The notes under the pieces were generated by a model, which saw nothing but the letters and a program-made list of their open reading frames with translations, had not been told where the DNA came from and made no database searches. This document shows positions 1 to 64,000 of a stretch of DNA of 64,000 nucleotides, piece by piece (position 1 is the stretch's first letter; each line of letters begins with the position of its first letter). Source of the DNA: Bacillus sp. es.036 (GTDB taxonomy: Bacteria > Bacillota > Bacilli > Bacillales > Guptibacillaceae); assembly GCF_002563635.1 (NCBI RefSeq), contig NZ_PDIZ01000001.1:2108001-2172000 (forward strand), given 5' to 3'. The translations under genes were made by a program, and so were the position numbers.

Positions 1-770
1 TACGCTTTTTCTCTTGTCACACCAATTCGTATCATTAGCCAGAAAAACAAACCTCCTATGACGCCAACGTGCAAACCCGATACAGCAAGAACATGACTCA
101 AACCTAATTCTTGATAAGCATCAGTGACATCAGGGGGTAATAAGCTGCGATCGCCAACAAGTAACGATGCCGCTAGCCCTTGAAGTTGAATAGGAAAAAC
201 AACTGTAATATCAGATACAACTTTCTGCCGGTATTGTTGAATCTTTACGATCAGTGATTTGGAATGTGGTAAGCAAGTTGGTTTTTCATTCAGTTCAAAA
301 ATCCAGTGAATTTTTTTATGATAAAGGTAACGTTCGTAGTCAAAAAGAGAGGGAATTCTTAGGGGGGATGGGGGTTTCAGCGTCCCTGATAAACGACACA
401 AGTGACCTACTTTTAAATTTCTCAAATCATTCTTTTCCACTTCTGATGATAAATAATACTGTACCTTTAAATTCTCATTCATTGTGGAAGCTTCAAAAGA
501 AAGAGAATCACCATCAACTTGAGGCAGCGAAGAAATCTTCCCATTTAAGGCTACTTCACCTTCTTTTAAAGAGGTGATATTGGTACTATTTGTGAAAACT
601 GTATAACTAAAAGATAATAGGAAGGTAAGAGTAGCTAACAATAGTAGCCCTCTCTTACCTTTCCATAACCATATCAACAAAATACTACTCACAGAAACGG
701 CATAGTAGGAATCAACACTGAACACACCAAGTAGCGAAGAAAGCGCTAGCACCCACAGGTTTCCTTTCAT
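1..770 (-). CDS. comEC: ComEC, DNA uptake channel, N-terminal part (runs off window)
   Basis: The reverse strand reads as one open frame from an ATG at 770 to the window edge (about 256 codons, no stop). ComEC is the membrane channel that carries single-stranded DNA into the cell during natural competence. The N-terminal part begins with hydrophobic segments and continues into a soluble domain of the DUF4131 kind. The segment LSHVLAVSGLHVG near residues 229-241 is the hallmark start of the ComEC/Rec2 competence domain. Its ATG shares one base with the stop of comEB (TAATG), so the two are translationally coupled in the order comEA-comEB-comEC. The C-terminal part, including any metallo-beta-lactamase domain, lies outside the window. 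No frameshift was seen. Confidence 0.93.
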   Translation of the reverse strand, partial: MKGNLWVLALSSLLGVFSVDSYYAVSVSSILLIWLWKGKRGLLLLATLTFLLSFSYTVFTNSTNITSLKEGEVALNGKISSLPQVDGDSLSFEASTMNENLKVQYYLSSEVEKNDLRNLKVGHLCRLSGTLKPPSPLRIPSLFDYERYLYHKKIHWIFELNEKPTCLPHSKSLIVKIQQYRQKVVSDITVVFPIQLQGLAASLLVGDRSLLPPDVTDAYQELGLSHVLAVSGLHVGVIGGLFFWLMIRIGVTREKA

Positions 771-1333
771 TACATACCGTATAGTTTGGAAGCTTTCTCA
801 TATAGTGGCCTTACTTCATTTGTATCAAGACCTGACGCTGAAAGTTTGTCCAATAAATCCGCAGTTAAATTAAGCTTTTCTTGACTATTCGTATCAAGGA
901 TCATCTCTTCTAGTTCAACTTGTCTGACTGTTACGCCAGCATCTTCAAATAGCTCAACCGCATAAGGATAATTTTTATAATTCTCTGCATAAATCACTGT
1001 TTTAATTCCTGCCTGTATAATCGCTTTACAGCAGTTAATACAAGGAAAATGAGTGACGTAAATTTCAGCTCCGGTTGTTTGCACACCAAATTTAGCGCAT
1101 TGAATAATGGCATTCATCTCAGCATGAATCGTTCGAACACAATGATTGTCGATTACATAACACCCTTCGTCAATACAATGAACGCCACCTGATACAGATC
1201 CGTTGTATCCACCTGCAATCATCCTTTTATCTCTTACAATTGTTGCGCCAACCGTTAAACGAGTACATGTGCTTCTAAGAGCAAGTAAATGGCTTTGGGC
1301 CATAAAATACTGATCCCACGAAATACGTTCCAT
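770..1333 (-). CDS. comEB: ComEB, dCMP deaminase-like protein
   Basis: This 187-residue protein belongs to the cytidine/deoxycytidylate deaminase family. The zinc site is complete: HAE at residues 70-72 supplies the histidine and catalytic glutamate, and PCINCC near 97-102 supplies the two cysteines (98 and 101). Family members convert dCMP to dUMP. In Bacillus the gene sits in the comE operon, although it is not thought to be essential for DNA uptake. The start at 1333 follows a purine-rich GGGGGGAAATCC ribosome site. It lies between comEA and comEC, as in B. subtilis, with the comEC start overlapping its stop. Confidence 0.95.
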   Translation of the reverse strand: MERISWDQYFMAQSHLLALRSTCTRLTVGATIVRDKRMIAGGYNGSVSGGVHCIDEGCYVIDNHCVRTIHAEMNAIIQCAKFGVQTTGAEIYVTHFPCINCCKAIIQAGIKTVIYAENYKNYPYAVELFEDAGVTVRQVELEEMILDTNSQEKLNLTADLLDKLSASGLDTNEVRPLYEKASKLYGM

Positions 1334-1396
1334 GGATTTCCCCCCAATGTTTTATCTTCTATTAGTTTGATCGAAATAATCCTGCTAGTCAATGAC

Positions 1397-2008
1397 TCAT
1401 TGAACCGTTATAAGATCCTTTAACTTTTCAAACGTTTTTTCTCCTATTCCACTAATATTTTGTAAATCCTCACTAGCACTGAAAGGACCATTTTCTTCCC
1501 GATATTGAATAATCGCTTCTGCTTTTGCTGGCCCAATACCCGGAAGTTCTTGAAGTTCAATAAGATCCGCCGTATTGATGGAAATAAGTCCTGACTCGGC
1601 AGTCACACTTCCAGCAGCCACTGTGGTTTCTCCTTTTATAGGAACGTAAATCATCATCTCATCGATCACTTTACCAGCGAGGTTCAGCTGAGCTTGATCT
1701 GCTTCTTCAAGAAACCCACCAGCCTTCTGAATAACATCTTTCACACGCCCATTCCCACTAACTTCGTACACACCTGGTGTGACCACGGCCCCCTTTACAT
1801 CTACGAGCACAATCGTTACCTCACTTTCTTGAGCAGGCAGAGGAACTTCTTTGTCTTCGACCCCCTCCTCTACTTCTTCTTCAAACACAAACTGGTCTTC
1901 CTCGCCTTTAGGTAAATCGTAATAAAAGAATACAGCCATTCCAACTGCTAACAAAATGATACTGAGAAGAACTTTCTCCCTTGTATTAAACGCTTTCAGA
2001 TACTTCAT
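1397..2008 (-). CDS. comEA: ComEA, competence DNA receptor
   Basis: ComEA is the membrane-anchored receptor that binds double-stranded DNA outside the cell and hands it to ComEC. The 203-residue protein has one membrane segment at about 13-29, an acidic linker (about 34-55, rich in Glu), an SLBB domain at about 66-125 that would allow assembly on DNA, and a pair of helix-hairpin-helix motifs at the C-terminus (LPGIGPAKAEAI near 155-166 and ISGIGEKTFEKL near 185-196) that grip the DNA backbone. Length and order match the B. subtilis protein. The gene is first in the comE operon and is transcribed away from comER; in B. subtilis this operon depends on ComK. Confidence 0.96.
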   Translation of the reverse strand: MKYLKAFNTREKVLLSIILLAVGMAVFFYYDLPKGEEDQFVFEEEVEEGVEDKEVPLPAQESEVTIVLVDVKGAVVTPGVYEVSGNGRVKDVIQKAGGFLEEADQAQLNLAGKVIDEMMIYVPIKGETTVAAGSVTAESGLISINTADLIELQELPGIGPAKAEAIIQYREENGPFSASEDLQNISGIGEKTFEKLKDLITVQ

Positions 2009-2109
2009 TGGGTATTCATACCTTTCGAATGTTTCATGTTCTTAAACATATAATGAGACTTTCTTACATATGTTTTAGGAGAAATGAGTATGGAAGGAGG
2101 GGGAGTTTA

Positions 2110-2946
2110 TTGAAAATCGGTGTCATAGGTACCGGCAATATGGGGACGATTCTTGTATCTTCCTTTATTGATTCTTGCGCCGTAATACCTTCCCATCTCA
2201 CAATTGTAAATCGTTCAAGTGAAAAGGCTTCGAAACTTAAACAGCAATATCCTTCACTAAATGTTGTCAAAAGTGCAGATGAAGTCGTTAAAAAGTCTGA
2301 TATGATCTTTATTTGTGTCAAACCTCATGAATATTTTCCGCTATTCAAAAAGATACGGTCTAATTTAAAACAACAGCAGTTAATCGTTTCCATCACAAGT
2401 CCAATTAAGGTAAGTGAGATTGAATCATTCGTTACTTGTGACGTAGCTAGAGCCATTCCAAGTATTACGAACAGAGCTCTTAGTGGCGCATCACTTGTTA
2501 CGTTCGGAAGTCGTTGTTCTGAAGCAAACAAAGTAAAGCTACTTTATCTGATGTCACAAATTTCTACGCCAATTGAAACAGACGAGGATATCACAAGGGT
2601 TTCTTCTGATATTGTGAGTTGTGGCCCAGCTTTTCTAAGTTATTTGATTCAACAATTTATTGAAGGAGCAGTGACAGAAACAAACATATCAAATGAGCAA
2701 GCTACGATCCTTGCCACAGAAATGCTCATTGGTATGGGGAAGCTACTTGAAAAAGATTATTTTTCTTTAGAAACTTTACAGCGAAAGGTAACCGTCAAAG
2801 GTGGCGTTACAGGAGAGGGATTAAAGGTTCTTGAAGCAGAAACTGGAGAGATGTTTCATCATTTGATTCAGAGCACTCATAGAAAGTTTAAGGAAGATCG
2901 CGAAGGAATTAAAGTACAATTTAAGGAAGAGTCGAAGCAGAAATAG
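2110..2946 (+). CDS. comER: ComER, pyrroline-5-carboxylate reductase-like protein
   Basis: The predicted protein (278 residues) resembles ProC: a Rossmann GxGxxG (IGVIGTGNMG) at the extreme N-terminus, then a P5C reductase dimerisation domain with the VKGGVTGEG segment near the C-terminus. In Bacillus the family member beside comEA, transcribed in the opposite direction, is ComER. It has been linked to sporulation and biofilm entry rather than shown to make proline. The frame is open back to 2008, but a TTG at 2110 behind a very strong GGAAGGAGGGGGAG site gives the family's usual N-terminus, so I start there. A TATAAT at 2049-2054 could serve its promoter, but I see no convincing -35. Confidence 0.9.
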   Translation: MKIGVIGTGNMGTILVSSFIDSCAVIPSHLTIVNRSSEKASKLKQQYPSLNVVKSADEVVKKSDMIFICVKPHEYFPLFKKIRSNLKQQQLIVSITSPIKVSEIESFVTCDVARAIPSITNRALSGASLVTFGSRCSEANKVKLLYLMSQISTPIETDEDITRVSSDIVSCGPAFLSYLIQQFIEGAVTETNISNEQATILATEMLIGMGKLLEKDYFSLETLQRKVTVKGGVTGEGLKVLEAETGEMFHHLIQSTHRKFKEDREGIKVQFKEESKQK

Positions 2947-3000
2947 CGAGGTGTATAGTTGAATTCGCTACGAAAAGATAAATCCCTTCAATAAAAGATA

Positions 3001-3034
3001 AAAAGAGTGATTTCAATTGAAATCACTCTTTTTA
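3001..3034. terminator. Perfect 34-bp palindrome, bidirectional terminator
   Basis: Seventeen bases on each side pair perfectly, with A-runs and T-runs at the ends. It lies between the convergent genes comER and yqeM and can end transcription from both sides. The hairpin would close at its apex, so the last pairs probably stay open. Confidence 0.85.
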
Positions 3035-3763
3035 CTATTTAACAGCTCTAAAAAATAAACGCTCGGATGACGGTGTTGGCTCTAAAGTTGTAAAATCAGA
3101 TGTCACCGAAATATTTTCAAAGCCTACTTCTCTTAGCCAGGCTAGATATTCATCGATTGCAAACGTTCTTTGGTAATGAATTTCATCAAACCGTTCATAA
3201 AGTCCTTCTTCATTTTCAACAAAGAAGCTGAGCTCATGCTCAACAGCGCCTTCTTCTGCTCCAGCAAAGCTATTCCATATATAAGATATATCATCTTCAC
3301 TACTTGCAAAGGTGTTATCAACAAAAAGGCTTTGTACTTTATAAAGAGAGTGAACATCAAATAATAATACACCACCCTGTTTCAGGTGCTGATATACGCT
3401 TGATAAGGTTGCTTTCACACCTTCTCTGTCTGTCACATAGTTCAACGAATCACAAAAAATTGTAACAACATCATACAATTCTCCAGTTTCAAGCTCTCGC
3501 ATATCCTGCTGTAGAAACTTGATTGGAAGTTTTTCACGAATAGCTTTATCCTGAGCTACAGAGAGCATATGCTCAGAAAGATCCACAGCTGTAACATCAA
3601 AACCAACTTGAGCAAGATTAATGGAACATTCTCCTGTTCCTGAGCCCAGATCGAGAACTTTTCCAGTTGCTACTTCCTTTTTGACAAGATCCACCCATTC
3701 ACCGTATGGAGCTTCTTCCATTAAACGATCGTAAACATAAGAAAAGCGTTCATATGATTGCAT
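3035..3763 (-). CDS. yqeM: YqeM, class I SAM-dependent methyltransferase
   Basis: The 242-residue protein has the class I methyltransferase motif I VLDLGSGTGE near residues 36-45, followed by AVDLSEHML (motif II), and a C-terminal extension typical of the YqeM group. The substrate is not known to me. It is the last gene of the nadD-yqeK-rsfS-yqeM run, starting 1 base after the end of rsfS, the same order as B. subtilis, which suggests a housekeeping or translation-linked task. Confidence 0.88.
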   Translation of the reverse strand: MQSYERFSYVYDRLMEEAPYGEWVDLVKKEVATGKVLDLGSGTGECSINLAQVGFDVTAVDLSEHMLSVAQDKAIREKLPIKFLQQDMRELETGELYDVVTIFCDSLNYVTDREGVKATLSSVYQHLKQGGVLLFDVHSLYKVQSLFVDNTFASSEDDISYIWNSFAGAEEGAVEHELSFFVENEEGLYERFDEIHYQRTFAIDEYLAWLREVGFENISVTSDFTTLEPTPSSERLFFRAVK

Positions 3764-3764
3764 A

Positions 3765-4118
3765 TTACGCTAGAATTTCCTCAAGTGGTAAATGTGGCGC
3801 ATCTCCCCAAAGCTTCTCAAGGTTATAATAATGGCGTTCATCTTTATGAAATATATGAACAATAACGCTGCCTAAGTCAACAAGAACCCAGCGTGCCTGA
3901 TCATAACCTTCCAGTCTCTTTATATCCATCCCTTGTTCTAATGCCTGATCTTTAATTTCTTTAGCGATTGCTTGAACTTGTTTTTCTGAATTACCGTGAC
4001 ATATTAAAAAGTAGTCCGCAATTAATGAAACTCCATTCATATTAAGTGCAACGATATCTTCTGCTCTTTTATCGTCAGCTGCTTTGGCAGCAAGGCTAAT
4101 CATTTGCTTCTCATTCAT
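3765..4118 (-). CDS. rsfS: RsfS, ribosomal silencing factor
   Basis: RsfS (Iojap/YbeB family) binds ribosomal protein uL14 on the 50S subunit and blocks joining with 30S, lowering translation when nutrients run out. The 117-residue length is normal. Conserved family stretches are visible: DIVALNMNGVSLIADYF in the first half, GYDQARWVLVDLGSVIVHIF in the second, then the RHYYNLEKLW end. The gene lies between yqeK and yqeM, its usual place in Bacillales. Confidence 0.95.
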   Translation of the reverse strand: MNEKQMISLAAKAADDKRAEDIVALNMNGVSLIADYFLICHGNSEKQVQAIAKEIKDQALEQGMDIKRLEGYDQARWVLVDLGSVIVHIFHKDERHYYNLEKLWGDAPHLPLEEILA

Positions 4119-4138
4119 TTAGTTTCCTCCATTTCTTC

Positions 4139-4705
4139 TCAGGCGTTCAACGACTTTACAATGCTGTTATATGTTAAGAATGTCGCCGGATAAATAGGCT
4201 GATTCTTTTTCATTAAAAACTGCACAGTATTCCTGAGAGACAACGCAATAGCTTGATCAAGATCTTTTTGGACAACTTCTCTAACCTCATCTACACCAGG
4301 AAATGATCTGCCCGGTTCAATGTAATCAGCAATAAACACACACTTATCCATTAACGTCATATTAGGACGTCCAGAGGTATGGTATTTGATTGCGTTTAGA
4401 ATCTCTTCGTCATTGATGCCAATCTCATAGCGTACTAAATAAGCTCCGACTGGAGCGTGCCAGAGTTCGGATGAGTACTCGAGCAAATCTTCACTAAACG
4501 ATTGATCAATAATAATTTGACGCATTTCTTCTTTAGGTCGAAACTTGGCATAATCATGAAAAACAGCTGCAATTTCGGTCCTTTGTGGATCTGCCCCATA
4601 TTTTTCAGCAAGATCAACCGCAGTATCCGTTACCCCAATCGTATGAACATAGCGATGTTCTGTTAAATGAGGCTTAACAAGCTTTAACGCTTCAGTTCGA
4701 TTCAT
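4139..4705 (-). CDS. yqeK: YqeK, HD-domain hydrolase (Ap4A hydrolase type)
   Basis: This is a 188-residue HD-superfamily phosphohydrolase. The metal-binding pattern is present as HRYVHTIGV near the N-terminus, FHDYAKF (the HD pair) and later LWHAPVGAYL. YqeK proteins have been described as symmetrical diadenosine tetraphosphate hydrolases. The frame is open further upstream to 4774, but the ATG at 4705 follows GAGGAGGGATTAT and gives the usual length, overlapping the end of nadD by 14 bases. Confidence 0.9.
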   Translation of the reverse strand: MNRTEALKLVKPHLTEHRYVHTIGVTDTAVDLAEKYGADPQRTEIAAVFHDYAKFRPKEEMRQIIIDQSFSEDLLEYSSELWHAPVGAYLVRYEIGINDEEILNAIKYHTSGRPNMTLMDKCVFIADYIEPGRSFPGVDEVREVVQKDLDQAIALSLRNTVQFLMKKNQPIYPATFLTYNSIVKSLNA

Positions 4706-5282
4706 ATAATCCCTCCTCTGCAATAAAAGTTCGGACGGATTCGGGAAGTAAATACCTTCCACTCTTTTTGTCATGTAAATTTCTTCTTAATTCACTTGAT
4801 GAGACATCAATTTGTGGAACATCAATGAGAGAAACATGGTACCGTTCTTTATCCGGATGATACCCCGGACGGTTAACCCCAATGAACGTAATCATACGAG
4901 ACAATTCATCTATTCGATGCCAGTTCGGTAAATCCTCAATCATGTCTCCACCAATAATAAAATAAAAATCGATATGTGGATAATTATCTTTCAATATTTC
5001 AATGGTATCAATCGTATATGAGCGATCATTACGTTCAAACTCAATTAAAGAAAGCTTAAAATGAGGATTTCCATCAATCGCTAACTGAGTCATCTTCATC
5101 CTTTGATGATTATCAGTAATGGCACTACCGTTTTTATGTGGCGGACGATGGCTCGGCATAAACCAGATTTCATCAAGTTTACATGTCTCGAGTACTCCTT
5201 GTGCAATCGTTAAATGTCCAAGATGAGGGGGGTCAAATGTCCCTCCAAGTAAGCCGACTCTCAACTTTTTTCCTTCAGTCAT
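4692..5282 (-). CDS. nadD: NadD, nicotinate-nucleotide adenylyltransferase
   Basis: NadD joins nicotinate mononucleotide and ATP to form deamido-NAD, the step before NadE, whose gene is also in this window (22.1 kb). The nucleotidyltransferase signature GGTFDPPHLGHL is at about 14-25 and the second site motif appears as VSSSELRRN near 160. At 196 residues it has family length. The start overlaps the yhbY stop by one base (TAATG), showing operon coupling. Confidence 0.96.
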   Translation of the reverse strand: MTEGKKLRVGLLGGTFDPPHLGHLTIAQGVLETCKLDEIWFMPSHRPPHKNGSAITDNHQRMKMTQLAIDGNPHFKLSLIEFERNDRSYTIDTIEILKDNYPHIDFYFIIGGDMIEDLPNWHRIDELSRMITFIGVNRPGYHPDKERYHVSLIDVPQIDVSSSELRRNLHDKKSGRYLLPESVRTFIAEEGLYESN

Positions 5283-5572
5283 TATGGAAGAATAATTTCT
5301 TTATTCTCTTCTGATTCTTTATACAGTACAATCATATTTCCGATAATTTGAACAAGCTCCGCTCCAGTTTCAGTGGACAATTGCTCTCCTACACTATTAC
5401 GATCTTCTTCACAATTTTGAAGAATGCTTACTTTAATAAGCTCTCTAGCCTCTAAAGCTTCCTCAATTTGCTTCGTCATATTTTCATTAACGCCACCTTT
5501 TCCTACTTGAAAAATAGGATTGAGACGATTTGCTTTTGCGCGTAAAAAACGTTTTTGTTTACCTGTTAACAT
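5282..5572 (-). CDS. yhbY: YhbY/YqeI, CRM-domain RNA-binding protein
   Basis: A 96-residue protein made of a single CRM domain. The N-terminal LTGKQKRFLRAKANRL and the VGKGGVNENM loop, matching the GxxG-type RNA-binding loop, are diagnostic. Family members associate with pre-50S ribosomal particles. It lies between aroE (7-base overlap) and nadD in the conserved yqeG-to-comER block. Confidence 0.94.
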   Translation of the reverse strand: MLTGKQKRFLRAKANRLNPIFQVGKGGVNENMTKQIEEALEARELIKVSILQNCEEDRNSVGEQLSTETGAELVQIIGNMIVLYKESEENKEIILP

Positions 5573-6411
5573 GAATATCCTCCTAACTCTTTTAAAACCG
5601 CATTTCTCATTCTTTCTCGATCAGGCGTTTCCCCTGTCCATTTTTCAAAAGCTAGAGCCCCCTGTTCAACAAACATAGAAATTCCATTATCTGTGACAGC
5701 ACCTTTTTGTTTTGAAAGTCGCATCCATTTTGTTTCAAGCGGATTATAAATAAGATCACTTACCACTGTTCCCTTATTCAAATCCTCTACGGATAAAGGC
5801 ATCCGATCAAGGTGTGGGCTCATCCCTATTGATGTTGTGTTAATAATAATATCAAAGTGAGTAAGCATCACTTCTGCTTCTTGCAGTGTTGTGGCATTTG
5901 CTGTTGTATAGGCGTGACATACACTTGTTAGATTTTCCGCCTTCTCAAGGGTACGGTTTGCGATCGTTAAGGAAAGCACACCAGCCCTAGAAATGCTAAC
6001 AGCTACGGCTCGTGCGGCCCCCCCTGCTCCAATCACAAGGACTCTTTTGTTCTTAAGATCCTTTACTTGCATTAGAGTAAGTAAAGAGAGTAAGTAACCT
6101 TTTCCATCTGTGTTTGTGCCAATATATTTACCATCACGCTTGTAAACTGTATTAACAGCACCGATATCAAGGGCTTCTTGCTCCACCTCATCTAGTAATG
6201 GGATAATGGCGACTTTATGAGGAATGGTCACGTTGAATCCCTGAATATCAAGCATCTTCATAGCCTCTACGCCATCCTCTAACTGTTCAGGTGAAAGATC
6301 AAATGCTTGGTAGTGATGTGACAAACCAAGCGCTTTAAATTCACCATTATGCATAAGTGGTGACATCGAGTGTCCAACAGGATGACCAATAAGTCCATAT
6401 AGTTTCCCCAT
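5566..6411 (-). CDS. aroE: AroE, shikimate dehydrogenase
   Basis: AroE reduces 3-dehydroshikimate to shikimate with NADPH in aromatic amino acid synthesis. The substrate domain shows HSMSPLMHN near 14-22 and NVTIPHKV with the catalytic lysine near 60-67. The cofactor domain has GAGGAARAV, and NTTSIGMSP follows. The 281-residue length is normal. It sits between yqeH and yhbY as in B. subtilis. Confidence 0.96.
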   Translation of the reverse strand: MGKLYGLIGHPVGHSMSPLMHNGEFKALGLSHHYQAFDLSPEQLEDGVEAMKMLDIQGFNVTIPHKVAIIPLLDEVEQEALDIGAVNTVYKRDGKYIGTNTDGKGYLLSLLTLMQVKDLKNKRVLVIGAGGAARAVAVSISRAGVLSLTIANRTLEKAENLTSVCHAYTTANATTLQEAEVMLTHFDIIINTTSIGMSPHLDRMPLSVEDLNKGTVVSDLIYNPLETKWMRLSKQKGAVTDNGISMFVEQGALAFEKWTGETPDRERMRNAVLKELGGYSC

Positions 6412-6421
6412 TACCTGCCTC

Positions 6422-7531
6422 CTAAATTAGTGATTTTCTGATTGAGACGCCGACACCTTCAGGAGCATAGGCTTTAACAGTTGTACCCTTTCCAGATACG
6501 GTAACCCACCCAAGTCCTGAAAAAACAATATCCATTTTTTCTTCTTTAATTCGAAGCTCATGTCCAATTAAAGAAGGAAGCTCTTTTTTCGTTTGATCAC
6601 CAGGTGGATACAGAAGTTCTCCAAGGTGGTCTCGGTAGAGCTCATCAGCTTTCTCAATCTTCGTACGGTGAATATAGAGATCGTTCGAAACATGACAAAT
6701 AAAGGACTGCCTTCCACCTTCCACAAAGTCAAGACGTGAAAGTCCTCCAAAGAAAAGGGTCTGCCCTTCATTTAATTGGAATACCTTTGGTTTTATCTCT
6801 TTTTTAGGGCTAATTAACTTTAATTCTTCAGCATTTACGAAATGAGCCATCTGATGATGATTAATAATTCCTGGAGTGTCATATAAGGTATTGCCATCAT
6901 CAAGTGGAATATCAATCAAATCAAGCGTAGTCCCTGGGAATTGACTTGTTGTGATCATTTGTTCTTCATCGCCACCAAACTCGTGGATCAGACGGTTTAC
7001 AAATGTTGATTTTCCTACATTCGTACAGCCAATAATATAAACGTCTCTTCCATCCCTTAAGCGATCAATTTCAGCAGCAACGTCCATTACACCATCGCCT
7101 TTATCTGCACTCATTAACATCACATCTGCTGGCTTTAGTCCATTTTCTTTTGAACTTGTTTGCATCCATTTCACTAACTTTGCTCTGTTCACAGATTTAG
7201 GCAGAAGGTCCACCTTGTTTCCAACTAATAATACGGGATTTCCACCCGCAAATCTTTGAATACCTGGTAACCAGCTCCCGTTAAAATCAAAAATATCAAC
7301 AATTTTGACAATAAGAGCATCCGTCTGACTAATTTCATTTAGAATCTTTAAAAAATCATCATCGGTCAACGAAACGTCTTGAATTTCATTATAATGCTTC
7401 AAACGAAAACAGCGCTGACAGATAATCACATCACGTTTAAGCGCAGAAGGCGGCGCATAGCCTAATGCGTTTTTATCTTCTGTTTGAATGTGTATGCCAC
7501 ATCCAGCACAAATGATTTGTTCATTTTCCAA
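6422..7531 (-). CDS. yqeH: YqeH, circularly permuted GTPase for 30S assembly
   Basis: YqeH is needed for small-subunit ribosome assembly. The 369-residue protein begins with a zinc finger (CAGC and CQRC pairs) and then has its GTPase motifs in permuted order: NKVDLLPK (G4) comes before GCTNVGKST (G1) and DTPGI (G3), which is the mark of this family. The frame is open to a TTG at 7546, but the TTG at 7531 has GGGAGGA at a good distance and matches the family's start just before the zinc finger. It overlaps no gene at its end; yqeG ends at its start. Confidence 0.93.
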   Translation of the reverse strand: MENEQIICAGCGIHIQTEDKNALGYAPPSALKRDVIICQRCFRLKHYNEIQDVSLTDDDFLKILNEISQTDALIVKIVDIFDFNGSWLPGIQRFAGGNPVLLVGNKVDLLPKSVNRAKLVKWMQTSSKENGLKPADVMLMSADKGDGVMDVAAEIDRLRDGRDVYIIGCTNVGKSTFVNRLIHEFGGDEEQMITTSQFPGTTLDLIDIPLDDGNTLYDTPGIINHHQMAHFVNAEELKLISPKKEIKPKVFQLNEGQTLFFGGLSRLDFVEGGRQSFICHVSNDLYIHRTKIEKADELYRDHLGELLYPPGDQTKKELPSLIGHELRIKEEKMDIVFSGLGWVTVSGKGTTVKAYAPEGVGVSIRKSLI

Positions 7532-7533
7532 AC

Positions 7534-8049
7534 CTATTCCTCCCAATTTATCTTCCCTTTACGCTTCATATAAGCAAGGAACACACTTTCCATTCTTCTA
7601 TTAAATTTCGTAAAGAACCCATCCGTTTTAGCTACAGGAACAACTAGAATGGTATGAAGTCCCATTCGATTTCCTCCAACTACATCTGTAAAGATCTGAT
7701 CTCCGATGACAACAGTATCTTCGGCTTTCAGCTTCATGTCCTTTAAAGCTTTACGGAATGCCTTTGTCATTGGCTTCCTAGCTTCATATATAAATGGTAC
7801 CTTCGCAGGGGAAGCGAACTTCTCCACTCTAGTCTTATTATTATTTGAAACGATGGTAACGAGAATACCTTCGTCACTCATTTGTTGAAACCATTTTAAT
7901 AATTCAGGCGTAGCATCTGCTCGATCCCACTCAACAAGAGTGTTATCAAGATCTGTGATAATACCTTTCACACCACGTTCTTTAAGTAGCTCCGGGCTTA
8001 TTTGAAAGATGTCTTGCACATGTTCATTTGGCAAAAAATTATTTAGCAA
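7534..8049 (-). CDS. yqeG: YqeG, HAD-family phosphatase
   Basis: A 171-residue HAD superfamily IIIA phosphatase. Motif I is DLDNTLVEW near 36-44, the second motif is TIVSNNN, and the metal-binding end is VIGDQIFTDVVGGN. The substrate is unproven for bacterial members; relatives act on phosphatidylglycerophosphate. It starts with TTG at 8049 behind an AGGAG. It is the first gene of the long operon that runs through yqeM, and it ends just inside the yqeH ribosome site. Confidence 0.9.
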   Translation of the reverse strand: MLNNFLPNEHVQDIFQISPELLKERGVKGIITDLDNTLVEWDRADATPELLKWFQQMSDEGILVTIVSNNNKTRVEKFASPAKVPFIYEARKPMTKAFRKALKDMKLKAEDTVVIGDQIFTDVVGGNRMGLHTILVVPVAKTDGFFTKFNRRMESVFLAYMKRKGKINWEE

Positions 8050-8189
8050 ATTGCAACACTCCTAGTATTAGTGACATCCCTATTGTATCAATATTTTCAT
8101 CACGCACAACTATTAACTTACAAACGAATCTAACGAAAAAAAACAAATGATATCAAAATTTTTCGACAAATAGCGTCATTTCCAAAAAA

Positions 8190-8289
8190 TGTGGATAACA
8201 TTATTAACATATACAAACCATTAAGCCATTGAAAATAAGTAAGATATAAACACTATACCCACAAATTATCCACTTTTAACTGTGGATAA
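8190..8289. promoter_or_regulatory. Cluster of DnaA boxes upstream of sda
   Basis: Two exact matches to the DnaA box TTATCCACA lie on the reverse strand at 8190-8198 and 8281-8289, and a one-mismatch copy (TTATCCACT) on the forward strand at 8266-8274. A weaker AGATCCACA is at 8340. In B. subtilis sda is controlled by DnaA, linking replication to sporulation, so these are probably regulatory boxes rather than an origin: there is no dnaA or dnaN gene nearby. The surrounding 8050-8403 stretch holds no other gene. Confidence 0.8.
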
Positions 8290-8403
8290 CGGAACGGTTG
8301 TTCTATGAATCTTTCCATGGTAAGCTAACTGCAAATAAAAGATCCACATACAAACTATGCGGAATAATCGGAGGATAGAACCTTATTTTGGAGGTGCGTA
8401 ATC

Positions 8404-8547
8404 ATGGAAAAGTTATCAGATGACTTGTTGATTGAATCCTTTTATAAGGCAAAGGAACTTAAACTTAGTAGTGAATTTATTCACCTTATTCAACGTGAAA
8501 TACAAAGACGCAGACTCGATAAACAAGTTTCTATGCTTGGGGTATAA
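8404..8547 (+). CDS. sda: Sda, sporulation checkpoint inhibitor
   Basis: This 47-residue protein starts MEKLSDDLLIESFYKAKEL and continues as a second helix with FIHLIQREIQRRRL, closely following the B. subtilis Sda helical hairpin. Sda binds the histidine kinases KinA and KinB and stops the phosphorelay when replication is blocked or newly begun. The ATG at 8404 has GGAGGTGCGTAATC before it. Position next to yqeG, pointing away, is the same as in B. subtilis. A cluster of DnaA boxes precedes it and a hairpin with a T-run follows. Confidence 0.95.
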   Translation: MEKLSDDLLIESFYKAKELKLSSEFIHLIQREIQRRRLDKQVSMLGV

Positions 8548-8552
8548 CATTC

Positions 8553-8589
8553 GCCAACCTTGATCTCATACCAGGGTTGGCCTTTTGTT
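8553..8589 (+). terminator. Terminator after sda
   Basis: GCCAACC at 8553-8559 pairs with GGTTGGC at 8575-8581, followed by CTTTTGTTT. It lies six bases after the sda stop. Confidence 0.8.
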
Positions 8590-9047
8590 TATTTTCCTTC
8601 AAAATAACTTCCCCACGTGGCTTCCCACTCTTCATTGCTAACATCGTTTTCTTGTTTCATCTTCTTAGCGCTTCTATAATGATTAGGTTCTGTTAAAAAG
8701 ACAGCTGCTACCCCTTCTGCCTTTAGTAAGTCCTGATACTTAGATAATAAAGAATCAACATCTCTTCGCTTATATGCAAAAGGTTTTAATGCTACAATCG
8801 TTTGATTATCACGAGACAGAATAATAACATCATTTATAGCTGACTCGTTTTTCAACATTTTTTGAATCGTTTCTATCGAACTGTTCGGACTATGTTCTTT
8901 CATTAACGCTGCTCCAAGTGGTTCAACTTCAATTGCTCTAAAATACTCTCGTGGTGCGTACGGTGATTGATCCTCACTTTTATATACACTTTGACAGGCA
9001 GTTAATAAAATCATGATGGGAAAAAGAATAGAAATGGATTTTATCAT
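8589..9047 (-). CDS. Small lipoprotein, possibly YhcN/YlaJ-like
   Basis: The 152-residue product has a type II signal peptide: Lys near the start, a hydrophobic run and the lipobox LLTAC at about 14-18, so it should be a lipid-anchored surface protein. The ATG at 9047 follows a strong AAAGGAGGATACAC; the frame is open upstream but lacks such a site. The remainder has one alpha/beta-like stretch (DVIILSRDNQTIVALKPF) that recalls YhcN/YlaJ sporulation lipoproteins, but the match is weak and I would not claim function. It points away from mrpA. Confidence 0.6.
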   Translation of the reverse strand: MIKSISILFPIMILLTACQSVYKSEDQSPYAPREYFRAIEVEPLGAALMKEHSPNSSIETIQKMLKNESAINDVIILSRDNQTIVALKPFAYKRRDVDSLLSKYQDLLKAEGVAAVFLTEPNHYRSAKKMKQENDVSNEEWEATWGSYFEGK

Positions 9048-9225
9048 GTGTATCCTCCTTTCGCAAATAGAATCGGCGTTGTTTGGAAATCTTATACGGG
9101 AAAGTTGCATTTTCAAACATGAAAAGTTGATAAATGTGTCGGTTTTTGATTACAATTGAATTATTGCAATATGAGTTCATTTGAACTTTTATCATATTGA
9201 GCATTAGTGGGGAGGTTTTTGTAGA

Positions 9226-11568
9226 ATGCTTCATGCAGCTGTCTTGCTACCTTTTCTGGCAGCGTTTTTCATCCCGTTGCTTTATCGGGGCGTGAAACAA
9301 GTCCATTTAGGATGGTTTGTTCTTTTAGTTCCGATTCTTCTATTCGGGTATTTTCTTACGTTTATACAGGGAGTTATGCAGGGTGTACATACACTAAAAA
9401 CGTTTGAGTGGATTCCATCACTTGGAGTGAACGTTACATTCTATATCGATGGTCTTGGCCTGTTTTTCGCGCTTTTGATCACTGGAATTGGATCTCTTGT
9501 CGTTCTATATTCCATCTATTATTTAAGTAAAGCGGAAAAACTTGGCCATTTTTATGTTTATCTTCTATTGTTTATGGGAGCTATGCTTGGGGTTGTGTTA
9601 TCGGATAATTTATTTGTTCTTTACACATTCTGGGAACTAACAAGCATCTCATCATTTCTACTTATCGGCTACTGGTATCAAAGAGAAAAATCGACTTCTG
9701 GTGCCCTCAAGTCCATGATGATTACTGTATTCGGTGGTCTTGCGATGCTTGGTGGTTTTATATTAATGGCCGACATTACAGGAACTGCAAGCATTCGAGG
9801 GATTATTGAGAATGGGGAAATGATTGTTAACTCAACTCTCTTTCCATTTATCCTTATTCTTGTACTTCTTGGAGCCTTTACAAAATCGGCTCAATTCCCA
9901 TTTCATACGTGGTTGCCTGATGCTATGGAAGCACCAACGCCAGTTAGTGCCTTTCTTCATTCAGCTACGATGGTTAAAGCAGGTATCTATCTAGTCGCTA
10001 GATTGAGTCTTATCTTCGCTGGGACAGACCTTTTCTTTTTAATTGTCAGTGGTTTTGGTTTACTCACACTATGCTGGGGATCCTATATGGCTGTTACACA
10101 AACCGATTTGAAAGCGATACTTGCCTATTCTACGATCAGTCAACTTGGAATGATCATGGCGATGTTAGGCTTTGGTACAGAACTAGCTATTCTTGCTGCT
10201 GTATTCCACATTTTAAACCATGCGACATTTAAAGGGAGTCTCTTTATGGTTGCGGGTATTATTGATCATGAAACAGGAACGCGGGATATTAGAAAGCTCG
10301 GAGGACTATTTACATTCATGCCGATTACGGCCACATTAGCCTTCTTTGGCACGTTCTCTATGGCCGGATTTCCGCTACCATTTTTAAACGGCTTCCTAAG
10401 TAAAGAAATGTTTTTTGATTCATCACTTCATTTTGAAAATGCTTCTACAATTGTTGAGGCTGTATCACCTTTCTTCCCATATTTTGCTGTTGGTGGAAGT
10501 ATCTTTACATTCATCTATTCCATCATGCTATTCTTCCGTACGTTTACCGGGAAACAGAGGGAAACATTACCGAAACAGCCGCACGAAGCACCAATTGGCA
10601 TGCTTATTTCACCTATAGTACTTGTTTTGCTTGTCATCATTATTGCGTTTATCCCGGATGCATTTGGCCATGCACTTCTATCGCCAATGGTCGATGCCAT
10701 TAATGGCTCCGTCGGGGAAACACATATTAAATTTTGGCATGGCTTCGGACCGGCCCTTTATATGAGCCTCGCCGTTCTCATTCTAGGTTCTGCATTGTAC
10801 CTGACGCGAGAAAAATGGCAGCATGTTTACAAGGCGTTACCAGGTAAATTATCTGCTGCAAAAGCTTACGATGGTCTCATAAACGGACTGATCAACGGCT
10901 CAAGAAAATTAACAAATGTTTATATGACTGGTTCTCTTCGTCATTACATGATTTATATTTTCGTCTTTTTCATTGCCTTAGTTGGGATTACAATGAGCGT
11001 AACTGGCGGTTTTCAAATTAACTTTGATGACCTGGCACCAATCGCTATACCTGAAGTAATGATTGCGATTGTAATGGCGGGTGCTGCTATCGCTACGATT
11101 TTCATGAAAAACCGCATTGCAGCCATTTTAGTTCTTGGAATTGTTGGGTATGGACTATCTCTTCTCTTCGTCTTTTTCCGAGCACCGGATCTCGCACTAA
11201 CACAGCTTATTGTTGAGACGGTTACTGTTGCTCTATTTTTACTTTGTTTTTATCACCTACCTAACTTTGATAAAAAGAAAGAATCCAAAAGAACAAATGC
11301 CGTTAACTGGGTTATTTCGATATCAGTCGGTGTTCTTGTCACAATGGTAGGTATCGCTTCTCATAGCACAAAGCTTTTTGAACCGATCTCCGACTATTTC
11401 CTAAAGAACTCTTATAAATTAGGCGGAGGAGATAACGTGGTTAACGTGATTCTTGTTGACTTCCGTGGACTGGATACGATGCTTGAAATCCTTGTGCTTG
11501 GACTAGCCGCTCTTGGTATTTATACAATGATCAAACTTCGTCCAGGTAAGAAGGAGGGAAATGATTAA
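9226..11568 (+). CDS. mrpA: MrpA, Na+/H+ antiporter subunit A
   Basis: MrpA is the largest subunit of the Mrp cation/proton antiporter, which exports Na+ for salt and alkali tolerance. The 780-residue protein has about 20 membrane segments. The first two thirds resemble respiratory complex I subunit NuoL, with the conserved HTWLPDAMEAPTPVSA and LHSATMVKAG segments near 228-255. The C-terminal third holds the MrpA-specific domain (AIPEVMIAIVMAG, FRAPDLALTQL, NVILVDFRGLDT). Length is close to the roughly 800 of B. subtilis MrpA, so subunit B is not fused on. GGGGAGG precedes the start. Its stop overlaps the mrpC start (TAATG). Confidence 0.95.
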   Translation: MLHAAVLLPFLAAFFIPLLYRGVKQVHLGWFVLLVPILLFGYFLTFIQGVMQGVHTLKTFEWIPSLGVNVTFYIDGLGLFFALLITGIGSLVVLYSIYYLSKAEKLGHFYVYLLLFMGAMLGVVLSDNLFVLYTFWELTSISSFLLIGYWYQREKSTSGALKSMMITVFGGLAMLGGFILMADITGTASIRGIIENGEMIVNSTLFPFILILVLLGAFTKSAQFPFHTWLPDAMEAPTPVSAFLHSATMVKAGIYLVARLSLIFAGTDLFFLIVSGFGLLTLCWGSYMAVTQTDLKAILAYSTISQLGMIMAMLGFGTELAILAAVFHILNHATFKGSLFMVAGIIDHETGTRDIRKLGGLFTFMPITATLAFFGTFSMAGFPLPFLNGFLSKEMFFDSSLHFENASTIVEAVSPFFPYFAVGGSIFTFIYSIMLFFRTFTGKQRETLPKQPHEAPIGMLISPIVLVLLVIIIAFIPDAFGHALLSPMVDAINGSVGETHIKFWHGFGPALYMSLAVLILGSALYLTREKWQHVYKALPGKLSAAKAYDGLINGLINGSRKLTNVYMTGSLRHYMIYIFVFFIALVGITMSVTGGFQINFDDLAPIAIPEVMIAIVMAGAAIATIFMKNRIAAILVLGIVGYGLSLLFVFFRAPDLALTQLIVETVTVALFLLCFYHLPNFDKKKESKRTNAVNWVISISVGVLVTMVGIASHSTKLFEPISDYFLKNSYKLGGGDNVVNVILVDFRGLDTMLEILVLGLAALGIYTMIKLRPGKKEGND

Positions 11569-11906
11569 TGGAAATCATCATGTCTGTGCTTGCAGGAATT
11601 CTTTTCACTGCAGGGGTTTATATGATTTTGCAGAAACAAATTCTTAAAATCATTATCGGTACGGCACTGTTGTCTCATGGGGCTCACTTATTTATTATTA
11701 CGATGGGAAAGTTGAATCGTGGGAAACCACCAATTCTATCTGAGGGAGTAACGAGCTACGCTGATCCGCTCCCCCAGGCCCTGATTTTAACTTCCATTGT
11801 TATTAGCTTTGGGGTGACTTCATTTCTTCTTGTGCTAGCGTATCGGACGTACCAAACGAATGGTACCGATAATATGGAGAAATTGAGGGGTAATGACCAT
11901 GAGTAA
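11568..11906 (+). CDS. mrpC: MrpC, Na+/H+ antiporter subunit C
   Basis: MrpC is homologous to complex I subunit NuoK. The 112-residue protein has three membrane segments and the family stretch GTALLSHGAHLFIITMGKL near 32-50, with PLPQALILTSIVI further on. Its ATG overlaps the mrpA stop, with AAGGAGG just upstream. In most Bacillus operons mrpB stands between these two genes; here it does not. Confidence 0.94.
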   Translation: MEIIMSVLAGILFTAGVYMILQKQILKIIIGTALLSHGAHLFIITMGKLNRGKPPILSEGVTSYADPLPQALILTSIVISFGVTSFLLVLAYRTYQTNGTDNMEKLRGNDHE

Positions 11907-13380
11907 CCTAGCTATACTTCCAATTTTATTACCGCTCTTAACAGGAATCATTCTTGTATTCTTGAATAAGCGGTTACCGCTTGTAAGATTGATCACCCGT
12001 ATCATGGTTCTAGTAAACCTTGCAGTTGTTTCAATTATTGCTTTTAACGTTATTCAAAATGGAACGATTGTGCTAAAAGCAGGTGATTGGACAGTGCCTT
12101 ATGGCATTGTTCTCGTCGCTGATCCACTTGCTATGCTACTCGTTGTTACAGCGAATATCATCTCGGTTGCATGTGCTTTCTATGCGTTTAAATCACTAGA
12201 TGAACAGCGTGAGCGGTACTACTTTTATCCGCTCTTTCAGCTTCTAATTGCAGGGGTAAGTGGAGCCTTTTTAACAGGAGACTTGTTTAACTTATTCGTA
12301 TTTTTTGAAGTTCTCTTAATTGCTTCATACGGGTTAATTGTTCTTGGAGGCACGAAAGAACAATTCAGAGAGTCATTTAAATACATTATTATCAACTTGT
12401 TCTCTTCAATGCTCTTTGTTACAACCGTATCCTTTCTTTATGCAGTAGTTGGAACAGTAAATATGGCTCAATTGGCAGAACGTGTAGGGGAAGTCCAACA
12501 AGATGGTGTCTTAACAACCATTGCTATACTCCTCCTTATTGTATTTGCAACAAAGGGAGCACTATTTCCGCTATATTTCTGGCTACCTAAGTCTTACACT
12601 GTTCCACCAACCGTTATTTCAGCATTATTTGGTGCACTCCTTACGAAAGTTGGAGTCTACTCGATTCTTAGAGTTTTCTCATTGATTTTTGTCTATAACC
12701 TTTCTGTAACGCACCAAGTTTTACTTATCATGGCTGGTTTTACACTTGTATTTGGGGTGATAGGAGCTTTGTCAACGAATAATGTACAACTTATTATCGC
12801 CTACAATATCATCCCGGCAGTTGGCTATATGATTCTAGGCATTGGCGTCTTCTCAGCTACTGCACTTGCAGGAACTGTTTATTACCTCCTACATGATATG
12901 ATTATTAAAGCGGCGCTCTTCTTCCTTGTAGGTGCTATGGTTGCTTATGCTGGCACTTCAGATTTAAGGAAGATGGGTGGCATTATTAAAAACCAACCAC
13001 TACTTGGATGGCTCTTTTTCATTGGTGCACTCGCACTTGCAGGGTTACCGCCTTTTAGTGGATTTATCGGTAAGCTTTTGATTCTAAGAGGAGCGTTTGA
13101 AGAAGGCCATTATGTACTGGGCGTAATTGGCTTAGTGACAAGTCTCTTAATTCTCCTATCTGTTATTCGCATCTTTATTAATGGTTTCTGGGGCGAGCCT
13201 AAATCGGAATACGTACAAAGTGGAAATTCTATTAACGGTAAGATCTTGCCAGCTGCCTTTCTATTAGTGTTCACCGTATTCCTTGGACTAGGTGCAGAGT
13301 TTATTTATCCTACTGTCCAAACTATTGCAGATCAAATGATTGATCCAGCAAACTATATTGATTCCGTCATGAAGGAGTAG
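11899..13380 (+). CDS. mrpD: MrpD, Na+/H+ antiporter subunit D
   Basis: MrpD resembles the complex I antiporter-like subunits NuoM/NuoN and is a likely ion-translocating subunit of Mrp. The protein is 493 residues with about 14 membrane segments; typical family stretches are DPLAMLLVVTANI, TGDLFNLFVFFEV and LLHDMIIKAALFFL. Two ATGs are possible. The one at 11899 has GAGGGG at 8 bases and gives the same length as B. subtilis MrpD; the one at 11893 is only 2 bases from it. It overlaps mrpC by 8 bases. Confidence 0.95.
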   Translation: MSNLAILPILLPLLTGIILVFLNKRLPLVRLITRIMVLVNLAVVSIIAFNVIQNGTIVLKAGDWTVPYGIVLVADPLAMLLVVTANIISVACAFYAFKSLDEQRERYYFYPLFQLLIAGVSGAFLTGDLFNLFVFFEVLLIASYGLIVLGGTKEQFRESFKYIIINLFSSMLFVTTVSFLYAVVGTVNMAQLAERVGEVQQDGVLTTIAILLLIVFATKGALFPLYFWLPKSYTVPPTVISALFGALLTKVGVYSILRVFSLIFVYNLSVTHQVLLIMAGFTLVFGVIGALSTNNVQLIIAYNIIPAVGYMILGIGVFSATALAGTVYYLLHDMIIKAALFFLVGAMVAYAGTSDLRKMGGIIKNQPLLGWLFFIGALALAGLPPFSGFIGKLLILRGAFEEGHYVLGVIGLVTSLLILLSVIRIFINGFWGEPKSEYVQSGNSINGKILPAAFLLVFTVFLGLGAEFIYPTVQTIADQMIDPANYIDSVMKE

Positions 13381-13385
13381 ATGGC

Positions 13386-13862
13386 ATGCCAATTCAAATT
13401 ATCATTAATCTCATAATTGCCGTTCTCTGGATGTTTCTTTTTGAAAGCTACTCTTTTAGTACATTTTTTATCGGTTACTTATTTGGGATTGGGCTGCTCC
13501 TCTTAATGGAGCGTTTTATTCCAGATCGATTTTATTTCTATCGTCTCTGGGCAATTATTAAATTGTTGTTCTTGTTTATTAAAGAATTGTTAATGGCCAA
13601 TGTACAAGTCGTTAAACTCGTCTACAGTCCTAAGCTTAAAATGGAACCTGGTATTATTGAAGTTCCTATTGACGTTCGCACAAACTGGGAAATAACAATG
13701 CTTGCGAATCTAATCACGTTAACTCCCGGTACGCTAACGGTTTCAGTTGCACCTGACAATATGCACATCTATATTCATGCGATGGATGCTCCTGATGCTG
13801 ATGAAGTCATTAAGGAAATTAAAGGAACATTTGAGAAAGCGATTATGGAGGTGACAAGATGA
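13386..13862 (+). CDS. mrpE: MrpE, Na+/H+ antiporter subunit E
   Basis: A 158-residue subunit with two or three N-terminal membrane segments, then a small soluble domain. Family features are NLITLTPGTLTVSV near 110-123 and HIYIHAMDA. It follows mrpD by five bases, with AAGGAG formed by the mrpD end, and its stop overlaps the mrpF start. Confidence 0.95.
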   Translation: MPIQIIINLIIAVLWMFLFESYSFSTFFIGYLFGIGLLLLMERFIPDRFYFYRLWAIIKLLFLFIKELLMANVQVVKLVYSPKLKMEPGIIEVPIDVRTNWEITMLANLITLTPGTLTVSVAPDNMHIYIHAMDAPDADEVIKEIKGTFEKAIMEVTR

Positions 13863-14149
13863 CTTCCCTTTTATCTACCGTATCAACGATCTGTATCGTC
13901 ATCATTGCGATCTCCACTTTGTTTTTACTTTATCGAGCCATAAAAGGACCTTCGAATCCTGATCGGGCAGTTGCACTAGATACAATCGGCATTAATTTAA
14001 TGGCAATAGCTGGTATTCTAGCAATTAAACTAGAAACTGAATATTTCAATGATATTATTCTTCTCATTGGAATCCTTGCTTTTATAGGGACAGTAGCTAT
14101 CGCTAAATTTTTGGAAAAGGGTGTTATCATTGAAAGAAGTCGTGATTAG
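13859..14149 (+). CDS. mrpF: MrpF, Na+/H+ antiporter subunit F
   Basis: A 96-residue subunit with three membrane segments. The loop RAIKGPSNPDRAVALDTIG near 27-45 is diagnostic for MrpF. The ATG overlaps the end of mrpE, and mrpG begins inside its last 20 bases. Confidence 0.95.
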   Translation: MTSLLSTVSTICIVIIAISTLFLLYRAIKGPSNPDRAVALDTIGINLMAIAGILAIKLETEYFNDIILLIGILAFIGTVAIAKFLEKGVIIERSRD

Positions 14150-14486
14150 CATTTTTATGCTTATCGGTACGTTTTTCCTTTTTTCTGGAGCGCTGGGAAT
14201 TTTTCGACTTCCTGACGTATACACTCGTCTACACGCCGCTTCAAAAAGTGCTACGCTAGGAGTAGCAGGGATCCTCATCGCTGCATTCCTTTATTTTATT
14301 TTCGAACAACAAATGGTGAGCGGTAAACTTATTTTGGGAATTATTTTCATCCTTATGACAGCGCCGGTCTCTGGACATATGATTTCAAGAGCTGCCTATC
14401 AAAAAGGAGTCCCTCTATGGGAAAAGACGACGAGAGATGATCTTGATAAAGCGCAACAAAAAAAAGCAAGCACGAACAAGGGTTAA
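14130..14486 (+). CDS. mrpG: MrpG, Na+/H+ antiporter subunit G
   Basis: A 118-residue subunit with three membrane segments and the family stretch FRLPDVYTRLHAASKSATLG near the first third. The TTG at 14130 sits behind AAAAGGGTG and gives the normal N-terminus; a GTG at 14121 is also possible. It overlaps mrpF and is the last gene of the operon. Its stop codon lies in the loop of the terminator hairpin. Confidence 0.93.
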   Translation: MKEVVISIFMLIGTFFLFSGALGIFRLPDVYTRLHAASKSATLGVAGILIAAFLYFIFEQQMVSGKLILGIIFILMTAPVSGHMISRAAYQKGVPLWEKTTRDDLDKAQQKKASTNKG

Positions 14487-14507
14487 TCCCTATCGTGCTT
14501 GCTTTTT
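14461..14507. terminator. Terminator of the mrp operon
   Basis: A 15-bp perfect stem (14461-14475 with 14493-14507) flanked by A-run and T-run. The mrpG stop codon is in the loop, so coding sequence forms the ascending arm. It can also end transcription from the YjcZ gene on the other strand. Confidence 0.9.
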
Positions 14508-14527
14508 CACATTCGCGAAAACGTTCA

Positions 14528-14683
14528 TTAACGATAATTTGCGTAATAATAGTACCCGCCGCCAATCACAAGCAATAAAACAAGCAGTACAACAATTAAA
14601 GCAAAGTACCCTCCTCCATAGCCTGGATATGGATATGGGTATGGCGGATAGGGATATCCACAGCCAGGATAGCCGTAACTCAT
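14528..14683 (-). CDS. YjcZ-family small sporulation protein
   Basis: A 51-residue protein with a Gly/Tyr/Pro-rich head (YGYPGCGYPYPPYPYPYPG) and one C-terminal membrane helix (ALIVVLLVLLLVIGG) followed by YYYYANYR. This matches the YjcZ family, short proteins annotated as sporulation-associated. The ATG at 14683 follows AAAAGGAGGGGGCGT, better than any upstream start. Function is unknown. Confidence 0.85.
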   Translation of the reverse strand: MSYGYPGCGYPYPPYPYPYPGYGGGYFALIVVLLVLLLVIGGGYYYYANYR

Positions 14684-14834
14684 ACGCCCCCTCCTTTTCT
14701 CCCTTAGACATTCTTCTGGTAGATAGTATAGTCTATGAAAGATTCGAATAGGATGTATGGACATTGGCGGAGTTTTCTAAATTCATCACTATCGCTGTTC
14801 ATCCGTTTCTTAATGCTCTACAATTAGGAGGGGT

Positions 14835-14855
14835 ATGAAGCCTTGCAATTACTAA
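14835..14855 (+). CDS. Possible six-codon leader before yfkAB
   Basis: ATG at 14835 has an excellent AGGAGGGG upstream and reads MKPCNY before a TAA at 14853-14855. The stop touches AAAAGGGG, the ribosome site of yfkAB, so translation of the leader could be coupled to yfkAB. This rests on position only. Confidence 0.35.
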   Translation: MKPCNY

Positions 14856-14870
14856 AAGGGGTCGATATCA

Positions 14871-15989
14871 ATGACAACATCAATGAAAACAATAACACCC
14901 ACATATGACCCATGGGAAGCTTATATGGATGTTGAAGAATACGGAAGTATGATACTTTCTAATATTGAACTAACGACAACGACACTATGCAATATGCGGT
15001 GTGAGCACTGTGCAGTTGGTTATACTCTTCAACCAAAAGATCCTGATCCGCTTCCACTGGACCTTTTGACTGGTAGACTAGACGAAGTGGAAAAACTTCG
15101 TGCACTAAGCATTACAGGTGGCGAGCCAATGCTATCTATGAAATCAGTGAAACAATATGTAGCGCCACTACTTAAATATGCCCATGACCGAGGGGCACGC
15201 ACACAAATAAACTCCAACCTAACGCTTGATCGAAAGCGATACGATCTTATTCTACCTTATTTGGATGTTTTACATATTTCTCATAACTATGGAAGTATTG
15301 AAGATTTTACTGACATTGGTTTTGCAGTAATGGAACGTAAACCTTCGATCGCCCAACGAGAGTCCTATTTTCATCGCATGGTTGAAAACGCAAAAGATTT
15401 AACTTCTAAAGGAGTAATCGTTTCAGCCGAGACTATGATTAATCGCAGAACAATTCCGAATATCGTTAGCATTCATAAACAAATTGCAGAGATGGGTTGT
15501 CAGAGACATGAGATTCATCCAATGTACCCTTCAGATTTTGCTTCTGATTTAGACATTGCTTCATTGGATGAAATTCGTGAAGGTATACACCGTCTATTAG
15601 ACAACCGAGATCCCGACGTCTGGCTGCTATTTGGAACACTGCCATTCTACCCGTGTAATTCAAATCCAGAAGATCTCAAACTTCTAGAAAGATTATATGC
15701 TGAGCCAAACGTAACAGTTAGAAATGATCCAGATGGTCGCTCAAGGTTAAACTTAAACATATTTGACGGGGACATCATCGTCACTGATTTTGGTGACACT
15801 CCTCCACTTGGGAATATTAAAGACACAAATTTAAATGACGCTTATCAAAAATGGCAAGAGAGTAAAGTTGCTAAAAGCATAAGCTGCCACTGTCCAGCAG
15901 TGAAATGTCTAGGTCCTAACCTTCTTGTTAAAGATGCCTATTACAAAAATATCGACTTTTTACAAAAAGAGACAAATATTTCTCTTTAA
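14871..15989 (+). CDS. yfkAB: YfkAB, radical SAM protein with CxCxxxxC motif
   Basis: The 372-residue protein has the radical SAM cluster motif CNMRCEHC with cysteines at 40, 44 and 47, which binds a [4Fe-4S] cluster and S-adenosylmethionine. TGGEPML near 86-92 is the GGE SAM-binding motif. Near the C-terminus is CHCPAVKC, which fits the CxCxxxxC signature of the YfkAB family and may hold another metal or cluster. The reaction is unknown. It is a single gene with its own weak terminator. Confidence 0.88.
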   Translation: MTTSMKTITPTYDPWEAYMDVEEYGSMILSNIELTTTTLCNMRCEHCAVGYTLQPKDPDPLPLDLLTGRLDEVEKLRALSITGGEPMLSMKSVKQYVAPLLKYAHDRGARTQINSNLTLDRKRYDLILPYLDVLHISHNYGSIEDFTDIGFAVMERKPSIAQRESYFHRMVENAKDLTSKGVIVSAETMINRRTIPNIVSIHKQIAEMGCQRHEIHPMYPSDFASDLDIASLDEIREGIHRLLDNRDPDVWLLFGTLPFYPCNSNPEDLKLLERLYAEPNVTVRNDPDGRSRLNLNIFDGDIIVTDFGDTPPLGNIKDTNLNDAYQKWQESKVAKSISCHCPAVKCLGPNLLVKDAYYKNIDFLQKETNISL

Positions 15990-16013
15990 ACCTCCAATTT
16001 CGGGGGTTTTTTT
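15987..16013 (+). terminator. Weak terminator after yfkAB
   Basis: AAACCTCC pairs with GGGGGTTT (one G-U pair), followed by a T-run. Confidence 0.6.
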
Positions 16014-16044
16014 ACTCATTTTTGTATCTAATCACAATTTCAGC

Positions 16045-16079
16045 TTTCACTTCTTTGAAGATAGGGTATAATACCTATC
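16045..16079 (+). promoter_or_regulatory. Promoter and inverted repeat before the SGNH hydrolase gene
   Basis: TATAAT at 16067-16072 with TTTCAC at 16045-16050 (16-base spacing) forms a plausible sigma-A promoter. GATAGG at 16060-16065 and CCTATC at 16074-16079 form an inverted repeat centred on the -10 element, as expected for a repressor site. No regulator is identified. Confidence 0.5.
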
Positions 16080-16103
16080 GTAATCTATAGGAGTGTGATA
16101 CTT

Positions 16104-16850
16104 GTGAGGAAAAAAGTATGGATTCTGGTATTAGTTGCCGGTTCTCTAGCTATTTTACTAGCGCTGGCTGAAAATCAAACCGATTTTCTTAGAACCAATG
16201 CAAACGAAATGCCCGAGAACGATTCAGAATCTAAGAAGAAAAACATTACGTACTATACCAAATATTATCAAACGAAAAAGAGCATATATGACTCTTATAC
16301 TCACAAAGACAGTGAGACAATTTTCCTTGGTGATAGCTTGACTGATTATTATGAATGGGGAGAAGCTCTCAGTGATCACGAGGTATTAAATCGAGGCATT
16401 GCTGGTGATACAACCACTGGAGTACTTAACCGAATCGATGAGGTGGTAAAAGCGAAACCTGATCGGGTGTATTTATTAATTGGGATTAACGATATGATTG
16501 CAGGTCAGTCTATTAATAAAATTGAGACAAACTATAAGCAGATTCTTGATATTCTGAAGACGCGATCTCCTAATACAAAGGTGTACGTTCAAAGTTTGTT
16601 CCCCGTTAACACGGCATTAACTGGTCATCCTCTTAATAACGCCACAATTCGTGATTTAAACAAGCGTTTAGAAGACCTCTCAAATCTGTATGATTATCAA
16701 TATATCGATATTTATCCAGAGCTAGTCGAATTTGGGCAGTTGAATAAAGATTTTACGTTCGATGGTCTTCATCTCAATGGAGAAGGTTATCGCATTTGGA
16801 CTCGAAAAATTCTTTCTACGTACAATACAAATGAAGATGCTGAAAAGTAA
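16104..16850 (+). CDS. SGNH/GDSL hydrolase, membrane-anchored or secreted
   Basis: An N-terminal hydrophobic segment (about 5-20) is followed by an SGNH hydrolase fold. All four blocks are visible: GDSLTDYYEW with the nucleophile serine, RGIAGDTTTG, LLIGINDMI and DGLHLNGEGY with the catalytic Asp-His. Such enzymes are esterases or lipases, often on acylated cell-wall sugars; the substrate here is unknown. I start at GTG 16104, ten bases from TAGGAG, giving 248 residues; GTG 16095 is too close to that site. It appears to be a single-gene unit. Confidence 0.85.
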   Translation: MRKKVWILVLVAGSLAILLALAENQTDFLRTNANEMPENDSESKKKNITYYTKYYQTKKSIYDSYTHKDSETIFLGDSLTDYYEWGEALSDHEVLNRGIAGDTTTGVLNRIDEVVKAKPDRVYLLIGINDMIAGQSINKIETNYKQILDILKTRSPNTKVYVQSLFPVNTALTGHPLNNATIRDLNKRLEDLSNLYDYQYIDIYPELVEFGQLNKDFTFDGLHLNGEGYRIWTRKILSTYNTNEDAEK

Positions 16851-16962
16851 TCACAACAATTCAGCAATCCGTTATCGCTTTTTCGCTTTTGTGTGTTAAA
16901 CTACAATAGACCAACCTTAAAATGCTTCGGAGGGAAACCTTCGGAGTTCTTTTTTTAACTCC

Positions 16963-17184
16963 TCACTGGAATTTACTTTGGAATTCTTTCAAAGAGTATA
17001 ACGCTAGAATTTGTTCAACCTTAAATGTTCGAACATCCCCTCTTAAGTAACAGTACCCAATAATTTCTTGTTCGTTTACATGGAGTATCCTAACAATTCT
17101 CTTAGTAATCTTGTTTTGCCCAGAAACATAGATCATTTCTACTTTTTTCTGATGTTTTAAGTGGTTTTTTATATTCTTATACAT
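16963..17184 (-). CDS. Small WYL-like domain protein
   Basis: A 73-residue basic protein. The stretch VRILHVNEQEIIGYCYLRG followed by VRTFKVEQILAL resembles the core of the WYL domain, usually found in ligand-sensing regulators, here without any DNA-binding part. The ATG at 17184 has GGAAGGAAG upstream and is preferred over 17202. Function unknown; convergent with the SGNH gene. Confidence 0.6.
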   Translation of the reverse strand: MYKNIKNHLKHQKKVEMIYVSGQNKITKRIVRILHVNEQEIIGYCYLRGDVRTFKVEQILALYSLKEFQSKFQ

Positions 17185-17304
17185 GAGACACTTCCTTCCC
17201 ATACGATCATTTGTTCTTATTGTATGCCAAACAAACGTTCTTAACCACTACATTTCATCGATTGACATTGCTCTTTTTTCCATTTGGAAGTTAGGCTGAG
17301 TAAA

Positions 17305-17332
17305 TTAAAAAACCCCGCTTTTTAGCAGGGTT
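17305..17332 (-). terminator. Terminator of sigK
   Basis: On the reverse strand AACCCTGC pairs with GCGGGGTT around TAAAAA and is followed by a T-run. The repeat overlaps the sigK stop codon. Confidence 0.85.
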
Positions 17333-18038
17333 ACGCACCACTTTCTTTTCGATTTCGATAAAACTCATGAAACAATTTCATTAGTGCTCTTTTTTCAATT
17401 CTAGAAACATAACTTCGAGAAATACCAAGCTGCCTCGCAATTTCCCGCTGTGTCAATTCTTTTTCAAGGTTTAAACCAAACCGTCCCACAATGACTTCCT
17501 TTTCACGATCATCTAGAATATGAATGTATTCATAGATCTTCTTTTTCTCCATATTAAGTTGAATTAACTCTACAATATCTTCCGTTTCTGCTTTTAAAAC
17601 GTCAATAAGTGAAATCTCATTGCCTTCCTTATCCTGACCGATTGGATCATGTAGAGACACATCTTTTTTTGTCTTTTTCAAAGCCCGTAAGTGCATGAGA
17701 ATTTCGTTTTCAATACACCTTGCTGCATAGGTTGCTAGCTTTGTGCCTTTATCTGTTGAATAACTTTCAATTGCTTTGATTAAACCAATTGTACCGATCG
17801 AGATAAGATCTTCAGGATCTTCGCCAGTATTTTCAAACTTTTTCACAATATGGGCCACGAGACGGAGGTTGTGTTCGATGAGCCGATTTCTTGCATCTTC
17901 ATCTCCTTCAGCCATTAATTCTAAATACTTTCTTTCATCTTTTCTAGAAAGAGGCTGGGGGAAGGCATTGTTTTTCACAAATGAGACAAAGAAAAGAACT
18001 TCCTTACAAACGTAAGCAAGTGCTGCCAGTAAGGACAC
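17331..18038 (-). CDS. sigK: Sigma-K, late mother-cell sporulation sigma factor
   Basis: The protein is colinear with B. subtilis pro-sigma-K: a short hydrophobic pro-sequence (about 18 residues ending VLFFV) before [13 protein letters not shown], region 2 ([18 protein letters not shown]), then region 4 with a helix-turn-helix ([21 protein letters not shown]). It directs late mother-cell genes for coat and spore maturation and would be activated by cleavage of the pro-sequence. The GTG at 18038 has GGAGGTGA at the right distance; upstream ATGs do not. The gene is continuous, so no skin-type element splits it. Predicted 235 residues. Confidence 0.95.
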
Positions 18039-18165
18039 ATACTCACCTCCCATTGATGGGCTGTTACTATATCTTAAGCTTATGTAATTGCCTACCCCCA
18101 CGTGTCTGTCCTTCTGGAATTTTAGATCAAAAAAATAAGACGCCCCTCAGAAAGCAAACGTCTCA

Positions 18166-18324
18166 TCACTCATCATGATTTCTCTTCTTTTCTTTTATCC
18201 ATTTCTCAGACATAAACTCTTCCCTTAAATAACGATGATGAGCTGAATACCGACCATATTTCATACGTATTACTGCAAGAATCGCAACAATTCCTCCAAC
18301 ACCCGTTAGTTCAAACCATTCCAT
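18166..18324 (-). CDS. Small single-pass membrane protein
   Basis: A 52-residue reading frame starting MEWFELTGVGGIVAILAVI, one N-terminal membrane helix, then a basic tail (KYGRYSAHHRYLREEF, KWIKEKKRN). GAGGAG lies about 11 bases before the ATG. Codon use looks natural. I do not recognise the family. It sits between sigK and nsrR and may be a sporulation micro-protein. Confidence 0.6.
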   Translation of the reverse strand: MEWFELTGVGGIVAILAVIRMKYGRYSAHHRYLREEFMSEKWIKEKKRNHDE

Positions 18325-18378
18325 ACACTGCCACACTCCTCATATGACAGTGTATTCATCTAAACAATGATTGCTACC

Positions 18379-18819
18379 TTATCGATTCGTCTCAAATAAT
18401 TGTCTAAGCATCTCATCATTTACGATAAGATCAGCCAATTGATATTGATCTAAAACTTCAAAATATGCTGTCAGAGCAGAATGAAGAACGTGCTTTAAAC
18501 GACATGCAGGACTGATTACACATGAATTGTTTTCTTTATCAAAGCACTCCACTAAATTAAAATCCTCTTCGGTACTTCTGACAACTTCTCCAACGTTAAT
18601 TTCCTTAGGGAGTTGGGCCAATCTTAACCCTCCATTCCTCCCTCTTATTGTCTCGATATATCCTTTTTTTCCAAGTTCATGTGCGACTTTCATAAGATGA
18701 TTTTTCGAGATTTGATAAGCATCTGCAATTTCTTGTATGCTTGCTAAGTTATTTTTTTTCATACTCCCAAGATAAATTAGCATTCTTAAAGAGTAATCGG
18801 TATAATTTGTTAATCGCAT
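18379..18819 (-). CDS. nsrR: NsrR, nitric-oxide-sensing Rrf2 regulator
   Basis: An Rrf2-family winged-helix repressor. With the ATG at 18819 the three cysteines in VECFDKENNSCVISPAC fall at 92, 100 and 106, the same numbering as the [4Fe-4S] ligands of B. subtilis NsrR. Nitric oxide destroys the cluster and releases target promoters, mainly hmp. The divergent hmp gene next door strongly supports NsrR over other Rrf2 members. An ATG two codons upstream (18825) is also possible. About 146 residues. Confidence 0.93.
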   Translation of the reverse strand: MRLTNYTDYSLRMLIYLGSMKKNNLASIQEIADAYQISKNHLMKVAHELGKKGYIETIRGRNGGLRLAQLPKEINVGEVVRSTEEDFNLVECFDKENNSCVISPACRLKHVLHSALTAYFEVLDQYQLADLIVNDEMLRQLFETNR

Positions 18820-18970
18820 GGTCATTCAACCTCTTTTCACTCCTATGTTCATAGGTCTATTTTATCATATCATTAAAAACTTAACGTTATGTAATGCTCT
18901 AGATAAGATGTGAACATTCTTTTAAAGATTCATTTTGGATATTGCTTTTAGGAGGAATAACCGCTACCAT

Positions 18971-18995
18971 AAAGATATATTCAAAATACATCTTT
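18971..18995 (+). promoter_or_regulatory. Candidate NsrR operator before hmp
   Basis: Two 11-base arms (18971-18981 and 18985-18995) form an inverted repeat with one mismatch around CAA, AT-rich like known NsrR sites. It lies 21 bases before the start codon of hmp, so binding would block transcription or early elongation. Confidence 0.55.
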
Positions 18996-19016
18996 AACTC
19001 AACTGGAGGTTTTTTT

Positions 19017-20231
19017 ATGTTATCACCCAAAACAATAGCAACGATTAAATCGACTGTACCTGTTCTAGAAATTCACGGAACTGACATTACGAAACGCTTT
19101 TATAACATGCTCTTCACGAACCATCCTGAACTGTTAAATATTTTTAATCATGCTAATCAAAAACAAGGCAAGCAGCAGCAAGCTCTCGCGAACGCAGTTT
19201 ATGCTGCAGCAAAAAACATTGATCAATTAGAAGCCATTCTACCCGTTGTAAAACAGGTTGCTCATAAGCATAGAAGCCTAGGGGTTCAACCAGAGCATTA
19301 TCCAATCGTAGGAGAATATTTATTAAAAGCCATTAAAGATGTTTTAAAAGATGATGCTACAGAAGAAATTCTTCAAGCATGGGAAGAGGCATACGGGGTG
19401 ATTGCTGATGTTTTTATTGAAGTAGAAGAAGAAATGTACCAAGATGCTGCAAAACAGCCTGGTGGTTGGGAACAGGAGCGTATTTTTGTTGTTGATCGTA
19501 AGGAACAGGAAAGTGACGTTATCACATCGTTTTACTTAAAGCCACTTGACGGAAAACCAATTGCATCGTTCAAATCTGGACAATATATTAGTGTAAAAGT
19601 ATCGATTCCAGATGATCAATATACTCATATTCGTCAATACAGTCTCTCGGACGTACCTGGAAAACCTTATTATAGAATCTCTGTCAAAAAAGAAGCCAAC
19701 CCCGCAAAGCCTGATGGTATTGTTTCTAATTATTTACATGATCATGTCGGAGTAAACGATCAGCTTACCGTTACTGCTCCAGCAGGAGATTTTTATTTAC
19801 AAAAGTCAACAGCTCCAATTGTCCTCTTGAGTGGTGGTGTAGGGATTACTCCTATGCTTAGCATGCTAAAGAGCAGTGCGCTTCAACATAGAAAAACAAC
19901 ATTTATTCATGCAGCACTTAACGGAAATGTTCATGCTTTTCACCGTGAAGTTCTCTCTCTTGAACACCCTTCTCTAGATTATTTCGTCTGTTACGAAGCG
20001 CCGACAGAAAACGATGCTGATAAAAAGAGCTATAATAAAGAAGGCTTTATCACAAGCGACTGGTTAAAAGAAATATTGTCTCTTGACGCAGAGACTCAGT
20101 ATTATTTCTGCGGACCTCTTCCATTTATGAAAGCTATTAAAGTTGCGTTAACAAACCTCGGTGTAGAAGAAAAGAATATGCATTTTGAATTTTTTGGCCC
20201 TGCTGTTGCGCTTGAACCCGCTATGTCATAA
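19017..20231 (+). CDS. hmp: Hmp, flavohemoglobin nitric oxide dioxygenase
   Basis: Hmp turns nitric oxide and oxygen into nitrate using NAD(P)H. The 404-residue protein has an N-terminal globin domain (about 1-138; haem-ligand histidine in HKHRSLGVQ near 85), an FAD domain (RQYSLS) and an NAD domain (SGGVGITPMLSML; FCGPLPFM). The ATG at 19017 has GGAGG eight bases before it and gives the family's N-terminus; the frame extends upstream but without support. It is divergent from nsrR, its expected repressor. Confidence 0.96.
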   Translation: MLSPKTIATIKSTVPVLEIHGTDITKRFYNMLFTNHPELLNIFNHANQKQGKQQQALANAVYAAAKNIDQLEAILPVVKQVAHKHRSLGVQPEHYPIVGEYLLKAIKDVLKDDATEEILQAWEEAYGVIADVFIEVEEEMYQDAAKQPGGWEQERIFVVDRKEQESDVITSFYLKPLDGKPIASFKSGQYISVKVSIPDDQYTHIRQYSLSDVPGKPYYRISVKKEANPAKPDGIVSNYLHDHVGVNDQLTVTAPAGDFYLQKSTAPIVLLSGGVGITPMLSMLKSSALQHRKTTFIHAALNGNVHAFHREVLSLEHPSLDYFVCYEAPTENDADKKSYNKEGFITSDWLKEILSLDAETQYYFCGPLPFMKAIKVALTNLGVEEKNMHFEFFGPAVALEPAMS

Positions 20232-20250
20232 GTAAGCCTATTTAAAGAAT

Positions 20251-20277
20251 AAAGAAGCGCCTTGATGGCGCTTCTTT
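20251..20277. terminator. Bidirectional terminator after hmp
   Basis: AAAGAAGCGCC and GGCGCTTCTTT make an 11-bp perfect stem with a five-base loop between convergent genes. Confidence 0.9.
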
Positions 20278-20722
20278 ACATAGAAATAATAACTTTTTGA
20301 TTCCTCTCTTTAATAAATGAACTAATCTCTTCCCAATCTTTTTCGAATGGAAGATAAGGCACAAAGATTGGTTTTTCCATGTTCCCATTAATAATGGCAA
20401 CGACGGGCGAGCCATTAACTTTGCCAAACATTACTTTTTTCACAGAAGAAAAAGCAACACTTCGACAACTCAATCCAAGTAGTTTATGTTCAATACGATA
20501 CTCAGTTAATTCAATTCGCTGTGTTCGAATACAAAAGCTAAGGAAGATACAAAACGACACATAAATTAAGCCGATCAGCATGAAGTTTCGCCAGCGTTCG
20601 AATGATAAATCACCTTTAACCCACAATAAGAAGGTACCAAAGCAAACGACAATGCCGTAGACGAGAAACATGAACAGTTCAATCGCTCTCACTTTCGGAT
20701 AATACGTTTTGATTACCTTCAT
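20276..20722 (-). CDS. Two-helix membrane protein, PH-like tail
   Basis: A 148-residue protein with two membrane helices (about 14-34 and 47-65) and a C-terminal domain with alternating beta pattern (IELTEYRIEHKLLGLSCRSVAFSSVKKV), which resembles bacterial PH/DUF304-type domains. I start at ATG 20722 behind AAAGGTGTG. No function can be assigned; it forms no clear operon. Confidence 0.6.
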   Translation of the reverse strand: MKVIKTYYPKVRAIELFMFLVYGIVVCFGTFLLWVKGDLSFERWRNFMLIGLIYVSFCIFLSFCIRTQRIELTEYRIEHKLLGLSCRSVAFSSVKKVMFGKVNGSPVVAIINGNMEKPIFVPYLPFEKDWEEISSFIKERNQKVIISM

Positions 20723-20819
20723 GATCGTCACACCTTTACATGAGATGGCTAAAATCATAGTTTTTTAACTATAGTAACAAGGTGGAACGATTTTGTATAT
20801 CCTTTCTAAAAAGTCTTTT

Positions 20820-21269
20820 CTACTGAATAATTTCTCTCTCCCCGTAAAGATCCATTGATTGATTCCTCACAGTAACAAGAATATGAGACAACTCTGGTAT
20901 CAGTTTCATTGCAAATTTCCAGGCATTGTCTTCTATGATGATCGACAACTGCCTCTTCTTGTTTACACATCGTGTACTTGACCTCTCTTTCGCTAACAGG
21001 ACAAGGCTTCTGTCAGCGGCGTGACCAAGTTCGTGTGCCACTATCACGGTAAAATAGTCATTCAAATGGTCATCAGAACCGAATAGAAGAATACATTGTT
21101 TCCTTACCTCTTCCATATAAATCGTGATCATATTCGTTTCTAACGAATACTTTCCCCCAATTAATCGTTCACCAGGAAAATAGTCTGTTAGTTGAATTGG
21201 TACATTCATGCTAGCCTGTTTCTGTAGCCTGCGTACGATTGAATGAAGTACACCAGAATAGTCTTTCAT
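20820..21269 (-). CDS. Predicted zinc-metallopeptidase-like protein (HExxH)
   Basis: This 149-residue protein contains HELGHAAD near 79-86, an HExxH zinc motif within VIVAHELGHAADRSL, preceded by a strand (NMITIYMEEVRK) as in ImmA/IrrE-type and related mini-metallopeptidases. No signal peptide or membrane segment is seen, so it is probably cytoplasmic. The ATG has AAAGGAGTTTCGCAT before it. No antitoxin-like or helix-turn-helix partner lies next to it. Substrate unknown. Confidence 0.65.
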   Translation of the reverse strand: MKDYSGVLHSIVRRLQKQASMNVPIQLTDYFPGERLIGGKYSLETNMITIYMEEVRKQCILLFGSDDHLNDYFTVIVAHELGHAADRSLVLLAKERSSTRCVNKKRQLSIIIEDNAWKFAMKLIPELSHILVTVRNQSMDLYGEREIIQ

Positions 21270-21319
21270 ATGCGAAACTCCTTTGTGATGTAAATCGAAC
21301 GTTTCATCTATTCATACGC

Positions 21320-21348
21320 AAAAAAAAGAGACCTTATTCAGGTCCCTT
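21320..21348 (-). terminator. Terminator after nadE
   Basis: On the reverse strand GGGACC pairs with GGTCTC (one G-U pair) and is followed by eight T. Confidence 0.75.
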
Positions 21349-21355
21349 TCTAATC

Positions 21356-22177
21356 TTATTTCCACCAATTATCGAAAATGGTCGCTGCCATATTTCGCTT
21401 ATGCTTTGTTTTGCTAAAATGATTTTCAATCGTTTTGGCTGCTTCTTCAGGTACTTCTCTTCCTTCAAGATAATCATCAATATGATTATAGCTTACTCCA
21501 AGTGCTTCTTCATCTGGAAGAGAAGGGCGATCATCTTCAAGATCAGCTGTTGGCACTTTTTCTACAAGATGATCTGGCATCCCAATGTCTTCCAGAATAG
21601 ATCTACCCTGTCGCTTATTTAAACCGAAAAGTGGAGTAATGTCGCATGCCCCATCCCCATGTTTGGTATAAAAGCCTGTCACAGCTTCTGCAGCATGGTC
21701 CGTTCCAATGACAAGCTTTTTCTCGTCTCCTGCAATATTGTATTGCGCAATCATGCGTTCTCTTGCTTTATTATTGCCTTTTGTAAAGTCAGTTAAGTTA
21801 TTACCCGTAGCTTCTAGATAACTTGAAACGGATGCATCAACAGCAGGCTTTACGTTGATGGTAACCGTTTGATCCGGTTTAATAAATTTTAAAGCAGCCT
21901 GGGCGTCATCTTCGTCTTTCTGTTCACCGTATGGCAATCTGACGGCAATAAAGGAAGCATCGATTCCTTCTTCCCGTAGTTCTTCAACAGCCATCTGAGC
22001 AAATTTTCCTGCAAGTGATGAATCCTGTCCACCTGAAATCCCCAGGACGAACCCTGTTGTTCCGCTTTTCTTTAAATATTCCTTTAAAAACCCTACTCGC
22101 TTCGTCACTTCTTCTTTTACATCAATTGTTGGCTGCACACCAAGTTCTTGAATGATTTCTTTTTGCATTTCTCTCAT
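21356..22177 (-). CDS. nadE: NadE, ammonia-dependent NAD synthetase
   Basis: NadE amidates deamido-NAD to NAD using ammonia and ATP, the last step of NAD synthesis. [12 protein letters not shown] near 44-55 is the ATP pyrophosphatase loop; [12 protein letters not shown] and the C-terminal FDNWWK end match the B. subtilis protein closely. There is no glutaminase domain, so free ammonia is used. The ATG at 22177 is nine bases from AAGGAG and gives 273 residues; an in-frame TTG at 22183 is too close. Confidence 0.96.
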
Positions 22178-22340
22178 TCTCAATCACTCCTTTTTAAGAA
22201 CACATCTTATATTTTTATACATTAAGCGCTAGTAATCAATACCCCTTCCTATTCTTTTAAAAACTGTTTCCCCATATGTACTCTTCTATTGTAAATCGAA
22301 AGAATAGATTTGATTCAGTTCTGAAAAGAATATTCAAAAT

Positions 22341-22367
22341 AAAAAGGCAGGATTACACCTGCCTTTA
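22341..22367 (-). terminator. Terminator of the first YrzI-like gene
   Basis: AAAGGCAGG and CCTGCCTTT form a 9-bp stem with a six-base loop and T-rich flank on the reverse strand. Confidence 0.85.
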
Positions 22368-22371
22368 TTTA

Positions 22372-22515
22372 TTAATGATGGATATAGAAGCTTTGCTTGT
22401 ATTGATTGGCATCAATTATTTCCCGTCTTCTTTTATCGTTTAACTCTTGATCAAGCGTTTGCCGATAACGATTGATCGTGACAGTAATTGTGACAAATAC
22501 TAAGTTTAAAGTCAT
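22372..22515 (-). CDS. YrzI-family micro-protein 1
   Basis: A 47-residue frame beginning MTLNLVFVTITVTINRYRQ, then a charged helix (LDQELNDKRRREIIDANQ). The hydrophobic start followed by a charged tail fits the YrzI family of small Bacillus proteins, noted as putative sporulation proteins. The upstream region has a GAAGGGAGTGGAGCGGA purine-rich site. It ends just before a strong terminator. Confidence 0.75.
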   Translation of the reverse strand: MTLNLVFVTITVTINRYRQTLDQELNDKRRREIIDANQYKQSFYIHH

Positions 22516-22638
22516 TCCGCTCCACTCCCTTCTTCGTTTATTCGTTTCAGGTTAACCCTTTCTCTACAGTGATCCATTTTTGAATAGCGCATTTTTTTAA
22601 GGCGATCCTCATTTTACTCTTCCTTTCATTACATAATG

Positions 22639-22773
22639 TTAGAACATCCTGAACTGTTTTTCGTGGACCTGATTCATTTCGCTTTTTACTCGCATATCAT
22701 TTTTTTCTTCCTCCAACGTTCGCTCATGAACGCGAATACCAATTGTTACAAATACTAAATTTATCGTTAACAT
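22639..22773 (-). CDS. YrzI-family micro-protein 2
   Basis: A 44-residue frame starting MLTINLVFVTIGIRVHERTL, then a charged part with EEEKNDMRVKSEM. It clearly resembles micro-protein 1 (the NLVFVTI core is shared), so the two are tandem paralogues. AAGGAG lies eight bases before the ATG at 22773; a second ATG is at 22779. Confidence 0.75.
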   Translation of the reverse strand: MLTINLVFVTIGIRVHERTLEEEKNDMRVKSEMNQVHEKQFRMF

Positions 22774-22800
22774 GATCATTTCTCCTTATTTTGTATTGAA

Positions 22801-22947
22801 TTAGGACAACCACATTGAAGCTCGATCTCGTTTAGATTCAGCTTCTGACATGCGTTCGTGAATGGAGCGCTGATGAAGCTCAGATGAGAGACTTCGGTCA
22901 AAAACGCTTTTCATTTTTGTTATGATCATTAGATGGAATGGCAACAT
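22801..22947 (-). CDS. Micro-protein 3, probable divergent YrzI relative
   Basis: A 48-residue frame with MLPFHLMIITKMKSVFDRSL at the start and a charged tail (HQRSIHERMSEAESKRDR). The layout (short hydrophobic head, charged helix) matches its neighbours, though sequence identity is low. AAAGGAGGTCGTTAAC gives it a near-perfect ribosome site. Confidence 0.65.
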   Translation of the reverse strand: MLPFHLMIITKMKSVFDRSLSSELHQRSIHERMSEAESKRDRASMWLS

Positions 22948-22976
22948 GTTAACGACCTCCTTTCGGTTCAGTTATT

Positions 22977-23039
22977 TCAGGGGACCCATTTTCTCCTTTT
23001 CTCTTGCACATTAAACATCACGTTTCCTTTAATAACCAA
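22977..23039 (-). CDS. Possible 20-residue peptide
   Basis: A TTG at 23039 sits behind GAGGAGGAATTAAA and opens a 20-codon frame (VIKGNVMFNVQEKRRKW inside). The ribosome site is excellent, but the frame is too short to judge by composition. It is placed between similar micro-genes. Confidence 0.3.
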   Translation of the reverse strand: MVIKGNVMFNVQEKRRKWVP

Positions 23040-23072
23040 TTTAATTCCTCCTCTCAAAATTTGGACACAAAA

Positions 23073-23133
23073 AGCCGCAGGGCATGAGCCTGCGGCTAAA
23101 AAAGCATAGAAATACCGCAGGCGTCGACCTGCG
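23073..23133 (-). terminator. Two tandem GC-rich hairpins sharing one arm sequence
   Basis: Hairpin A pairs AGCCGCAGG (23073-23081) with CCTGCGGCT (23089-23097); hairpin B pairs CCGCAGG (23114-23120) with CCTGCGG (23127-23133). On the reverse strand A is followed by TTTTTGTG. They lie after the 23-residue peptide gene. Because the arms are nearly the same, A and B can also pair with each other. Confidence 0.75.
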
Positions 23134-23166
23134 GCTTTTCAATCCGTTAGTAAAAAAGGATTCCCC

Positions 23167-23238
23167 TTAAAGAGGCGCTGGTCGAACAGATCGTTCATAT
23201 TGAGTTACAGTAGCTTTTACTTTCATCATCTTCATCAT
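23167..23238 (-). CDS. Possible 23-residue peptide
   Basis: MMKMMKVKATVTQYERSVR opens this short basic peptide. GGAGGTCGAACAGA precedes the ATG at 23238. It is followed by two strong hairpins, which supports a real short transcript, but function and family are unknown. Confidence 0.45.
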   Translation of the reverse strand: MMKMMKVKATVTQYERSVRPAPL

Positions 23239-23455
23239 TCTGTTCGACCTCCTTTTTTCATAATTGTTTACAAAGGTAAGTATATCCATCACTTCCATTT
23301 TTGTAAACCATTTTTACTAAATTACCTAAATATTTTATTAAAAAGAATATTTTCGACAATCATCGTCGGAATTTACTTTAACCTCATTACCTCTGCAGAA
23401 AGCATGAAAGTTCTGTTAAAGAGGACATACATATGTATAAAGCGGAGGTGAACAT

Positions 23456-24997
23456 ATGCTGAACGTGACAACAATCGTCCTCTTTATCATTGGGTTCCTT
23501 GCTGTGTTTGGAGTAACAGCTACGATTCAAATTAGTATTCAAATGAAGAAATGGCTGAGAGATATTGAAAATGCAGAAGTTCAAAATGATGCAACGGCTT
23601 ATACAGCACCATGGATTCAAAACGTGATTAAGGAGTATAAATCCTACCATTTAGCAGGCGTTTCTCAAGTCAATACGCAAGCGCTTATTGAAAAACATTT
23701 TTTTAAAGAATCGGTTCCTCTGTTTGGTTTTGCTCGTGTTCCTGCTGGAGGCATGATGCGATTTATGCAGCAGCTCCCACCGACCTCTATTATCATCGGG
23801 ATATTAGGAACATTTATTGGGTTAACGCTTGCCATTTCTTCCATGCAAGAAACGCTTATGTTTCTATCACAAAAGCCAGAAGATGCCAATTTAAATCTAG
23901 CTTCTGTTATTGAAGCGATTTCTAGTCCATTTCAAGGTATGAGCGTTGCTTTTATTACGAGTATAGCCGGCATTGGAAATGCTCTTTTTTTAACGCTAAT
24001 CCAAAATGGTGTATTAACGAATGGACGGACGACAGCCTATTATTTAGAGAAAATCATATCCGATTGCGAGTCGTTTCTTGATCATAATTTGAATGCAAGC
24101 TTAACTCAGGAAAAACCTCATGATGAAATGGAGCGAATTTTGGACCGCCTAGCGGGACGAATTCAAGAAAGCTTTCATGAAACGCTTGGAGATTTCTCAA
24201 CGAACATGGTTAACTTTACATCTGGGCTTGAACAGGCGATGCAAGACGTTAAAGCAACATTGTCAGCGCAGCGTGAATATACGGAACAGTTTTCAAATAG
24301 CACAACGACATTAGAAGCATTCGGTGTGAAGCTTCAAGAGTCCTTTACACAACTAGACGGGGTTCAAGAAAAAGCTACGAACGGTATTATCGAACTTGGC
24401 AATCGATTAAAAAATCTTGAGAGTCAGCTTCAGTCTTTATCAAAGCATCATGAAGCAGGACAGCGTAAATTCGAGCAGCTCGTTCAACGTTCTGATCAAT
24501 TAATCAAAGATACCCAGAAGAAATCAGAGGAGACAGGGCAGCATTATTTGAGAGGACTGGATGAACAAATGCAGCGTTTCCAGGGCTCACAAGAGGAGCT
24601 TGAGCGGCGTGTTCATCAAATGCAGGACGAATGGTATTACCGCTACCAGGATAAACAGAATCAATATGGGAGAGCATCTCAAGAATTTGCTGAATCAGTA
24701 TCCCAACTTGAAAAAGCGTGGTATAGCTCTCTTGATAAAATTAAACGGGAAGCACTCGAACCGATTATCCATCGAATGGAACGCGATCAGCGTGATCAGC
24801 CTCTTCAGCATGAAATGAGAGCCCTTTCAAACAGCATTGATTCTCTTTACCAGGGGCTGGCTCGCGAGCTTAAAGATATTCAACATCAGCTAGCAGAATC
24901 ACACCAGCTACAGCTACGCCTCTATGAAGAGCAAATGCGTCGTCAATCAATGGCCCAGCAGCATGTTCAATCTAGAATAATTGGTGACAATCGATGA
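23456..24997 (+). CDS. MotA/TolQ/ExbB-type channel protein with long coiled-coil tail (ZorA-like)
   Basis: The 513-residue protein has a membrane helix at about 7-27, two more at about 110-128 and 163-186 with the conserved stretches IIGILGTFIGLTLAI and GMSVAFITSIAGIGNALFL, which are marks of the MotA/TolQ/ExbB proton-channel family. From about 215 to 500 it is a charged, Gln/Glu-rich coiled coil. This layout matches ZorA of Zorya defence systems more than flagellar MotA. The ATG has GCGGAGGTGAACAT before it. Its stop overlaps the next start (ATGA), so it acts with the OmpA-domain partner. No flagellar gene is nearby. Confidence 0.8.
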   Translation: MLNVTTIVLFIIGFLAVFGVTATIQISIQMKKWLRDIENAEVQNDATAYTAPWIQNVIKEYKSYHLAGVSQVNTQALIEKHFFKESVPLFGFARVPAGGMMRFMQQLPPTSIIIGILGTFIGLTLAISSMQETLMFLSQKPEDANLNLASVIEAISSPFQGMSVAFITSIAGIGNALFLTLIQNGVLTNGRTTAYYLEKIISDCESFLDHNLNASLTQEKPHDEMERILDRLAGRIQESFHETLGDFSTNMVNFTSGLEQAMQDVKATLSAQREYTEQFSNSTTTLEAFGVKLQESFTQLDGVQEKATNGIIELGNRLKNLESQLQSLSKHHEAGQRKFEQLVQRSDQLIKDTQKKSEETGQHYLRGLDEQMQRFQGSQEELERRVHQMQDEWYYRYQDKQNQYGRASQEFAESVSQLEKAWYSSLDKIKREALEPIIHRMERDQRDQPLQHEMRALSNSIDSLYQGLARELKDIQHQLAESHQLQLRLYEEQMRRQSMAQQHVQSRIIGDNR

Positions 24998-25683
24998 AAA
25001 ATCGAAAAAGACGCTTTCAAATCCAGGGTGATGAGGAACACTATTGGCCTAGTTTTGCAGATATGATGGCAATGATCGTTCTCGTCATGCTTTTTATTGC
25101 AATTATTGCCTTCGTTCAAATGATTTATGACGCTTATGATCAAACCGTTATGAAACAAGAACTAGCAAAAGTAGCGGATGTAAAAAAGCATATTAGTGAT
25201 TTAATTGAAGAACAGTTAGAAGAAAATGTTGGAAAAGACAAGATTGTGCGTGGGCCAAACAATACGATTTCAGTTGAGGGGGATATTTTATTTGACACGG
25301 GAAGTGCTGAAATTAGTGAGGAAGGAAAACGAGTATTAAACGATTTAGCAGATGTTTTTGCAAATTTAATTGACGAGGAAGACATTAGTCAATATCTCTA
25401 CATCATTTTAATTGAAGGACACACTGACAAAGTCCCTTATGATAACTGGAAACTTTCAGCTGATCGTTCTGTAGCTGTCGTTAAAGAACTAATGAAGGCG
25501 AACCCAAAGCTTAATTCACCTGAGTACGCAAAATATTTAGCCGCAACAGGTTACTCAGAATACAAACCGGTTGTCGAAGAAGACACGAATGAAGCATACG
25601 AGAAAAACAGACGTATCTCATTCCAAATTATTCTTGATGATGAGAAATGGCAGGGGCGGCTGAAAGAAATTATGACTTATTAA
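24994..25683 (+). CDS. MotB/ZorB-like OmpA-domain protein
   Basis: The 229-residue partner has a short basic head, one membrane helix starting WPSFADMMAMIVLVMLF with Asp23 at the position of the proton-carrying Asp of MotB, a linker, and a C-terminal OmpA/MotB peptidoglycan-binding domain (DILFDTGSAEISEEG near 88-102, ILIEGHTDKVPYDNW, LSADRSVAVV, NRRISFQI at the end). It would anchor a proton-driven stator to the cell wall, as MotB or ZorB does. It is coupled to the preceding gene by a 4-base overlap, and a terminator follows. Confidence 0.83.
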   Translation: MKNRKRRFQIQGDEEHYWPSFADMMAMIVLVMLFIAIIAFVQMIYDAYDQTVMKQELAKVADVKKHISDLIEEQLEENVGKDKIVRGPNNTISVEGDILFDTGSAEISEEGKRVLNDLADVFANLIDEEDISQYLYIILIEGHTDKVPYDNWKLSADRSVAVVKELMKANPKLNSPEYAKYLAATGYSEYKPVVEEDTNEAYEKNRRISFQIILDDEKWQGRLKEIMTY

Positions 25684-25709
25684 GCTCAATTACGCATCAA
25701 AGAATAATA

Positions 25710-25743
25710 AAAGCCGCTTCCTATTATTTAAGGAATCGGCTTT
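25710..25743 (+). terminator. Terminator after the MotA/MotB-like pair
   Basis: AAAGCCG and CGGCTTT, with inner TTCCT/AGGAA pairs, form the stem around ATTATTTA. Confidence 0.8.
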
Positions 25744-25767
25744 ACATTGTTGTATTTCATCTATTAG

Positions 25768-25998
25768 TTAAGAATTCATGTTTTGCTCATTTATTTTTTT
25801 CTGTATGGCGATAGCGCGAGAATAAAAGAAAATCGCAATCCCAACTAGTAAAAATCCTCCACCAGTCAGTATAAGGGCAGCGCCATCCGTCTTTCCTTGA
25901 ACCGGGAGAAAAGAACCAATATATAAGAAAACACTAAGACTAAGCAATACAAACGCAAATCGCTTATAGTCTGTCATTTTGTCTTGAAGTTGCTTCAT
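25768..25998 (-). CDS. yrhC: YrhC-family membrane protein
   Basis: A 76-residue protein with two membrane helices (FAFVLLSLSVFLYIGSFL and AALILTGGGFLLVGIAIFF) and charged ends. It matches YrhC, which in B. subtilis lies next to the mccAB genes. ATG 25998 is six bases from GAGGTG. Role unknown. Confidence 0.8.
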   Translation of the reverse strand: MKQLQDKMTDYKRFAFVLLSLSVFLYIGSFLPVQGKTDGAALILTGGGFLLVGIAIFFYSRAIAIQKKINEQNMNS

Positions 25999-26073
25999 AG
26001 TGCTCACCTCTCTCGGCTTTTATTCTATCATAAAAAACCAAGGTACTAGAGATGTAACTCTTTCCAGTCGTCT

Positions 26074-26110
26074 ATAAGCCCTTACCCGGTGAATCGGATA
26101 AGGGCTTTCT
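26074..26110. terminator. Hairpin between mccB and yrhC
   Basis: AAGCCCTTA (26076-26084) pairs with TAAGGGCTT (26099-26107). The T-rich side is on the forward strand; in the direction of mccB it lacks a T-run, so termination there may be partial. Confidence 0.55.
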
Positions 26111-26113
26111 ACT

Positions 26114-27250
<1,137 letters not shown>

Positions 27251-28174
27251 TTAAATGCCTCCCTCATAAATCTTCTTACTTAAGTATCGTTCACTACTAT
27301 CTGGAAAGATCGTAGCAATATTCGTTCCTGGACGGGCTTGCTGTGCTTCAATAAGAGCAGCTTCAAGGGCCGCTCCTGAAGAACTACCTACTAAAAGACC
27401 TTCTTTTTCAGCAAGCTCTCTTACACGTTTGAAAGCAACGTCATCTGTCACAGTGTGAATACTGTCAAAGTAAGCGTCATCCATGTAATCTGGTAAAAAT
27501 TCCATACCGATTCCCTCTGTTTTATGAGGCCCAGACTCTCCACCGTTTAAAATAGATCCTTCAGGTTCAACAATGACCGTTTTCACATTCGGATTCTGCT
27601 CCTTTAAATAGCGAGCTGTCCCCATGAACGTTCCACCCGTTCCTGCACCAGCTACGAAAACGTTAAGCTCCCCGTCAAGCTGCCTCCACAGTTCTGGGCC
27701 GAGCGTTTTATAATAAGTGAGAGGGTTAGCTGGGTTTCCGAACTGACGAGGCATATATGAATTGGGAATTTCCTTAATAAGTTCCTCAGCTCGGGCAATT
27801 GCACCCTTCATTCCTTGTTCAGTAGGGGTATTCACGATTTTGGCACCTAGTGCTCGCATTAAATCTTGTTTCTCTATGCTAAACTTCTCAGGGACCACAA
27901 ACATGACAGTATACCCACGATTGACAGCTGCAAGAGCGAGGCCAATGCCTGTATTTCCTGCAGTAGGTTCGATAAATGTTCCACCCGGAGCTATTCGATT
28001 TTGCTCAATGGCTTCCTGAAGTAACTCCTGTCCGAGTCGATCTTTAATACTACCTCCAGGATTATAGAACTCAAGCTTAGCGAAAAGGCGAACGCCCTTC
28101 GGTATATCAAAATGATGAAGCTCGATGACCGGAGTTCGGCCGACGAGCTCATGAATGTTATGAAAGATTTCCAT
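27251..28174 (-). CDS. mccA: MccA, O-acetylserine-dependent cystathionine beta-synthase
   Basis: A 307-residue PLP enzyme of the cysteine synthase family with the lysine in NPGGSIKDRLG near 38-48, the TAGNTGIGLA loop, and GAGTGGTFMGTARYL. MccA joins homocysteine and O-acetylserine to cystathionine. Identification over CysK rests on the genomic place between luxS and mccB, matching the B. subtilis yrhA-yrhB pair. Confidence 0.92.
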   Translation of the reverse strand: MEIFHNIHELVGRTPVIELHHFDIPKGVRLFAKLEFYNPGGSIKDRLGQELLQEAIEQNRIAPGGTFIEPTAGNTGIGLALAAVNRGYTVMFVVPEKFSIEKQDLMRALGAKIVNTPTEQGMKGAIARAEELIKEIPNSYMPRQFGNPANPLTYYKTLGPELWRQLDGELNVFVAGAGTGGTFMGTARYLKEQNPNVKTVIVEPEGSILNGGESGPHKTEGIGMEFLPDYMDDAYFDSIHTVTDDVAFKRVRELAEKEGLLVGSSSGAALEAALIEAQQARPGTNIATIFPDSSERYLSKKIYEGGI

Positions 28175-28189
28175 AGTGTGAAACCCTTT

Positions 28190-28657
28190 CTATTCAGCAA
28201 ACACAATATGCCATTCGTCACGGTGTGTCAGCATTTCGTCTGCAATTTCTTTAGCTCCTTCTAAGCTGTGGTTAGCAGCCCATCCACACTGAACTTCATT
28301 GCATGCTGGTACTTCATCAGCATTAAGCACATCCTGTAATGTTTTCTCGAGAACTTCTAAGATCTCATCATAATTAGAGTGATTCAGAACCGCTAGATAA
28401 AATCCTGTTTGACAACCCATTGGCCCAATATCAACAACATTATCCATATGGTTACGAATATTTTCAGCCATTAAGTGTTCAATGGAATGGAGCCCTGCCA
28501 TTTCCATATGTTCTTTATTTGGTTGCTTAAATCGAATATCGTATTTGTAAATTTCATCACCGTTTGGCCCTTTTGTTACACCTACAAGACGAACATATGG
28601 GGCTGCTACTTTTGTATGATCAAGATTGAAACTTTCTACATTCATTTTTTTAGCCAT
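28190..28657 (-). CDS. luxS: LuxS, S-ribosylhomocysteine lyase
   Basis: LuxS splits S-ribosylhomocysteine into homocysteine and the autoinducer-2 precursor DPD. The 155-residue protein has the metal site LHSIEH (HxxEH) and MGCQTGFYL, plus a cysteine in VQCGW as the third ligand region. It overlaps mtnN by 8 bases and is followed by mccA after 15. Its place inside the operon differs from B. subtilis, where luxS stands alone. Confidence 0.96.
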
Positions 28658-29354
28658 TCTTCTTCAACTCCTCCACTAGATTTAAAATTAAGTTTGCTGA
28701 ATTAATTGAAGCTGTTTCTAGAAATTGATCGAAAGAAATATTTGATTCTTTCCCAGCAATATCAGAAAGCGAGCGGATAATGACAAAAGGTGTACCAAAT
28801 TGATAGCAAACTTGTGCAATCGCTCCAGCTTCCATCTCTGCAGCGTCGAGATTGGATAGTTTTGATCTAACGTATTCCACTCTATCTGCGTCATTCATAA
28901 ATGAATCGCCTGTTGCGATCATCCCTTTCACTACCTGGTGCTCCGTTACTTTCTCTGCGCTTCTTTCAGCCGCTTCAACAAGCATGCTATTTGGTTCATA
29001 AAGCGCCGGCATTTGAGGAACCTGGCCATATTCGTAACCGAAAATGGTAGCATCCACATCATGGTAGCGAACTTCGGAAGAAATCACGATGTCGCCTACT
29101 TTTAGTTCAGGATTAAATCCACCTGCAGAACCTGTATTTAGAATATAATCTGGTTTAAATAGTTGATTCATTAATGTCGTACCGATAGCCGCATTCACCT
29201 TACCAATGCCTGATTTTAAGAGAACGACCTCCTGGCCATCAATGCTTCCTGTAGTGAACTCAGATCCTGCAATCACCTGTTCTTCTCTGTGATCAAGACG
29301 GTCACGTAAAATTCTTACTTCTTCTTCCATTGCTCCAATAATACCGATCTTCAT
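28650..29354 (-). CDS. mtnN: MtnN, MTA/SAH nucleosidase
   Basis: MtnN removes adenine from methylthioadenosine and S-adenosylhomocysteine; it supplies S-ribosylhomocysteine to LuxS. The 234-residue protein starts [16 protein letters not shown], with the catalytic Glu in that segment, and has NTGSAGGF and [10 protein letters not shown], all family marks, plus SDIAGKES near the end. Translationally coupled to luxS. Confidence 0.96.
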
Positions 29355-29373
29355 GATGTACTCCTTTACCTGT

Positions 29374-30021
29374 TCAATTTTTAACGGCTTCCATCAGCCA
29401 AACAAAATCATTTAGCTGAGTAAACACAACTCGAAATCCATGTTGTTGGAAAAGTTCCTCTAATACTGGAATGGTTGTATAATATTCCGTTTGCAAGTCC
29501 TGTAGCAAATTGTAATATCCCTTTGCTTTCACTTTCTCATGCATCTTTATTCTAGCATTCTCATCTTTGAATGCTGTATCCGCAAATACAATTTTATCAT
29601 TTTGCCCCAGTAGTTGGCTATATTTGTGAATAGCGGTCTTTTTTTCTTCATCAGTGAGGTGGTGAAATGCATAGGTACTCACGATTGTTTGTACAGGTTT
29701 GGTCGGAGTTGGGAAAACCATAAAGTCCCCATCATAAAACGTGACATCTGGTAACCTTTCACTTGCCTTTTCTCTCATCGCTTTTGACGGTTCTACCCCA
29801 GTTACTTCCAGTCCTTTATTGAGTAAAATAGAAGTTAGATTCCCTGTTCCAACACCAAATTCTAAAACGTGTCCTGAGGAAGCTTGAGCGACTGAAGATA
29901 AGATTCCATCGTAGCCTTTAAAAACGTCCCGATACTCTTCATCCTGTCCAGACACTGTTGTATCGTAAGAGTCTGCCCAACGCTCAAATAAATCAATAAA
30001 CTCTCTTCCCATTACTGTCAC
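29374..30021 (-). CDS. yrrT: YrrT, SAM-dependent methyltransferase
   Basis: A 215-residue class I methyltransferase with [13 protein letters not shown] near 49-61 and [13 protein letters not shown]. It matches B. subtilis YrrT, first gene of the CymR-regulated yrrT-mtnN-mccA-mccB operon. Its target is unknown. The start may be GTG 30021 or ATG 30012 (MGREFIDLF), the latter matching the family N-terminus. Confidence 0.88.
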
Positions 30022-30039
30022 ATCGCTTTCCGAAATTTA

Positions 30040-30062
30040 ATTCATACTATTAAGGTATGAAT
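30040..30062 (-). promoter_or_regulatory. Inverted repeat in the yrrT promoter region
   Basis: ATTCATAC (30040-30047) and GTATGAAT (30055-30062) are 8-base arms with a 7-base spacer, 18 bases before yrrT. It is a candidate operator. CymR is the expected regulator of this operon, but the site does not clearly match the CymR consensus I remember. Confidence 0.4.
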
Positions 30063-30172
30063 AATATGCATTATGGTTCTAACTTATCATATTCTTTTTT
30101 GAATATCAATTTGTATGATTTAAAAAAAATGTGTAGACTGATAGATGGTCGCATTTTAAGGAGGAGCAACAA

Positions 30173-30379
30173 ATGAGTTTTTCGCTCGAACGGATAGACG
30201 ATAAAGTAGAATTTTTCGAAGGATTTTCACTAGAAGAGATCGAGAAAAAAATACAAGTTCAGATCGATAACAACAGGGCCCTGCTGCTTCAGGTTCATTC
30301 TGTTCAGCATCACGCCATCACCCATGAGAAAACAGGCAGACCTTACTATTCTGCTGTCGTTCATTTTAAAGCCAAATAA
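30173..30379 (+). CDS. yrzA: YrzA-family (DUF2536) small protein
   Basis: A 68-residue protein starting MSFSLERIDDKVEFFE and ending YYSAVVHFKAK, very like B. subtilis YrzA. A predicted alpha/beta fold without membrane segment; no known function. TAAGGAGGAGCAACAA before the ATG is strong. It stands alone between the yrrT operon and yrrS, its usual place. Confidence 0.88.
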   Translation: MSFSLERIDDKVEFFEGFSLEEIEKKIQVQIDNNRALLLQVHSVQHHAITHEKTGRPYYSAVVHFKAK

Positions 30380-30408
30380 AAAAGCAGGAGCATTCGCTCC
30401 TGCTTTTT
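30379..30408. terminator. Bidirectional terminator, yrzA / yrrS
   Basis: Two 13-base arms (AAAAAGCAGGAGC and its complement) with the loop ATTC lie between convergent genes. Confidence 0.92.
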
Positions 30409-30412
30409 GTTG

Positions 30413-31099
30413 CTATTCTGGTTTAACACTAACTGGTTTCCAACCTTTTCCATCAATCCACTCAAGTTCGATGGAGTAAACCTGGTTTCCTGATGATCCT
30501 GCTTTACTTACACGCGCATATGACTGTTGAGGTCCGCCATTGCCCCCTATTTTCCAGATCGTCATTTCATCTGCAGAAATTCCCATAACAGATTCAACAG
30601 CTTTTAACTTTTCATTCCAATCAGTGGAACCAAGCTCATAACTCGATCTATGTGGACCTGTTTGCGATGTTCCTACAGGCTCCCAAGGTCCTTCAAGGTT
30701 TGGTTCACCCGGCTTCTGGTCTGCTTCTTCTTCTTTTTCTTGATCTTCTTGATCTTGACCTTCTTTGTCTTCATCATCTTGATCTTTCTCTTCGTTAGCA
30801 CTTTCTTCTTTCGTACTATCTTTATCAGTGGCGCTATCCGACTCTGAATCACTAGCCTCTGAATCTTCAGCCTCATCAGAAGTAACGGCATCGTCACTGC
30901 TACTATTCGATTTTTCATCCGAATTTGTTTGTGCGGTTTTCTGTTCTTCACTTGCGGTTTGCTGAGAGTCATCACCAGAAAAGACTATATTGGCAACAAG
31001 TACAAGTATCACTGCGAGAACAATTCCAATTAAACTGTTTAATACGATATTTTGTTTTCTCTTTGAATGACGGTCCCCATATCGTGATCTCAAACCCAT
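30413..31099 (-). CDS. yrrS: YrrS, membrane-anchored protein with acidic linker (DUF1510)
   Basis: The 228-residue protein has a basic cytoplasmic head, a single membrane helix (about 19-41), an extremely acidic, Ser/Asp/Glu-rich linker (about 45-130) and a folded C-terminal DUF1510 domain (YELGSTDWNEKLKAVES onward). The acidic linker lies outside the membrane. In B. subtilis yrrS is next to pbpI, pointing to a cell-wall role; that is inference. The start has GAGGAGTGG. Confidence 0.88.
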   Translation of the reverse strand: MGLRSRYGDRHSKRKQNIVLNSLIGIVLAVILVLVANIVFSGDDSQQTASEEQKTAQTNSDEKSNSSSDDAVTSDEAEDSEASDSESDSATDKDSTKEESANEEKDQDDEDKEGQDQEDQEKEEEADQKPGEPNLEGPWEPVGTSQTGPHRSSYELGSTDWNEKLKAVESVMGISADEMTIWKIGGNGGPQQSYARVSKAGSSGNQVYSIELEWIDGKGWKPVSVKPE

Positions 31100-31176
31100 C
31101 CACTCCTCTATTTAGCTGTTGTTCTTATTTTACCATCTCTAAATGATTCGTAGAAGGCTTGACTTTTGTATCGTTT

Positions 31177-32901
31177 TTATCTCTCATTTTGGTATAAATC
31201 CTTAACGATGGTTGCAAATGCTTCATAAGCTCGATATTGCTTTTCTTTTCGTTCAAAATCCACAACCACTAAAGCATATTGTGGAGAATCATAAGGAAAA
31301 TAACCTGCAAACCATTGATGATCAAAGGAGACGTCTTCGCCAAGCTCTGCGGTACCTGACTTTCCTGCTACTTGTATCGGTAGATCGTTTAAATAAGCAT
31401 TCCCCGTGCCACTTACTACCACTTCTCGCAATGATTTTTGAAGAGACTTGATTACATTTTTCGAAAGGTTTTCATCATGGCTTATTTCTTTGAAGCTAAG
31501 AAAAGTCGTTCCATTTCGATATAGAACATCACTAACGACTTTCACATCTTTCGCTTCCCCACCCCTCCCAATTGTCGCCATCATATTACCAATTGCTAGG
31601 GGACTTAATTTCACATTTAATTGACCAATGGCTGTTTGGTCGATTGCTTTACGTATCCTCTTATCTTTTTCATCTTTAAAAAAGATCGGGCTAGACTCGT
31701 CAGGAAACTGCTTAAAATTTTCATAATGATAAAGCTTATCTTCCCATCCAACCGTTGTTCCTACTCCAAGTTTCTCTGCGGTTTTCTCAATGACATCTGG
31801 ATCAGTCTTAATAAGCTCTTCAGCAAGTTGTGTGAAGGTCGCATTACAGCTTTGGGCAAAACTATCTTTAAGGCTAAGCATCCCTAGCGTACGATTACCA
31901 ATGCCATCACGGTACAAATTTTGATCGCAGTCAAAAAGACGTGTATCTTTAACCTCATTTTCATATGCTGCTGCAAGAATAATTGTTTTAAATACAGACC
32001 CTGGGAAGTACCCTTTCACCATTTGATTCATAGCCCCTTTCCCTAAGGGGTCTTCTGAACCGAATAATGGACGACTAACCATGCCGATTACGTTATTAGA
32101 GTCGATATCTATGAGAACCGCACCACCATTCGTAATACCTGAGTCATCGATCGCCTCCTCTAAATTCTTCTGAATTTTTGTATCTAAAGTGGTCTTCACT
32201 TGGAGAGGATAAAATGAATCCGTACTAGAGAAATACTTCACATCAAGTCCAAGAAGAGGGTTCCCCTGACGATCAGCATGATAAAGGAGCGTTGTATCAC
32301 CTTCAGATAACAAAAAAGGGTCAAATGCAAGCTGAAGCCCCGATATTCCTAATTTTGTTTCTTCATCAATGGATCCTTCAGCCCATTTCTCTGGATATTT
32401 TGATTGAATTAATTCCGGATTAGGTCTCACAGCCCCAATAACATGAGTCGCCAATGGATTTTTATTCACAGGCTTATGGACGGCGTAGACCCCAGGAATA
32501 CTTTGTTCATTTATCTCTTTCATTTGATCAATCGTTAACGATTTGTCAAAAGTAAATGGTTGTAACTGTCCCTCAAATGAGCGTTCAAGACTCTCAGGAG
32601 TGACATTTATAATTTGGGCTACCTCCTCAAGTGGCCATTCCCTCTCTTTAAGAAAGGGAAATAAAACGAGAGAAGGAATTGATTCACTCATCGGAATCCC
32701 ATTTCGATCAAGTATCGTTCCTCTACCTTCATCTAGCACATAGGACTGTGTACGTTGATTGATGCTTGCTTCGATTAAATTGATATGATGTTTTGAGTAA
32801 GACTCCGTTTCAACTAATTGAAGTTGGATCAAACGTCCGATTAACAAAAACATCCCACATACAAGGAGGAGACCAATCCCAATCATCCTTCTCCTTATCA
32901 T
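31177..32901 (-). CDS. pbpI: PbpI, class B penicillin-binding protein
   Basis: The 574-residue protein has an N-terminal membrane anchor (about 6-24), a class B dimerisation domain, and a transpeptidase domain with SVFK (SxxK, in YFPGSVFKTII), SCN (SxN) and KSGTAELG (KTG-type box). It cross-links peptidoglycan outside the membrane. In B. subtilis PbpI is made late, in sporulation. ATG 32901 lies six bases from GAGGTG; a GTG at 32910 is too close. Confidence 0.92.
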   Translation of the reverse strand: MIRRRMIGIGLLLVCGMFLLIGRLIQLQLVETESYSKHHINLIEASINQRTQSYVLDEGRGTILDRNGIPMSESIPSLVLFPFLKEREWPLEEVAQIINVTPESLERSFEGQLQPFTFDKSLTIDQMKEINEQSIPGVYAVHKPVNKNPLATHVIGAVRPNPELIQSKYPEKWAEGSIDEETKLGISGLQLAFDPFLLSEGDTTLLYHADRQGNPLLGLDVKYFSSTDSFYPLQVKTTLDTKIQKNLEEAIDDSGITNGGAVLIDIDSNNVIGMVSRPLFGSEDPLGKGAMNQMVKGYFPGSVFKTIILAAAYENEVKDTRLFDCDQNLYRDGIGNRTLGMLSLKDSFAQSCNATFTQLAEELIKTDPDVIEKTAEKLGVGTTVGWEDKLYHYENFKQFPDESSPIFFKDEKDKRIRKAIDQTAIGQLNVKLSPLAIGNMMATIGRGGEAKDVKVVSDVLYRNGTTFLSFKEISHDENLSKNVIKSLQKSLREVVVSGTGNAYLNDLPIQVAGKSGTAELGEDVSFDHQWFAGYFPYDSPQYALVVVDFERKEKQYRAYEAFATIVKDLYQNER

Positions 32902-33004
32902 CTCTCTCACCTCTGTAAGAGTTTCGACGGATGTTCTCTATTTCAAACCTCCTACGGTCATTTGCCAGTGTACAGGAGCTTAATGAGAAGTATTTCATGC
33001 ATAA

Positions 33005-33036
33005 GAAAAAGACAACCTTTATGGCTGCCTTTTTTT
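33005..33036 (-). terminator. Terminator after greA
   Basis: On the reverse strand GGCAGCC pairs with GGTTGTC (two G-U pairs), loop ATAAA, followed by T-run. Confidence 0.75.
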
Positions 33037-33046
33037 AGTCTTTTAA

Positions 33047-33523
33047 TTAGATTACTTCTAAAATTTCCACACGGATTTCTCCGCCTGGAGTTTGTACGTT
33101 TACTTTTTCTCCAATTTGACGACCTAGAAGACTTTTGGCCATTGGGGAATCATTTGAAATCTTTCCTTCAAAAGGATCGGCTTCTGCACTACCTACGATA
33201 AAGTATTCTTCTTCATCACCGTCTGGAATTTCAACGAATTTAACACGCTTACCTATTGATACAACATTAGATGAGCTATTGTCTTCTTCAATAATTTCAG
33301 CGTTACGAATCATATTTTCAACTGTTTGAATACGTGCTTCTACAAACGCTTGCTCATCTTTTGCAGCGTCATACTCAGAGTTCTCAGAAAGATCTCCAAA
33401 ACTACGTGCTATTTTAATACGTTCCACAACTTCTTTTCTTTTCTCAGTTTTTAGAAGGTCAAGCTCCTTCTCAAGCTTTTCTTTACCATCTTGCGTCATA
33501 TAATACTTTTTATCCTCTGCCAT
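33047..33523 (-). CDS. greA: GreA, transcript cleavage factor
   Basis: GreA frees backtracked RNA polymerase by stimulating transcript cleavage. The 158-residue protein has the N-terminal coiled coil with the acidic tip in [17 protein letters not shown] and the C-terminal FKBP-like domain ([13 protein letters not shown]). ATG 33523 follows AAGGAGTGAATGAA; the frame reaches further upstream without support. Confidence 0.97.
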
Positions 33524-33605
33524 TTCATTCACTCCTTCATCAATTAAGGGCATCAATCGTAATAAACTGTATGAAAAAAAGAGGTAAATATACCTCATTT
33601 AATCG

Positions 33606-34241
33606 TTATAGCATAGCTTTTTCTTCAAGTATCGTATGAATTTTCGTAACCATAAGGTCAATCGCAACTCGGTTTTGACCGCCTTCAGGTACAATAATAT
33701 CTGCATAACGCTTTGTCGGTTCAATAAATTGAAGGTGCATCGGACGAACCACTGAGGTATACTGCTCAACTACTGAATCAAGCGTTCTCCCTCTGTCACG
33801 TATATCGCGAACCATTCTTCTTAAGATGCGAAGGTCAGCATCAGTATCAACAAAAAGCTTAATATCCATTAGATCACGAAGACGTTCATCTTCAAGAATT
33901 AGGATACCTTCCAAAATAATGACATCTTTCGGTTCGACAGGAATAATTTTATCAGATCTTGTGTGAACTGTATAGTCATAGACTGGTTTTTGAATCGGTT
34001 TATATAACATTAACTCTTTAACATGTTCAATTAACAGATCGTTGTCAAATGCAAGTGGGTGGTCATAGTTTGTACCAAGTCGTTCAGGCATTGACTTTTC
34101 ACTCTGATCTTTGTAGTAAGAATCCTGTTCAATAACTAAGACGGACTGATCGGCAAACTGTTTAAAAATCTCTCGTGTTACAGTGGTTTTACCAGAGCCT
34201 GATCCTCCAGCAACACCAATTACTACGGGTCTATTAACCAT
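33606..34241 (-). CDS. udk: Udk, uridine kinase
   Basis: Udk phosphorylates uridine and cytidine for pyrimidine salvage. The 211-residue protein has the P-loop GGSGSGKTT near 11-19, the DYTVHTRS stretch and RDIRDRGRT, all typical. ATG 34241 follows AAGGGGAAGAATT and gives the B. subtilis length. Gene order trmR-udk-greA follows the B. subtilis block, except that yrrN and yrrO are missing. Confidence 0.96.
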
Positions 34242-34301
34242 AATTCTTCCCCTTCTATTATAGAAAAACCGCCCGTACATTTGTACGTCGGCTTTCCTTC
34301 T

Positions 34302-34946
34302 TCATGAGTTTTTACGCTGACTAACAGCTAGACCATCTCCAATAGGATAAATCGTTGTATCTAACTCGGGATGGGAAATTAAAAATTCATTATAAAGACG
34401 GAGCTTTTTCACCATTGATTTAAAGCGCTTCTCCTCTATCTCATCTTCTGCAACCAGTCCTCTGAATAAAATATTATCAGAAAAGACGATGCCGCCTTCT
34501 TCTAATTCATTATAAAATTCATCAAAAAAGCGCTTATACTGACCTTTCGCCGCATCAATGAATAGAGCTTGATAAGGGCCGTATTGTTTGAGATCGTGAG
34601 CTAGATCAAATGCATCGCCAAATAGGACTGTAATTTGATCTGAATAGCCAGCTTTATCAATGTTTGCGATCGCTTCGTTATAACGAGTTTCGTCACGTTC
34701 TACAGTAAGTATGGCAGTATCCGGCAAACGCTCAGCCATACGAATGGCTGAATACCCAATAGCTGCACCAATTTCTAATATTCGTTTCGGTTTCAAGAAA
34801 GAAAGAAGTTGAAGCATAACATCGAGACTCGTTTGTTCCATAATAGGAACATGGTTTTCCTCTGCATATTCCTCAATTTCTTTAATTAAGCCTTCTCGAT
34901 TCGGCCGTAAAGATTCAAGATATTGTTCAACATGATCGGATATCAT
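34302..34946 (-). CDS. trmR: TrmR, tRNA 5-hydroxyuridine methyltransferase
   Basis: A 214-residue O-methyltransferase (AdoMet-MTase, COMT-like) with ILEIGAAIGYSAIRMA, LFIDAAKGQY and FSDNILFRG. It matches B. subtilis YrrM/TrmR, which methylates 5-hydroxyuridine at tRNA position 34 to 5-methoxyuridine. ATG 34946 follows AAGGAGGACCGATC. It sits between mltG and udk; the hydroxylation genes trhP1 and trhP2 that usually follow are not here. Confidence 0.88.
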   Translation of the reverse strand: MISDHVEQYLESLRPNREGLIKEIEEYAEENHVPIMEQTSLDVMLQLLSFLKPKRILEIGAAIGYSAIRMAERLPDTAILTVERDETRYNEAIANIDKAGYSDQITVLFGDAFDLAHDLKQYGPYQALFIDAAKGQYKRFFDEFYNELEEGGIVFSDNILFRGLVAEDEIEEKRFKSMVKKLRLYNEFLISHPELDTTIYPIGDGLAVSQRKNS

Positions 34947-34993
34947 GATCGGTCCTCCTTCATGTAACCCGAATAATTTTATCATAATCGAAA

Positions 34994-35023
34994 GGGGAAT
35001 GGTAGTCTTACTCGCCATTCCCC
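34994..35023 (-). terminator. Hairpin between mltG and trmR
   Basis: GGGGAATGG (34994-35002) pairs with CCATTCCCC (35015-35023), followed on the reverse strand by only TTTC. It may attenuate rather than fully stop transcription. Confidence 0.5.
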
Positions 35024-35032
35024 ATAAATTTC

Positions 35033-36187
35033 TTATTCTTCTTTCTCCTCTTCTTCTTTCTTCTTATAATACTCGTCCCATTCCTCTTTATACTTAGCTA
35101 CTTTTTTATTGTGTTCTTTATTTGTTTCTGAGAACAACGTCTCTCCACTTGGGCGAGCATAGAAATAGAGGGCATCTGTATCAGCAGGTTCAATCGCAGC
35201 TACTATAGATGATTCACCAGGGTTCGCGATTGGTCCTACGGGCAAACCTTTTTGTTTATACGTATTGTATGGCGATTTTAAATCAAGATCATCCTGTGTA
35301 ATTTCACCGGATTGTTCTCCTCTGGCATAAACAACGGTAGGATCCGTTTGTAAGATCATATCCTTATCCAGACGGTTATAAAACACTTTTGAAATCTTTG
35401 TTCGATCAGCATTGGCGGAGGCTTCTTCTTCAATGATCGATGCGAGCGTCATTAGTTCATGGATTGAGTCGTCCCGATCTTCTATTTCAGATCGATATTT
35501 ATTTAGCACACTGTCTGTTTTATCTAACATCTCTTTTACAACAGCTTCCACTGACGGTTCTTCTACAAAATCATAAGTAGCAGGGAATAGATAACCTTCG
35601 AGCGGATGACGTATATCATCATTTAGAATATCATCTGTTAAAAACCAATATTCATTAATTAGAGCCTCCATGTACTTATCATCATCTAACTGCTTCATCA
35701 CATCTTCTTTCTTTAAATCCAATTCTTTTGCGATACGGGCGGCTATGTCTTCTATCCAGATTCCTTCTGGTACAGGAATCGTAGCAACAGCCTCTTTCAT
35801 TACTTTTCCGCTTTTCATAATCGCAATAATTTCATCCATCGTCATCGATGGTGAAAGCTCATAATCTCCAGCCTGAAAGCCGCTTTCATTCTTATATTTT
35901 ACATAATAACGAAAAGCCGTCCCATCTTTGATAATTCCCTCTTGTTCTAAGGTTTCACCGATCGAAGAAGTTGAAGATCCAATTGGAATCGTAACAGCTG
36001 TTTTTGTGCTACTATTCGGATCCACTGGCTCAAGAATGTTTTTTATGTAGAAGTAACCACCTGTTATAACGGCAGCCACCGTTATGGTTAAAAGCAATAG
36101 AATGATAAAAACAATTTTTCTTACCGTATGATTTTCACTTTGGCGCTTCATAAGCTTCTCTTTGTACAAGTCTTTAAAATCAGACAA
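35033..36187 (-). CDS. mltG: MltG, endolytic murein transglycosylase
   Basis: MltG cuts growing glycan strands and is thought to set their length. The protein (about 384 residues) has a cytoplasmic head, a membrane helix (IVFIILLLLTITVAAVI) and a YceG domain with the catalytic Glu in LASIIEEEASANAD and the QTDPTVVYA and PYNTYKQKGLPVGPI stretches. The frame is open to 36529, but TTG 36187 has AAAGGGGG eight bases before it and gives a normal length. The C-terminus is very Glu/Lys-rich. Confidence 0.9.
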   Translation of the reverse strand: MSDFKDLYKEKLMKRQSENHTVRKIVFIILLLLTITVAAVITGGYFYIKNILEPVDPNSSTKTAVTIPIGSSTSSIGETLEQEGIIKDGTAFRYYVKYKNESGFQAGDYELSPSMTMDEIIAIMKSGKVMKEAVATIPVPEGIWIEDIAARIAKELDLKKEDVMKQLDDDKYMEALINEYWFLTDDILNDDIRHPLEGYLFPATYDFVEEPSVEAVVKEMLDKTDSVLNKYRSEIEDRDDSIHELMTLASIIEEEASANADRTKISKVFYNRLDKDMILQTDPTVVYARGEQSGEITQDDLDLKSPYNTYKQKGLPVGPIANPGESSIVAAIEPADTDALYFYARPSGETLFSETNKEHNKKVAKYKEEWDEYYKKKEEEEKEE

Positions 36188-36363
36188 CGCCGTGGCCCCC
36201 TTTCGTTCTTCACCTATTATACTACAAGTCGACATATTGTCAGCGTTATTGCTAACGTTCGCCATATTTACTCCAACATGTATTATACAAGTTAACGATA
36301 GAGGTTTGTAGTCATTTCCAAAATTCAGTAACGAAACGTTGTTATAATGATCAACTAAACATA

Positions 36364-36396
36364 AAAAAGCTACCGATGAACACATCGGTAGCTTTA
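36364..36396 (-). terminator. Terminator after yrzB
   Basis: AAAGCTACCGATG and its complement form a 13-bp perfect stem with loop AACA; T-run on the reverse strand. Confidence 0.88.
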
Positions 36397-36404
36397 ATTG
36401 AACG

Positions 36405-36695
36405 TTATTCGTTCTCGTCCTCTTCCTCTTCTGAGAAAGTGTTGAGCATTTCTTCAACCATTTCCCATTCCTTATCTGATTCGATAGGGAAGAGCTTATA
36501 GTCTCGTTCTTCGTTATCTTCTTCTTCATAACGGAAAGCGTAAACCTCTACTTCTTCTTCGCTATCTGCCTGATCAGCTGGAACCACAGTCATATAAGAT
36601 TGTCCGTTCTCAGCTACGTCGAAAGTAAAGAGAACTTCAAATAAATGTTCGTCTCCGTTTTCATCTGGAATGATAATGCGTTCTTTTTCCTCCAT
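36405..36695 (-). CDS. yrzB: YrzB, DUF1292 protein
   Basis: A 96-residue, very acidic protein (IIIPDENGDEHLFEVLFTFDV at the start; long Glu/Asp-rich end) typical of DUF1292. It lies between ruvX and mltG as in B. subtilis. ATG 36695 is six bases from GAGGTG. Function unknown. Confidence 0.9.
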   Translation of the reverse strand: MEEKERIIIPDENGDEHLFEVLFTFDVAENGQSYMTVVPADQADSEEEVEVYAFRYEEEDNEERDYKLFPIESDKEWEMVEEMLNTFSEEEEDENE

Positions 36696-36708
36696 GCTTT
36701 TCACCTCA

Positions 36709-37128
36709 TTAATTTTGCTTGCTGTCTAAGTATCCTTGCAGAATCATAACAGCAGCCATTTTGTCGATCACTTTCTTCCTTTTCTTACGACTCACATCAG
36801 CACTTATCAGCATGCGCTCAGCAGCGACAGTTGTCAGCCTTTCATCCCACATTTCAACTGGCAAATTGGTACTTGTCCGAATGAGCTCTGCAAATGCCTG
36901 ACAGGCCTCACCACTCGGACCAATTGAACCATTCATGTTCTTAGGAAGTCCAACAACAATCTTGCTGACATCATTCCCATTAATGATTTCCATTAAACGA
37001 TCAGGAATCACATCCTGCATATCCGGGTTACGTTTCACCGTTTCTAATCCCTGTGCCGTCCAACCCATCGCATCGCTTAGCGCGACACCGATTGTTTTCG
37101 TACCGACATCCAAACCAAGTGTTTTCAT
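36709..37128 (-). CDS. ruvX: RuvX (YqgF), RNase H-fold nuclease
   Basis: The 139-residue protein starts [16 protein letters not shown] with the first catalytic Asp, continues with [11 protein letters not shown] and ends with DERLTT and [11 protein letters not shown]. This is the YqgF/RuvX family, linked to Holliday junction resolution and to 16S rRNA maturation. It forms an operon with the ireB-type gene and yrzB. Confidence 0.94.
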
Positions 37129-37137
37129 GCTGTCTCC

Positions 37138-37401
37138 TTATCTCTGATGATGAGTAAGATACGATTTTACAAGCTCTTCGATTAATTCATCTCGTTCTAG
37201 CTTACGAATTAAGCTTCTCGCATCATTGTGTCTCGGAATGTAAGCCGGATCTCCAGAAAGGAGGTATCCCACAATCTGGTTAATCGGATTGTAGCCCTTT
37301 TCTTGAAGAGCGCTATAGACGGTGAGCAACACTTCCTGGACATCGTGATTGTCTGCGTCGTCTGGAAAATTAAATTTCATTGTTTTGTCCATCGAACTCA
37401 T
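37138..37401 (-). CDS. yrzL: IreB-family (UPF0297) regulatory protein
   Basis: An 87-residue protein with MKFNFPDD and [16 protein letters not shown], then [19 protein letters not shown], all strongly conserved in UPF0297. In Enterococcus IreB is a substrate of the IreK Ser/Thr kinase, with phospho-Thr near the N-terminus, and affects cephalosporin resistance. It is always next to ruvX in Firmicutes, as here. Confidence 0.93.
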
Positions 37402-37480
37402 TCCTTACACCTCTTTCTCCGATCCCCATCTAGAATCGTAACTAGTCAACTAATTCTTATTGTACACTACTAAAACCAAA

Positions 37481-40114
37481 TTAGGAAATGGATTTAACCC
37501 AATCTGTTGCATAAGCAAGCGCGTCATCTAACTTCTCAGGGTTTTTGCCGCCTGCCTGTGCCATATCCGGACGACCGCCACCGCCACCGCCACAGCGTGT
37601 AGCAAGCTCTTTAATCAATTTCCCAGCATGATAACCTTCTTTTACAAGGTCATCTGTAATACCAGCCGCAAGTTGAACTTTACCATCAGCCCCACTTCCC
37701 AATACGACAATGACGCTTCCAATCTGTGACTTCAAATCATCAACAATACTACGAAGGTTATTCATATCTGTATCGATGCGTTTAGCAACTATTTTCACAC
37801 CGTCTACTTCTTGAACATCTCCTGCCATTTGCTTCGCTTCAACATTTGCAAGTTTTGACGTCAATGAATCATTTTGGCGTTGTAAATCACGGATCTGACC
37901 AAGTAGTGCTTCTGTTCTTGAGGGAACGTCCTTCACATTTGATTTTAACAAGTTAGCCGTGTTTTTCAAAATCGACACTTGTTGATTCAAAACCTGGTAA
38001 GCTCCTTCACTAGTTACAGCTTCAATACGGCGTGTTCCTGCACCAATACCTGATTCAGAAACAATTTTAAACAATCCAATTTCTGCTGTATTTTGAACGT
38101 GCGTACCGCCACATAATTCAAGACTATAATCACCAACACGTACAACCCGAACAGTATCTCCATATTTTTCACCAAACAATGCCATAGCTCCCATTGCTTT
38201 AGCTTCGTCAATAGGCTTTACCATCGTATTCACTGGAATGTTCGCCCAAATTTGATCGTTTACTTGTTTTTCAATCTCTTCAAGTTCTTCAGATGTAATC
38301 TGTCCGAAATGAGAGAAGTCAAAGCGAAGGCGCTCTGAACCTACGAGTGAACCAGCCTGGTTGACATGCTCACCAAGAACATCCTTTAAAGCTTGATGTA
38401 GCAAGTGGGTTGCCGTATGATTCTTTACAATTGCCGAACGGTTTGAACGATTGATTTCAGCTGTAATTTTTGCTCCTGTTTTTATTGTCCCAGATTCGAC
38501 AACCGCCGTATGGACGTGCTGGCCGTTTGGCGCTTTTTGTACATCCGTTACGCGAAGCTGAACATCTTCACCCCTAATAACACCAGGATCTGCAACTTGT
38601 CCGCCGCTTTCAGCATAGAAAGGCGTGCTTTGGATAATAACTTGGATTTCGTCCCCTTCTGACGCTACTTCCGTCAACTCTTTGTCTTTTATAATAGCGA
38701 CTACTTCTGTATCAACAGATCGCTCTTCATATCCGACAAAATCGCTTTCCACTGAAATATCACCGAGGGCACCACCTTGAACTTGCATAGAACCTACATC
38801 CTGACGAGCATCTCTAGCACGTTTACGCTGCATTCCCATCTCATGCTCGAAACCTGTACGATCAATTTCCATACCTTCTTCTTCCGCATACTCCTCTGTT
38901 AGTTCGACAGGGAAACCGTATGTGTCATATAGACGGAAAACATCGCTACCTGAAATAACGTGATTACCAGCTGCTTTTTCTTTCTTCATAATATCCGAAA
39001 GAATCGAAAGTCCTTCATTTAAGGTTTCGTAAAAGCGATCTTCTTCGTTCTTAATCACTTTCTGAATAAATTCTTTCTTTGCATTTACTTCTGGGTAGAA
39101 CTCAACCATAATGTCCCCCACTACAGGAACAAGTTCATACATAAATGGACGGTTAATACCAATTTGTTTAGCAAAACGAACAGCTCGTCTAAGCAGTCTT
39201 CTTAGTACGTACCCACGTCCCTCATTAGAAGGTAGGGCACCATCACCAATTGCAAATGTAACCGTTCGAATATGGTCAGCGACTACTTTGAAAGCAGTAT
39301 CTCCTTCTCGAGAAGCTCCATACTTCACTTTTGCCATTCGCTCAGTTTCACGAATTGTCGGCATGAATAGATCTGTATCATAGTTTGTTTTTGCATCTTG
39401 AATAACAGATACCATTCGTTCGAGTCCCATTCCCGTATCAATATTCTTTTTAGGTAAAGGGGTATAAGTTCCATCTGGATTATGGTTGAACTGAGAAAAC
39501 ACAAGGTTCCAGATTTCAAGATAACGCTCGTTTTCGCCACCAGGATAGAGTTCTTCTGTAGGATCTTCAAAACCGTATTCTTCGCCACGGTCATAGAAAA
39601 TTTCTGTATTTGGTCCACTAGGTCCTTCACCGATATCCCAGAAGTTGCCCTCTAGTCGAATGATACGCTCTTCTGGAAGGCCAATTTTTTCACTCCAAAT
39701 TGTATAAGCTTCCTCATCTTCCGGGTGGATTGTTACGGATAATTTATCAGCTTCAAAGCCAATCCAATCTTTGCTCGTTAAAAATTCCCAGCCCCATTCA
39801 ATCGCTTCTTCTTTAAAATAATCTCCGATTGAAAAGTTTCCAAGCATTTCAAAAAATGTATGGTGACGAGCTGTCTTCCCTACATTTTCAATGTCATTCG
39901 TACGAATTGACTTCTGTGCATTCACAATTCGTGGATTATCAGGGGTAACGCGCCCGTCAAAATATTTCTTTAATGTAGCGACTCCGCTATTGATCCACAA
40001 CAAAGTTGGATCTTCATGAGGTACTAACGATGCACTAGGTTCCACCGAGTGACTTTTTTCTTTAAAGAAATCGATAAACATCTGTCTTACGTCAGCTGAC
40101 GATAAGTTTTTCAT
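37481..40114 (-). CDS. alaS: AlaS, alanyl-tRNA synthetase
   Basis: AlaS charges tRNA-Ala. The 877-residue protein has the class II motif [17 protein letters not shown], the editing site ATHLLH (HxxxH) and CGGTH, and the C-terminal DHHA1 part with [20 protein letters not shown] 40114 lies nine bases from AAGGAGG; the ATG at 40123 touches it. A T-box leader upstream controls it. B. subtilis has the same gene next to yrzL. Confidence 0.97.
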
Positions 40115-40182
40115 ACGAAACATCCTCCTTCAATTCTGATTGAACTCTTTCGCTATTCAAGGTGGTTTTTTTACATACAAAA

Positions 40183-40453
40183 AAAACTCCCATCCCTGAA
40201 TAAATCAGGGACGAGAGTTTTGTTTTCATACTCACGCGGTACCACCCTGGTTATAGACATAATTGTCTATCACCTCAAGCGACCGTAACGAGGTCGAGAC
40301 GGCGGGGATTAATCCGCACTCAGGATTAGCGTTCTGCTGATCTTATTCATAAAGCTCTTTCAGCCAAGGAGCTTCTCTCTAAGGAATACATTTTGTATTC
40401 ATGAATAGGGGTCAACATACTGGATCCGTCAATGTGTTTGTTTCTTAATCTCT
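40183..40453 (-). ncRNA. T-box riboswitch of alaS
   Basis: On the reverse strand the T-box AGGGTGGTACCGCG is at 40235-40248. It is followed by the terminator: stem with arms of about 16 bases, 40184-40199 and 40205-40220, then a T-run. The specifier is likely GCT (Ala) at 40328-40330, read in AACGCTAATCC and followed by A, as usual. Uncharged tRNA-Ala would stabilise the antiterminator. Start inferred 7 bases from the -10. The whole 40124-40485 gap is this leader and its promoter. Confidence 0.93.
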
Positions 40454-40459
40454 GAAATA

Positions 40460-40489
40460 ATTATAGTCAGAGCTTGAATCGTTTGTCAA
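40460..40489 (-). promoter_or_regulatory. Sigma-A promoter of alaS
   Basis: TTGACA (40484-40489) and TATAAT (40460-40465) on the reverse strand, 18 bases apart. The -35 overlaps the TGA stop codon of the upstream AI-2E-type gene. Confidence 0.88.
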
Positions 40490-41550
40490 TTGCTTCGTTC
40501 ATCTTCGTTATGATAGAGAATGAGCGCCTTTAAAACCGCCAGAACAGGAACTGCCAGTATCAATCCAATCACACCGGCAATTTCTCCTCCTGCTAGTAGG
40601 CCGAAAATAATAACGACCGGGTGAATATGCAAACTTTTCCCTACAATATAGGGAGAAAGGATATTGCTTTCAATAAACTGAAGAACAATAATGACGATGA
40701 TCGTAATCAACGTCATTTTAACTGAAACAGTTGACGCAATTAATAATGCTGGCGCCGCCCCTAAAAAAGGTCCAAAATACGGAATAATATCTGTTACGCC
40801 GACAATAATGCCAAGCAAGATCGCATATGGAAGCTTAATTAACCAAAAGCCTAGTGCCGCAAGAACACCTAGAACACTAATGACAAAAAATTGACCTCGA
40901 ATGTAATTTCCAAGGGATTCATCAATTCGAATCAATACGTTTCTACCCGGTTTTCTCCATTTTGGGGGTGTAACTCTCCAGGCTATTTTCTTTAAATTTT
41001 CGAAATCTTTAAGCAAATAGAACACAATAAAGGGAATGATCATGATAATAAAAATAGAACTTAATAGCTTTTTTGCTAATTCAATTGCAAGTGTTAATGT
41101 ACGGTTAACGGCATCTTCAGCATCCTGAAACGATTGATCCACCTTTTCTTGAAGAGCAGGAGGTAAATTAGCTGTAAAGTCATAGGTGTGGTGCACCGCA
41201 TCTCGATACATATCAATAAACATCGGCACGTTCTCCATTAACTCCTGTGACTGCTTCACAATATGCGGAATACCTTTAACAATTGCATATCCAGTGCCTC
41301 CAAAAAACAGGAGATAGATTAAGAGGACAGCGACACCTCTTGGCAGTCCTTCTTTATGAATTTTCTCTACAATCGGGTGAAGTAAATACGTAATGAGAGA
41401 AGCAATTAAAAAGGGAACGATCAATACCGTTAACACATTTACAATCGGCTCCCAAATCGGAGCTAATTTCAATAACAAATACACACATAGAAATACAAGC
41501 AGAAGGGTTGTTAAATAAATGAGCCAATTAAGGTTCCATTCACGCTTCAC
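40486..41550 (-). CDS. yrrI: AI-2E family transporter (PerM/YrrI type)
   Basis: The 354-residue membrane protein has about eight helices and the family stretches IIPFIVFYLLKD, LPYAILLGIIVGVTDIIPYFGPFLG and GLLAGGEIAGVIGLILAVP. The family name does not prove AI-2 export; members also move ions or other solutes. GTG 41550 follows AGGAGGGATCAAAT. It lies upstream of alaS, as in B. subtilis. Interestingly luxS is also in this window, but 12 kb away. Confidence 0.9.
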   Translation of the reverse strand: MKREWNLNWLIYLTTLLLVFLCVYLLLKLAPIWEPIVNVLTVLIVPFLIASLITYLLHPIVEKIHKEGLPRGVAVLLIYLLFFGGTGYAIVKGIPHIVKQSQELMENVPMFIDMYRDAVHHTYDFTANLPPALQEKVDQSFQDAEDAVNRTLTLAIELAKKLLSSIFIIMIIPFIVFYLLKDFENLKKIAWRVTPPKWRKPGRNVLIRIDESLGNYIRGQFFVISVLGVLAALGFWLIKLPYAILLGIIVGVTDIIPYFGPFLGAAPALLIASTVSVKMTLITIIVIIVLQFIESNILSPYIVGKSLHIHPVVIIFGLLAGGEIAGVIGLILAVPVLAVLKALILYHNEDERSN

Positions 41551-41580
41551 ATTTGATCCCTCCTGCTATTCACATGCCAT

Positions 41581-41769
41581 CTACAGTTCAACTCGCATAT
41601 CATAATCTTCAAATAAATCATCAAGGGATGTAAGTGAACCATCTTCTTCTACTTGATGAAGGGAGAGTACGCCTTTGATCACAGACATTTCCACAAAACA
41701 GTTCCAACAATAGAATTGATTGGCACCGATCTTCCCTATATTTTTACTTTTGCAATTTGGACAATTCAT
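41581..41769 (-). CDS. Small zinc-ribbon protein
   Basis: A 62-residue protein with a CPNC...CWNC zinc-ribbon at about 3-23 and an acidic end (DGSLTSLDDLFEDYDM). ATG 41769 lies nine bases after AGGAGG; ATG 41775 is close. Such proteins occur between recD2 and the AI-2E gene in Bacillus. Function unknown. Confidence 0.75.
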   Translation of the reverse strand: MNCPNCKSKNIGKIGANQFYCWNCFVEMSVIKGVLSLHQVEEDGSLTSLDDLFEDYDMRVEL

Positions 41770-41885
41770 CTCCATACGCCTCCTAATCGAGCTATTTAAG
41801 AAGATATACATTCCATCCTGTCCATCCGCTCCACATTCTATACAACGGCTCTAGAAGTGCATTGCCTGTCCAAATATTTTTCCAA

Positions 41886-41913
41886 TAAAAAAAAAGCCAG
41901 AAATTCTCTGACT
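41886..41913 (-). terminator. Terminator after recD2
   Basis: AGTCAGA pairs with TCTGGCT (one G-U) on the reverse strand, followed by nine T. Confidence 0.8.
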
Positions 41914-41914
41914 T

Positions 41915-44185
41915 TTAGATTGATTCTTCAATTGTTGTTTGTTCGCCAATCATTTCATGCAATTTCTCTGTTAACTGCGTATTTCGAATCTGATCATCTT
42001 CTGTTTTTATAGCAAGCTTAATCGCATCTTCTTCGCCGCACAAAATCAAATAATCCTTGCTTCTTGTAACGGCTGTATAAAGAAGGTTCTTCCGCAGCAT
42101 CCGATAATATCCTCTTACAATAGGAAGAACAACAATCGGAAACTCACTACCCTGGGATTTATGGATGGAGCAGCAGTAGGCATGTGTTAATTGATTAAAG
42201 TCAGGCCTGTCATAAACCACTTCCTGTCCATCAAAAGAAACAACAAGTTGATCCTGCTTTTCAATATTTTCTTTCGCAAAGAATACAGAAACCACTTCGC
42301 CCATATCGCCATTGAAGACATTGTCTTCAGGATTGTTTACAAGTTGAAGAACTTTATCTCCGACTCGATACACGAGATCTCCATGCAAAAGCTCTCTTCG
42401 CTGATCTGTTGGAGGATTAAATAGCTTTTGAAGCTCCTGATTTAGTCGATCCACTCCAGCTGATCCTCGATACATCGGAGCAAGAACTTGAATATCCCGA
42501 GGAGAGTATCCCTTCTTTAATGCATTGCCACAAACTTGCGAAACAACCTCAATAATCTGCGATTGAGAACAAGGAAAGAACCTTCGATCAGGCGTCGGTT
42601 TATGGAACTCTTCTGGAAGCTCTCCTTCTTTAATGGAGTGGGCAAGATCAATTATCGAAGAGCCTTCAGCCTGCCGATAAATGTCCGTCAGTTTACTAAC
42701 GGGAACAGCATGTGAATCAATCATATCCTTAAGTACCTGTCCTGGTCCTACTGATGGAAGTTGATCTTCATCACCAACAACAATCACTTGAATTTGAGAT
42801 GGTAAGGATTTAAATAATTGATTGGCTAGCCACACGTCAACCATAGATACTTCGTCAACAATTAATAATCTACCTTCAATTGGATTATTCTCATCATGTT
42901 CAAATCCCGCCTCACCTTTCCAGCCAAGTAATCTATGTATCGTGAAAGCCGGTAATCCGGTTGCTTCACTCATTCGTTTGGCTGCTCTTCCTGTTGGTGC
43001 GACGAGCAGAACGGGAAAGGGATTTTCTTTTGTGTAATCTTTTGGATCTAAAGAAAGGCCATTTAATTCAGCATAAAGCTCAACAATCCCTTTTATAACG
43101 GTTGTTTTGCCCGTACCAGGTCCTCCAGTTAAAATCATGAACGGAGACGATATCGCTTTTTGTACCGCTTCACGCTGTGATGGCGCATATTGAATGCCGA
43201 GTCGTTCTTCGAGATCTCCAAGTGCGCGATAAAATTCAGATTCAGGAAATGAATCAGCATACTCTGTTTGTGACATCACATTATTCAATCCAGTGACAAG
43301 ACCTTTTTCAGCATAGTAAAGTGAATGTAAATAGATTCTCTCTCGATCAAGAATTAACTTATCACTCTCGTAAAGCGAAATCAGTTCCCTTGAAATATCT
43401 GCTTCATCAAGTCGATCACCTAGCAGCTCATTTACAGATCGAATCAAAGCATCGTAATCTAGATACACATGTCCTTCCTGTAACGTTTGTTCATTTAACG
43501 TATGAAGACATGCCGCCCTAATGCGATCAGGATGCTTTCCCTCAATACCAATCGATTTCCCTAAATCGTCCGCTCGACGAAAACCAATGCCTTCCACGTC
43601 TTGAATAAGCTGATAAGGATTTTTCTCAACAATTTCGAGTGTTTCTTGCTTATATGCTTTAAAAATTTTCATCGATAGTCTCGGTCCAAACCCTAATTCA
43701 GTTAATCGAATCATAATTTGGTCAAGCCCCTGATGCTCCATAAGAGAATCATATAATCCTTTTGCTTTTTCTTCAGATAGCTTTGGTACCTTACTTAATA
43801 TTGAGGGATCACGCATAATCTTAGCTATGGCGCGCTCTCCTAGCGCATCAACAATCGATTCCGCCGTCTTTTCACCAATTCCATGGAATAAATCACTTGA
43901 TAAGTATTGAACAAGCCCCGGTTTTGATTCAGGCATCTGTCGCTCAAATGATTCAACAGCATACTGTTTTCCGTAGCGTGGATGGTCTGTAAACCGTCCA
44001 TAGAAAACGTACGTTTCATCTTCCAAAAGCCTTGGAATCATTCCATTTACAACGACTTCTTTCTCATCATAGGGTTCATTCGTTTCTGAAATTCGTAGTC
44101 TTGCCACCCCATACAAACTATCTTCATTGAAGAAAATCATTTGTATCGGTCTTCCTTTGATATAGCCTTTTTGTGGCTGATCCAT
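41915..44185 (-). CDS. recD2: RecD2, 5'-3' DNA helicase
   Basis: A 756-residue superfamily 1B helicase without RecB or RecC. The N-terminal half has helix-hairpin-helix features (YLSSDLFHGIGEKTAESIVDA; YQLIQDVEGIGFRRADDLG); motor motifs are GGPGTGKTT (Walker A), LLIVDEVSMVD and VVGDEDQLPSVGPG, and the C-terminal HAYCCSIHKSQGSEFP. It acts in replication restart and mismatch repair in B. subtilis (YrrC). It follows the TPR gene by 27 bases. Confidence 0.95.
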   Translation of the reverse strand: MDQPQKGYIKGRPIQMIFFNEDSLYGVARLRISETNEPYDEKEVVVNGMIPRLLEDETYVFYGRFTDHPRYGKQYAVESFERQMPESKPGLVQYLSSDLFHGIGEKTAESIVDALGERAIAKIMRDPSILSKVPKLSEEKAKGLYDSLMEHQGLDQIMIRLTELGFGPRLSMKIFKAYKQETLEIVEKNPYQLIQDVEGIGFRRADDLGKSIGIEGKHPDRIRAACLHTLNEQTLQEGHVYLDYDALIRSVNELLGDRLDEADISRELISLYESDKLILDRERIYLHSLYYAEKGLVTGLNNVMSQTEYADSFPESEFYRALGDLEERLGIQYAPSQREAVQKAISSPFMILTGGPGTGKTTVIKGIVELYAELNGLSLDPKDYTKENPFPVLLVAPTGRAAKRMSEATGLPAFTIHRLLGWKGEAGFEHDENNPIEGRLLIVDEVSMVDVWLANQLFKSLPSQIQVIVVGDEDQLPSVGPGQVLKDMIDSHAVPVSKLTDIYRQAEGSSIIDLAHSIKEGELPEEFHKPTPDRRFFPCSQSQIIEVVSQVCGNALKKGYSPRDIQVLAPMYRGSAGVDRLNQELQKLFNPPTDQRRELLHGDLVYRVGDKVLQLVNNPEDNVFNGDMGEVVSVFFAKENIEKQDQLVVSFDGQEVVYDRPDFNQLTHAYCCSIHKSQGSEFPIVVLPIVRGYYRMLRKNLLYTAVTRSKDYLILCGEEDAIKLAIKTEDDQIRNTQLTEKLHEMIGEQTTIEESI

Positions 44186-44212
44186 AAGATCTTCTCTCCA
44201 ATAACTTAAAAT

Positions 44213-44881
44213 TTAATTGTTATTGTTCATCGCTTGTTCCATTTGTTTCTTCCCATTACCTGCTAAGAGATGATCTGGTTGAATAGCGAGTGCACGATCA
44301 AAACAGCTTATTGCGTTCTCCAAATTTTCTTGATAAGCATAGCTCACACCCAAGTTAAACCATGCATCTGCATGATCTGGGTCTTCTTCAACAACTCTCT
44401 CAAACTGAGGAAGAGCCACATCGACTGCCCCGTCTTGCGCAAGACAAAGTGCATACTGGAAACGAGCTTCCGAATCTTCCTCATTTAGTTCAACAGCTCT
44501 CTGGAAGAAAGGTAACGCTAAACGTAGCGCATCCTGCATCATAAAGCATTGACCCATCATGAAGTGAACATCGCTTTGATCAAGTCCTTGCTGAATCGCT
44601 TTTTGATACATATCTGCAGCGTCTTTATACTGCTCTAGTTCAAAGAATGCATTTCCTGCGCCATAATACGCTGTCCCTTGCGTTTCATCCAGATCAATCG
44701 CTTTTTCAAAATATGCGACAGCCTGCTTAATTTCTCCTGCCTGTGCAAGGAGGTTTCCAATATTCGTATAAGCAACCGGATCTTTAGGATTCTCTTCAAT
44801 CGCTTCATATAGTAGCGTTACAGCTTTTTCTAATTCTCCATTATTCATCGCTTCAATCGCTTGTTCATTTTTTTTGCTCAT
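44213..44881 (-). CDS. yrrB: TPR-repeat protein (YrrB)
   Basis: The 222-residue protein is built of about six tetratricopeptide repeats (34-residue periodicity; AYTNIGNLLAQAGEIKQAVA, AYYGAGNAFFELEQYKDAA, AWFNLGVSYAYQENLENAI) and thus is a protein-binding scaffold. It lies between mnmA and recD2 as in B. subtilis. Partner unknown. Confidence 0.92.
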   Translation of the reverse strand: MSKKNEQAIEAMNNGELEKAVTLLYEAIEENPKDPVAYTNIGNLLAQAGEIKQAVAYFEKAIDLDETQGTAYYGAGNAFFELEQYKDAADMYQKAIQQGLDQSDVHFMMGQCFMMQDALRLALPFFQRAVELNEEDSEARFQYALCLAQDGAVDVALPQFERVVEEDPDHADAWFNLGVSYAYQENLENAISCFDRALAIQPDHLLAGNGKKQMEQAMNNNN

Positions 44882-44950
44882 CTTAAAAACTCCTTATTTC
44901 TTTAGCTTATTCTCTAGTTTAGCATAAGTTAGCAGTTGATTCTTCACCTC

Positions 44951-44983
44951 AAAAAACAGCCCCATTTCTTTTTGAAATGAGGC
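44951..44983 (-). terminator. Terminator after mnmA
   Basis: On the reverse strand GCCTCATTTC pairs with GAAATGGGGC (one G-U), loop AAAAA, then T-run. Confidence 0.82.
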
Positions 44984-44989
44984 GTGTCA

Positions 44990-46144
<1,155 letters not shown>

Positions 46145-46149
46145 CTATT

Positions 46150-47292
46150 TTATAACTTCTTCAACCGATTGACAATCTTAACGACTTCACCGGCTGCTCT
46201 CTTAGCATCATCGATCGAATTTCCATATCCAAAACTAAATCGTATCGCTGTCTCTGTTCGCTCATTATCACCAAACATAGCTGTTAACACGTGGGAAGGT
46301 TCATGGGACCCTGCCGTACAAGCCGATCCGCTTGAAACCGCAATTCCTGCAAGATCAAGATTCATTAGCATCGGCTCAACCTTTGCATCTAAAAAGCTAA
46401 CATTCATAACGTGTGGAAGCATGTTTTGACTATCTCCGTTCACCAGATAAGAAATAGATTCTTCATCAAATATATCTATCATCACTTGCTTCATATTTTG
46501 ATAAAGCTCGACTTTCGCATCTCTGTCTACATGCATTAGCTCAGCTGCCTTCTCCATTCCAACGATGCCAGCCACGTTTTCCGTACCAGCACGGCGCTTA
46601 CGCTCTTGCTCTCCACCATAAGAATAAGGAACTAACTTTGTGCCAGCCTTTGCATACAGAAAACCTACACCTTTAGGTCCGTTAATCTTATGAGCTGAAA
46701 CAGAAAGGAGATCAATGCCTATTTCCTTCACATTCAGGTCGATTAAACCATAAGCCTGAACAGCATCTGTATGAAATAAGATACCAGAATCGTTTGCTAT
46801 TCTGGCGATCTCTGCAATAGGTTGTATGGTTCCTACTTCGTTGTTTCCATACATAACCGTAATCAAGATCGTTTCTGGACGTATCGCGTCTTTCAGGTCA
46901 GTTATCGAAATCCTACCATTCTCATTTACTGGTAAGTAGGTCACAGTAAAGCCTTCGTTCTCAAGTCCTTTGCACGCATTTAATGCAGCATGATGCTCAA
47001 TCGACGTTGTAATAATATGATTTCCTTTTGCCTGGTTTCCTTTTGCGGCTCCGACAATTGCAAGGTTATCTGCTTCTGTCCCCCCACTAGTGAAAATCAC
47101 TTCATTCGGGTTAGCATGAATACTCCTCGCAAGATTGCTTCTTGATTCATCAAGTGCGTGACGCGATTTCCGACCAAACTGATGGATACTGGAAGGATTA
47201 CCAAAATCATTTTGAAGTGACGTCATTATTGCCTTCATCACATCAGGATGGACGGGCGAAGTTGCAGCATGGTCCATATAAATTGCATTCAT
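46150..47292 (-). CDS. yrvO: Cysteine desulfurase (YrvO/IscS type)
   Basis: A 380-residue PLP enzyme that frees sulfur from cysteine as persulfide. The Schiff-base lysine is in SVSAHKINGPKG, and the active cysteine in SSGSACTAGSHEPSHVL. HHAAL and FTSGGTEADN bind PLP. Genomic coupling to mnmA indicates YrvO, dedicated to tRNA thiolation in B. subtilis. cymR is just upstream. Confidence 0.94.
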   Translation of the reverse strand: MNAIYMDHAATSPVHPDVMKAIMTSLQNDFGNPSSIHQFGRKSRHALDESRSNLARSIHANPNEVIFTSGGTEADNLAIVGAAKGNQAKGNHIITTSIEHHAALNACKGLENEGFTVTYLPVNENGRISITDLKDAIRPETILITVMYGNNEVGTIQPIAEIARIANDSGILFHTDAVQAYGLIDLNVKEIGIDLLSVSAHKINGPKGVGFLYAKAGTKLVPYSYGGEQERKRRAGTENVAGIVGMEKAAELMHVDRDAKVELYQNMKQVMIDIFDEESISYLVNGDSQNMLPHVMNVSFLDAKVEPMLMNLDLAGIAVSSGSACTAGSHEPSHVLTAMFGDNERTETAIRFSFGYGNSIDDAKRAAGEVVKIVNRLKKL

Positions 47293-47329
47293 TCCTATTC
47301 ACCTCTTACGACCAGCCGTGAGCTGGCAA

Positions 47330-47749
47330 CTAAATATAGAACATATAGCTATCTTGTTCGCCTTCTCCTTCATAAGTTGCAAGGTCTTCAAGCGTAGTTG
47401 AATCTAGAACATCTTTTACAGCATCTCGTATTTTTAACCAAAGATCTCGTTTGGCAGGTTCTTCATCATCCATTACTTCAACCGGACTAATCGGTCCTTC
47501 TAGCACGCGAATAATGTCCCCTGCTGTAATTGAGCTCGCTTCTTGTGCAAGAATATAGCCACCATATGCTCCACGAACACTTTTAACGAGACCGGCATTA
47601 CGTAATGGGGCTACAAGCTGTTCGAGATAATGCTCTGATAAGTCTTTGCTTCTAGCAATGGATTTCAAAGAAGTAGGTCCATCACCGTGCTTTTTTGCTA
47701 ACTCCATCATAATCGTTAATCCGTATCTTCCTTTTGTCGATATCTTCAT
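47330..47749 (-). CDS. cymR: CymR, master regulator of cysteine metabolism
   Basis: A 139-residue Rrf2-family repressor, nearly colinear with B. subtilis CymR (MKISTKGRYGLTIMMELA; LSEHYLEQLVAPLRNAGLV; GPISPVEVM; TTLEDLATY). It has no cysteines, so it does not carry an iron-sulfur cluster; it acts with CysK. Targets should include the yrrT-mccB operon in this window. ATG 47749 has GAGGTGG before it; the start lies inside the end of the upstream membrane gene. Confidence 0.95.
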   Translation of the reverse strand: MKISTKGRYGLTIMMELAKKHGDGPTSLKSIARSKDLSEHYLEQLVAPLRNAGLVKSVRGAYGGYILAQEASSITAGDIIRVLEGPISPVEVMDDEEPAKRDLWLKIRDAVKDVLDSTTLEDLATYEGEGEQDSYMFYI

Positions 47750-48389
47750 TTCTTCCACCTCTTTCTATCAATCGAGCGACAAACGTTTTACACTGTGGCA
47801 AAGAATAACCAACGATCGGACCAATCGTTATACAAAACAAAAGCGTTCCAATATTAACCGGTCCTTGTAATAGCCAACCAAGAAAAAGAACCACCATTTC
47901 CATTGAAAGGCGAATGCGTTGTACTTTCCAACCCGTGCGCTCGGTTAAGACAAGCATTAAGCTATCTCTTGGACCTGCTCCTCTATCTGCCGCAATATAG
48001 AGACCAATTCCATACCCCATAATAAGAATTCCACTAATCAGCATAACCAATTTTCCCGGTAAATGATCAGGGGTTTTAAGAAAAGGAAGCCATAAATAAA
48101 TGTCAATAAAAACGCCAACTAGAAGCATATTCAGGAAAGCACCAAGTTTTGGCCACGACCGTTCTAATAAAGACGTCGCCCCAATAATCACGAAACCTAT
48201 GAGAATGGACCACGTACCAATCGTTAATCCGAACTGCTGATAAAGTCCGATGTGGAATACATCCCACGGCGCACTTCCAGCTTCTGCACGAATCATGAGA
48301 GCAATTCCAAAAGCCATAACTAAAAGACCTGAAACAAAGATTCCCCAGCTCATCCAGAACCAGGATATGCCCCTATTCGCTTGTTTCAT
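47682..48389 (-). CDS. YczE/YitT-type membrane protein
   Basis: A 235-residue protein with about five to six membrane helices. AGSAPWDVFHIGLYQQFGL and DRGAGPRDSLMLVL are typical of the YczE family (DUF6198 type). Its charged C-terminus (ERGGRNEDIDKRKIR) is encoded where the gene overlaps cymR by 68 bases in another frame. Function unknown; YczE has been linked to antibiotic synthesis in Bacillus. Confidence 0.82.
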   Translation of the reverse strand: MKQANRGISWFWMSWGIFVSGLLVMAFGIALMIRAEAGSAPWDVFHIGLYQQFGLTIGTWSILIGFVIIGATSLLERSWPKLGAFLNMLLVGVFIDIYLWLPFLKTPDHLPGKLVMLISGILIMGYGIGLYIAADRGAGPRDSLMLVLTERTGWKVQRIRLSMEMVVLFLGWLLQGPVNIGTLLFCITIGPIVGYSLPQCKTFVARLIERGGRNEDIDKRKIRINDYDGVSKKAR

Positions 48390-48536
48390 TTCATCCCTCT
48401 TATCTCAATCTAATCTCATCTATCTAGCTATTGTTTCTGTTAGTAAACCTTCGCTATTATAGCACGAACCGCTTTTTCTTGCATTTCCAAAACCCGTATA
48501 GTATGTTTCAAATAACTATGAAAGGACGGGTTTTCT

Positions 48537-49880
48537 ATGGATCTATTTGATTATCCAAAAGATAATAGCAACACTACGTCAGGACCACTTGCAAGTAGGA
48601 TGAGACCGAGATCGATCGAGGAATTTATTGGACAGGATCATATTATTGGAGATGGAAAGTTATTAAGAAGAGCGATTCAAGCAGATCAACTAACACCTAT
48701 GATCTTTTTTGGTCCTCCTGGAACTGGGAAAACAACCCTAGCTCGCATTATTGCCAATACGACATCAGCTCATTTTGAACAGCTAAATGCTGTAACGTCT
48801 GGAGTCGCTGACATTAGAAGATTGACCTCTGAAGCAAAAGATCGCTTGAAACTTGACGGTCAAAAAACAGTACTCTTTATTGATGAAATCCACCGCTTTA
48901 ATAAATCGCAACAAGATGCGCTTCTTCCTTTCGTTGAAGATGGAACGATCGTTTTAATCGGAGCTACAACAGAAAGTCCGATGTTTGAAATTAACGCGGC
49001 ACTCCTTTCGCGCTCAAGATTATTTCGTTTTGAACACCTCAACGAAATAACGATTAAGAACATTCTTTACCAGGCGATCGAGGACAAAGATCGCGGTTTT
49101 GGTAAATATAATATTGAAATCGAAAACGATGCTATCGATCATCTCATTGATGTTTCAAACGGAGACGCCAGAACGGCGCTAAATGCACTGGAACTAGCCG
49201 TTCTTACGACAACGCCAAATCAGGATGGGCAGCTCATGATTACACTCGCAATCGCAGAAGAATCCATTCAACAACGTGTACTTCAGTATGATAAAGATAG
49301 CGACAATCACTATGATACCGTTTCAGCTTTTATTAAAAGTATACGAGGATCAGATCCGGATGCTACGCTATATTGGTTAGCTAAAATGATTTATGCAGGC
49401 GAAGACCCTCGTTTCATTGCAAGACGTCTTTATGTTCACGCTGCTGAAGATATTGGACTTGCTGATCCGAACGCACTTCTTATTGCACACGCCGCAACTT
49501 ATGCGGTCGAATTCATCGGAATGCCGGAAGCTAGAATTCCGCTAGCTGAAGCAGCCTTATACCTTGCTACCGCCCCTAAAAGCAATGGTGTTATTTCTGG
49601 TATAGATGCGGCGCTTGCCGCAGTAAAAAAGGAAAAAAACGGCACTGTCCCTGTCCATTTACGTGATTCTCACTACAAAGGGGCTTCAGAACTCGGACAC
49701 GGCGTTGACTACAAATACCCACATAATTATCCAGGAGGTTACGTTCCTCAACAGTACCTACCTGATCATATGATAAGAAAAACGTTCTATAAACCTACTG
49801 AGCGTGGCCACGAAAGAACCATTCAAAAAAGACTGGATTATTTCAGTGAGCGTATCAAATCAGATAGTAAGAAACCGTAA
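48537..49880 (+). CDS. rarA: RarA, replication-associated recombination ATPase
   Basis: RarA (MgsA, YrvN) is an AAA+ clamp-loader-like ATPase acting at stalled forks. The 447-residue protein has [49 protein letters not shown] and the C-terminal tetramer domain ending in [20 protein letters not shown]. It is slightly longer than B. subtilis RarA (about 421) at its C-terminus. It is divergent from the YczE-type gene. Confidence 0.95.
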
Positions 49881-49910
49881 CAGCAGGGCTCTAGCTCCTG
49901 CTGTTTTTTT
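49879..49910 (+). terminator. Terminator after rarA
   Basis: AACAGCAGG pairs with CCTGCTGTT, loop of 9, then seven T. The arm overlaps the stop codon. Confidence 0.9.
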
Positions 49911-50029
49911 ATCTATTCTTGCAATCTACCTTAAATTTACAAGACTTCTGTATAAATTCTTCCAGACTGGCAAAGCTATGATTACTTTCAAAACGCAAAG
50001 TTTTTCACCACATAAAGGAGCTGAAGGAA

Positions 50030-50695
50030 ATGAAAGTAAGACAAGATGCCTGGTCTCATGAAGATGATTTAATGCTTGCCGAAACAGTGCTGCGGCATGT
50101 TAGAGAAGGTAGTACACAATTAAAAGCCTTTGACGAAGTCGGCGATCGACTTAGCCGAACATCAGCAGCCGTTGGATTCCGTTGGAACGCCATTGTCAGA
50201 GATCGATACGAACAGGCTTTAAAGCTTGCGAAAAAGCAGCGAAAAGAAATGAAGCGTGCTGAGCGTAGACAACCCGAATATACAAAGAACGAGATGCATA
50301 CACCATTGCAGCAAGAACAACCTATCGCCAAACCTGTACTTAAAACACCAGTCAACACGACTGAACCAATCCAAACTAAGAAGGAACTAACGATGAGAGA
50401 TGTCATCACATTCTTATCCAATCTCGAACAATCCGCATCCTCAACAAACAAACTTAGAACAAACCTTGATAAACTAGAATCGGAGAATCAGCTACTAAGA
50501 GAAGAAAACACCCTGCTCAACCAAAGAATCAAAACGCTTGAAAACGAACAACTAGTAATGAAAGAAGATTACCAATCCCTCATCCAAATAATGGACCGAG
50601 CCAGAAGAATGGTCGTCCTAAACGACAACGAAGACCAAAACGTCCCAACCTTCAAAATGGATAAGAATGGGAACCTAGAAAAAGTCGCGAGGTAA
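50030..50695 (+). CDS. RsfA-family transcription regulator
   Basis: The 221-residue protein begins VRQDAWSHEDDLMLAETVL, a Myb/SANT-like DNA-binding domain (about 1-60) of the RsfA/YlbO family of prespore regulators. A Lys/Arg-rich linker and a coiled coil (about 130-185; LRTNLDKLESENQLLREE) follow. RsfA modulates sigma-F genes in the forespore; the exact targets of this paralogue are unknown. AAAGGAGCTGAAGGAA precedes the ATG. The tandem structured repeats begin six bases after its stop. Confidence 0.88.
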   Translation: MKVRQDAWSHEDDLMLAETVLRHVREGSTQLKAFDEVGDRLSRTSAAVGFRWNAIVRDRYEQALKLAKKQRKEMKRAERRQPEYTKNEMHTPLQQEQPIAKPVLKTPVNTTEPIQTKKELTMRDVITFLSNLEQSASSTNKLRTNLDKLESENQLLREENTLLNQRIKTLENEQLVMKEDYQSLIQIMDRARRMVVLNDNEDQNVPTFKMDKNGNLEKVAR

Positions 50696-50701
50696 AAACG
50701 A

Positions 50702-51301
50702 AAAGCGGAAATGGACGTTTAGACCCGGCAGGCACTGGAGCCTTATCATTTGAACACGGTTTTTGTGTTCGAATGATAAGGCGAAGTGACCGAGGGTCTG
50801 GCCATTGCAGCTGGATCTCCGTAAAGCGGAAGTGGGCGTTTAGGGTCGACAAGCGCTGGAACCCTATAAATTGAACACGGTCTTTGTGTTCGGATGAATG
50901 GCTGAAGCGATCGAGACCCTGCCCACTGCAGCTGGATCAATGAAAAGCGGAGACGAGCGCTTAGAAACGGAGATATTGGAACGCTTGAACTAGAACACGC
51001 CCTGTGTGTTCTGGTGAAAAAGTGAAATATCGTAGTTTCTGCGAGTCGCAGCTGGATCTCCGAAAAGCGGAAATGGGCGTTTAGACCCGGCAGGCACTGG
51101 AGCCCTCCAAATTGAACACTCCCTTTGTGTTCGAGTTGGAGGGTGAAGTGACCGAGGGTCTGGCCATTGCAGCTGGATCTACGTAAAGCCGAAGCGCCCG
51201 TTTAGACACGACAAGCGCTGGAGCCCCATGAAAAGAACACGCTCTTTGTGTTCATTTTGTAGGGTGAAGAGATCGAGAGGCAGGGCGCTGCACTTGAATC
51301 T
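50702..51301 (+). repeat. Tandem array of five ~120-bp structured repeats
   Basis: Units start at 50702, 50823, 50944, 51064 and 51185 with AAAGC, spaced 121, 121, 120 and 121. Each has the apical hairpin GAACAC/GTGTTC (for example 50752-50757 with 50765-50770), the conserved TGGA, and (units 1-4) ends GCAGCTGGATC. Inner and outer stems vary but keep pairing: AGACCC/GGGTCT in units 1 and 4, AGGGTC/GACCCT in 2, AGAAAC/GTTTCT in 3; outer AATGG/CCATT, AGTGGGC/GCCCACT (2), AGCGCCC/GGGCGCT (5). Unit 5 has lost two inner stems. This is how a structured RNA evolves. No open frame is convincing. The identity of the family is not known to me. Confidence 0.9.
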
Positions 51302-51318
51302 AAAATTCTCCTAAAGAA

Positions 51319-51351
51319 AAAGCATCCGCTCAAGACTTGAGCGGATGCTTT
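51319..51351. terminator. Strong hairpin after the repeat array
   Basis: A 15-bp perfect stem (51319-51333 with 51337-51351) with loop GAC. T-rich on the reverse side (TTTTTCTTT). It can end transcripts from the array and read-through of the 6S gene. Confidence 0.8.
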
Positions 51352-51365
51352 ATTAATTGTCATAA

Positions 51366-51567
51366 AAATAGAAGAGCCCCAACTGTGCCGTCCTTTCCAT
51401 AATTGTTGAACCTGCATTGGCAGGTGGGTGCCCTATTCCACTCTCCGTACGTCCTCAGCTACCGAGGCATGTACTTTGAACGGAAAGAATCAGGCTCCCG
51501 TTGTAAAAGTGTTGGCTCAAATTATTATGGAAGTAAACGAACACTTCAGGACTCTTCGTTAACTTGT
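51366..51567 (-). ncRNA. bsrA: 6S RNA
   Basis: About 200 nt. A promoter upstream fixes the start near 51567. The closing stem pairs GAAGAGTCC (51549-51557) with GGGGCTCTTC (51371-51380), and a T-rich tail follows. The AACACTTTTACAACGGGAGC and CACCCACCTGCCAATGCAGG segments are typical of 6S RNA in Bacillus. Its place before aspS matches bsrA of B. subtilis. 6S RNA mimics an open promoter and holds sigma-A RNA polymerase in stationary phase. Confidence 0.88.
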
Positions 51568-51573
51568 AATTGA

Positions 51574-51602
51574 ATTATAGCAGACCTTCTAATCGATTTC
51601 AA
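51574..51602 (-). promoter_or_regulatory. Sigma-A promoter of 6S RNA
   Basis: TTGAAA (51597-51602) and TATAAT (51574-51579) on the reverse strand are 17 bases apart. Confidence 0.88.
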
Positions 51603-51632
51603 TCTTCGAGGATTAGGTCCTTTTTATTATTT

Positions 51633-53420
51633 TTATTCTTTCTCAGCGGCAACTGGCTTCTTAGCTAGTTCTAGATGTAGTTCTTTCAACTGATCTTCAC
51701 TAACAGGAGACGGCGCTTCCGTTAACAAGCAGCTCGCGCTAGCTGTTTTAGGGAAAGCAATTGTATCGCGAAGATTCGTTCTTCCAGCAAGCAACATAAC
51801 GAGACGATCAAGCCCAAAAGCAATTCCGCCATGCGGAGGTGTTCCGTATTCGAATGCTTCAAGAAGGAAACCGAACTCTGCTTCTGCCTCTTCTTTTGTA
51901 AAGCCTAGTGCTTTAAACATTTTTTCCTGAATATCACGTTGGAAAATACGCTGAGAACCACCACCAAGCTCATAACCATTGAGTACAAGGTCATATGCAT
52001 CTGCACGTACTTTGCCAGGGGCTTCTTCAAGGAGATGAAGGTCCTCTTTCAATGGCATTGTAAATGGATGATGCTCCGCAAAATAACGATCTGCTTCCTC
52101 ATCATAACTCATAAGCGGGAAGTCCATAATCCAAAGGAAGTTAAACTTCGAATAATCAATAAGGCCAAGATCTTTACCAAGCTTTGTACGAAGAGAACCA
52201 AGACTATCAGCAACAACAGATTTACTGTCAGCTACGAAGAGTAGGAGGTCTCCTGCTTCAGCGTCAAATGCTTCTTTTAGTTGAGTAGCTAGTGATTCAT
52301 CAAAGAATTTAGAAATAGGTCCTTTCAAACCATCTTCCTCTACCTTCAACCATGCAAGTCCTTTTGCTTTATATGTTTTCACATACTCCGTTAATGCATC
52401 AATATCTTTGCGGGAATATGCACTAGCAGCGCCTTTCGCATTGATGCCTTTTACTGCTCCGCCAGAAGCAACTGCTCCAGAGAACACTTTAAAATCAGAA
52501 TCCTTCACGAGTTCAGATACATTAACAAACTCCATTTCAAAGCGTGTGTCTGGCTTATCTGATCCATAGCGATTCATTGCTTCAGCATGAGTCATACGCT
52601 GGAAAGGTGTCTTTATTTCGATGCCTTTCGTTTCTTTCAATACAGCGCTCATCATTTCTTCCATCATGGAAATTAAATCCTCTTTTGGAAGGAATGAAGT
52701 TTCAATATCAACCTGTGTAAATTCCGGTTGACGGTCCGCTCTAAGATCTTCATCACGGAAACAGCGAACAACCTGATAATAACGTTCAAATCCAGAAACC
52801 ATTAACAGCTGTTTAAACAGCTGAGGAGATTGTGGAAGTGCATAAAACTCTCCATCGTGCACACGGCTAGGCACTAAATAGTCACGAGCACCTTCAGGCG
52901 TACTCTTTGTTAGCATAGGGGTTTCAATCTCAAGAAATTCATTCTGATCTAGAAAATCACGTATCACTTTCGTTGTACGATGGCGAAGTTTGAATGTTTC
53001 TTGCATAACAGGACGTCGTAGGTCTAAATAGCGATATTTTAAGCGAATGTCTTCTCCAACCTCTACATCATTTGCGATGCTAATGGGAGGGTTTTTAGCC
53101 GCATTAAGAATTTCAAGTGATTCAGCATGTACTTCAATCGAACCAGTTGGTAAATTGGGATTAACCGTTCCTTCTGCACGCGCTACTACTTTCCCTGTGA
53201 TGCCTAGCACATATTCATTTCTGACATTCTCCGCTAGTTCTAGCGCTTCTTTGGATAAATCCGGATTGAAAACAACCTGAACAATACCAGAACGGTCTCT
53301 AAAATCAATAAAAATTAACCCACCAAGATCGCGACGTTTTTGAACCCATCCTTTTAATTCTACTATTTCTCCGATTTCGTTTTCACGAATTTTTCCACAT
53401 GAGTGACTTCTTCCGATCAT
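51633..53420 (-). CDS. aspS: AspS, aspartyl-tRNA synthetase
   Basis: A bacterial-type class IIb synthetase of 595 residues: N-terminal OB-fold anticodon domain ([21 protein letters not shown]), catalytic core with [18 protein letters not shown] (motif 2), the bacterial GAD insertion, and [12 protein letters not shown] (motif 3). It follows hisS by two bases, forming the hisS-aspS operon under one T-box. The 51302-51632 stretch after it holds the 6S gene. Confidence 0.97.
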
Positions 53421-53422
53421 TC

Positions 53423-54703
53423 TTAAACTTCCTCCTTTAATTTCCTACAAAGATAGGTATCAACTTCTGAAAGGCTAATCGCCTCTTGTTCACCAGTGTT
53501 CATATTTTTTATATTAATTTCATTTTTTTGAATTTCTTCATCGCCTAGAATAGCGACATATTTTGAATGAAGGCGGTTAGCCGCTTTAAACTGACCTTTC
53601 ATCTTCTTATCAAGATAATCACGTTCCGTTGAAAGTCCAGCTTTTCTAAGTTTGTGAACAAGGCCGTTCGAAACTTTTTGCGCTTCCTCCCCCATTGTGA
53701 CAACATAACAATCAATTGTCTTTTCAATCGGTAATTCTACGCCTTCTGCTTCTAACGCCATTAATAAGCGCTCAATGCTCATTGCAAAGCCAATTCCTGG
53801 AGTTGATGGACCACCCATCTCCTCAACTAGGCCATTGTAGCGACCACCACCGCTAAGCGTGGTTATGGCACCAAATCCATCCGCATCACTCATGATCTCA
53901 AATGCAGTGTGGTTGTAATAATCTAACCCGCGAACAAGGCGATCATCGAGAACGTAATCAATTCCCATTTGATCGAGCGCTTCTTTTACATTTGCAAAAT
54001 AAGTTGCCGAGTCTTCGTTTAAGTAATCAATGATAGAAGGCGCAGTTGCCATCAATTCATGGTCACGGTCCTTTTTACAATCAAGAATACGAAGAGGATT
54101 TTTCTCAAGACGACTTTGACAATCGCTACAAAACTCTCCGATTCTCGGTTCAAAGTGATCCACTAGTGATTTACGATGAGCTTCACGACTTTCTTTATCA
54201 CCAAGACTATTTAAGTAAAGCTTAAGCTTTTTTAACCCTAACTCCTGATAAAGTCCCATCGCAAGGGCAATAACTTCAGCATCAATGGAAGGATCGTTAC
54301 TACCAAGCGCCTCAATGCCAAACTGAACAAATTGTCTCATTCTACCTGATTGTGGACGTTCATATCGAAACATCGGACCAATGTAATACAGTTTAACTGG
54401 CTGCTCAGGTAAACCGTACATTTTATTATTAACATAAGCACGAACGGCTGAAGCAGTGCCCTCAGGACGAAGTGTTAAACTACGATTTCCTCGATCTTCG
54501 AATGTGTACATTTCTTTTTGGACGATATCTGTTGTATCACCTACTCCGCGTTGAAATAACTCGGTATGTTCAAAGATTGGTGTGCGAAGTTCATGGTAAT
54601 TGTATCTACGGCAAATTTCTCTCGCCTTATTTTCAATGTATTGCCATAACTCTGATGTACCAGGAACAATATCCTGAGTACCCCTAGGAATTTGAAAACT
54701 CAT
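53423..54703 (-). CDS. hisS: HisS, histidyl-tRNA synthetase
   Basis: A 426-residue class II synthetase with [14 protein letters not shown] (motif 2), histidine-binding [14 protein letters not shown] and [12 protein letters not shown] (motif 3), and a C-terminal anticodon domain. The ATG at 54703 has AAAGGAGGATAAAG. First gene of the T-box-controlled operon. Confidence 0.97.
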
Positions 54704-54778
54704 TCTTTATCCTCCTTTAATCACCAGTAAGAAGCTTTCCACTGCGAAACTGAACGAGTGGTACCTTTTTTTGGATAC

Positions 54779-55049
54779 AAAAAAACTCCCATCCCTGAAT
54801 CGAAATTCAGGGACGAGAGTTACCCGCGGTGCCACCCTAATGGAAGGACGTATCCTTCCGCTTGAAACAGTTAACGCCTGTCTACGTCGCCCCCTACTGA
54901 GTTAACTGTTCGGAGGCGATCCTTGGAAGTGTCTTTCAAAAAAGCGGTATCGAGAAATGCTCTCAGCCTAACGGCATTTCCTCTCTGCTCAACCCGGTAT
55001 TTTTTTACTTTTCTTCCTCAACGGAGCTTCGTATCGATTTACTGAATTG
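54779..55049 (-). ncRNA. T-box riboswitch of hisS-aspS
   Basis: The T-box AGGGTGGCACCGCG is at 54825-54838, reverse strand. The terminator follows with ACTCTCGTCCCTGAAT pairing with ATTCAGGGATGGGAGT, then T-run (54779-54821). Stem I has GGAAATGC/GCATTTC distal pairing. The likely specifier is GACAC at 54929-54933, which can be read as GAC (Asp) or CAC (His), fitting the two genes it controls. The 54704-55098 gap is taken up by this leader and promoter. Confidence 0.92.
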
Positions 55050-55055
55050 TTTTCT

Positions 55056-55084
55056 ATCATACGAGTCAGTCTTTTTTTTGTCAA
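55056..55084 (-). promoter_or_regulatory. Sigma-A promoter of hisS-aspS
   Basis: TTGACA (55079-55084) and TATGAT (55056-55061), 17-base spacer, 15 bases after the stop of the small HTH gene. Confidence 0.88.
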
Positions 55085-55098
55085 GGGTATTCCTCGTG

Positions 55099-55272
55099 TT
55101 AACGTTTCATTTTTTGTTTCATGATCTTTACACTTTTTAGAGACAGTCCAAATTCTTCCGCGAGTTCCATATTTGACAAACACTGCTCTTTTTGTAGAAA
55201 ATCATGAAAGTCGACGCCAAATTCCGGTTGCGACATGTTGTAGCTCATCATTTCTTTATTTGTCGATCGCAT
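55099..55272 (-). CDS. Small helix-turn-helix protein
   Basis: A 57-residue frame, MRSTNKEMMSYNMS at the start and LSNMELAEEFGLSLKSVKIM near 32-51, which fits a helix-turn-helix like those of sigma factor region 4. GAGGGTGAGCTTTC lies before the ATG at 55272. It lies just upstream of the hisS promoter and is divergent from the amidase gene, a position where Bacillus has a small yrz-type gene. Function unknown. Confidence 0.72.
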   Translation of the reverse strand: MRSTNKEMMSYNMSQPEFGVDFHDFLQKEQCLSNMELAEEFGLSLKSVKIMKQKMKR

Positions 55273-55403
55273 GAAAGCTCACCCTCTTCGTGTAGTATTT
55301 TCTTAGTTTCACCAAAAAGTAAAGGTTTTACAACTAAACGAAGGAATCTTTTCATCCGATAAAGAAATTATCTAAGCTAAGAATTATTGAAAGGAGATTT
55401 CCA

Positions 55404-56834
55404 TTGAAAAGATTGATTTTTATTCTGAGCTTATTATTAATAGCCCTTTTTATTCCTCATACAACTTCAGCGGCTACTCGTGCACTTTTTGACCAAACCG
55501 TTAATGTGCGCTCAGAACCATCTATTTCGTCCACAATCATTGCTCAAGTGCACCAAGGTCACAAAGCAACGATCATTGATAATCAAGATAATTGGCTATA
55601 TGTAGAACTTCCTACCGCGAAAAAGGGTTGGGTAGCCAGCAGATTCGCAACGTTAACGACTGATTCGCAGACCGAACAAACCATTCGATCCACCGTATCT
55701 GATTTACAAGTACGAGCTGGTCCAGGAAAAGAGCACAAAACTATCGGGAGTATTTCCCAAGAAAGCGAATGGAACGTTTTAAAGATCGATGGTGATTGGA
55801 TTTCAATCGATTATAACGGTCAAACAGGTTGGGTGGCTTCATGGTTAGTAAATTCAACAACACAAGATAATGCAAACAATTCCAGTATAAAAAAAGAAGT
55901 CATCACACGACTATTAAATGTTCGAGAAATGCCCGGGACAGAAAACCGCATTTTATTTCAGCTCCCTTCAGGTTCTGTCGTTGAAGAAATCAAAACAGAA
56001 AACAATTGGAGTTTTATTCGTTATGAAAACGGACAAATAGGATGGGTGGATACTACCTATTTACAAAACACGAATAAGAAGGAAGAGGCAGGCTTTGTGA
56101 CGATTTTATACCACGCAACAAACCTTAGAAGCGGACCTGCCTTAAGCAATGATGTCATCAAACAAGCGTCGGTCCAAGAGCGCTATCAAATAGATGGAAA
56201 AGAAGGTGAATGGTATCGAATACTCCTGGATGATGGCCGTTCAGCTTACGTAGCAGATTGGGTGGTTTCAACTGCTTCTAGGCTTACCACTTCTCCCAAG
56301 TTAAAGTCAGGAAAAACAGTCGTACTAGATGCTGGACACGGCGGTTTTGATAGCGGAGCTTTAGGAATTACTACACTTGAGAAAATCCTTACTCTCAAAA
56401 CAACGAACACAATTGCTGAGAAATTAAAAAACGCAGGTGTAGAAGTGATTCTAACAAGAGATGATGATACATTTATCTCACTTGCACAACGAACTATAAT
56501 TTCTGAGCAACACCAGGCAGATGCTTTTGTCAGCATTCATTTCGACAGCACTGTCGATCCAACGGCAAATGGCACGACGACTTATTACTATGAGGAAGCG
56601 GATATGCCACTTGCCTCATCCATTCATGCTGAGATTGGCGACGATACTTCTCTACGAGATCGCGGCATACGTTTTGGCAATTACTATGTCCTTCGAAATA
56701 ATCAACAGCCTTCCGTTCTTCTAGAACTTGGATTCCTTTCCAACCCATGGGAAGAGCAATTAGTGAACAAGTCGACTTATCAAAATAACATTACGAATGA
56801 AATTTCTAATGGAATTCTTGCATTTTTACAATAA
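55404..56834 (+). CDS. yrvJ: N-acetylmuramoyl-L-alanine amidase with four SH3b domains (YrvJ-like)
   Basis: A 476-residue secreted cell-wall hydrolase. A signal peptide (about 1-23, ending TSAA) is followed by four bacterial SH3 repeats (about 26-90, 93-157, 166-228, 234-295; each with VRSEP/VRAGP/VREMP/LRSGP and GWV-type ends) for wall binding. The amidase_3 domain then has VVLDAGHGGFDSGALG, VILTRDDDTF, FVSIHFDS and VLLELGFLSN, giving the zinc ligands and the catalytic Glu. TTG 55404 follows AAAGGAG. It would cut the bond between MurNAc and the stem peptide. Confidence 0.93.
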   Translation: MKRLIFILSLLLIALFIPHTTSAATRALFDQTVNVRSEPSISSTIIAQVHQGHKATIIDNQDNWLYVELPTAKKGWVASRFATLTTDSQTEQTIRSTVSDLQVRAGPGKEHKTIGSISQESEWNVLKIDGDWISIDYNGQTGWVASWLVNSTTQDNANNSSIKKEVITRLLNVREMPGTENRILFQLPSGSVVEEIKTENNWSFIRYENGQIGWVDTTYLQNTNKKEEAGFVTILYHATNLRSGPALSNDVIKQASVQERYQIDGKEGEWYRILLDDGRSAYVADWVVSTASRLTTSPKLKSGKTVVLDAGHGGFDSGALGITTLEKILTLKTTNTIAEKLKNAGVEVILTRDDDTFISLAQRTIISEQHQADAFVSIHFDSTVDPTANGTTTYYYEEADMPLASSIHAEIGDDTSLRDRGIRFGNYYVLRNNQQPSVLLELGFLSNPWEEQLVNKSTYQNNITNEISNGILAFLQ

Positions 56835-56873
56835 TCTTTCTAAAAACATTTAAAAATAAATAAGTAACAAAAT

Positions 56874-56905
56874 AAAAGCCGCGTCCAAAAGGAACACGGC
56901 TTTTA
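56874..56905. terminator. Terminator between yrvJ and dtd
   Basis: AAAAGCCG pairs with CGGCTTTT with further inner pairs around AAAA; between convergent genes. Confidence 0.8.
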
Positions 56906-56906
56906 C

Positions 56907-57350
56907 CTATTCTTTACTTTCAATCACCAGGGTAACAGGCCCATCATTCGTAAGCTGAACATCCATCATTTCACCGAATATTCCAGTCTGTACGTCGAGA
57001 TCTTCTTTTCTAAGTAGCTCATTGAACTTCTCATATAGAACGGCTGCTTCAGAAGGCTTTGCTGCTTTCATAAAGTTCGGACGCCTTCCTTTACGGCAAT
57101 CTCCGTACAAAGTGAATTGTGAAATCGAAAGAATGGCACCGCCTTTATCTTTGACAGATAAATTCATGCGATCACTGTCATCTTCAAATATGCGTAGATT
57201 GGCAATCTTTGAAGCAAGATAAGCAGCATCCTCCTTTGTGTCTTCGTGAGTGACCCCTAGAAGGACGACAAGACCCGAATCAATCTTACCTGTCGTCTCT
57301 CCGTTCACGGTGACTGATGCATGCTTGGAACGTTGTATAACAGCTTTCAT
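56907..57350 (-). CDS. dtd: Dtd, D-aminoacyl-tRNA deacylase
   Basis: Dtd removes D-amino acids wrongly attached to tRNA. The 147-residue protein has [17 protein letters not shown], the active-site segment, and [11 protein letters not shown], the cross-subunit GP-motif. ATG 57350 follows AAGGAAGTTCTTC. It overlaps nothing but starts inside the last bases of relA (57370), as in B. subtilis where the two are co-transcribed. Confidence 0.95.
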
Positions 57351-57369
57351 GAAGAACTTCCTTTCTACT

Positions 57370-59550
57370 TTACTGCATAATCCTACGCACAGCATAGATA
57401 TCTGGAATTCGCTTCACACGCTCAACGACTTTCTGAAGGTGAGCGGTATTCCTAATTGAAACAGTCATGCTAATCGTAGCCATTTTATTGTTATCCGATC
57501 GACCCGAAACGGATGTCATATCCGTTTTGGTTTCAGCGACGGCCTGCAGGACTTCATTTAAAAGACCACGTCGATCAAAACCACTGATTTCAATATCAAC
57601 ATTATAGTTTTTAGGAGAGTCGCTTTCCCATTCAACTTCAAGAAGACGCTCTTGGGCGTTATCTTCATTCACATTCGGACAGTCTTTTCTGTGAATGGAA
57701 ACACCTCTTCCTTTCGTAATATAACCGACAATATCATCACCCGGAACAGGATTACAGCATCGCGAAAGACGAATTAACAGGTTATCAATTCCTTTTACGC
57801 GCACTCCTGACTCCGCTCGTTTTAGCGGTTTAGAAGGTGAGTGCGTTTTCCCCTCAATAATGGATTTTGCAAGCTCTTCTTCCTGCTCTTTCGTTCGTTC
57901 TTTACGCGCTTTATCGGTTAATCTTGTTGCAATTTGAGCGGCTGTAATACCACCATACCCGACTGCGGCATACATATCTTCTTCACTTGTAAAATTAAAT
58001 TTCTTCGAGACATTCGCAATGTTATCTGAAGTCAGGACGGCTTTTAATTCAAAGCCATGATTTTTTATTTCCTTTTCAACTAGTTCCCGGCCTTTAACTA
58101 CATTTTCTTCACGCTTTTCTTTCTTAAACCACTGCTTAATTTTGTTCTTAGCGTGAGAACTTTGACTAATTTTCAGCCAGTCTTTACTCGGTCCGTAAGA
58201 GTGCTTAGATGTTAGAACTTCGACGATATCTCCTGTTTTTAAACGATGATCAAGAGGTACCATTTTGCCGTTCACTTTTGCACCGATACAGTGGTTACCA
58301 ATTTCGGTATGAATACGATATGCGAAATCAAGCGGAACAGAGCCTGTCGGCAGCTCAAACACGTCGCCTTTAGGTGTGAAAACGAATACCATATCACTGA
58401 ATAAATCAATCTTAAGAGACTCCATAAACTCTTCGGCATTGGAAACGTCATTTTGCCATTCAAGAATTTGCCTAAACCAAGATAGCTTTTTCTCAAAAGA
58501 GCTATTTACTTGATTCTCGTCGCCTTCTTTGTAAGCCCAATGAGCTGCGATCCCGTACTCAGCTACTTTGTGCATATCAGACGTCCTAATTTGCACTTCG
58601 AGTGGGTCACCCTTCGGTCCAATAACAGTCGTGTGAAGGGACTGGTACATATTCGCTTTAGGCATGGCTATATAATCTTTGAAACGACCAGGCATAGGCT
58701 TCCAGCACGTATGAATGATTCCAAGAACGGCATAGCAATCCTTAATACTGTTAACAACAATACGAACAGCTAGCAAGTCATAGATCTCGTTAAATTGCTT
58801 ATGCTGTTTGGCCATTTTTCGATAAATGCTGTAGATGTGTTTAGGACGACCCGATATCTCAGCGTCAATCGACACATCCTTCACGCGTTCTTGGATCTCG
58901 TCTACTACTTCATGGACGAACCCTTCACGTTCGGCTCGTTTCTTCTGCATTAAATTCACAATGCGATAATATTGCTGTGGATTTAAATAACGAAGCGCTG
59001 TATCCTCGAGCTCCCACTTAATCGTGGAAATACCAAGACGATGCGCAAGAGGCGCAAAAATTTCTAGCGTCTCATTTGCCTTTTGCATTTGTTTTTCTTT
59101 TGGCATGTGCTTCAACGTCCGCATATTATGAAGACGGTCTGCCAGTTTAATGAGAATGCACCTAATATCCTGAGCCATAGCAATCATCATTTTCCGATGA
59201 TTCTCTGCTTGCTGCTCGCGCTTTGATTTATATTTGATTTTCTTCAGTTTTGTCACGCCATCTACAAGCATAGCGAGTTCAGGACTGAATTCATCAGATA
59301 TTTGCTCAAGCGTTACGTCGGTGTCTTCGACGACATCATGAAGAAAGCCCCCTGCAACTGTGACGGGGTCCACTTCAAGATTCACAAGAATGCCAGCAAC
59401 CTCAATAGGATGAATAATATAGGGTTCACCCGATTTACGGTACTGGCCTTCATGTGCGTTTCGCGCGTATTCATATGCTCTATTAAGATAGGAGAGATCG
59501 TCTTCAGACAAATACTGCTCCGCTCTTTCCATCACTTCTTCTATCGTCAT
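57370..59550 (-). CDS. relA: RelA, bifunctional (p)ppGpp synthetase/hydrolase
   Basis: A 726-residue Rel enzyme with all domains: HD hydrolase (HDVVEDTDV near 65; [15 protein letters not shown]), synthetase ([29 protein letters not shown]), TGS ([14 protein letters not shown]), zinc-finger ([16 protein letters not shown]) and ACT at the end. The hydrolase motif HD and the synthetase motif are intact, so it can make and break the stringent alarmone. ATG 59550 follows AAGGTGATTTG; TTG 59553 is also in frame. Confidence 0.97.
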
Positions 59551-59681
59551 CAAATCACCTTGATTACTGTTGGTATATTGCTTCTATTATCGTTAAAAAA
59601 AGGCAGCATGTAAAGAGATTAAGAGAAAAATGTCGTTTTTCCTAACGAGTAATGACAGGATTACCCTGATAATGGTTCATA

Positions 59682-59714
59682 AAGAGAAAGAGCGTCCGGC
59701 AATTCGGACACTCC
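59682..59714 (-). terminator. Terminator after apt
   Basis: AGTGTCCG pairs with CGGACGCT (one G-U) on the reverse strand, followed by CTTTCTCTTT. Confidence 0.7.
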
Positions 59715-59719
59715 ATTCT

Positions 59720-60232
59720 TTAGTATGTCATTAACGTAAAGATATCATGACGATCAAGATTTTTACGACCTTCGAGGTATGAAAGCTCAATCATGAAAGC
59801 AAGTCCTACAACGACTCCTCCAAGCATTTCTACAAGTTCAATTGTCGCGTTGATCGTGCCGCCGGTAGCAAGTAAATCGTCCGTAATCAATACTCTTTGT
59901 CCCGGTTTAATAGCGTCCTTATGAATCGTTAGGACGTCTTTACCGTATTCGAGACCGTAGTCAACTTTTGCTACTTCACGCGGAAGTTTTCCTTCTTTTC
60001 GTACTGGTACGAAACCAATGCCGAGAATGTAAGCTACAGGGCATCCCACGATAAACCCTCGTGCTTCTGGTCCAACAATAACATCGATATCTTTATCTTT
60101 AGCGAAGTCCGCTATGTCATTTACGACAGCACTGTAAGCTTCTCCATTTTGCATAAGAGGTGTAATGTCTTTAAAACGAATCCCCTCTTTTGGATAATCT
60201 TCAACTACTGCAATATAATCTTTGTAATTCAT
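59720..60232 (-). CDS. apt: Apt, adenine phosphoribosyltransferase
   Basis: Apt makes AMP from adenine and PRPP. The 170-residue protein has [13 protein letters not shown] (PRPP loop) and [14 protein letters not shown]. It starts immediately after the recJ stop codon (TAA then ATG). It would reuse adenine freed by MtnN. Order recJ-apt-relA is as in B. subtilis. Confidence 0.96.
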
Positions 60233-62587
60233 TTACTTTATGGCCTCCTCAGTGCTATTGAAACAATTAACTGATTGATCGAACCAACTTTTCAAAGCAT
60301 GATAGGAGGAATAGCAAAAATCGTTTTCGAGCTTTGCTTTTTCAAGCTTACTCCTATACGTTTTAGAAGAAGTTAATTCAGTTTTGACAGATTGTGGATT
60401 TAGAGAAATCAGTCCATTATCCATTGTAACAAAATCTAGCTCAAAAAACACCTCTGACATAAAAGGCACCGTTTCTTTTGACCACCCTTTATGTTTAGCG
60501 AGCTTTTCTGCGTCTCGTAAATGGAAGCTCCCTTTTTTCATTAAGAAAGCATAATACCATTTGAAATCCTCACGTGATGGTAAAGTTGAGAAAAAATGAT
60601 CTTCCTCATGCTCAAATACCACATAAGTTCGATCTGGTATACCGCCTGAGCGAAAAAGGTTCACAAGGTCTTCTTCTAAATCAGGAAGATCAAGCAACAT
60701 GACATACTTTTGATCAAACGAAATGTCTTTGTCTGATGGATCAGTAATGACGTAGTCCTTCCATTTTTCAAGACCTAGCTTTGAGATCGTATTGTTCTGA
60801 AAAGCTATCATCACTAACTTATCTAGCGGCAAAGTTTCCAGACGTTTTTTTAAATCCCGTATGCCTCTGTAATCAAAAAGCTGCCACTCATTAACTGCGA
60901 TATCCTTCACGAAAATTTGAGGCTTTCGAAGCCCATTCCATTCGTTGACAGAGAGCTGACCGATTACACTCACTGCTGCCCTTGATGCAATTTCTTCAAA
61001 AGCATAGCCAAAATGGAACCCTACGCCGTCAAGCGTTGTACCATTTTCCTCAAGACCTACCTTAAGATGATTGTCCTGACTACCTATTCTTCTGATTTGA
61101 GATAAATGAACGTCCTTGAGCATAACAACTGGCTTTGGATTGCTCACCCCAAAGGGAGCAAGAAGATTCATCTCTTCAATCGTTTCTAGCGTTACATCTT
61201 CTACGCGACAATGAAGATCCACTTTTGTAAGCGGAGTTAGATCTTCTTCCGTTAACTTCTCTATAGCCAGGTTATTCAATCTAGTGCGCAGTTGCTCCAA
61301 GTAATCCAAATCAATCGTCATCCCAGCTGCCATTGGGTGACCCCCGAAATGTGGAAGAATATCTCTACACTCAGATAAATTCGCAAACATATCGAATGCC
61401 TCAATACTACGTGCGGAGCCTTTTGCCACACCTTTCTCTCGGTCAATACTCATCACAATCGTTGGACGGTAATATTTCTCAACAAGTCGAGAAGCGACAA
61501 TTCCAATTACCCCTGCATTCCATCCTTCTTTCGCAATAATTAACACGCGATTGCTTTCATCACTTATATAATTTGTTTCAACTTCTTCGATCGCTTCTTT
61601 CGTCATTGTGTTTACAAGCTCTTGACGGTTTTTATTCAGAGTATCAATATCAGAAGCAAGTTGCTCTGCTAGTAACGGATCATCTGTTGTAAGCAGTTCA
61701 ACAGCAGGATCTGCACTATCTAAACGTCCTGCAGCATTTAATCTTGGTCCTATTCCAAAACCAAGATGCTCTTCGTTTAATTCCTGATCTTTCAAGCCAC
61801 ATACGTCTAAGAGCGCTTTAATTCCGGGTTTATTAGAATTTTGAAGTGCTCGTATTCCTTCACTTGCTAGAAGACGATTCTCATCTTGAAGCGGAACTAA
61901 ATCTGCTATAGTACCCATTGCTGCAATCTCAAGTAAATGTCCTGGAATCCGACCAAGTAAGGCCTGTGATAATTTAAACGCAACGCCTACACCTGCAAGT
62001 CCTTTAAAGGGGTAAGTGCATCCCGGTTTCTTGGGATTAATCGTCGCATAAGCATCAGGAAGTACAGGAGGTGGCTCGTGATGATCTGTAATAATGAGAT
62101 CAACACCGATTTCCTTTGCAACTTCTGCCTCATGGACACCAGAAATACCAGTATCAACCGTTACAATGAGATGATAACCATCTTCCTTTGCCTGCCTAAA
62201 GGCCGCTTCATTTGGTCCATATCCTTCTGTAAAGCGATTTGGAATATAATAATCGAAGGTTGCACCAAGCTCTCGTAACGTATAAACTAGGACGGTTGTA
62301 CTACTAACTCCATCCGCATCATAATCGCCAAATATTAGAATTCGCTCATCCGACACGATGGCTTGTTGAATTCTTTCAACCGCTTCCTTCATTCCACTCA
62401 TGAGGAACGGGTCATGATATGCTAAATTCTCTTTATATAAAAACCTTTTAGCTTCCTCTTCTCCACTGATACCTCGATTCACTAAAAGCGAAGCAGCAAG
62501 TCGAGAAATTCCTAGTTCACTCTGGAGCCGATCAATGTTTGTTTCATCTGTTTCAGCAAGTTTCCAGCGCGTTTTAGATCTTAACAT
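60233..62587 (-). CDS. recJ: RecJ, single-strand DNA exonuclease
   Basis: RecJ degrades single-stranded DNA 5' to 3' in recombination and repair. The 784-residue protein has DYDADGVSST, TVDTGISG, DHHEPP (the DHH centre) and GGHPMAAGM in the DHHA1 domain, then an OB fold and the Bacillus C-terminal extension. ATG 62587 lies after AGAGGTGATTCG; the frame extends to 62611. Confidence 0.96.
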   Translation of the reverse strand: MLRSKTRWKLAETDETNIDRLQSELGISRLAASLLVNRGISGEEEAKRFLYKENLAYHDPFLMSGMKEAVERIQQAIVSDERILIFGDYDADGVSSTTVLVYTLRELGATFDYYIPNRFTEGYGPNEAAFRQAKEDGYHLIVTVDTGISGVHEAEVAKEIGVDLIITDHHEPPPVLPDAYATINPKKPGCTYPFKGLAGVGVAFKLSQALLGRIPGHLLEIAAMGTIADLVPLQDENRLLASEGIRALQNSNKPGIKALLDVCGLKDQELNEEHLGFGIGPRLNAAGRLDSADPAVELLTTDDPLLAEQLASDIDTLNKNRQELVNTMTKEAIEEVETNYISDESNRVLIIAKEGWNAGVIGIVASRLVEKYYRPTIVMSIDREKGVAKGSARSIEAFDMFANLSECRDILPHFGGHPMAAGMTIDLDYLEQLRTRLNNLAIEKLTEEDLTPLTKVDLHCRVEDVTLETIEEMNLLAPFGVSNPKPVVMLKDVHLSQIRRIGSQDNHLKVGLEENGTTLDGVGFHFGYAFEEIASRAAVSVIGQLSVNEWNGLRKPQIFVKDIAVNEWQLFDYRGIRDLKKRLETLPLDKLVMIAFQNNTISKLGLEKWKDYVITDPSDKDISFDQKYVMLLDLPDLEEDLVNLFRSGGIPDRTYVVFEHEEDHFFSTLPSREDFKWYYAFLMKKGSFHLRDAEKLAKHKGWSKETVPFMSEVFFELDFVTMDNGLISLNPQSVKTELTSSKTYRSKLEKAKLENDFCYSSYHALKSWFDQSVNCFNSTEEAIK

Positions 62588-62681
62588 CGAATCACCTCTT
62601 AACCTGTTCATTATATATAGTTTACATAGGTTTGACTATAGTTCAAGGAGAGGAATCTTGCTAATGAAGATTTCTCTTCAC

Positions 62682-62711
62682 TAAAAAAAGCCCCGATCTC
62701 ACTCAGGGCTA
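62682..62711 (-). terminator. Terminator after the LapA-domain gene
   Basis: AGCCC pairs with GGGGCT on the reverse strand, followed by a T-run. Confidence 0.7.
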
Positions 62712-62716
62712 TCCCG

Positions 62717-63052
62717 TTATTCTCCATCCGTACCTGTACCTTCATCCATCGCTTCTCCGTCAAGTGGCGTATGCACTGATTTGGTTTCAGTAGCGATCGG
62801 CTCAGATTTTAATTTCTCATTTTCTTTTTGTAACTTTTTAAGTTCTCTCTTCAGTTTATAATATTTGACCATCCCAAAACCTAGAACAAGTATGGCTCCC
62901 ATTAGTACCGATCCTAATATAACGAGAACGAGCGGCCAATCCGATGTACCAAATACGTAATTTACTTGAACTGGATCAACATTCACAACTGAAAAAACAG
63001 CAATAATCAGGGCAAATAAAAGTGCTACGACTAATCCCCATTGTCCTTTCAA
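62717..63052 (-). CDS. yrvD: LapA-domain membrane protein (YrvD-like)
   Basis: A 111-residue protein with two membrane helices (about 7-25 and 41-62; LVVALLFALIIAVFSVVNV and LVILGSVLMGAILVLGFGM), then a coiled coil (YKLKRELKKLQKENEKLK) and an acidic tail, matching the LapA/DUF1049 family. The TTG at 63052 has GAGGAGGTAGATTAAG. Placed before recJ as in B. subtilis. Confidence 0.88.
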   Translation of the reverse strand: MKGQWGLVVALLFALIIAVFSVVNVDPVQVNYVFGTSDWPLVLVILGSVLMGAILVLGFGMVKYYKLKRELKKLQKENEKLKSEPIATETKSVHTPLDGEAMDEGTGTDGE

Positions 63053-63087
63053 CTTAATCTACCTCCTCTACTCCAATATCTATTCCA

Positions 63088-63996
63088 TTACTCACTCTTT
63101 TTTTCCTTCGGTTCAAAAGGATTGATATGAACTAATACGTCATGAACCTCATCCTCTTCAAGAAGGCGTTCTTTCACCGCTTTACCGATATCGTGACCTT
63201 TTTTAACGGAAATTTCTGGGTCCACGCCTAACTTCATATCAATAATAACATAGTGCCCATGCTCTCTAGCATAAAACTCATCAAGGTTCACAACGCCTGG
63301 CATTCCGATAATCAGTTCTTTATACTCAGTCGTATCTTCCTCATGCAACACATGATCAAGCGTCGTATGAATCGATTCAAAACCAAGTTTAACAGCCATT
63401 TTTGCAATCAGTACGGATACAAATATCCCTGCAATAGGATCCGCATAAATTAGCCATGGCAAGTTAAGCCTGCTTCCTAAAATAGCTCCCGCAATCCCGA
63501 TTAAAACAGCAATAGAAGAATAGACATCAGAACGATGTTCGTATGCATTTACGATAAGTGCATCACTTTTTATCTTTTTACCCAATCGGTACTTATATTG
63601 AAACATCACTTCTTTTACTATGATTGAAATCAAAGCACCATATAGCGCAAGCGTTCCTGGAGCTTCAATCGGATTGAAAATAGCTTTTCCAGAACTAATG
63701 CCAATTTCCACTCCGACCAATAATAATAAAACCGCTACGATAATTGCTGCGATCGATTCCGCCTTCCCATGACCATAAGGATGATCTTTGTCTGGCGGCA
63801 GTTTCGCTGCACGCAATCCTACAAAAACAGCAAATGATCCAGCCACGTCTGAAGCCGAGTGTGCCGCATCGGCGATAAGGGCTCGACTGTTGGAAATTGA
63901 GCCAATAACCCCTTTTAACACAGCTAGAATAATATTTCCTAGAATTCCAACAATTGCTGCAATTTCTGCTTTCCGAAACCGTTCTTCCTTATTCAT
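63088..63996 (-). CDS. Cation diffusion facilitator transporter
   Basis: A 302-residue CDF family protein with about six membrane helices and a cytoplasmic C-terminal domain. The metal site motif is DAAHSASD near 43-50, with HPYGHGKAE near 77-85. Members export Zn2+, Fe2+, Mn2+ or Co2+ by proton exchange; the metal here cannot be told. The ATG is four bases from the window end. Confidence 0.93.
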   Translation of the reverse strand: MNKEERFRKAEIAAIVGILGNIILAVLKGVIGSISNSRALIADAAHSASDVAGSFAVFVGLRAAKLPPDKDHPYGHGKAESIAAIIVAVLLLLVGVEIGISSGKAIFNPIEAPGTLALYGALISIIVKEVMFQYKYRLGKKIKSDALIVNAYEHRSDVYSSIAVLIGIAGAILGSRLNLPWLIYADPIAGIFVSVLIAKMAVKLGFESIHTTLDHVLHEEDTTEYKELIIGMPGVVNLDEFYAREHGHYVIIDMKLGVDPEISVKKGHDIGKAVKERLLEEDEVHDVLVHINPFEPKEKKSE

Positions 63997-64000
63997 TCCT

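Follow-up and report, generated by a model that had tools for sequence, protein, structure and literature searches.

Is the DNA between rsfA and the 6S RNA gene of Bacillus sp. es.036 occupied by a local RNA gene, or by something that occurs more widely? An earlier note had picked out tandem repeats at this place in the window (the whole stretch of 64,000 nt that was analysed) and had read them, from the letters alone, as a probable unnamed structured RNA array lying between an RsfA-type sporulation regulator and the 6S gene. We found that the repeats belong to a dispersed family in which the window array does not stand out.

Searching with cmsearch and a covariance model of the window units, we recovered five full units of 120-121 nt, arranged head-to-tail at 50700-51303 (Table 1), and TRF concurred with a 121-bp tandem array at 50698-51253 (4.6 copies, 70% matches). 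The five tandem units of the earlier note were thus recovered with their spacing; the stems it had listed were also found in the window units, and the apical GAACAC/GTGTTC is fixed in 5/5 units. Units 1 and 4, which it called nearly the same, are indeed the closest pair, but their identity (Table 1) is lower than that wording suggests. Its statement that most stems are kept by paired changes was borne out for 19 of the 39 consensus pairs, which show a two-sided change in at least one unit each with pairing kept, but not for the middle stem of unit 5, whose break it had left unmentioned. Units 1-4 folded better than 200/200 dinucleotide shuffles (z = -7.2, -3.0, -4.5 and -5.1), and the fold of unit 5 was weak (z = -1.75; 12/200 shuffles equally good). 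The type represented by unit 3 is the most frequent module combination among 107 distinct units of the genus sample (23/107). Protein coding was rejected, as the array holds no plus-strand ORF of ≥50 aa and the unit lengths keep no frame.

Table 1. Features at the rsfA site, in window coordinates.
Feature	Position	Strand	Description	Basis
rsfA	50030..50695	+	stop TAA 50693-50695; array follows stop	
Unit 1	50700..50820	+	complete nested hairpin; begins 4 nt past rsfA stop	cmsearch, shuffled folds
Unit 2	50821..50941	+	outer stem AGTGGGC/GCCCACT, middle AGGGTC/GACCCT	cmsearch
Unit 3	50942..51061	+	GACGAGC / AGAAAC / TATT type	cmsearch
Unit 4	51062..51182	+	86% identity to unit 1	cmsearch
Unit 5	51183..51303	+	worn final unit, middle stem broken (AGACAC vs GAGGCA)	cmsearch, folding
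Two-way intrinsic-terminator-like hairpin	51319..51351	.	beyond array	
6S RNA gene	51372..51555	-	RF00013, 99.1 bits; neighbour, outside array	

The neighbours are largely as first described. The rsfA product belongs to the RsfA family (TIGR02894, 204.8 bits against a cut-off of 126.45), and a hairpin followed by the 6S RNA gene lies downstream; the gap between the rsfA stop codon and the array is, however, shorter than the six bases reported (Table 1). Beyond the 6S RNA gene lies aspS, and a T-box leader (RF00230) was observed at 54806-55030 on the minus strand of the window, upstream of minus-strand genes including aspS. Across 14 genomes of the genus, we found 1-6 units after rsfA in 12 and none in two; in the two array-less genomes a terminator-like hairpin follows the rsfA stop codon by ~12 nt.

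The same five-unit model found 86 units in the own genome, counted as 33 array loci, of which the rsfA site is one, and 45-99 units per genome in 14/14 genus genomes, the own genome included. With 86 units genome-wide and two of 14 genus genomes empty after rsfA, a locus-specific RNA gene was rejected, and with it a tie to RsfA, 6S RNA or sporulation. A second model, of 111 units, gave 45-102 units in those 14 genomes and three in one other genome of the family. A third, built from 40 units of other genera, detected units in 118 of 150 genomes of the order and in 64 of 83 genera; at their maxima, its per-genome counts mean at least 23 scored candidates. In a pattern scan of named genomes we obtained at least 120 stretches, for example from Cytobacillus, Neobacillus, Mesobacillus, Peribacillus, Metabacillus, Planococcus, Sporosarcina and Pseudalkalibacillus. 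This other-genera sample was picked by a typed 5'-stem pattern, so that conservation of its 5' edge follows from the selection, and some of its loci are near-duplicates; it includes three records labelled Chryseobacterium and two labelled Paenibacillus, with labels taken as given. The covariance-model search proposed in the earlier note thus matched many genomes, and no Rfam 15 family reached its gathering score on the window array; 11 sub-threshold Rfam matches in 50600-51400 (six to microRNA families, 10.5-25.5 bits) were taken as chance. The term unnamed structured RNA array therefore holds as far as Rfam 15 goes, but what it designates is a genome-wide repeat and not a local RNA gene.

The unit of this family is ~120 nt long and occurs singly or in head-to-tail arrays. 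Its outer edge is conserved (GAAAAGCGG ... GCAGCTRGA in this genus) and encloses three nested stems, all short, and a long hairpin at the apex. In an alignment of the 107 distinct units, fitted to the model and hence biased towards model pairing, 92.7% of pair cells were standard, versus 36-43% when partners were slid by 1-3 columns; two-sided changes were present in 32/39 pairs, and 0/500 shuffles matched any of five measures. Two-sided changes were also seen in the 40 units of other genera, where they affect 17 of the 31 pairs predicted. At most one mispair was seen in the middle stem of 104/107 units, the inner stem of 104/107, the outer stem of 75/107 and the apical hairpin of 55/107, and three or more mispairs in the outer stem of 9/107 and the apical hairpin of 20/107. 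An excess of G-U over A-C (180:38, apical pair omitted) rests on few positions and becomes 16:9 when counted by position (p = 0.23).

The stems behave as exchangeable modules. Among the 5' arms of the 107 units there are 21 outer, 20 middle and 9 inner kinds, joined in 42 combinations, and some units are chimeric: their 5' and 3' halves are of different types and their stems are broken (e.g. several in locus L026). Because whole nested hairpins can be exchanged between units, much of the covariation could arise without point-by-point compensation. The selection on structure that the earlier note deduced from covariation is thus upheld in that pairing is maintained, but the paired changes alone do not establish an RNA function.

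Several variants of the element were observed. In loci L098, L114, L128, L132 and L175 a hairpin block bearing ACGTCC motifs (mostly ACGTCCTGT) is inserted into the distal stem. Many single units of other genera (e.g. L156, L195, L285, L300, L301) are followed by a similar AT-rich tail of ~40 nt, which often ends in TATACTTTCTTAT and may belong to the full-length element. A subtype in L197, L293, L294, L296 and L299 has the 5' flank ACA, a 3' start of GGATT and, ~20-25 nt into the tail, TTATCCACA, which we take to be DnaA-box-like. With up to one mismatch, such a tail occurs in 8/142 arrays of other genomes versus 1/142 upstream; as a part of the window array it was rejected (0/32 own-genome arrays).

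We compared the repeats at corresponding sites of related genomes. Between the window and three sister species, nucleotide identity is 97-98% in rsfA and 99.6-100% on the 6S side, and 67-77% in the array stretch. All 13 sister-species units compared (of 15) match some unit elsewhere in the window genome better than the same-site units, in a comparison of five same-site with ~74 other units that favours the larger set. A second site lies behind a gene of 180 aa whose only family match is sub-threshold; there, six of 14 genomes have 1-3 full units (L269, L270, L272, L273, L275, L278) and L271 has only a partial unit; by eye, L274 holds a worn fragment, L280, L281 and L282 are empty, and L276, L277 and L279 hold a different repeat. 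That repeat is GC-rich, of the CCGCTCCAGGATGCTCG... type, and similar sequence seems, by eye, to surround units in L139, L142, L181, L183, L208 and L212. Judged from these comparisons, arrays change quickly in length and in the order of their units, and units resemble ectopic copies more than the copies at the same site in sister species. Inspection by eye also showed 25 of 27 own arrays to be trailed by an extra unit cut after its 5' part (listing without 4/84 cmsearch matches), the window array being one of the two exceptions. At two loci, whose flanks have diverged, visual comparison with empty sites revealed no target-site duplication.

Placement of the arrays is strongly polar. In the own genome, 13 of 32 arrays start 0-7 nt past a stop codon that ends a co-oriented ORF of ≥60 codons, and three more overlap such a stop by up to 6 nt; the same 0-7 nt distance was found for 41/113 arrays of other genera and for 7/22 in G126, a single-contig genome of another family tested at the best 20 of at least 23 scored places. 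Random non-ORF positions fall at this distance in 5.1% (own) and 4.1% (other genera) of cases (1500 each). At the array 3' end, an opposing stop lies 0-7 nt away in 0/32, 1/113 and 0/22 arrays, respectively (total 1/167), and one further array of other genera overlaps an opposing stop. The own-genome tests cover 32 of the 33 array loci, without array L019:4605-4724, and the distance test covers arrays that start at model position 1-3 away from a locus end. When genes were called with a separate finder, and arrays closer than 800 nt to a locus end and three edge or inside cases were left out, the other-genera sample included 46 arrays with a co-oriented upstream gene, 32 of which start 0-7 nt past its stop. 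Half or more of the arrays lie away from a stop codon in the placement test, and roughly a third to half have their plus strand within 7 nt of, or overlapping, a co-oriented stop. An array starting within 7 nt of a stop should therefore sit at the very start of the 3' UTR of that gene.

Units also sit behind rRNA: one diverged unit, identical in L216 (3023-3143) and L217 (3021-3141), lies between 23S and 5S rRNA in two own operons, in each case 4 nt behind the 23S rRNA match. Directly upstream of the arrays, the 5' flank ends in AAG at 33/111 and in TAG at 26/111 (59/111 together), not counting 10 of 121 arrays without AAAAGCG at their start. By local GC skew, the arrays are mostly oriented with the lagging strand (24/32 own, p = 0.007; 72/102 in other genera, p = 4e-5; 17/22 in G126, where 3/22 have a skew within 0.02 of zero). 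Upstream and downstream neighbours of the own arrays, called with a simple gene finder that misses short genes, were antisense/antisense at 14, sense/antisense at 12, sense/sense at three, antisense/sense at one and unknown/sense at two; at L038 and L040, called antisense to both neighbours, a short sense ORF by eye ends just before the array. Antisense/antisense outnumbers sense/sense by 14:3 in the own genome (p = 0.013) and by 38:24 in other genera (p = 0.098).

This orientation against the replication fork is what would be expected of an element acting at the level of DNA, whose hairpin serves chromosome structure or replication and whose adjacency to stop codons reflects nothing but tolerated insertion sites. 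Pairing is also equally kept in stop-proximal and other arrays (0.930 versus 0.917, p = 0.47, with the stop-proximal set listed by hand from the placement results), so that it does not demonstrate selection for a host 3'-UTR role. Tolerance alone, however, predicts a 5' edge spread up to the terminator and both ends behaving alike, whereas the observed edge clusters at 0-7 nt and at the 5' end only. We therefore consider this explanation rather unlikely.

A mobile element is another candidate. The lagging-strand bias and the AAG or TAG flank would suit a non-autonomous DNA transposon of the MITE or REPIN type, moved on single-stranded DNA by a Y1/RAYT or IS200-type enzyme, whose reading of the hairpin would preserve the structure. 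The own genome has six Y1_Tnp genes, and the two tested resemble REP-associated tyrosine transposases, with scores (71.6 and 58.4 bits) under the cut-off of 80; among the 150 genomes of the order, 125 of which have Y1_Tnp, units occur in 103/125 with the gene and 15/25 without it, a weak association (p = 0.03). Yet those 15 Y1-less genomes do bear units, six of them at least 23 each, and no unit was found within ~1.5 kb on either side of the six own Y1_Tnp genes (E up to 10). Nor did any plasmid or phage record in the queries run cover most of a unit. At E 1e-5, one other-genus unit matched 0 plasmid and 0 phage records and the window array 0 plasmid records; at E 10, two further units had matches in 26 and 8 plasmid records, all of which fell short of 80% query coverage, and two such short matches are to Anoxybacillus and Peribacillus plasmids. 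Movement by a Y1 enzyme is possible, but we regard it as doubtful; across plasmid and phage records and two enzyme families, no described mobile element matched the array.

The second of these families is reverse transcriptase. A retro-element, in which unit RNA is copied by the enzyme, joined to 3' ends of cellular RNAs and annealed into the lagging strand, would leave a sharp 5' edge beside gene ends, 3'-truncated extra units, units close behind 23S rRNA and lagging-strand orientation, all of which we observed. The distribution of the enzyme speaks against it: RVT_1 is present in 80 of the 150 genomes, and units are as frequent without it (56/70) as with it (62/80; p = 0.84), the RVT_1-less bearers including four own-genus species with 55-99 units. 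Nine genomes bear units but lack both RVT_1 and Y1, and three of these (G094, G120, G139) have at least 23 units. We thus judge a retro-element highly improbable. Since high loads occur in genomes without Y1 or RVT_1, a high load does not at present depend on either enzyme.

On balance, we think it probable that these repeats form a REP/BIME-like family of dispersed, non-coding, extragenic hairpins of Bacillales, and we infer a role for their stop-adjacent copies in 3' UTRs and a spread independent of a dedicated Y1 transposase or reverse transcriptase. The strictly polar adjacency to stop codons suggests that the upstream mRNA is affected. The best precedent comes from E. coli, where the finding of an effect of REPs on mRNA half-life reportedly goes back to Liang, Rudd and Deutscher 2015. 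Passages of one paper state that REPs ≤15 nt from a stop codon stall ribosomes and, as the wording appears to mean, that mRNA half-life is reduced where REPs are missing from 3' UTRs (PMC12306157). By analogy, a stop-adjacent hairpin of the Bacillales family would impede the terminating ribosome and 3' exonucleases, which would tune the output and half-life of the upstream mRNA, and copies elsewhere may be passengers. Spread and turnover could proceed through general recombination, replication slippage or another enzyme, rather than through a dedicated Y1 enzyme or reverse transcriptase. In a bolder form, the repeats would be an enzyme-less, self-propagating hairpin population common to most Bacillales, spread and homogenised by host recombination, installed behind stop codons and 23S rRNA, and setting the termination and mRNA decay of many genes; this we consider unlikely.

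A structured element adjoining stop codons in much of the Bacillales may affect the expression of many genes, and annotation that relies on Rfam would miss it. Within the preferred REP/BIME-like reading, the family offers a Gram-positive counterpart in which the stop-codon effect of REPs could be tested. Its high load in some genomes without matches to Y1 or reverse transcriptase makes the persistence of such repeat populations directly testable.

Several known classes of element resemble the family. In open-licence full-text literature, searched with unit sequence strings included, we found no description of it. It shares conserved structure and two-sided changes with Rfam 15 families, the latter exceeding shuffled and slid controls in the model-fitted alignment, and differs in that none of them reaches its gathering score on the array. 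Pneumococcal BOX elements are modular repeats between genes, in which the number of internal copies varies; they belong to a different organism group and are likened here by description only. The repeats bcr1-bcr18 of the Bacillus cereus group are intergenic like the Bacillales family. In one study, bcr1-3 are described as MITE-like, 84/165 and 62/155 bcr copies of two B. cereus strains lie in transcripts, and bcr3 transcripts are longer-lived, a result that its authors call not conclusive (PMC3446304). Going by a paper title, bcr1 is specific to the B. cereus group, whereas the present family occurs in 64/83 genera of the order; this distinction is drawn from descriptions and not from sequences.

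The closest likeness is to REP and BIME elements of E. coli, which are also high-copy extragenic hairpins in mosaic arrays, with a share near stop codons: one paper gives 446/4,072 REPs within 15 nt of a stop, and 260/496 in an earlier study (PMC12306157). REPs measure 20-40 bp (PMC3733652), in contrast to the ~120-nt unit of the Bacillales family, and BIME units alternate in orientation (PMC2817692), whereas ours run head-to-tail. The latter paper names a GTAG head and Y1 genes alongside as REP traits (PMC2817692). Our units are not 20-40 nt palindromes with a GTAG or GTGG head and have AAG or TAG in the flank instead; the six own Y1_Tnp loci are not flanked by repeats in the manner of a RAYT; and load does not depend on a cognate RAYT, given the unit-bearing Y1-less genomes, despite the weak association noted above. 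The family, unnamed in the literature searched, is close in kind to BIME and bcr and differs from them in its unit, its breadth and its enzyme linkage.
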